Origin: a virus
IMG/VR virus record: IMGVR_UViG_3300046506_000257
Span: 1 to 27,078 of that record
DNA length: 27,078 nt
Strand: one strand, 5' to 3'
Shown: positions 1 through 27,078 of the stretch, piece by piece
How positions within the stretch are numbered: the stretch's first letter is position 1
Layout: every line of letters begins with the position of its first letter
Translations under genes and position numbers: made by a program
The notes under the pieces: model-generated
Seen by the model: only the letters and a program-made list of their open reading frames with translations
The model's database searches: none
Told to the model about the DNA's origin: nothing

Positions 1-1385
1 GCGAAGTCGCCGGTGAACAGGGCCTTCATGGTGCCGCCGGCCGAGGAATCGACACCCGGCTCGTTCAGCTTGTAGTCGTTGTAGTGCGTCCCTGCCTGCG
101 CGGCCAGGCCGACGACACCGGCACGGCCGAGCAGCGCCTTGTTCGCCCCGGCGAGCTTGCCCACGCTGTAGGCGGTGCGCGCCAGGCGCGAGGCGTTGGC
201 GCCGGCGCCGGCTTCGGCGGTGGCCGCGGCCGGGGCAGCGGCGGCCGCAGCGGCTTCGGCGGCGGGCGCGGCAGCAGCAGCGGCCGGGGCGGCGCCCGGG
301 GCGGCGGTGCCAGCGGCGCGGGCAGCGGCACCGGCGACACCGGCGGCGGCAGCGCCCGCGCCGGCGGCGCCTGCGCCCGGCGGGGTCGGCGGCAGGCCGA
401 CGGTGGCGCGCAGCGAACCGACGTCGGGCCGGATGGTGCCGGCGGACGGCGTGGCGGCGGGCATCTGGCCGGGAGCGGTGCCGGGGATGCGGGTCGGCAC
501 AGGGCGGCCGGCAGCGTCACGGATACCGGCTGCCGGCGACTGGCTGGTAGCGGCCGGGGTGGCGGTTGGCGCCGCGGCCGGCTGGGCGGACGGTGCGCCG
601 GCCGGGAAGCGGGCCGGGGCGCCTGGCGTTCCGGTCGGGACCGGGCGGCCGGTGGCGCCGTCGACGATGCCGCCCGCGGCCGGAGCCGGCGGCACTGCCT
701 GCTGGGCGGCCTGGGCGATGGTGCCGGGGTTCATGCGCGCGCGCAGGGCCTGGTCGGCGGCGCTCGGTGCGGCGGCGGCGCGCGCCATCAGGCGCTCGCG
801 CAGCGGCGACGGGGCCGGCTGGGCTGGCTGGGCGCCGGCGTTCAGGCGCTGCGCGACCGCCTGGGCGTCGGCCTGGGCCTGCGGGGCGGCAGCGGTAATC
901 TGGGCGCGCAGGTCCGGCTGCGCGGTGGCGGGCGGCGCACCGGCGTTCAGGCGCGCCTGCACCGTTTTCGCATCGTTCTGGGCCTGCAGCGAATTCCTGG
1001 CCAGGTCGTCACGCAGCGACGGGTTGACGTTGCCGGGCTGGATGACGTCGGTCAGGGTCGGCGGTGCCAGGCGCTGGGCGACGGCGCGGGCATCGGCCGC
1101 CTGCTGCGGGGCAGCCGCGCGCAGCTGCTGGCGCAGCGGCGACTCCGTCGGGCCGGCGGCCAGGCGCTCGGACACGGCGCGCGCCTGCTGCTGCTGCTGG
1201 GGCGCCGCATTGGTGAGCTGCTGGCGCAGGTCGCCCGGCGCCTGGCGCGCGGCCACGTCGGCGATACGCTGGCGCACGGCGCCGGCGCCGGCGTCGGACT
1301 GCGGCTGGGCGGCAGTGATGCGCTCGCGCAGGCCCGGCTGTTGAGGACGCTCGGGGGAGTCAAGCAGGTCGTCGGGATTGGGCAT
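1..1385 (-). CDS. Repeat-rich, Ala/Pro-rich virion-associated protein (3' end outside window)
   Basis: The frame opens at an ATG at 1385 preceded by GAGGA about 7 nt upstream. It stays open for 461 codons to the window edge, so the C-terminus is missing. The gene starts 15 nt after the stop of the preceding structural gene and belongs to the same operon. Residues 18-221 contain about six degenerate helical repeats of 27-38 residues with the pattern (P)xLRxQLxxAAPQxxxxARAVxxRL. Two copies of a GI(V/R)D-A-GRPVPT motif follow, then a long Ala/Gly/Pro stretch (roughly 330-400). The last visible part contains a more ordinary segment, SRLARTAYSVGKLAG. I do not recognise the family. Its place at the distal end of the structural operon, next to coiled-coil giants, would suit an ejected internal virion protein, but that is inference only. 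Confidence 0.75.
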   Translation of the reverse strand, partial: MPNPDDLLDSPERPQQPGLRERITAAQPQSDAGAGAVRQRIADVAARQAPGDLRQQLTNAAPQQQQQARAVSERLAAGPTESPLRQQLRAAAPQQAADARAVAQRLAPPTLTDVIQPGNVNPSLRDDLARNSLQAQNDAKTVQARLNAGAPPATAQPDLRAQITAAAPQAQADAQAVAQRLNAGAQPAQPAPSPLRERLMARAAAAPSAADQALRARMNPGTIAQAAQQAVPPAPAAGGIVDGATGRPVPTGTPGAPARFPAGAPSAQPAAAPTATPAATSQSPAAGIRDAAGRPVPTRIPGTAPGQMPAATPSAGTIRPDVGSLRATVGLPPTPPGAGAAGAGAAAAGVAGAAARAAGTAAPGAAPAAAAAAPAAEAAAAAAAPAAATAEAGAGANASRLARTAYSVGKLAGANKALLGRAGVVGLAAQAGTHYNDYKLNEPGVDSSAGGTMKALFTGDF

Positions 1386-1400
1386 GGTCGGGTCCTCGGC

Positions 1401-3596
1401 TTAGCCTTTGTGGTTGTAGATGTTTTGCGTGGTCGCTTCGTTACGCTTGGAAATGCTTTCCGTCGTGGCGTTGCGGATCTCGACGCGGTTGTCGTTCGTG
1501 ACCGACTGCGAATGGATGGTCGAGTGGGTGTTGTTGACCGATTCGCTGACGGTCTCGTTGTCGCTGAAGGTCTGGCTCTGGTTGTACGACTGCACCCCGC
1601 CGTTGGTGGTGGAGAAGGTGCGCGAATGGTTGGTCGACGAGGTGTTCGCCTTCGACAGCGCGTTGGTCATCGAGGTCACGAGGTTCTGGCTGTTCGCGGT
1701 CGACATGGCGTTGCTGTTGCTGTGCGAGAACGAGGTCGAGACGTGCACCGAACTGATCTTGGCCGCCGCCACCTGGGCGCTGGCCTGCGCCTGTGCCAAC
1801 TGGGCGGCCTGCGCGGCCGAGGCGCCCAGCAGTTCCATGCGGGTGGCGATGCCGGTGCTGGCGACCCCGGCCTGGGCGATTGCGTTCTGGGCCTTGACCT
1901 GGATGCCCTGCATGTCGGCGCCCAGGCCTGCGATCTTGTCGGCCACGCGCTGGCCGGACGCGTACTGTTCGGCGCTCGCCACCATCCTCTCGCCGCCGGC
2001 GGCGATCGCGGCGGCCGCGACGCGGGTCTGGGCCGCGAACTGCGCGATCTGGCTGGCGTAGAGTTCGACCGGGAATTCCTGCTGGCGGAACTGCAGGGTC
2101 GCCTCGGACAGCTTGCCCTCGACCAGCGCGCGGTAGGCCTCGACCTGGGAGGTGTAGCCGGCCACCTCGGCATTGAACAGGTCGGCTTTCGCGTGCTCGT
2201 TCTGCAGCCGCGCCAGGTAGCCCTGCACGGCCAGGCCGGCGCCCTTGGCGCGCGCGGCGGCGCCCTCGACCTCGCTCTTGTACAGCTCGGTGCGGTTCTT
2301 GTTGTTGGCCACCGCCAGCGAGACCGCCGCCACGCGTGCCTTGTAGACATCGGCGATCGCCTTCACCCCGTCCACCTGGGCCGTGTACTGCTGGGCCAGC
2401 TGGACGTTGAGCTGGCCCAGCGCCTTGACCGCTTCCAGCTCGGCCTTGTACAGCTCGAGGCGCGACAGCACGGCGCTCAAGCGGGCCTTGAACACCTCGG
2501 CCTTGGCGCCGAAGGCCTGGACGTCGGCCTGGTACAGGTTGACCTTGGCGTCGAACAGCTGCATGGCGGCCTCGACCTGGTAGCGCGCCGCGTCCAGGGC
2601 GCGCTGCTGGACCTGGTTGTACAGGCCGATCAGCTGGCCTTCGAGCTGCATGGCGTTGGAGAAGGCGAACGCGAAGTTGGCCTGCTGCATGCGGGCCTGG
2701 GCCACCATCACTTCGCGGCTGGCATCGCGGTCGTGCTCGATGCCGGTGTTGACGGCGCCCTGCACCAGGCGCACCAGTTCGCCGCCGGGCAGGGAGAAGC
2801 CGCGCGCGGCGACCTGCTGGCTGGCGTCGTCGACCAGGCGGGCGCTGGCCACGGCCTGCTCGTCGACGCTCTTGTCCCACAGCCGTTCCTCGATCTCGGG
2901 CGGCAGCGCCGACCAGCCGCCCTGCACCAGGCCGAGCAGGCGGGCGTTGACATCGGCCAGCAGGTCGGACTGGTACTCGATCTCGGCCCAGGTGAAGGCC
3001 AGGTCGGGCGGCAGGATCGGGCCGGGGGCATCGTCGGCGAAGGTCGGCACGTCGAAGCCGGGCGCGTCCGGCAGCGCCAGCGCGACCAGGTCCGGCACGG
3101 CGGGCAGCGTGAAGTCGGGTTCGACCGGGGGGCCAACGTCGGCCAGCTCGGGCGGGCTGGGCACCAGCGCGTCGAACGGGTCCGGCAGCGGCACGTCGAT
3201 CAAGAGCGGCGGCACCAGGTCGTACTGGGGCGGCTCGATCTGGTCGAGCGAGATCGGGGCCGGCGTCGGCGGCAGGGCCGGCGGTTCCGGCAGCGTCACC
3301 GAGGTATCCGACGGCGGCGCCACCCCGTCCACGCCGGTCAGCGTCACCGGCGGGAGGTCCAGTGCCGGCGGCACGAACTCGGGCAGCTGCAGGTCGGTGG
3401 ACGCGAGCGACTCGATGGCGGCCAGGCCCAGCGCCATCGCCTGGTCCGACAGGCTGCTGGAGCTGTCTTTCAGGATCGTGCTCAGCTGCTGGACGATCTG
3501 CTGTTCCGGCGGCGGCGGCGGCAGGTCGACTGGCGGCGGCGCCGGCAGCTGGTCGAGCGGGGAGGGCTGTGGGTCGGTGTCGGTGGGGTCGCTCAT
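1401..3596 (-). CDS. Large coiled-coil virion protein, paralogue B (731 aa)
   Basis: The ATG at 3596 follows GAGGA and lies 10 nt downstream of the stop of its paralogue at 3607-5940. Three zones are visible. Residues 1-200 are proline-rich with repeated LPxxP and acidic turns. Residues 205-610 are a long Ala/Gln/Glu-rich helical body with coiled-coil character. Residues 612-731 form a Ser/Thr/Asn/His-rich tail of low complexity. The body aligns collinearly with the upstream gene: EYQSDLL (207) matches DYQSQLL, ARGFSLP (264) matches ARGFAMP, and FDAKVNLYQADVQAF (348) matches FNAQVNLMRADVAAF, each followed by KAEVFKARL. Similar proteins occur in other phage genomes as uncharacterised ORFs, as far as I recall. 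A structural or ejected role is inferred from operon position; there is no catalytic signature. Confidence 0.85.
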   Translation of the reverse strand: MSDPTDTDPQPSPLDQLPAPPPVDLPPPPPEQQIVQQLSTILKDSSSSLSDQAMALGLAAIESLASTDLQLPEFVPPALDLPPVTLTGVDGVAPPSDTSVTLPEPPALPPTPAPISLDQIEPPQYDLVPPLLIDVPLPDPFDALVPSPPELADVGPPVEPDFTLPAVPDLVALALPDAPGFDVPTFADDAPGPILPPDLAFTWAEIEYQSDLLADVNARLLGLVQGGWSALPPEIEERLWDKSVDEQAVASARLVDDASQQVAARGFSLPGGELVRLVQGAVNTGIEHDRDASREVMVAQARMQQANFAFAFSNAMQLEGQLIGLYNQVQQRALDAARYQVEAAMQLFDAKVNLYQADVQAFGAKAEVFKARLSAVLSRLELYKAELEAVKALGQLNVQLAQQYTAQVDGVKAIADVYKARVAAVSLAVANNKNRTELYKSEVEGAAARAKGAGLAVQGYLARLQNEHAKADLFNAEVAGYTSQVEAYRALVEGKLSEATLQFRQQEFPVELYASQIAQFAAQTRVAAAAIAAGGERMVASAEQYASGQRVADKIAGLGADMQGIQVKAQNAIAQAGVASTGIATRMELLGASAAQAAQLAQAQASAQVAAAKISSVHVSTSFSHSNSNAMSTANSQNLVTSMTNALSKANTSSTNHSRTFSTTNGGVQSYNQSQTFSDNETVSESVNNTHSTIHSQSVTNDNRVEIRNATTESISKRNEATTQNIYNHKG

Positions 3597-3606
3597 GTCA
3601 TCCTCG

Positions 3607-5940
3607 TCAGTCGCTGTGCGTGGTGCGGTCGATGCACTCTTTGGAGTTGGTGAAGTTCAGGCTCTTGTTGTACGAGGTGGTCGAGGTGTAGTGGTTCGAG
3701 GTCGAGTCGTTCGAGTTGTTGCTGAACGCGGTGGTGGTGGTGTTGCTCATGCCGCGGTTGCGATGGCGCCCGGCGACGTTGCTGACCACGATGTTGTGGG
3801 TGGTGCCGGCCACCGTGTTGGTGTTGTTGTTGGTGCTGCTGTTGGTGCTGGTCGAATCGACCGTGGTAGTGCTCCTGACGATGCTGTTCGAGGTGTTGCT
3901 GCTGTTGCTGTTGCTGAACGAGCTGGCGGTGCTGGTCATGGTGTGCATCGAGTTGATCGAGGCGGCGGCGGCGCCGAGCTGGCCGGAGATCTGCGCGGCC
4001 GAGCGGGCCGCGGCCTCGGTCATCTGGGAGCTGATCTGGGCCGCCCCGAGTGCCTCGCGCGCCGTTTCCACGCTCAGGGTGGCCGCGCCGATTGCGGTCT
4101 CGGCGCTGACCTGGGCCACTTTCACGCCGACCTCAGCGTTGTCGATCGCCACGTTGTTGTTGATGACGATGGCGCGCACGCGCGCGCTGTACTGCCCGGC
4201 GATCGCACGCACCTGCTCGGCGGCCGCGGCGGCACTGGCGGTGTAGGCTTCGGTATTGCTGCGCAGCGCCTTGAGCGGGAAGTCGACGCCTTCCTTGATC
4301 TGCAGGTCGACCAGGCCGGTCTTGGCCTTGACCAGGGCGTCGAAGGCGCCCACGCGCGAGCGGAACGCGCCGACCTGCTTCTCGAACAGCGCGGCGCGCT
4401 CGGCCTGGCCGCGCACGCTGGCGGCGTAGCGGTCGTAGTCGTTCTGCATGGCGCCGACCTGCGCCTGGTAGGCCGCGATGCGGGCGTGGTACTGGTCGGC
4501 CCTGGCCTTGTTGGCGTCCGCCATCTGCTGGGCGGCCTCGACCTGGGTGCGGTAGGTGTCGGCCAGCATGCGCACGCCGCCGATGCGGGCCTGGTAGATG
4601 GCCAGCATCTGGCCGTTGACCTCGCCGCGCACGATCGCCGCCTCGATCCGGGCGCGGTACACGGTGACGCTGGCCAGCGCCTGCTGCAGCCTGGCCTTGA
4701 ACACCTCGGCCTTCATGGCGAACGCGGCGACGTCGGCGCGCATCAGGTTGACCTGGGCGTTGAACAGCTGGATCTCGAACCCGATCACGGCCTTGGCCGC
4801 GTCCAGCGCGCGGGCCTGGACCGCGTTGTGCTTGTCGAGCATGCGTGCTTCGGCCGAGACCGCGCCCTCGATCGCAAAGCGCAGGTTCTGCTGGGCCAGC
4901 TGGGCGCGCTCGACGGCGACCGCGCGCGCCAGGCTGTTCAGGCGGGTGGCGCCGCCGTGGCGGGCCTGCTCCACCAGCCGCGCCAGGGTCGCCTCGGGCA
5001 TCGCAAAGCCACGCGCGCGCAGCACGCGCTGCGCTTCGCCGACGGCGCGCCCGGTCAGGCGCGCTTCGCGCTCGGCCGCGCGGTCCCACAGCGCCTGCTC
5101 CAGCTCGACGTTGATGCCGGTGGCCTGGTCGTCCAGCACCAGCTGGGCCAGGCGCTGGTTCATCGTGTTCAGCAGCTGCGACTGGTAGTCCACTTCCTGG
5201 TAGGCGAAACTGGTGCCGGGCAGCTCGGGGCGCGCGCCCAGCTCGGCCTCGAACAATGGCAGCTCGATCGCCGGCGGCTCCGGGATCGCCAGCTCGATCA
5301 GGGTCGGGGCCGGCGGCAGCACGAAGTCGGGTGGCGGCGGCGCGCTCACGTCCAGCAGCAGCGGTTCGTCCGGCATCAGGACCGTGATCGGGTCGGGCAG
5401 CTCCAGGTCGGCGATCATCGGCGCCTGCAGGTCGTACACTGGCAGCGGCGGCAGCGACGGCAGCGACCCGCTACCACCGGGCGGCGGTGGCGGCGGTGGC
5501 AGCGGCGGGAAGTTGGCGTCCCCGCCACCACCACCGTCGGGCGGCGCCCCCAGCACCGGCAGCGACAGCGGCGGCGGCGCCGACCCCGAGGCCGTCACCG
5601 GCGTGAAGCCGGTCATCACCGACCCCAGCCCGCCGAGCGCTCCCAGCGCCGCGTCCTGGGCGGCCTGCGAGGCACCCATGAAGCTGTCGACCGTGCTGGT
5701 CAGGTTGGCAGCATTGTCGGGGACGCCCCAGTTGCCGCCCGTGAACCCGTCGTTGCGGGTGTCCGTGGGAGTGGCGTCGCCGTTGTCGACCGGGTCGAAC
5801 GGCAGCATCGGCGGCAGCGGCGCGAACGCGGGCATTTCCGACAGTTGCCCCGGTTCCGGCAGCGGTTCGAGCGGCGGCAGCGGTTGCGGCGGCGGCAGCG
5901 GCGGCAGCTGCTCGCCTTCAACGATGAATGAGCAGGTCAT
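3607..5940 (-). CDS. Large coiled-coil virion protein, paralogue A (777 aa)
   Basis: The ATG at 5940 has AAGGA five nt upstream and sits 12 nt after the stop of the preceding gene. The architecture copies that of the next gene. Residues 1-225 are rich in proline runs (including a PPLPPP-type run and a Gly5 tract around 136-140). Residues 245-660 form an extended Ala/Gln-rich helical body. Residues 662-777 are a tail made largely of Ser, Thr and Asn. The tail is confirmed as coding by the unbroken frame and by the matching tail of the paralogue. Sequence identity to the neighbour is concentrated at residues 245-435, while the heads and tails share only composition. No enzyme motif is seen. Function is unknown; a rod-shaped virion or ejection component is the most economical guess. 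Confidence 0.85.
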   Translation of the reverse strand: MTCSFIVEGEQLPPLPPPQPLPPLEPLPEPGQLSEMPAFAPLPPMLPFDPVDNGDATPTDTRNDGFTGGNWGVPDNAANLTSTVDSFMGASQAAQDAALGALGGLGSVMTGFTPVTASGSAPPPLSLPVLGAPPDGGGGGDANFPPLPPPPPPPGGSGSLPSLPPLPVYDLQAPMIADLELPDPITVLMPDEPLLLDVSAPPPPDFVLPPAPTLIELAIPEPPAIELPLFEAELGARPELPGTSFAYQEVDYQSQLLNTMNQRLAQLVLDDQATGINVELEQALWDRAAEREARLTGRAVGEAQRVLRARGFAMPEATLARLVEQARHGGATRLNSLARAVAVERAQLAQQNLRFAIEGAVSAEARMLDKHNAVQARALDAAKAVIGFEIQLFNAQVNLMRADVAAFAMKAEVFKARLQQALASVTVYRARIEAAIVRGEVNGQMLAIYQARIGGVRMLADTYRTQVEAAQQMADANKARADQYHARIAAYQAQVGAMQNDYDRYAASVRGQAERAALFEKQVGAFRSRVGAFDALVKAKTGLVDLQIKEGVDFPLKALRSNTEAYTASAAAAAEQVRAIAGQYSARVRAIVINNNVAIDNAEVGVKVAQVSAETAIGAATLSVETAREALGAAQISSQMTEAAARSAAQISGQLGAAAASINSMHTMTSTASSFSNSNSSNTSNSIVRSTTTVDSTSTNSSTNNNTNTVAGTTHNIVVSNVAGRHRNRGMSNTTTTAFSNNSNDSTSNHYTSTTSYNKSLNFTNSKECIDRTTHSD

Positions 5941-5952
5941 GGTAATTCCTTG

Positions 5953-7971
5953 TCAGCAGCAGTCGGTCGTGGCCGGGGGATCGGCGAAGTGGCCGGCCTG
6001 GCCGTTGTCGATGTAATACTGGTCATACACGGCCGTCACGGAGATGCCGACGCTGTGGTTGCAGGCGTCGCGCTCCTGGAACTTGTAGGGGTAGTACCAG
6101 GCCAGCTCTTGCAGGTAGGGACTCCAGAAGCCGCCGTCCGGGAACGTCGGGTCCTCGATCCAGCCGTACGGGTAGTCGTCCATATTGCCGATCGCCTCGC
6201 AGGAGGTGAGCGAGCCGCCGACGGCGTCGTAGCGCCAGATCATCGTGCTGCTCGACCCTTCCATGATGCCCCGGCAGCCGCCCTCGCCGCCCGGATCGGC
6301 GATCAGGTTGTCGCCGTACACCCCGGCGGTGGCGGCCTCCAGCACTTTCCACAGGACGCGCCCGGCGTACTCGCCCCAGGTGTCCTCGGACGGATGGGAG
6401 AAGGGGTCGGCGGCGAGGTAGACGAAGAACGGCTTGCGGTAGTCGCCGGGGCGGGTGTACACGCCGCCGCCCAGGATCGGGTACAGGTCGACCTCGTTGT
6501 GGCCGACCCAGCGCGCGCTGCCGGCCAGCGGGTTGATGGCGATGTACTGCGGCGCGAAGTTCGGCCCGACCGGGTTCGGGCCGCCGAGCGGGTCGCACGG
6601 CGCATGCCAGTCGGTGCCGTAGGGCGCGTTGGCGTACTCGTTGTTGTTGGACTCGGCGATCGAGGTCTGGAACCGGAACGTGGTCGCGTTCTCGCCCTTG
6701 CCCAGGCGCACCTCGACTTCCAGGCCCAGGTTGCGCGTGGTGTCGCTCGGCCCCATGAACGAGATGTAGTCGCTGGAGGGGCTGCGCAGCGCCGGGCCGG
6801 GCTTGTCGTCCTGGTACAGCGGGATGACCTCGAAGGCGCGGCGCGACACCGTCTGCGGCGTGCTGTCGAAGCTGTGCAGCGCCAGGATGTACTCGCCCGG
6901 CAGGATGCGGGTGTGCATGCCGATCCGCTCCAGCGCGCGGCGCACCCCGCGCATGGCCGGGCGGTCGTCATACGGGTATTCCTGGTCGTCCTCGTCCGGG
7001 TCGAGGGTGAGCACCACGTCCCACAGCGGCACCGGCTGGCCGAGGCTGGCCTGGCGGTCGCCCAGCTCGCGCACGCCGTCGCCGAACTGGCTGTCGGAGG
7101 TCGGGTCGTAGCCGAGCCACTGGTCGTTGAAGGACGGGTCGTAGGCGATCGAGATCGCCTCCATGCGCAGGCCGTTGGCCGAGACCAGCATGACCCCCTC
7201 GGAATTCATGAACACCGGGATCGAATGGGTGCCGAGGATGACGTGGCTCTGGGCGTGGTCGTGGCCGTCGCCGTAGGAGATCGCATATTTCTCGTACTGG
7301 GCCTGCACCGCTTCCTCGAACGTATTGCCCCCACCGTCGTTCCAGTCGTCGTCCGCGCCTTCCAGGAAGAAGGTGCGCGCGGTCCAGTAGTTCTGGCTGT
7401 CGAGGATGCCGCGCAGCGGCAGGCCGTCGTCGCCGTACGCCGGCCCGGTGTCCGGCTCGATCATCATCGCGCCGACCACGTCCCACGGCGCGTTGGCGGT
7501 GGTATAGCGCACGCCCACCCACATGTAATCGCCGCTGGTCGTCTTGCGCCGCTCGCCGTGTTCGTCGATGTCGCGGTCGGGCACGCCCGGCAGCGACAGC
7601 GGCGGCGGCTCGAAGCCGCCATAGTCGGCGGTCAGGTGGTGCGCGTCGTTGACGGGGCCGTCGGCATGCGCGCTGTGGGTCAGCACCTCGCCTTCGGACG
7701 TGCTGCGCGGGGTCTCGATGCGCAGGGTGTGGATGCCGTTGTTGGTGGTGGCGGTCATGCAGGTGCCGTCCGGCAGCAGGCGCATCGTCTTGTAGAACCC
7801 GCCCGGCTCGCCGTTGCGCAGGCGTTCCTCGACCCCGTTCACGCTCAGCATCCTGCCCAGCAGCTTGCGGGCGTCCGGCTGGTAGGCCATCGCCTGCTCG
7901 ACGTCGCCGCCGAGCTGCAGCTGCACCAGTCCGCCAAACGGGCGGACATCCCCGTTGTCGCGGTCCTTCAT
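5953..7971 (-). CDS. Distal virion structural protein, unrecognised family (672 aa)
   Basis: The start ATG at 7971 overlaps the stop of the upstream gene by four bases (ATGA), so translation is probably coupled; the protein begins MKDRDNGDVRPFGG. It is rich in Trp, Tyr, Gly and Asp, with segments such as DPSFNDQWLGYDP and YGDGHDHAQSHVILG. It has no signal peptide and no membrane span, and it ends in a Cys-Cys pair (TTDCC). The composition is that of a beta-rich secreted or virion protein. I do not recognise a family. The flanking genes are all structural, so a baseplate, tail-fibre or adhesin-like role is likely but unproven. Confidence 0.8.
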   Translation of the reverse strand: MKDRDNGDVRPFGGLVQLQLGGDVEQAMAYQPDARKLLGRMLSVNGVEERLRNGEPGGFYKTMRLLPDGTCMTATTNNGIHTLRIETPRSTSEGEVLTHSAHADGPVNDAHHLTADYGGFEPPPLSLPGVPDRDIDEHGERRKTTSGDYMWVGVRYTTANAPWDVVGAMMIEPDTGPAYGDDGLPLRGILDSQNYWTARTFFLEGADDDWNDGGGNTFEEAVQAQYEKYAISYGDGHDHAQSHVILGTHSIPVFMNSEGVMLVSANGLRMEAISIAYDPSFNDQWLGYDPTSDSQFGDGVRELGDRQASLGQPVPLWDVVLTLDPDEDDQEYPYDDRPAMRGVRRALERIGMHTRILPGEYILALHSFDSTPQTVSRRAFEVIPLYQDDKPGPALRSPSSDYISFMGPSDTTRNLGLEVEVRLGKGENATTFRFQTSIAESNNNEYANAPYGTDWHAPCDPLGGPNPVGPNFAPQYIAINPLAGSARWVGHNEVDLYPILGGGVYTRPGDYRKPFFVYLAADPFSHPSEDTWGEYAGRVLWKVLEAATAGVYGDNLIADPGGEGGCRGIMEGSSSTMIWRYDAVGGSLTSCEAIGNMDDYPYGWIEDPTFPDGGFWSPYLQELAWYYPYKFQERDACNHSVGISVTAVYDQYYIDNGQAGHFADPPATTDCC

Positions 7972-9227
7972 ACGCTGCGCGCCAGCGGGATCACGTTCAG
8001 CTGCATGCTGGCCAGGTCGAACGCGCCGCCGCGCAGGTTGGCCAGTTTCCACTGCCAGAAGTTGCCGTCGACCCCGCGCCCGAATTTCACGCGGGTGCTG
8101 TGGACCGCGTTCGGGATCTGGCGCGGCGCCAGGCGGTAGGTGTACTCGTGGTGCTCGTCGGTGATGAGCGTCATTTCCATTTCGCCGCCGGCGCGGTAGC
8201 CGACGTAGCCGGCTTCGATGCGCTTCCTCTGCGGGACCCCGAGGTCGCTGGTGCCGGACACGACCGAGGCCTCGATCGGGAATCCGAGGTCGGTGTCGCC
8301 CATCAGCGCGACGATCCCGTCCGGGGTGGCGGCCAGGGTCAGCCCGGCGAAGCTGGCGAAGCTGTTGGCGGCGAGGCCGTCGTAGCGCACCACGCCCTTG
8401 AGGCGGGTGTTGAGCACGATGGCGGCCGTGACCGGGCGCGTCAGGCGCACCGTGAAGGCGCGCACGCTGAACGCCGGCAGCAGCAGCGTGGCGTTGCCGA
8501 TCGCCTCGCCGTAGCCGGTCGCCGCGATCGCGTACAGCGGCACCGTCAGCGCGGCCGAGGACACGCTGCCGTTGACGGCGCTGGCGGCCAGCTGCAGCGG
8601 GTTCAGGGTGATGCTGGCGGCCAGCGCGCTGTCGCTGCGCCCGATGGCCTGCAGTTGCAGCAGCGGCAGGCGACTGTCGCCGCTGGCGCTGGTGTCGCGG
8701 TAGCTGCTGGCGGCCAGGCTCCAGGCGGCCAGCTGGACCTGGCCACGCGCGAGCGTGCCGGCCGCGGCGTCGCCCGTCACGTCGAACGCCGGCAGCGCCA
8801 GCCCGGCGTGGTCGATGGCCTGGGCCGCGAGCCGGTACGGCGGCAGCGCCAGGATGCCCGGCCGGGCAATGGTGCCGGCGCTGGCGCTGGCGGACAGGGT
8901 CAGGGGCGCCAGCGCCAGCGCCGGGGTCAGCGCGCCGGCCGCGTCGAACGCCGGCAGGGCGAGGTCGGCACTGGCGCTTTCGCCAGCCACGCCGAGCGCC
9001 GCCAGCTGCAGGCGGCGCAGTACCAGGCCGTCGGCCATGCCGCCGTTGCCGGTGAAGGCTTCGAGCTGCAGGACCGGCCCGTAGGCCTCCAGCGCCTGGC
9101 CGGTGTCGCCAGTCGCCGCCAGCTGGTACAGCGGCAACGGCAACGGCTGCGAGAACGAGCCATCGAGCAGGAACGGGGTATCGCCTCCGCTCAGGTCGCC
9201 CAGGTAGATATTGCCGTCGATCGCCAT
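7968..9227 (-). CDS. Beta-repeat virion protein (419 aa)
   Basis: The ATG at 9227 is preceded by AAAGGGAGA, a good ribosome-binding site that overlaps the end of the upstream gene's stop region. Residues 20-260 are built from about eight to ten degenerate units of some 20-30 residues with alternating hydrophobics of the LPxYxLAAxG or LALPAFDxxG type, for example LPLYQLAATGD, LPPYRLAAQA, LALPAFDVTGD, LPLLQLQAIG and LTVPLYAIAATG. The C-terminal third is non-repetitive and contains a charged segment, TDEHHEYTYRLAPRQIPNAV. The pattern suggests a beta-strand/turn repeat domain (fibre or beta-solenoid-like) followed by a globular attachment domain. It is followed by an ATGA-coupled gene. Tail or baseplate location is inferred from context. 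Confidence 0.82.
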   Translation of the reverse strand: MAIDGNIYLGDLSGGDTPFLLDGSFSQPLPLPLYQLAATGDTGQALEAYGPVLQLEAFTGNGGMADGLVLRRLQLAALGVAGESASADLALPAFDAAGALTPALALAPLTLSASASAGTIARPGILALPPYRLAAQAIDHAGLALPAFDVTGDAAAGTLARGQVQLAAWSLAASSYRDTSASGDSRLPLLQLQAIGRSDSALAASITLNPLQLAASAVNGSVSSAALTVPLYAIAATGYGEAIGNATLLLPAFSVRAFTVRLTRPVTAAIVLNTRLKGVVRYDGLAANSFASFAGLTLAATPDGIVALMGDTDLGFPIEASVVSGTSDLGVPQRKRIEAGYVGYRAGGEMEMTLITDEHHEYTYRLAPRQIPNAVHSTRVKFGRGVDGNFWQWKLANLRGGAFDLASMQLNVIPLARSV

Positions 9228-9239
9228 GGGGATCTCCCT

Positions 9240-10010
9240 TTACGCGCTCGGCAGCGTGATCGGGAAGCTGGCGATGGTCTGGGTCGCGCCGGAGGTCAGC
9301 ATGGTGCTCGACATGTTCAGCTGCGCGCCCGAGGTCGAGATCGCGCCGTCCATGCGGACCTGGCTGGCGGTCGAGTCGATCGAGCCGTTGTCGGCCACGC
9401 TGCCGGTGAAGCGGAACCAGCCGGCGGTGCCCGAGGCCAGCGCCACGCCCGACCACGGCTGGCTGTCCAGCTTGGAGACCACGCCGCCGCTGGAGGCGCC
9501 GAATTTGAGGCCGTTGACGGCGCTCACGCCGCCGGCCAGGGCCGCGGTGGTGGCGGTCAGCGTGGTGACGCCGACGCTGATGGTCAGGCCGTTGGCGCCG
9601 GCGCCCATGCCACGCGGGGCGGTGATGGTGACGACCGCGCCGTTGCTGGTGGCGGTGTAGTCCGGCACCGAACGGGCCAGGTTGATCGCGGTGGCCAGAT
9701 TGGCGGCGGTGACGGTGAGATCGGTGCTGTACGGGACCGCGCCGTCGATGACCGCCACGCCGCCGACGGTGACACTGTCGACCGAACCGCCGCTGCCGGA
9801 CAGGGTGATGGTGCCGGTTGCCAGGATCTCCTCGGTGCGCACGGCCGAATTGGCGGTGATGACGCACAGCAGGGTGCCGGTCGGGGCCGCGTCGGCACTG
9901 ACTGGCTGGGTGCCGGAATAGATCTGGATCTGGCCGTTCTGGAAGGCCGATTTCAGGGAACCGGCGCTATTGATGTAGTCGCGGGCGGCAGTCGAAATGC
10001 GCAACGTCAT
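9240..10010 (-). CDS. Phage virion/tail-fibre-like structural protein (256 aa)
   Basis: The ATG at 10010 has AGGAGA about 6 nt upstream. The N-terminus matches a pattern I recognise from many phage structural ORFs: an AARDYINSAGSLKSAFQNG stretch followed by IQIYSGTQP and a (S)ADAAPTGTLL segment. The remainder is Gly/Ser/Thr/Val-rich beta sequence (for example GAVVTITAPRGMGAG). This is the first gene after the terminator-like hairpin at 10045-10072, from which it is separated by only 34 nt. The exact structural role (tail fibre, decoration or tail-surface protein) cannot be decided from sequence. Confidence 0.82.
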   Translation of the reverse strand: MTLRISTAARDYINSAGSLKSAFQNGQIQIYSGTQPVSADAAPTGTLLCVITANSAVRTEEILATGTITLSGSGGSVDSVTVGGVAVIDGAVPYSTDLTVTAANLATAINLARSVPDYTATSNGAVVTITAPRGMGAGANGLTISVGVTTLTATTAALAGGVSAVNGLKFGASSGGVVSKLDSQPWSGVALASGTAGWFRFTGSVADNGSIDSTASQVRMDGAISTSGAQLNMSSTMLTSGATQTIASFPITLPSA

Positions 10011-10029
10011 GGTGAATCTCCTGGTAGAA

Positions 10030-10072
10030 CCCCGTCAGCGGGGCAAAAAAAAAGCCCCGCGGTGGCGGGGCT
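10030..10072 (-). terminator. Intrinsic terminator with second small hairpin, after hub gene
   Basis: Read on the minus strand, a 7-bp stem GCCCCGC/GCGGGGC with a 4-nt loop (10054-10071), extended by one A-T pair, is followed immediately by nine T residues (10045-10053). This is a textbook Rho-independent terminator. A second stem, CCCCG/CGGGG with a 4-nt loop (10030-10043), follows directly and is itself trailed by TTC. It lies 81 nt past the hub gene stop and 34 nt before the next start codon. On the plus strand there is no T tract after the hairpin, so it works only for minus-strand transcription. Confidence 0.85.
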
Positions 10073-10152
10073 GCTTGGGGAATCGGAATTACGAAGAAGT
10101 AAAAGCGAAAATTCCGCTGAACTTCGGCACTTACACTGGCGGCAAGGACGTG

Positions 10153-11358
10153 CTAGGCATCCAGCGCGAGCAGGTACTGGTGGGCCGGCGCGCTGCGCAG
10201 CAGGGCGGCGCCGCTGGTGGCGGGCGGCAGCTGGTAGCGGTCGCCGCTCAGGTTGACCAGGCTGCCGTCGGGCAGGCCGAGCATGACGCCCAGGCGGGTG
10301 GCGAACACCACCGCGCGCTGGCCGGCCAGCTGCTCGTTGCCGAGGATCTCGCCGGCGTCACCGTGGACCAGGGTGCCGGCGATCGCCGGGCCATCGAGCT
10401 TGCGCACCAGGGTGCCTTCGGCGAAGGTGCTGCCGCCGAGGAAGTAGACGGCGCGCGCGGTGCCGACGAACAGGCCGGACTCGACCGCCGTCAGCAGCGT
10501 GATGTCGCTGCCGTCGATCGCGCGGTAGTCGCGCAGGTCGCAGTGCTCGTAGGACAGGGCCGTGGTGGCGTACAGGTGTTCGCCGCTGGCGATGTAGATG
10601 CGGCCGCGGAACTGCGCCAGCGCGTGGCCGCTGGGCGGCTTGTCCAGCCACTGGGTCGCCAGCGGCAGCGAGCGCGGGCCGCCGGCGTAGGTGGCCTGGC
10701 CGGCGGTGACGTCGACCTCGAAGGCCTGGAACAGGGTCTCGCCGTCGGCTTCGGACAGGTACACCACGGCGCGCGCGATGCCGGGGTCGGTCGGCACGTC
10801 CCAGGAAAACACCAGGCCGGCGTTGTCGGGCAGCTCGATGCGGGCGGCCATGCCGGTGCCGGATTCCTGGCCGTCCTCGCGCAGCAGGGTCATGGCGAAC
10901 AGGTAGGCGCCGGCGCGCAGGTGGCCAACGGTGGCGCTGGCCGCCACGCCGGTCGCGGCGATCGGGATGCCCCAGCTGCGCACGTAGCCGTCCTGGTAGA
11001 CCGCCGAGGTCTGCCCGTTGCTGTGGTAGACCCGGTCGCCGACCGTGACATAGGCCATCGGGGTGTCGTCCAGGCCCAGCGCCACCGCGGCCGGCGCCAG
11101 GCGCCGGTCGAGCCGGTACATGGTGCCGTCCTGGACGTACAGGCAGGCCTCGCCGTCCGAGTAGAGGGAGTGGGCCTGGCCGGGGATCAGGAGGCTCTGC
11201 CCGAGCCGGCGCGAGATCCGGCCGCTGTCGTCGATGTCGACGTTGACGGCGTCGACCAGGTCGACCATCGGGTCGTCCTTCGTCGGCAGCGCCTGCAGGC
11301 GTTCGGCGGCCTCGGTGTTGACGATGCCGCGAAAGCCGGTGAGCAGGACGGGTTTCAC
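10153..11358 (-). CDS. Tail hub / packaged-DNA stabilisation-like beta-propeller protein (gp10-like, 401 aa)
   Basis: The start is a GTG at 11358 that overlaps the preceding small ORF by four bases (GTGA); upstream in-frame codons look non-coding. The N-terminal region carries the signature AVNVDIDDSGRISRRLG, typical of podovirus hub or head-completion proteins in which a modified N-terminal strand precedes propeller blades. Later segments (YVTVGDRVYHSNG, FRGRIYIASGEHLYAT, ESGLFVGTARAVYFLGG) look like repeated beta-propeller blades. Family knowledge: P22 gp10 and related hubs close the portal neck and receive the tail. The operon order adaptor then hub supports this. It is not a fibre, since collagen-like repeats and long helices are absent. 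Assignment rests on motif style rather than a search. Confidence 0.65.
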   Translation of the reverse strand: MKPVLLTGFRGIVNTEAAERLQALPTKDDPMVDLVDAVNVDIDDSGRISRRLGQSLLIPGQAHSLYSDGEACLYVQDGTMYRLDRRLAPAAVALGLDDTPMAYVTVGDRVYHSNGQTSAVYQDGYVRSWGIPIAATGVAASATVGHLRAGAYLFAMTLLREDGQESGTGMAARIELPDNAGLVFSWDVPTDPGIARAVVYLSEADGETLFQAFEVDVTAGQATYAGGPRSLPLATQWLDKPPSGHALAQFRGRIYIASGEHLYATTALSYEHCDLRDYRAIDGSDITLLTAVESGLFVGTARAVYFLGGSTFAEGTLVRKLDGPAIAGTLVHGDAGEILGNEQLAGQRAVVFATRLGVMLGLPDGSLVNLSGDRYQLPPATSGAALLRSAPAHQYLLALDA

Positions 11359-11522
11359 AGGGTCATCCCGGCGATGGCGAGCGTCGACAGCACGCCCAGC
11401 AGCACGCCGCGCCAGAACGCGCACACCGGGCACTTGGTCGACACCGGCAGCGTCATGTCCCAGATGAAGTCGAGGGTCGCGTCGACCAGCCGGTCCCAGG
11501 CCTTAGCGAGCCGCGCGTACAC
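11355..11522 (-). CDS. Small single-span membrane protein with CxxC (55 aa)
   Basis: This ORF is in frame from a GTG at 11522 to a TGA that overlaps the hub start by four bases. It begins VYARLAKAWDRLVDATLDFIWD, an amphipathic-looking helix, continues with a KCPVC motif, and ends with a hydrophobic stretch of about 17-20 residues (GVLLGVLSTLAIAGMTL). An ATG at 11456 would give a 33-residue version. I prefer the GTG because the upstream residues look protein-like and the ORF then overlaps the preceding tiny gene by 20 nt, as in coupled pairs; the ribosome-binding site is weak for both. The function is unknown. A holin-like or membrane-anchoring role is possible but not supported beyond topology. 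Confidence 0.45.
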   Translation of the reverse strand: MYARLAKAWDRLVDATLDFIWDMTLPVSTKCPVCAFWRGVLLGVLSTLAIAGMTL

Positions 11523-11604
11523 AGGCGTTCCACAGCAGGATGAGGAACACGGCCTGTTCCAGCGTGCAGCCGCAGTTTTTCTTGGGTCGTAGGATTGCTT
11601 GCAT
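11503..11604 (-). CDS. Tiny hydrophobic ORF with strong RBS (33 aa)
   Basis: The ATG at 11604 is preceded by AAGGAGG, one of the strongest ribosome-binding sites in the window, 22 nt after the adaptor stop. The peptide reads MQAILRPKKNCGCTLEQAV followed by FLILLWNACVRAAR: a basic N-terminus, a CxC, and a short hydrophobic segment flanked by Arg. Its stop lies inside the following small membrane ORF. The strong site makes translation likely, but the peptide is too short for family assignment. It could be a leader peptide or half of a two-component membrane pair. Confidence 0.5.
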   Translation of the reverse strand: MQAILRPKKNCGCTLEQAVFLILLWNACVRAAR

Positions 11605-11625
11605 GGTGTTCCTCCTTGGGGTGGG

Positions 11626-12282
11626 TTAATAGGTGCCGTCGTCGGGCATCTGCTCGTGGGCGATCCAGTTCTCGTCGATCGCCGAGGATTTCTTGCCGAA
11701 CTCCTGCTCGAACAGGGCCAGCGAGTCGGCGGCCTTCTTCGGGTCGTTGGCCTGGCTGTCCTGCTTGCTGTAGGCGCGGTACAGCATCCAGTAGCGCAGC
11801 GAGCGGTGAAAGCGCGGGGCGATCTCCGGGCTGTCCTGCAGGTCGCGCATTTCCGCCAGCGGCGTGCGCACGATCGTCAGCAGCAGCAGGTCCTGTTCGG
11901 CCGGCACCGGGTACAGCAGGATGGCGCCGGTCTGGAAGTCGGTCACGAACGCGCGCGGGGTGCCAGGCGCGGCGTTCTGCCAGTACGGGTTCTGCTCGTC
12001 CAGGTCGCGCACCGTCACGCGCATCAGCGGACGGCGGCCGGCCAGGGTGGCGCGGCGCACGAACACGACGCCCGGGTCGAGCGCGATCACGCCGGCGTCG
12101 AGCGGATCGACCAGCAGCTGGGTCAGCGCGCTGGTGGAATCGACCAGCAGGCGGGCGCGGCGGCAGGCCTCGGCCTCGGCATCGTTGGCGAACTCCGTCA
12201 CCTCGTCGTCGTCCCACAGGTACGGCTCGGTGGCGTCGTCGGCCTCGTTGCGAAACAGCGTAATCAGGTCCTGCAGGGTCAT
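11626..12282 (-). CDS. Head-tail adaptor/connector protein (218 aa)
   Basis: The ATG at 12282 has GAAGGAG upstream and is 4 nt from the stop of the preceding gene. The protein starts MTLQDLITLFRNEADDATEPYLWDD. It is largely helical at both ends, with a central beta segment containing RRATLAGRRPLMRV and PVPAEQDLLLLTI, and a C-terminal helix with RYWMLYRAYSKQDSQAND. This layout is characteristic of phage adaptor proteins that bind the portal ring in podovirus necks (the phage adaptor/head-tail connector group, often annotated DUF6682). The position between the capsid module and the gp10-like hub fits. No enzymatic residues are apparent. Confidence 0.7.
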   Translation of the reverse strand: MTLQDLITLFRNEADDATEPYLWDDDEVTEFANDAEAEACRRARLLVDSTSALTQLLVDPLDAGVIALDPGVVFVRRATLAGRRPLMRVTVRDLDEQNPYWQNAAPGTPRAFVTDFQTGAILLYPVPAEQDLLLLTIVRTPLAEMRDLQDSPEIAPRFHRSLRYWMLYRAYSKQDSQANDPKKAADSLALFEQEFGKKSSAIDENWIAHEQMPDDGTY

Positions 12283-12286
12283 GGCC

Positions 12287-13888
12287 TCACTCCTTCCAGT
12301 CGTCGTAGGCGCGCTTGATGGCGTCGAAGATCTCGCTTGGTGCGATGTCGACCTGGCACTGCGCGGCGCCGGTGGCCGCGTCGATGCTGCAGTAGCTGGC
12401 CCCGTAGTGGAGACGGTGGCAGGGCCAGCACGGCGTGCCGGCCGGCTCCAAGGTGTCGGTCATGAACCAGTGCTTGGTCAGGTTTTCCTTCGAGCTGTGC
12501 GAGAGCATGACGATCTTCGATACGTCCTCCTCGAACGCCACGGCGTTCAGCACGCCGGTCTCCGGGCCGATCACGAGATCCACCTTCTGGGCCAGGGCCA
12601 GGGTTTCGCGGATGGTCTGGCGGCCGGACTCGCGGTACACGCGCGGCTCCAGTTCCCAGCCGCACTCGAGCACCTGGCAGGCCTCGTCGCCGGTCAGGAT
12701 CACGACCGCCTCGGGCATTTCCAGCAGCACGCGCGCGATCACGGCGTCCATGTGCGGGGTCCATTTATGGACTGACGAGCCGGCCAGCGCCCACATGATG
12801 GTGAACACCCTGGGGGTCGGCACGCCGATCATCAGGTCTTTGGGCGCGCGCGCCAGCTGGATCGCGGTCAGCAAGCCGCGGGCCTTGCCGGCTTCTTCCG
12901 GGGCGGGGTAGAACCTGGCCTCGGAGTAGTACGGCAGCTCGCACAGGAAGCTGGTCCATTCCAAGTAGTTCTTGTTCAGCACCACCTGGCGCACGGCCTG
13001 CGGCCACATGTGGTTGGCGCGGCCCGGCATGGCCAGCAGGGTCCCTTCGACCGACTCGGACAGCTGGATGAACTTGTCGTAGCGCCTGGCGACGGCTTCC
13101 CAGTACAGCGGCAATTCATGATTGGGCACCAGGTCCGGGTCGAGGATCACGAAGTCGTCGATGTGCGGGTCATGCTTGACGATGTCCTGGCCGGACGGCG
13201 TGGTGATGACGGTCACATGAAAACCCTCGCGCTTGAGCTGGGGCAGGATGTTGGCCATCTGGATCATGTCGCCGAAACCCCCGCAGCGGAACACGGCGAC
13301 GGTTTTCTCGGGGCGCGGGTTTTTATAGGTCGAGCGGCAGTCGATCTCGGCGAGCTTCTGCACAACCAGCAAAAACGAATACTCCATGCCCTGGTCGCGG
13401 GTCTCGTTGACCACCACGTCGATGCCGGTCTGGCTGCTTGCTGCCACGCTGGCGATGTGGCCGAGGACGTCGTCGGGCGAAAAATCGTGCTTGTGGTCGG
13501 GGTTGGCGCCCTCGGTGCCGATTCTCGGGTACAGGTCGCGGTGCGGCAGGTACAGCACCAGGTAGCCGCCGGGTTTCAGCACGCGCCACCATTCGGTGAG
13601 GGCCTTCTCGGTGTCGACGATGTGTTCCAGCAGGTGCGAGGAGAACACGGCGTCGCAGGCGGCGTCCTCGAAGTCGGCCAGGTCGGCGCAGTCGGCCACC
13701 TTGACGTCGGGCTTGATCTGGATGCCGAACAGCTTGGTATCGGCGCAGCTGTCCACGCCCACGACGTGTGGCAGGCACTTGCGCGGACCGCACCCGAGAT
13801 CGAGCACGGTGCCGCGCAGGTACTGCACGACGTCCCAGACCACCTTGCGGGCTTCGTCGCCCATCGGGTCATCCGGGCGCCAGGTCAA
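12287..13888 (-). CDS. Class I SAM methyltransferase fused to a GT9-type (heptosyltransferase-like) glycosyltransferase (533 aa)
   Basis: Residues 1-185 are a Rossmann methyltransferase. Motif I is LDLGCGP (29-35), then GVDS (43-46), DAVFSSHLLEHI (79-90) and LKPGGYLVLYLP (104-115). Residues 195-533 look like a GT-B glycosyltransferase of family GT9. There is an N-domain opening VAVFRCGGFGDMIQ (197-210), a nucleotide-sugar domain with VILTGDE (396-402), and the GT9 hallmark VDLVIGPETGVLNAVAF (436-452). A Cys-rich end (C487, C490, C500, C511) resembles Cys-containing tails of heptosyltransferase relatives. The start is a TTG at 13888 overlapping the previous stop (TTGA). An in-frame ATG at 13864 would lose eight residues, but the RPDDPMGDEA segment is one I recall as conserved in phage-borne homologues. 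Substrates are unknown; virion or host-glycan modification is inferred. Confidence 0.85.
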   Translation of the reverse strand: MTWRPDDPMGDEARKVVWDVVQYLRGTVLDLGCGPRKCLPHVVGVDSCADTKLFGIQIKPDVKVADCADLADFEDAACDAVFSSHLLEHIVDTEKALTEWWRVLKPGGYLVLYLPHRDLYPRIGTEGANPDHKHDFSPDDVLGHIASVAASSQTGIDVVVNETRDQGMEYSFLLVVQKLAEIDCRSTYKNPRPEKTVAVFRCGGFGDMIQMANILPQLKREGFHVTVITTPSGQDIVKHDPHIDDFVILDPDLVPNHELPLYWEAVARRYDKFIQLSESVEGTLLAMPGRANHMWPQAVRQVVLNKNYLEWTSFLCELPYYSEARFYPAPEEAGKARGLLTAIQLARAPKDLMIGVPTPRVFTIMWALAGSSVHKWTPHMDAVIARVLLEMPEAVVILTGDEACQVLECGWELEPRVYRESGRQTIRETLALAQKVDLVIGPETGVLNAVAFEEDVSKIVMLSHSSKENLTKHWFMTDTLEPAGTPCWPCHRLHYGASYCSIDAATGAAQCQVDIAPSEIFDAIKRAYDDWKE

Positions 13889-14079
13889 GCCGGCTCCTGC
13901 AGCTGGGCGTCGAGCTGGGTGGCGGCCTTCTTGGACGACTTGGCCGGCGCCGGGGTGGCGTCGGGTGAGGCCCAGGGCTTGCCGTCGGCGGTGAAGTAGG
14001 CGCCGCCCTGCTCATAGCAGCGGCCTTCCTCGTCGTTCACGACCTGGTTGAACGGCTTGTTGCGATCGAGGCCGGCCAT
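13885..14079 (-). CDS. Small conserved phage protein (64 aa)
   Basis: The ATG at 14079 overlaps the stop of the preceding gene (TGATG) and has AAGGAGG seven nt upstream. The N-terminal half, with NKPFNQVVNDEEGRCYEQGG and a following AYFTADGKPW, resembles small proteins I recall near capsid genes in many phages. The second half is Ala/Pro/Lys-rich and probably flexible. It couples into the methyltransferase-glycosyltransferase fusion through a TTGA overlap. Function is unknown. Confidence 0.7.
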   Translation of the reverse strand: MAGLDRNKPFNQVVNDEEGRCYEQGGAYFTADGKPWASPDATPAPAKSSKKAATQLDAQLQEPA

Positions 14080-14339
14080 CAGTAGCCCTCCTTGGCGTCC
14101 TCGGCGCGGTCGCCCGGGGCGGGGCCGAAGGTCGGGTCGTCGGCGTAGCACTCGTCCATCGGGTCGCTGCCGGTGCCGGACATCTTGCCCAGGCTGTTGG
14201 TGGCGTCGACGTCGATGCTGTAGCCGCCGGTGTCGGTCTTGATGCCGGTCATGCCGGTGCTGGTGCCGCGATCCGGCATGGCCTTGCGGTCGCCCATGAC
14301 GACGCCGCTGCCATCCGGCTTGTAGTTCGATTCGGACAT
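14079..14339 (-). CDS. Small acidic phage protein with SGTGSDP motif (86 aa)
   Basis: The ATG at 14339 is preceded by AAGGAGAACCAC. An ATG eleven codons earlier is possible but would place the start near the end of the upstream gene without its own site. The sequence is Gly/Asp-rich and low in hydrophobics, with MSGTGSDPMDECYADDP near the C-terminus. The upstream neighbour has a related LSGASGTGNDPSLADL segment, so the two small proteins share a short motif. Location just after the capsid gene would suit a decoration or minor head protein, but nothing in the sequence proves it. Confidence 0.65.
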   Translation of the reverse strand: MSESNYKPDGSGVVMGDRKAMPDRGTSTGMTGIKTDTGGYSIDVDATNSLGKMSGTGSDPMDECYADDPTFGPAPGDRAEDAKEGY

Positions 14340-14355
14340 GTGGTTCTCCTTGGGG

Positions 14356-14607
14356 TTATCGTTCGCTGCCACGCGGGCGGCCGGCGAAGCCGCCGCGCTC
14401 GCCGAAGGTGTCGCCGACGTAGTTCTCGCCGTCGTCGGCGTTCTGCGGCAGCCAGTGCGGGACCTTCTCCGGGGCCGGCACGTCGCTGAAGCCCTTGGCC
14501 AGGTCGGCCAGGCTCGGATCGTTGCCGGTGCCGCTGGCGCCGCTCAGGCCGTCGTTGGACGACTTGAGCGGGCCGCTCTTGTTCAGTTCGCTGTTCTCGA
14601 TGGTCAT
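14356..14607 (-). CDS. Small hydrophilic phage protein with SGTGNDP motif (83 aa)
   Basis: The ATG at 14607 follows GGAGGTCAGC, a strong ribosome-binding site. The longer frame upstream (to 14697) runs through the terminator-like hairpin and is rejected. The protein begins MTIENSELNKSGPL and contains SGASGTGNDPSLADLAKG, then a C-terminal Gly/Arg-rich stretch (GERGGFAGRPRG). It is the first gene after the capsid terminator. It is uncharacterised; see the neighbour for the shared motif. Confidence 0.65.
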   Translation of the reverse strand: MTIENSELNKSGPLKSSNDGLSGASGTGNDPSLADLAKGFSDVPAPEKVPHWLPQNADDGENYVGDTFGERGGFAGRPRGSER

Positions 14608-14643
14608 GCTGACCTCCGTGTGGTGGGTGATCGTCACGGAAAC

Positions 14644-14676
14644 CCGGCGGCGCCGCCCGGGGGTAGGCGCCGCCGG
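14644..14676 (-). terminator. Long-stem terminator-like hairpin after the capsid gene
   Basis: A perfect 11-bp stem (14644-14654 pairing with 14666-14676, CCGGCGGCGCC with its complement) encloses an 11-nt loop. It lies 78 nt past the capsid stop. On the minus strand it is followed only by GTTTCC, a weak T tract, so termination is probably partial. On the plus strand it is followed by TTTT. This is the position at which many podoviruses carry a terminator behind the capsid gene. Confidence 0.6.
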
Positions 14677-14753
14677 TTTTCCGTTCCCTGAGCACAACTT
14701 TCTACTACAAAGCCATAACTACAAGTCATGGCCATGTTTAGCAGATTATTGCG
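14677..14753. other. AT-richer intergenic stretch behind the capsid gene
   Basis: This 77-nt stretch is noticeably lower in GC than its surroundings. It contains two copies of ACTACAA(A)G (plus strand, near 14704 and 14719) and a perfect CATGGCCATG palindrome (near 14728). No gene is visible. It is too short to decide between a 3' untranslated region and a regulatory element. Confidence 0.4.
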
Positions 14754-15698
14754 TCAGGAAGCCGAATCCCACTTGATGATGCGGCCATTCTTCGGCTGGG
14801 TGTGAATAATGCCGAAACCGCCGAGGTAGTACCACGCAATTCCGCGCGAACGGCCATAATCCGATGGAATAGCACCGCGCATTTCCTCCGGGATCACGAT
14901 GCCCTCGGCGACCGTATCGTTGCCGAAGAAATAGGCCCAGTTGGACAGGCCCGAGGCCCAGTTCGCCTTGGCGATGTTGGTCTGCTCCACGAAGCGAACG
15001 CTTTCGTAGCGGCCGATCTCACCGTTCAGGATCATCTGGAAGCCGGCGTCCACGTACTGGTGAACGGCCTCGAGGTCGTTCTTCAGCTGGCGGAAGGTGG
15101 TCGGATGCGCCAGGGAGATGTAGTCGTCGCCGGTATACGGCGGCACGTTACGCTCCTTCATGACGTCGACGATCGCCTTGACGTGGTTCTTGCCGAGGGC
15201 GACGCCGTTGGCGGCGGCCGCGGTGCCGTTGGTCGACAGCGTGACCGAGGAGGTCGAGGTGCCGCCGGTCGGGACCACGCGCAGCGGGGTCAGGTTGAAC
15301 TGCGCCTCGGCCGCGATGTCGAAGGCTTTCTTCGCATCGTTTTTCAGGACCTTGGCGATGATCTCCTTGACCGGCTGCTCGGACAGGTCGTCCAGCTTGG
15401 AGGTGTAGGGGACGCTATTGCCGAATTCCGTCACCGTCATCGTGCCCTGCGTGATGACGAAGTTGGTGGTCGGCATCGCCGTGCCCTCGGTGAGGGTGGT
15501 GCCCTGGGTCGCTACATCGCTGTAGACGTTCCAGTGGAAAGCTTCGCCAATTCCCTTGCCCTGCACCGCGGCGTCTTTGATATCGGCGAATTGACGAAAT
15601 TTCGTCAGGGGTTGCACGCTCATGCGCAGAACTTTCGACAAGTTCGGGGACCACATGTAACCGCCGAGCGAATTCGTCAGCCAGACTTGACCAGCCAT
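14754..15698 (-). CDS. Major capsid protein, HK97-fold, N4-gp56-like (314 aa)
   Basis: The ATG at 15698 has AAGGAG eight nt upstream, a near-consensus site fitting a highly expressed protein. Recognisable features include an N-terminal arm, VPYTSKLDDLSEQPVKEII followed by KAFDIAAEAQFN in the spine-helix/P-domain region, and a C-terminal beta region ending IIHTQPKNGRIIKWDSAS. The GDDYISLAHPTTFRQLKNDL segment and the FVEQTNI strand are typical of the N4 gp56/P22-like capsid group. The length (about 310) fits single-domain capsids without large insertions. It lies directly downstream of the scaffold, the usual head-gene order. Identification is by motif pattern, not search. Confidence 0.88.
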   Translation of the reverse strand: MAGQVWLTNSLGGYMWSPNLSKVLRMSVQPLTKFRQFADIKDAAVQGKGIGEAFHWNVYSDVATQGTTLTEGTAMPTTNFVITQGTMTVTEFGNSVPYTSKLDDLSEQPVKEIIAKVLKNDAKKAFDIAAEAQFNLTPLRVVPTGGTSTSSVTLSTNGTAAAANGVALGKNHVKAIVDVMKERNVPPYTGDDYISLAHPTTFRQLKNDLEAVHQYVDAGFQMILNGEIGRYESVRFVEQTNIAKANWASGLSNWAYFFGNDTVAEGIVIPEEMRGAIPSDYGRSRGIAWYYLGGFGIIHTQPKNGRIIKWDSAS

Positions 15699-15734
15699 AA
15701 TATTTCTCCTTGGATTGTAAAAGATGGATTGCGC

Positions 15735-16775
15735 TTAAGTGCCGGCGCGTGCCGCCTTCATGGCGGCGATGATCGAGGAAGCGTCCTCGGGCGCCGGCTC
15801 ATTGGGCGCGGTCTTGGTGTTGATCGACGTGACGTTGTCGATCGTTCGCTTCTGCTCCAGCTTTTGCGCTCGGGAGGACGTGGTCGGTGCGGGATCGTCG
15901 CGGCGGCCCGGTTCCTGTACGGCGCCCCAGTTGAACTTCGTCGCCAGCTCTTTCGAGACCGTGTCCAGCGCGGAGAAGAAGTCGATGCCTTCTTCGGCCT
16001 GCTTGCGCTGGATCTTGGCCAGGGCCAGGGATTCCATATCGGGGTCTGCGTACATCTCGGGATAGTCGCTACGATTGCGCGTCAATACACTCTCTACGAC
16101 GAGCTTCTGCTGCACGTTGTGCGTCACCGCCTGGGCGATCTGGTCGACGTCGAGGATGGGCGTGGCCGCCTGGGCCTGCTGCCGTCCCGCCAACATTTCG
16201 TCCAGCTTGGAGAGCGCACTTTCCTCATCGCCCTCGAAGAGGGCCTTGAGAAAATCCTTGCGGGCGGCGACGGCGTCGACGTCCGCGGGGTTCGGTTCCT
16301 GGACCTGCTGCTGCTGGAGCTGCTGCTGTTGCAGCTGGTCCTGGTACTGCTGCAGCTGCTGCTCGCGCAGCAGCCGTGCCGCCTCGGCTTCCTGGGCCTC
16401 GCGCAACAGGCGCGTGGCTTCGGCGAGCCGCTTGTCGGCGGTCGAATTCTTCTGGTACTGGCGAACCAGGTCCTCCACCGGGACCTCGGCTTCTTCGCCG
16501 TCGATCTTGACCTTGACCTTGGACGGCGCGCCGGCAGCGGGGGCCGCGGCCGGCTCGGGGGCCGGGTCGTTCAGCTGGGCCTCCAGCTGGTTCTGTGCGG
16601 GGGCCGGCTCGGGTTCGGCCTCGGCCGGCAGTTCCCAGCCGTTCTGGGCGGCCATTTCGGCCTGGTGGCGTGCTTCCAAAGCCTCGAGGGCCTCGTCGCG
16701 CGCGGTGCGCTGCGGGATTGCGTCTGCTGCGGGTGCTGCTGCATCGTTTTGCACGTCCGGTTGGATAGCGCTCAT
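15735..16775 (-). CDS. Capsid scaffolding/assembly protein (346 aa)
   Basis: The ATG at 16775 has AGGAG eight nt upstream; the longer frame to 16898 runs through terminator hairpins and is rejected. The N-terminal 80 residues are Ala/Pro/Glu-rich. Residues 86-125 contain KVKVKIDGEEAEVPVEDL, a lead-in I associate with phage scaffold proteins. Residues 115-160 are an acidic and then Gln-rich coiled coil (multiple LQQ units around 139-158). The C-terminus is charged and helical (SSIIAAMKAARAGT). Scaffolds guide procapsid assembly and leave or are cleaved afterwards. It is immediately upstream of the major capsid gene. No protease catalytic triad is apparent. Confidence 0.85.
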   Translation of the reverse strand: MSAIQPDVQNDAAAPAADAIPQRTARDEALEALEARHQAEMAAQNGWELPAEAEPEPAPAQNQLEAQLNDPAPEPAAAPAAGAPSKVKVKIDGEEAEVPVEDLVRQYQKNSTADKRLAEATRLLREAQEAEAARLLREQQLQQYQDQLQQQQLQQQQVQEPNPADVDAVAARKDFLKALFEGDEESALSKLDEMLAGRQQAQAATPILDVDQIAQAVTHNVQQKLVVESVLTRNRSDYPEMYADPDMESLALAKIQRKQAEEGIDFFSALDTVSKELATKFNWGAVQEPGRRDDPAPTTSSRAQKLEQKRTIDNVTSINTKTAPNEPAPEDASSIIAAMKAARAGT

Positions 16776-16795
16776 TGATTGACTCCTGGGTGAAA

Positions 16796-16838
16796 CCCGC
16801 GGGGTGCGGGCGTAAAAAAACCCGCCGGGCGGCGGGTT
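16796..16838 (-). terminator. Tandem intrinsic terminators upstream of the scaffold gene
   Basis: On the minus strand the stem CCCGCCG/CGGCGGG (16821-16837, short loop) is followed by seven T residues (16814-16820). A second stem, CCCGC/GCGGG (16796-16810), is then followed by TTTC. Transcripts from the portal module would be expected to end here, about 38 nt before the scaffold start. On the plus strand there is no T tract. Confidence 0.8.
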
Positions 16839-16889
16839 GAAGCTGGTTGCGGCGCACTGTGCTAGGCTTGCCGCTTTTTGGAATCCGCC

Positions 16890-17186
16890 ATGCAGCACGC
16901 CGAATTCACCAAGGACCTGATCGCCTCATTCGTGTGCGAGGAGGGAAAGAACCAGTCGCTGTATTGGGACGGCGCCTGTCCGGGCCTGGGCGTTCGGGTG
17001 ACGCAGGCCGGCGCCAGGTCATTCATCTTCGACAGCCGGGTGCGCCGCAGTGAACTACGGCTCAAGTGCCGCATCACGATCGGCAGCGTCAAGACATGGA
17101 CGATCGCGCAGGCGCGCGAGGTGGCCAAGCGCTACAAGCGGCTGACCGATTCCGGGATCGACCCGCGCGATGTGATCGCCCGCTGA
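16890..17186 (+). CDS. Free-standing integrase arm-DNA-binding domain (DUF4102/Arm-DNA-bind_3-like, 98 aa)
   Basis: This is the only convincing plus-strand gene. The ATG at 16890 is preferred over an in-frame TTG at 16878; both lack a good ribosome-binding site. Residues 18-98 match the N-terminal domain of P4-type tyrosine integrases. The diagnostic run is SLYWDGACPGLGVRV, then TQAGARSFIFDSR, the RITIGS turn, and TIAQAREVAKRY with a closing DPRDVIAR. In a normal integrase this domain binds arm-type att sites and is followed by core-binding and catalytic domains. Here the frame stops cleanly and the next gene, on the other strand, begins 4 nt later. It is either a trimmed integrase relic or an independent small DNA-binding protein; the intact domain favours some selection. 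The opposing terminators lie just upstream. Confidence 0.75.
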   Translation: MQHAEFTKDLIASFVCEEGKNQSLYWDGACPGLGVRVTQAGARSFIFDSRVRRSELRLKCRITIGSVKTWTIAQAREVAKRYKRLTDSGIDPRDVIAR

Positions 17187-17190
17187 CGCT

Positions 17191-17418
17191 TTAGCGAACT
17201 ATTTTTACTTCGCCCTGGCACTCGATCCAGACGCGCGCTCCGCATGAGAGTGGCTTGTCTGGCGAGTAGACGACGCGCGACGGCCCGAGGATCTCGACCT
17301 CGAAGGCGTACTCGTTCGATTTGTAGGTTTTCACGGTCAGCGGCGGCTCCTGCTCGCTGGCCGGCTTGCCGATGTTGGCGCGGATCTTTGCCTGGTGGAC
17401 GTGGACGATCGTTTTCAT
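17191..17418 (-). CDS. Small conserved phage protein (75 aa)
   Basis: The ATG at 17418 overlaps the previous stop (ATGA). The sequence contains IVHVHQAKIRANIG and, later, PPLTVKTYKSNEYAFEVEI followed by YSPDKPLSCGARVWIE. I recall this pattern from a widespread family of short phage proteins in portal-capsid or early regions. It is predicted to be a small beta-rich fold without a signal peptide or membrane span. The biochemical role is not known to me. It is the last gene before the tandem terminators and is convergent with the plus-strand arm-domain gene, whose stop is four bases away. Confidence 0.75.
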   Translation of the reverse strand: MKTIVHVHQAKIRANIGKPASEQEPPLTVKTYKSNEYAFEVEILGPSRVVYSPDKPLSCGARVWIECQGEVKIVR

Positions 17419-17693
17419 TCGTGCAGCTCCATCAGGAACACGAGGCAGCAGGCCGCGTGGGCCAGGTGCGAGCGGCCGGTTTCCTGGTCGATGTTCTCGC
17501 CCTGGCGCCAGGCCGACAGGTGGCGCATGGCGGCGGCGTAGTAGCGGTTCTCGCCGTCCGGCACCTGGCGCCAGTTGTCGTCGTCATACTTCCGGGCGCC
17601 GAAGGTCAGCACGCGCACGATCTCGTCGACCGGCGCCATCGGCAGCAGCTCGTAGCGCAGCTTGCCGGCATCGTCCTTGCGGCCGTCCGTCAT
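17415..17693 (-). CDS. dATP/dGTP diphosphohydrolase-type protein (DUF5664/MazG-like, 92 aa)
   Basis: The family pattern is clear: KDDAGKLRYELLPMAPVDEI, then LTFGARKYDDDNW, then RYYAAAMRHLSAWRQGE, then DQETGRSHLAHAACCLVFL. This is the N-terminal dATP/dGTP diphosphohydrolase domain (former DUF5664), an all-alpha nucleotide-pyrophosphatase relative. The conserved Glu, His and Asp residues in RHLSAW and D-ETG--HLAHA would bind Mg2+ and the dNTP. The usual role is hydrolysing dNTPs to dNMP and pyrophosphate, shaping the nucleotide pool. It is coupled by ATGA overlaps to both neighbours. Placement inside the structural operon rather than with replication genes is unusual. Substrate specificity is inferred from family. 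Confidence 0.78.
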   Translation of the reverse strand: MTDGRKDDAGKLRYELLPMAPVDEIVRVLTFGARKYDDDNWRQVPDGENRYYAAAMRHLSAWRQGENIDQETGRSHLAHAACCLVFLMELHE

Positions 17694-17959
17694 TCGTCAC
17701 CGAACAGGTAGAGGAACACCGGCGACCCCTCGCCGACCCAGCTGCCGGCGATGTTGAAATCGAAATATTCCTGGGCCTCTTCCTCGTCCATGCCGTGGTG
17801 GTCCATCAGGGCCTGCAGCACCTTGTCCACGTCATACGCCGCCACGCGCAGGTTGATGCGCTCGGCGATGCCGATCACGCAGGCGTCGAACAGGTCGCGC
17901 GGCTCGAGCAGCATGGCGTCGTCGCCGTCCAGGATCTCGTCGATGTCCTCGCTCAGCAT
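17690..17959 (-). CDS. Conserved small phage protein (89 aa)
   Basis: I choose the ATG at 17959, which sits seven nt behind AGGAGG and overlaps the upstream stop (TGATG). A GTG one codon earlier (17962) is also possible. The protein is acidic (DIDEILDGDDAM) and has a C-terminal MDEEEAQEYFDFNIAGSWVG followed by EGSPVFLYLFGDE. The EYFDFNIAGSWVG stretch resembles a family I recall from many tailed phages near head genes. The function is unknown. It is ATGA-coupled to the nucleotide diphosphohydrolase gene. Confidence 0.72.
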   Translation of the reverse strand: MLSEDIDEILDGDDAMLLEPRDLFDACVIGIAERINLRVAAYDVDKVLQALMDHHGMDEEEAQEYFDFNIAGSWVGEGSPVFLYLFGDE

Positions 17960-18264
17960 CACTCGCCCTCCTGGCTGGAAAGTTCAGCCTCGGCGGCCTG
18001 GCCGGCGTGGCGCGCTTCTTCCAGCCACTCCCCGAAGCTGGCGGCGCGGCGCACGATCAGCTGCAGTTCGCGCATGTAGTTGACGTCGCTGGCGTCGGCC
18101 TCGGCCAAGAGTTCGAGCGCGGCCTGTTTCTCCTGCGCGGCGCGGCCGAGCAGGTACTGGCCGACGGCGCCGTCCATGAAGGCCTTGATGTCCAGGCCGA
18201 ACTGCACGGTGTGCAGCAGCTGGCGCACCTCTGGCGGGAACTGCGAGAAGTCGATCTCGATCAT
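17959..18264 (-). CDS. Conserved alpha-helical phage protein (101 aa)
   Basis: The ATG at 18264 overlaps the portal stop by four bases. The sequence is helical and acidic: MIEIDFSQFPPEVRQLLHTV, then IKAFMDGAVGQYLLGRAAQE, then ELQLIVRRAASFGEWLEEA. This pattern (one helix ending in YLLxRAxxE, then SF-WL) is common directly downstream of portal genes in the phages I know, so it may contact the portal or the procapsid. No catalytic motif is present. Confidence 0.72.
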   Translation of the reverse strand: MIEIDFSQFPPEVRQLLHTVQFGLDIKAFMDGAVGQYLLGRAAQEKQAALELLAEADASDVNYMRELQLIVRRAASFGEWLEEARHAGQAAEAELSSQEGE

Positions 18265-21200
18265 GCGTTGTAGTGCTCCACGAGTTTGTCGAAGTAGTCA
18301 CGGCCGATCGCCTCGACGACGTCGGCCGGGATGATGAAGTCGCCACCCTGCAGGCCCACCGGCTCGACGGCGGCCGGCGCGTCCGGCATGCCTTCGGCCG
18401 GGGTGTGGAACTGCTGCACCAGGTGCTCGAAGAAGTCCTGTCCCAGCGCCTCGACCACGGCGGACGGGATCAGGTATTCCCCTGCCGAGACCTGGGCCGG
18501 CTGCTGGCCGTCGATCAGGGCCGGGATCGAGTCGGAGGTGCCGGTGCCCGGACCCTGGAGCAGGCCGCCGTCAGCGTAGCCAGGCGGCTGCTGCGTGCCG
18601 GTTGTCTTGCCGAGGTATTCCGGGAGGGCATTGACGGCGGTGTCGATCTGCGGTGCTTTCTTCGACAGCGTGGCCATCGCGCGCTGGGCGGCCGTGTGGA
18701 TCGGCGCCTTGACCAGCTTGTAGGCCGGCAGCAGGCCGATGGCATCAAGAGCGGCCGTCCCGTACTCGCCCTTGTGCAGGTCGCTGGCCACGTCCATTGC
18801 CGAGGTGGCGACGTTCGTCCCCGGCATCACGTCCAGGAACAGCTTGGTCTTCGGGTTGTCGTTGGACAGCTTGTCGTAGGCGTTCAAGGCGCGGCCCGGC
18901 AGGCTGGCCGCCTGCTGCACGCCGTTGCTCACCGCGGCGGCAACACCGTTCCAGGTCTGCTGCACCGGGTTGCCAGCGCCATACGGGTCCTGGTTCGGGA
19001 CCAGGCCGCCGTCGGCGAACGGCTCATAGTGCGTCGAGCGGTCGTCGTTGGTGGCGTCGGTCAACCCGTTCAGGCTCACGCCGATCGGGCTGGGCGTCTT
19101 GAGGCCGGATTCGGGCCGGTACATGCGCAGGTTGTCGGCCTGGATGCGCATGCGGTCCAGCGTGTCGGCGCGCTCGTCCTGGTCGACGCCGAGCATGCCG
19201 CCGTTGGCGTAGGCCGCCTGCGCGATGGTGCTGGCGCCGACCGAGTCCGGGCGGGTGGTCTCGATGCCCTGGTGTGCCCCGGTCCCTGCCGTCGCCGGCA
19301 TCGGCGGCAGCGGGTTCAGGGTGGTCGACGCTCCCTGCCCCGGCATGAAGGCCACGCCGGTGCGGCGGTTCTTGACCGCTTCCAGGCCGAGGCCGGCGGC
19401 GGGTGCGGCCGGCATCGGGAAGTTCGGGTCGATGCCCGAAGGCGTTGGGGGGCGGTAGCCGGCGGCCTTCATCAGCTCGTCGGCGATCGGGGCCACGCCC
19501 GGCACCGCGGCGATGACCTCGGCGGTCTGCATGGCCGAGAACTGCGCTTCGGACCCCTTCTTGACGGCGTCGGCCGCGCTGACGCGGTCCTTCACGCCGA
19601 TGCTGGCCACCTCGGCGTCGAGCTTGCGGATCTGGGCGGCGATCAGGGCCGGGTCGACCTTCTGCGCCAGCTGCTGCTGCAGCTGGGCCACTTGGTCCTG
19701 CAGGCGCTTGACCATCGGGTCGCTGCCGTCGAAGTTGAAGAAGCGGGCGCCGTCCTTGTAGCCGAGCTTGCCGAACAGTTCCTTGACCACTTCCTCGACG
19801 TTCAGGCCCAGCTGCACCAGGCCCTCGTTGGCCAGCATGTTGCCCAGCGCGGTCATGCCGTCGATGAACTGCTTGACCTGCTCGGTCGGGTTGACGGCGC
19901 CCATGCCGACGTTCACGTTCAGCGTGAACTCGTTCATCAGGTGCTCGTCGGTGATTCTATCGACCCCGAAGCGCTGCAGGTCGGCGGTCTTGCCGCACAG
20001 CGCGATCAGGGTGTCGTCGGTCTCGTAATACTGCTCGAGCAGGACGATCTGGCGCAGCACCGGCTCGACCCAGGTCTCGCAGAACGTGCGCAGCTGGTAG
20101 CCGCTGACCTGGTTGGCGCCGGCGTCCAGCATCTGCATGCCGCCGACCGTCTCGTTCAGCTTGCGGTTCGACTGGACCGACGACCCGGAGAAGGTGCCGG
20201 CGACGTCGTCGAAGTCCAGGTTCAGGACTTCCTGCTCTTTATACGAGGAGCCGGTGACGTCGTTGAACTCGACCACTTTCACATCGTCGATGTCCTGCAC
20301 CAGGGTGACGGAGCCGGGCACGTTGCGCGTGACGGACCTGAGATCGACCTGTTTGTTGCGGCGCGCAAAATAGCGCTTGTTCATGGCCAGCTTGACGTTG
20401 TCGATGCGCTGGTTGGCGACCTCGTTGATCTCGGCCTGGACGTCCTTGGTGAGGCGCGGCACCGACGACGGGTACAGCTTGTGGGTTTCGACCACGGCGG
20501 AACCGACGACGTAGGGGCGGCGGCCGTGGAAGTAGACCTGCTCGAGCGGCACCGGGTCGGACAGCAGGTGTTCGCAGCCGAGGGTGTAGTAGCAGTAGTC
20601 GACCTCGTCGACCTCGACCACGTTCTTGTGGACCCACACCACGTTGAAGTTGTTGTTGGCCTGGGTCTGGTACTTGGAGTCCGGGCGCGGGCTTTCGCGC
20701 TGCAGGCGGATGGTGTCGCCGTAGGTCTTGGTCGCGCCCATGATGGTCGCTTCCGGCAGCGTCTTCCACCTGGCCTCGCCGGTCTTGGGGTCGACACTGC
20801 GCATGCGCGCCTTGACGTCCTTGACGTACATCGGGATCAGCTCGATCAGGTAGGGGCTTGTGCCGACCGGGTCGGTCCAGTCGGCGCCCGGGTCGAAGCG
20901 CAGGTTCTCGATCGGGATCAGGCGGATCTGGGGGCGGTCGATGCCCTTCTTCTCGTTGTACTGCCAGTATTGGTAGCTCGCCACCACGCCGACCGTCTGG
21001 GCGTCCTGGTAGGCGCCCACCAGCGTGAGGAACCAGGGGATGGATTTCGTCAGGCGGTGCTGCAGCAGCGCGCCCATGACGGCGGCGCTGGCCAGCTGCT
21101 CTTTGTCGTCCTCGTCCTGGGCGGTGACTTTGACGACGTCGTTGGAGGCGAAGAAGGCCTGCGCGGCGGCGGCCTCGTTCTTGCGGATCGTGGTGCGGGT

Positions 21201-21416
21201 CTTGGGCCGGAACAGTTTCGACCTGCCCTTGTTGGCGTCGGCCAGGTACTTCGAGCCGGCCGGGTGCTGGCCCTGGAACTGGCGCAGGTCTCCCTCGATC
21301 TGGGCGCGCACGGACGAATCGAACCAGTTGGTCGAGGCGGAATAGGCGTCACGCGCCAGGGCGACCCAGTCTGGCGGGGCCTCGGCGGGGGCGGCGGTGT
21401 TGTTCTGGTCGTCCAT
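18261..21416 (-). CDS. Portal protein, P22-like, with unusual C-terminal extension (1051 aa)
   Basis: The ATG at 21416 has CGAGG four nt upstream, 10 nt after the preceding stop. Residues 20-150 and 310-560 carry the podovirus portal pattern: RSKLFRPKTRTTIRKNEAAA, GAYQDAQTVGVVASYQYW, VPRLTKDVQAEINEVANQRI, and NVGMGAVNPTEQVKQFIDG. A helical barrel/coiled coil follows (565-620). Dodecameric portals form the DNA gate and carry the terminase and neck. P22 portal is about 725 aa, so this protein is about 300 longer. Residues 690-1051 contain repeated Y/F-A-D/N-GG turns (736, 799, 948), GPGTGTSDSIPALIDG (955-970) and two (A)GEYLIPSAVVEALG/GDFIIPADVVEAIG units followed by D(F/Y)F--LV. These motifs are usual in tape-measure or internal virion proteins. 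Confidence 0.88.
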   Translation of the reverse strand: MDDQNNTAAPAEAPPDWVALARDAYSASTNWFDSSVRAQIEGDLRQFQGQHPAGSKYLADANKGRSKLFRPKTRTTIRKNEAAAAQAFFASNDVVKVTAQDEDDKEQLASAAVMGALLQHRLTKSIPWFLTLVGAYQDAQTVGVVASYQYWQYNEKKGIDRPQIRLIPIENLRFDPGADWTDPVGTSPYLIELIPMYVKDVKARMRSVDPKTGEARWKTLPEATIMGATKTYGDTIRLQRESPRPDSKYQTQANNNFNVVWVHKNVVEVDEVDYCYYTLGCEHLLSDPVPLEQVYFHGRRPYVVGSAVVETHKLYPSSVPRLTKDVQAEINEVANQRIDNVKLAMNKRYFARRNKQVDLRSVTRNVPGSVTLVQDIDDVKVVEFNDVTGSSYKEQEVLNLDFDDVAGTFSGSSVQSNRKLNETVGGMQMLDAGANQVSGYQLRTFCETWVEPVLRQIVLLEQYYETDDTLIALCGKTADLQRFGVDRITDEHLMNEFTLNVNVGMGAVNPTEQVKQFIDGMTALGNMLANEGLVQLGLNVEEVVKELFGKLGYKDGARFFNFDGSDPMVKRLQDQVAQLQQQLAQKVDPALIAAQIRKLDAEVASIGVKDRVSAADAVKKGSEAQFSAMQTAEVIAAVPGVAPIADELMKAAGYRPPTPSGIDPNFPMPAAPAAGLGLEAVKNRRTGVAFMPGQGASTTLNPLPPMPATAGTGAHQGIETTRPDSVGASTIAQAAYANGGMLGVDQDERADTLDRMRIQADNLRMYRPESGLKTPSPIGVSLNGLTDATNDDRSTHYEPFADGGLVPNQDPYGAGNPVQQTWNGVAAAVSNGVQQAASLPGRALNAYDKLSNDNPKTKLFLDVMPGTNVATSAMDVASDLHKGEYGTAALDAIGLLPAYKLVKAPIHTAAQRAMATLSKKAPQIDTAVNALPEYLGKTTGTQQPPGYADGGLLQGPGTGTSDSIPALIDGQQPAQVSAGEYLIPSAVVEALGQDFFEHLVQQFHTPAEGMPDAPAAVEPVGLQGGDFIIPADVVEAIGRDYFDKLVEHYNA

Positions 21417-21426
21417 AGGGCCTCGG

Positions 21427-21777
21427 TTAGCGGTCGAACACGAAGTCGCCGGCGAAATTGGTTTTGAGCTGGGTGTACTGGGCCTCGCTGAACTGGCCAC
21501 GGCTCAGGCGGAAGCGCTCGAGGATCTCGCCGCCGGCGCGGATCGTGTCCTTCTTGAGTTCCGACGCGGAGTACATGTTCGTCAGCAGCAGGCGGTAGCC
21601 CCACTGGCCGGACAGCATCAGGTCGTGGATGTTGGCCACGCCGCCGTCGACGTTGATCGCCCACAGGTGGCCCGGGTAGTGGGTGTTCAGCGTGTCGGCG
21701 ATCTCCTTGGCCAGGATCATGTCGTTGGCGCTGGTGCTCATGGCGCTGTCATCCAGGCCGACGAGGAGTTTGCTCAT
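21427..21777 (-). CDS. Conserved phage protein upstream of portal (116 aa)
   Basis: The ATG at 21777 has TGAGG upstream, beyond the palindrome at 21803-21834. The N-terminal half has MILAKEIADTLNTHYPGHLW, and the middle has AINVDGGVANIHDLMLSGQW. The C-terminal part, GGEILERFRLSRGQF, is helical and ends DFVFDR. I recall homologous short proteins next to podovirus portal genes. It has no membrane span. The role is unknown; a virion or head-packaging helper is plausible from position alone. Confidence 0.7.
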   Translation of the reverse strand: MSKLLVGLDDSAMSTSANDMILAKEIADTLNTHYPGHLWAINVDGGVANIHDLMLSGQWGYRLLLTNMYSASELKKDTIRAGGEILERFRLSRGQFSEAQYTQLKTNFAGDFVFDR

Positions 21778-21802
21778 GGGGTGTCCTCAATGGTCGGCCG
21801 CG

Positions 21803-21834
21803 GGTAACTGCCCCTGTATACATAGGCAGTTACC
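21803..21834. repeat. 32-bp near-perfect palindrome (possible operator, RNA hairpin or recombination site)
   Basis: Outer arms GGTAACTGCC (21803-21812) and GGCAGTTACC (21825-21834) are perfect 10-bp complements. Between them lies CC-TGTATACA-TA, whose core TGTATACA is itself palindromic, so the whole element is symmetric except for two base pairs. The plus strand continues with TTTT, but there is no plus-strand gene to terminate; the minus strand continues with CGCGG, which is not a terminator. It lies in the 78-nt gap between the 52-aa ORF and the portal-module start. Confidence 0.75.
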
Positions 21835-21855
21835 TTTTCGCGGCGCGTGGTTGTG

Positions 21856-22014
21856 CTAGTCGGGGTAGAAGTCCGGCTCGGTCTCGCTCTGCACCAGGCC
21901 GTTTTTCTCGGCGTCCGACAGCCACAGGTACTGCTCGAAGCCGTACAGGGCGCGGATCGATTCCGGCAGCGCCTGGTACTCGCGGTAGACCAGGCTGTCG
22001 CGGTCGGTCGTCAT
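21856..22014 (-). CDS. Small acidic phage protein (52 aa)
   Basis: The ATG at 22014 overlaps the upstream stop (TGATG), implying coupling since no good ribosome-binding site precedes it. The peptide begins MTTDRDSLVYREYQALPESI, continues RALYGFEQYLWLSDAEK and ends in an acidic tail (SETEPDFYPD). Similar short proteins in phages contain an LPESIRALYxFExYxWL pattern, as far as I recall. The function is unknown. It precedes the palindrome at 21803-21834. Confidence 0.65.
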   Translation of the reverse strand: MTTDRDSLVYREYQALPESIRALYGFEQYLWLSDAEKNGLVQSETEPDFYPD

Positions 22015-25000
22015 CAGGCGGTGCGCGGCACGATGGCGAACTGCGGATCGTTGTAGGGCGCCTTGAGGGCGCGGCCGTCGAACACCAGCCAGACGTTGGC
22101 GCCCTGCGGGTGGTCGGAGGTGGCAACGTAGGCGAACGCCGGCTGGGCATCGGCCGGGTAGCCGTCGTCGGAGGCGGAATACTTCGGCATCTGCCCCGGT
22201 ACATAGGTGCCGTAGTCGCCGAACACGGTGGTGCAGGCGTCGGCCATGGCCTGGCTGGCGCAGGCGGTGGCGCGGATGCGCGGGTCGACGGTGGCCTCGT
22301 AGACCTGTGCCCAGGTGGTGAATATCGGGCCGTTGGCGGTGGCCCGCACGTCGAGCGAGTACGGGGTGCCCATGATCCAGCAGTAGTCGCTGCCGGAGAG
22401 CATGCGGCCGACCGCGAACTTGGCCTTCCAGGCCAGGAACGGGCGCGCCTTGGTGAAGCCCAGCTCGGCGACCATGCCCACGCTCGACGTGATGAAGTCG
22501 TCCTGCCAGGTCGAGACGCCGACGCTGCCGACGCCGCTCAGGCTGCCGGGGTAGATGATGGCGCTGGTTTCGTTGTTGTGGACGAAGCCGAGGGCGTTGC
22601 CGCTGACCGGGTCGGCGCTGTAGGTGTGCATCGCGTTGAGCTGGTCGAGGTTCCAGTCCAGCGAAGCGAGGCAACGCTGCTTGATCGGGTCGCCTTCCGG
22701 GCTGATGTAGGCGGTGTGCGCCAGCGTGCGCAGCAGCCATGCCAGGCCGCGCGCCTGCTGGTGGAACACGGCGCCGTTGGCGAAGTGCCGGTAGCCCGGC
22801 AGGTGCTGGATCATGTTCCACTCGTTCCAGGCCTGCAGCTCCTCCAGGTGGATGTAGTCGCCGGTCAGCAGGTAGGGGATGTAGCTGTGGTTCGGCTCGT
22901 GGGCGTCGTTCGGCACGTTCGCGTTGTTGTTGGCGGCGGCCGGGATCATTTCGTGCAGCCCGGTGGCGCCGTTGATGTCGTCGCTGCTGCTGCCCTTCTG
23001 CAGGCAGACATACGGGTAGCTGCGGATGTCGACCCAGTTGTCGGTGGCCTTGTTGCGGAAGTGGGTCGGCCACGATCCGGCCAGCATCGAGGTGCGCACC
23101 GACACGTTCTTGGCGTCCCTGTTCCCGGTCAGCAGCCAGTTCACGCACCAGCCGGGGTTCAGGCCGATATCGGGGCGCCCGCCGGTGCCGCCCTGGGCGG
23201 CGGTCATGACGCCCGGCTGCATCGGCTCGTTCCTGCCTGCGAGCAGGGTGACGTAATTGGCGATCACCGAGGTCGACTGGCCGGCGTTGCGGTCGTAGTT
23301 CGGCACCGCGCGCGAGGCGAGCACGTACGGGATGTTGTGGCGGACGTGGGCCGGGCTGGCGCCGTTCCACCAGAAGGTGCGGGTCCAGCGCGCCTTGTTG
23401 TAGTGCACCAGGGCGCTCTTGCTGTAGGTCGCATCGCCCGGCACCGTCACCGTCACGTCGTAGGTCACGTCGGCCGGGTTGTTGGCGATCCAGGCGCTGC
23501 CGCCGGTCGTGGCCGAGGTGTTCGGGATCACCCAGGAGTTCTCCAGCGTCACGTCGACCCGCGCGCGATTCAGGCCGGCATAGGCACGCACGTAGAAGCG
23601 CGCGTGGATCAGCGGGTGCTGGTTGTTGCCGGCGTCGGTCAGCGGCCCGCTGACCAGCCACTCGTTGGCGACGCTGCCGGCCAGCCACGGCTTGACGCTG
23701 CCGGTACTGGCCAGCTGCGACAGGCGCGCGGTGTAGGTCACGCCACCGGCGACGATGGCGACCGTCGCTTCCAGGCCCGCGGCGACCTGCGCGGCGAGGG
23801 TGGCGGTGGGTGCGGCGTCGGCGCTGGCATCGCGGCGCAGCATCTTGACCGGCTTGGCTTCGCCGGCCGTCATAGCCGGCACCACGCCGGAAATGATCGC
23901 GTGGCGCACCGAGCCGTCCGGGTGCAGTGCCTTGACGTCGAGCTGGGCCGCGATGCTGCTGTTGTCGGCCAGCTTGAGCGTGATGCCGGCGCCGCTTGCC
24001 GGCAGGTGGCCGACCGCGAACGGGTGGCCCAGCGTGAACGGGACATTGGCTGCGCTGCTGGTGGCGGTGTTCTCGACCGTGAAGTCGGTGATCTGGGCGC
24101 CGACGGCGATCGCGGTGCCGGTCTCGGGCGGTTGCGGGGCGGCGCCGCCCGCGCTGCCGAACGAGGCGCTGTGCTGGGGCTGGGCGGTATGGACGGTGGC
24201 GTCGATGCCGGCCTGCGCGACGATCGCCTGGCGCGGCAGGATGGCGAACTGCGCCTGGTAGCCGTAGTCTGGCTTGGTCGGGCGCGCCATGTACTTGGCC
24301 CAGGCGGCGCCGCCGCCGGGGTAGCCGACGTCGACGGCGGCGGCCAGGGCCGGCTGGTAGTCGGCCGGGTAGCCGTCGGTCGAGCTGGGATAGCCGTCGA
24401 TGTCGCCCGGCAGCAGGTTCATGCTGCTGGCCAGCGCCAGGCGCTGCGCCGAGCCGCACGGGTATTGCTGCTGCTGCGGCGAGACGGTGAAGGCGAAGCA
24501 CTCGCCCAGCGTGGCGAAGAACGGCGAGGTGGCGGTGGCGCGCACGCCCAGCGCGTAGGTGCACGAGTTCTGGACGCACACGGCCGGGTCGTTCATGCGG
24601 CCGACCTGGAACTTGGCCTTCCAGAACAGCAGGCGCTTGGTCGAGGCCAGGCCCAGCAGCTCGTAGCCGTGGCCGAGCGACTGGGTGAAGAAGTCGTCCA
24701 TCCACGGCGCGATGCCGTTGCTGGTGCCGCCGTTGATCGGGTAGGACAGCGAGTAGCCGTTGACGATGATGCCCAGCTGGTTGACATAGGCCGGGTTGGG
24801 CGCGTCGATGTAGGCGTCCAGATACCACTTCATGTTGTTGTCGTACCAGGTCGCGAAGTGCGGTTTGAGCGGGTGGTCTTCCGGGGTGATCGCCACGCAC
24901 TCGGCCATGGTGCGCAGGCTCCAGCCCTGGCCGCGCAGCTGGTCCGCGCGGACGTGCGCCTTGGCGAAGTCGCGGTAGTAGGGGTTGTCCTGGTAGTGGT

Positions 25001-26654
25001 TGAAGGTGGCCCAGAAGTGCAGACCCTCCAGGTAGAACAGGTCGCCGGTCAGCAGGTACGGCAGGTAATAGATGTCCGGCTGGTGCGAGCTGTCCGGGCC
25101 GGCGGTGGTGACGGTCGACAGGATAGGCAGTTTCTCGTTCTTGCCGGTGGCCGGGTTGACGCAGTCGCCGGGGTTGCCCAGCAGCGAGGCATACGGGAAG
25201 TTGATGACCGACAGCGGGTAGCCGCGGCCGGGGCCGCTGCTGTCGTCGCGCCGGCACATCGGCCAGCTGCCGCCGATGTCGCCGGTGGCCAGTGCGATCG
25301 CCTTGGCGCGCTTGTCCATCGACAGCACGGTGGCCACATGGGTGTCCGGCATGATGCCGATGTCGGGGCGGCCGCCGGTGGTGCCCATCGCCGGCTGCAG
25401 GCGCCCGAACTTCATCGGGTCGAACTTGCCGCTGGTGAGGTCGGTGGCGAAGCCGGCCAGCACCGACTCCGGGATCGTGACGCTCTGGTCGTAGTTCGGG
25501 ATCTGGCGGCTGGCGATCAGGTAGGCGGTGTCGTGCTTGATATGCAGGCTTGGCGCGGTGCCGATCCAGTAGGTGCGCTTCCAGCGCGCCGCCGGGGTAT
25601 GGACCAGGCCGGTCTTGCTGTAGTAGGTGGTGGTGCCCGCCGACAGGGTCACGTCGTAGACGATGTCGGCGGTCGAGGCGTACGCCTTGCAGTGCTCGAT
25701 CACGTAGTCGACGCGGGCCTGGCCGGTGCGGGAAACGCGCACCGAGAACTGCGCCGTCAGGGTCGGGTGCGGACCGGCGGGGCCGACGAACGGCACGTTG
25801 AAGATGTAGTCCGAGCAGACCGGGCCGGCGAACCAGGTGTCGTAGGCGGCGCCGGCGGCAGTGGCGGTGTAGGTGGTGCCGCTGATGACGACGCTGGCCG
25901 AGGGCAGCGTGGCCGGCAGGCCGACGTTCGGGGCGGCGGCGGCCGCGGCGGCGCGCTTCATCGACACGGTCTGCGAGGCGGACGCGGCCAGGGTCGGCAG
26001 CACGCCGCAGACGATGGCGTGGCGTACCGAGCCGTCCGCATGCAGCGCCTTGACGTTCAGCTGCGAGGCGATGCTGGTGCCGTCGGGCAGCTGCAGGTCG
26101 ATGCCGGCGCCGGCCGAGGGCAGGTGCCCCAGCGCGAACACATGGCCGAGCGAGAACGGCTGGTTGGCGAGCGCGCCGGCCGAGGTGTTCTCCAGCTTGA
26201 AGGTGGTGATCTGCGCACCCATGGCGATCGGCGTGCCGGTCTGCGGCGGGTCGTTGGCCGCGCCGGTGCTGGCGTAGCCGACGCTGCGCTGGCCCTGGCG
26301 GCTCGCGGCGCTGGCCACGGCCTGCGGCGCGGTGCCGTTGACCGGCGCGAGCGCGTGGCTGGCCTGCGCCTGGCTGGCCGTGATGCTGGTGTCGGTGCTG
26401 ATGTTCTCGCTGGAGGCGGCGGCCAGCACGTCGCTGCGCTGGGCCTGGCGGGTGGCGACGGCGACTTCCTGGATCGGCGCGATCGGGGTCGGCTGCGAGT
26501 ACAGCGTGGTATTGATGTCGGTCCTGAGCGTGCGGCCACCAAAGGCGTAGTCGAGCGTCGGCGGGGCGTTGAAGTTCGCGCTCGGGTCGGCCATGCCGAC
26601 TTCCTCCGACCACAGGCGGGTCGAGAAGCTCGGCTTGGTGCGGTCGTCACTCAT
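22014..26654 (-). CDS. Tandem-duplicated RIFT-barrel/alpha-alpha-toroid tail protein, candidate depolymerase (1546 aa)
   Basis: The ATG at 26654 has GAGGA six nt upstream and overlaps the end of the preceding small ORF. After a Ser/Thr/Ala-rich N-terminal leader (1-138), two homologous units follow: about 139-810 and 845-1546. Paired landmarks are GTPIAMGAQITTF (140) with GTAIAVGAQITDF (846), KALHADGSVRHAI (202) with KALHPDGSVRHAI (908), TGGRPDIG (426 and 1157), PYLLTGD (532 and 1260), FWKAKFQVGRM (677) with AWKAKFAVGRM (1408), and QFAILPR (802) with QFAIVPR (1538). The KALHxDGSVRHA segment and a later YLLTGD helical region suggest the RIFT barrel plus alpha/alpha toroid of the PcRGLX/YetA rhamnogalacturonan-lyase family (PL26). 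In a phage this would be a receptor-polysaccharide lyase. The family call is tentative; the duplication is certain. Confidence 0.7.
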   Translation of the reverse strand: MSDDRTKPSFSTRLWSEEVGMADPSANFNAPPTLDYAFGGRTLRTDINTTLYSQPTPIAPIQEVAVATRQAQRSDVLAAASSENISTDTSITASQAQASHALAPVNGTAPQAVASAASRQGQRSVGYASTGAANDPPQTGTPIAMGAQITTFKLENTSAGALANQPFSLGHVFALGHLPSAGAGIDLQLPDGTSIASQLNVKALHADGSVRHAIVCGVLPTLAASASQTVSMKRAAAAAAAPNVGLPATLPSASVVISGTTYTATAAGAAYDTWFAGPVCSDYIFNVPFVGPAGPHPTLTAQFSVRVSRTGQARVDYVIEHCKAYASTADIVYDVTLSAGTTTYYSKTGLVHTPAARWKRTYWIGTAPSLHIKHDTAYLIASRQIPNYDQSVTIPESVLAGFATDLTSGKFDPMKFGRLQPAMGTTGGRPDIGIMPDTHVATVLSMDKRAKAIALATGDIGGSWPMCRRDDSSGPGRGYPLSVINFPYASLLGNPGDCVNPATGKNEKLPILSTVTTAGPDSSHQPDIYYLPYLLTGDLFYLEGLHFWATFNHYQDNPYYRDFAKAHVRADQLRGQGWSLRTMAECVAITPEDHPLKPHFATWYDNNMKWYLDAYIDAPNPAYVNQLGIIVNGYSLSYPINGGTSNGIAPWMDDFFTQSLGHGYELLGLASTKRLLFWKAKFQVGRMNDPAVCVQNSCTYALGVRATATSPFFATLGECFAFTVSPQQQQYPCGSAQRLALASSMNLLPGDIDGYPSSTDGYPADYQPALAAAVDVGYPGGGAAWAKYMARPTKPDYGYQAQFAILPRQAIVAQAGIDATVHTAQPQHSASFGSAGGAAPQPPETGTAIAVGAQITDFTVENTATSSAANVPFTLGHPFAVGHLPASGAGITLKLADNSSIAAQLDVKALHPDGSVRHAIISGVVPAMTAGEAKPVKMLRRDASADAAPTATLAAQVAAGLEATVAIVAGGVTYTARLSQLASTGSVKPWLAGSVANEWLVSGPLTDAGNNQHPLIHARFYVRAYAGLNRARVDVTLENSWVIPNTSATTGGSAWIANNPADVTYDVTVTVPGDATYSKSALVHYNKARWTRTFWWNGASPAHVRHNIPYVLASRAVPNYDRNAGQSTSVIANYVTLLAGRNEPMQPGVMTAAQGGTGGRPDIGLNPGWCVNWLLTGNRDAKNVSVRTSMLAGSWPTHFRNKATDNWVDIRSYPYVCLQKGSSSDDINGATGLHEMIPAAANNNANVPNDAHEPNHSYIPYLLTGDYIHLEELQAWNEWNMIQHLPGYRHFANGAVFHQQARGLAWLLRTLAHTAYISPEGDPIKQRCLASLDWNLDQLNAMHTYSADPVSGNALGFVHNNETSAIIYPGSLSGVGSVGVSTWQDDFITSSVGMVAELGFTKARPFLAWKAKFAVGRMLSGSDYCWIMGTPYSLDVRATANGPIFTTWAQVYEATVDPRIRATACASQAMADACTTVFGDYGTYVPGQMPKYSASDDGYPADAQPAFAYVATSDHPQGANVWLVFDGRALKAPYNDPQFAIVPRTA

Positions 26655-26775
26655 CGGGTTCCTCTGGGATCGGCAGCGGTTGCGGGGGTAGCGAGGACGG
26701 CGGCAGGCTGTCGAGCCAGGCCACGAAGTCGGGGGATGGCAGGAACGGCGCGGGCGGGAACGCGCCGCCGGCCAT
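26647..26775 (-). CDS. Tiny proline-rich ORF (42 aa)
   Basis: It runs from an ATG at 26775, which shares one base with the preceding stop (TGATG), to a TGA at 26647 that overlaps the start of the large tail protein. The peptide reads MAGGAFPPAPFLPSPDFVAW and continues LDSLPPSSLPPQPLPIPEEP. The composition (Pro-rich with an FVAWLDSLPP helix-like motif) and perfectly coupled boundaries argue for a real small gene. The alternative overlapping frame (to 26651) is Arg/Pro/Cys-rich and looks like a shadow. Function is unknown. Confidence 0.5.
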   Translation of the reverse strand: MAGGAFPPAPFLPSPDFVAWLDSLPPSSLPPQPLPIPEEPDE

Positions 26776-27074
26776 CACACACCCCGGCCCTTGTGCTTGG
26801 CGTGGCTCGGCACCTGGTTGGCCTGGTTGTGGGTGTCGGTACGGACCACGCCGCGGCCGGTCGGCACGCTCGGCACCTGGCGGCTGGTCGGGGCTGCCTG
26901 CGGGCGCGCCATCGGCGAGGGTGCGGGCGGCATGGCCGGCATCGGCTGCATCGGCGGCACGTTGGCGGCGGGCGCCGGCACACGCGGCGGCTGCGCGGCC
27001 TTCGGCGGCAGCGGTGGCGCCTTCATCGACGGCACCTGTTCCGGCTTTGCCACAGGGGTGACGAACTTCTTCAT
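26775..27074 (-). CDS. Disordered Pro/Met/Lys-rich phage protein (99 aa)
   Basis: The ATG at 27074 lies four bases from the window edge, so any ribosome-binding site cannot be seen and an upstream start cannot be excluded. The chain begins MKKFVTPVAKPEQVPSMKAP, continues with many Pro/Ala/Met repeats (PPMQPMPAMPP), and ends basic (SHAKHKGRGV). No fold or membrane span is predicted. It heads the visible run of coupled genes and probably acts as a flexible virion or assembly component, which is inference. Confidence 0.6.
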   Translation of the reverse strand: MKKFVTPVAKPEQVPSMKAPPLPPKAAQPPRVPAPAANVPPMQPMPAMPPAPSPMARPQAAPTSRQVPSVPTGRGVVRTDTHNQANQVPSHAKHKGRGV

Positions 27075-27078
27075 GGGG

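Follow-up and report, generated by a model that had tools for sequence, protein, structure and literature searches.

Modular phage depolymerase tail spikes combine an N-terminal attachment module with a C-terminal enzyme module (PMC8262889). Dpo7 (gp18) of phage phiIPLA7 carries two unrelated catalytic domains, a pectin lyase and a peptidase, in one chain (PMC4658415). Here we describe a putative spike gene in a 27,078-nucleotide stretch of virus DNA (IMG/VR record IMGVR_UViG_3300046506_000257), hereafter the window, whose product bears two homologous heads. The top structural matches of its second head are to the exo-rhamnogalacturonan lyase PcRGLX (PL26; PDB 5XQ3, 5XQG, 5XQJ and, with substrate, 5XQO), at about 10% identity. 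The only named phage record containing this head family is gp39 of EBPR siphovirus 1 (JF412302), annotated as a hypothetical protein, which shows a single partial head match at 28.6% identity.

A probable spike gene with two homologous heads

The spike gene is one open frame of 1546 codons, encoding 1546 amino acids, which runs on the minus strand from 26654 to 22014 (Table 1). A first-pass annotation of the DNA had proposed an unbroken frame at 22014-26654, which was confirmed, and had given no strand. The gene is placed in the virion structural gene block, as modular tail spikes are: it lies two small ORFs from the portal gene, and the capsid and head-closure genes then follow. The portal and capsid proteins are similar (42-56%) to their counterparts in Vibrio phages of ~50 kb, a likeness that does not fix the host. 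The 42-residue ORF upstream of the spike is also found in the phage contigs L004, L005 and L008, and the 52-residue ORF downstream of it also comes after the single-headed spike of L004.

Table 1. Features of the spike gene and its neighbourhood in the window.
Feature	Positions	Strand	Remarks
Whole spike gene	22014..26654	-	ATG start at 26654, stop at 22016-22014, 1546 aa
N-terminal anchor, residues 1-52, TRLWSEEVGMADP...	26499..26654	-	common to spikes with other heads
Stalk/linker, residues 53-130, TRQAQ/SRQGQ units	26265..26498	-	longer in relatives, with more repeats
Head 1 (copy 1), residues 131-812	24219..26264	-	of the type that eight same-anchor phage relatives carry singly
Inter-head linker, residues 813-836	24147..24218	-	
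Head 2, first beta (RIFT-like) domain, residues 837-940	23835..24146	-	phage-type part of the mosaic
Head 2, beta-sandwich and helical toroid-like body, residues 941-1546	22017..23834	-	divergent, nearer bacterial homologues
Upstream small ORF, 42 aa, MAGGAFPPAPF...	26647..26775	-	overlaps the spike start by 8 bases
Downstream small ORF, 52 aa, MTTDRDSLVYREYQALPE...	21856..22014	-	its own ATG overlaps the spike stop
Portal protein (SU10-portal type)	18261..21464	-	next large gene, context only

Other genes of the window were also observed. Two neighbouring large structural genes on the minus strand, 1401-3596 and 3607-5940, are paralogues (35% over 507 columns, E 1e-72), each ending in a long Asn/Ser/Thr-rich C-terminal tail, and the product of 1401-3596 matches phrog_10969. 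Within the structural gene block, the minus-strand gene 12287-13888 encodes a methyltransferase domain (PF08241, E 1.7e-14) fused to a region of ~350 residues that looks glycosyltransferase-like by eye. The minus-strand gene 3-1385 encodes an Ala/Pro/Gln-rich protein with recurring units of ~30 residues, LRxxLxxAAPQxxxDAxAVxxRL, as read by eye from the translation.

Copy 1 (residues 131-812) and copy 2 (residues 837-1546) share 38.9% identity over 718 columns in blastp (E 2.8e-151) and 41.5% identity over 672 aligned pairs in MAFFT, and their local alignment score was 1180, compared with 46 ± 6 for 200 shuffles. The duplication of an enzyme of ~690 residues is real and whole-length, and the alignment bears out the first-pass proposal that a single tail-type protein carries two homologous enzyme heads. 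The motif pairs said there to recur about 700 residues apart do so, with an offset of 706 residues early in the copies (PPQTGT at 136 and PPETGT at 842, ALHADGS at 203 and ALHPDGS at 909) and of 728-738 residues later on, because copy 2 carries insertions. The further suggestion that the duplication extends into the linker held for GAAxxPPxTGT, which stands directly before each head, but not farther upstream, where the similarity is not significant: the inter-head linker has only one TxQxQ-like unit (from residue 823), its similarity by itself gave a p of about 0.43, and no statistical support was found for a duplicated linker beyond GAAxxPPxTGT.

Fold of the heads and their relation to PcRGLX

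When ten members of the head family were scanned against Pfam, the only match was to PcRGLX_1st (PF19501). Copy 2 scored 21.6 bits at residues 867-920, just below the cut-off of 22.1 bits (E 1.9e-4), and the homologue L051 exceeded the cut-off with 27.3 bits; PF19501 is also present in B. subtilis among the control genomes. The central beta sandwich (PF21345) and the C-terminal alpha/alpha toroid (PF21346) matched none of the family members scanned. In the genome of Massilia sp. 9I, two bona fide PcRGLX-family proteins hit each of the three PcRGLX Pfam domains, with 474-627 bits for PF21345 and PF21346. Sequence searches of the PDB returned chance-level matches only, and nothing credible was found in NCBIfam for the head family or in PHROGs for the window spike protein. 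Alignments with the true PcRGLX proteins by hhalign were too weak to place catalytic residues.

An AlphaFold model of copy 2, built on an alignment of 100 homologues, reached a pLDDT of 93.5 and a pTM of 0.95. Strands dominate residues 1-270 of the copy and helices dominate after about residue 290, so that, as in PcRGLX, beta domains are followed by a helical toroid-like domain. When the model was compared with the PDB using Foldseek, the best 11 matches were all PL26 PcRGLX chains (E 4e-9 to 1e-6). Their probability was 1.00, with TM-scores of only 0.2-0.43 and rmsd values of 16-23 Å, which may reflect a loose alignment or a different packing of the domains. A model of copy 1 from a seven-sequence alignment had a pLDDT of 41.9 and was set aside.

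Based on these matches, the PcRGLX-like fold guessed in the first-pass annotation is supported as a distant fold relationship only, and strict membership of PL26/PcRGLX/YetA is not upheld, as no match was obtained for two of the family's three defining Pfam domains. We read the head family as using a PcRGLX-like scaffold and do not file it as PL26, because only PcRGLX_1st matches, and marginally, whereas true members score so highly in the other domains.

Head exchange among phage relatives and the origin of head 2

About 20 phage relatives carry one head per chain, and eight of them have the N-terminal anchor of the window spike. In these eight IMG/VR phage contigs (L004-L011), the same anchor and stalk are followed by one PcRGLX-like head that is nearest to head 1 (60-75% identity, versus 36-40% for head 2); in L010 an unrelated enzyme-like DUF4874/DUF4832 region is added. 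The anchor is joined to another large domain in L012 and L013 and to a beta-helix in L014. It is thus common to PcRGLX-like, DUF4874/DUF4832, beta-helix and unclassified heads, and it adjoins the portal gene. Judged from the sequences, such head exchange behind one anchor is the look of a tail spike or receptor-binding protein, whose virion-docking part would be residues 1-52.

Two of these architectures deserve separate mention. L010 (8001-12170), with its PcRGLX-like head, repeats and DUF4874/DUF4832 region, represents another way to two enzyme-like heads per chain. L012 (8001-11330) and L013 (8001-10925) combine the anchor with a long TxQAQ repeat stalk and a head of ~750 residues for which no credible Pfam match was found.

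A wider profile search covered 32 viral loci, several on contigs already found, and the best 80 of 112 bacterial loci, and among these two heads in one frame occurred only in the window. This result supports the view that the design is unusual, as no other relative with two homologous heads in one chain was found. Nor did a search of the open-access literature, within the limits of its wording, turn up a phage protein in which homologous enzyme heads stand in tandem.

In phylogenetic trees, copy 1 is nested among the single-headed phage spikes, and the long branch of copy 2 attaches close to the base of the phage clade. Over its first ~100 residues, copy 2 shares 62-67% identity with copy 1 and L004, against a bacterial mean of 32-43%, while from about residue 121 most segments are equally near or nearer to bacterial homologues. 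A change-point was located at copy-2 residues 104-127 (protein residues 940-963) from 78 informative columns (permutation p 0.001), with phage-type and bacterial-type columns in a ratio of 12:1 before it and 16:49 after it; the pattern was absent from ten other phage heads. When the parts were analysed separately, the first part of copy 2 grouped with the phage heads (SH-aLRT 98.6), although the trees do not separate a position nested in them from one sister to them (p 0.62). In the copy 2 model this switch lies where the first beta region gives way to the second, and we infer that head 2 arose through recombination close to a domain border.

The tandem had previously been taken for a duplication of one enzyme in place, and this part of the first-pass annotation is contradicted by the mosaic copy 2 and by the trees, which reject the two copies as sisters (AU p 3.9e-11) and also reject a grouping of the copy 2 body with the phage heads (p 2.1e-7). 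Both rejections rule out a recent in-place duplication. An in-place duplication followed by fast divergence of copy 2 would account for the GAAxxPPxTGT linker and for the closeness of the first ~104 residues to copy 1 (63%), but fast divergence alone would not bring the copy 2 body closer to bacterial homologues than it is to copy 1, the relation seen in most segments, and we consider this origin very unlikely. An assembly chimera of two spike genes appears just as improbable: the tandem is known from one contig of a metagenome-derived virus record, yet the frame does not break at either join, near 24.1-24.3 kb and 23.7-23.9 kb, GC3 hardly differs between copy 1 (0.965) and copy 2 (0.949), and the stop codon of head 2 overlaps the start of the same small gene as that downstream of the single-headed L004 spike. 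Moreover, copy 2 alone as a query against viral contigs retrieved no close relative and no other contig with the head 2 body.

Predicted function and comparison with known systems

Bacterial homologues occur in Massilia, Noviherbaspirillum, Undibacterium, Herbaspirillum and their kin, and in Polyangium and other myxobacterial bins. They have one head per chain and mostly start with a lipoprotein-like or Sec-like leader, as read by eye. When flanks of at most 6 kb were searched for genes related to the neighbours of the two L054 homologues, 22 of the best 80 (of 112) bacterial loci were near exopolysaccharide genes. The neighbours encode the XrtA/PEP-CTERM histidine kinase PrsK, an EpsB-type sugar transferase and an MBOAT acyltransferase, and they include TviB/TviC-like UDP-aminouronate enzymes, whose scores are below the curated equivalog cut-offs, so that the exact sugar is uncertain. 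A beta-eliminating lyase needs uronate in the polymer. Because the neighbour genes suggest a uronate polymer, which such a lyase would require, cleavage of host exopolysaccharide appears to be the likeliest role of the phage spike.

As a cellular parallel to the tandem, L054 of Massilia sp. 9I (genes at 2922 and 5665) and L075 (genes at 5593 and 8290) each have a pair of head homologues in adjacent but separate genes.

Both heads retain the conserved residues of the family to a large extent. Of 96 columns with conservation of 95% or more across the 100 homologues, 93 are retained in copy 1 and 84 in copy 2. All fully invariant columns are kept in both copies, including R, H, Y, D-D and K of the helical part; in copy 2 they include R1200, H1252, Y1261, R1302, R1309, D1385, D1386, K1410, R1417 and Y1432. 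H524, Y533 and R574 are the copy 1 counterparts of H1252, Y1261 and R1302. Copy 2 departs from the consensus at 17 of the 115 most conserved columns (median 2), which makes it the second most deviant of 100 members, and the function of head 2 may therefore be relaxed or altered.

Based on these observations, we suggest, with a probability of roughly 0.6, that the gene encodes a modular tail spike of a podovirus-like phage with two homologous PcRGLX-fold heads in series, both predicted to cleave exopolysaccharide. The short N-terminus would dock the spike to the virion and the Q-rich repeats would form a stalk. Head 1 would be the standard head of the phage lineage, and head 2 may have been added behind it as a phage-type linker and first beta domain followed by a divergent body, which is closer to enzymes whose genes Massilia-type bacteria often carry near those for their own exopolysaccharides. 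A uronate-containing host exopolysaccharide would most likely be bound and cleaved by each head, probably by beta-elimination, and the phage might benefit by getting through slime of two different compositions to the cell, or by gripping one polymer at two points. More tentatively, the spike may have gained dual specificity when an exopolysaccharide enzyme of host type, placed behind a phage RIFT domain that was used again, was spliced in line with the head already there; the two homologous heads would then be lyases of different specificity, belonging to a family not yet described as polysaccharide lyases.

It is unlikely that only head 1 is an enzyme and that head 2, a decayed or repurposed enzyme, serves as a carbohydrate-binding module that raises avidity or widens adsorption. 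Its deviance at the conserved columns and its long branch would fit such a role, but copy 2 keeps every fully invariant column. We find it similarly doubtful that the heads are hydrolases, or another carbohydrate-active class on a shared toroid scaffold, rather than beta-eliminating lyases. In the Foldseek comparison, GH38 enzymes came after PL26, and GH88 and GH105-type proteins were matched with weaker scores; with these toroid-type hydrolases among the matches, lyase chemistry is not fixed. The invariant adjacent aspartates (D653-D654 and D1385-D1386) would suit a hydrolase, and the head sequence is far from PL26. However, PL26 supplies all of the best 11 structural matches, PcRGLX_1st is the sole Pfam match, and the neighbouring TviB/TviC-like genes indicate a uronate polymer.

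Phage spikes and Massilia-type exopolysaccharide loci have in common an apparently uncharacterised enzyme family, probably acting on exopolysaccharides, for which aminouronate-containing exopolysaccharides are candidate substrates. The second homologous head, apparently gained by recombination near a domain border, would offer a way to test how phages broaden or shift their polysaccharide specificity while the old one is kept.

Compared with known systems, the Massilia/Oxalobacteraceae homologues, some of them in XrtA/PEP-CTERM exopolysaccharide loci (e.g. L054, L076 and L113), have the same full-length domain, at about 35-46% identity, as a secreted protein or lipoprotein with one head and without phage anchor or stalk. 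The single-headed spikes of L004-L009 and L011 share the anchor, the stalk and head 1 (60-75%) and are flanked, where checked, by the same small genes on both sides, but lack the second head. Unlike PcRGLX, the window spike places two heads in one phage chain and has no match to PF21345 or PF21346. Finally, whereas the two domains of Dpo7 are unrelated, the two heads of the window spike are homologous and are not beta-helices.
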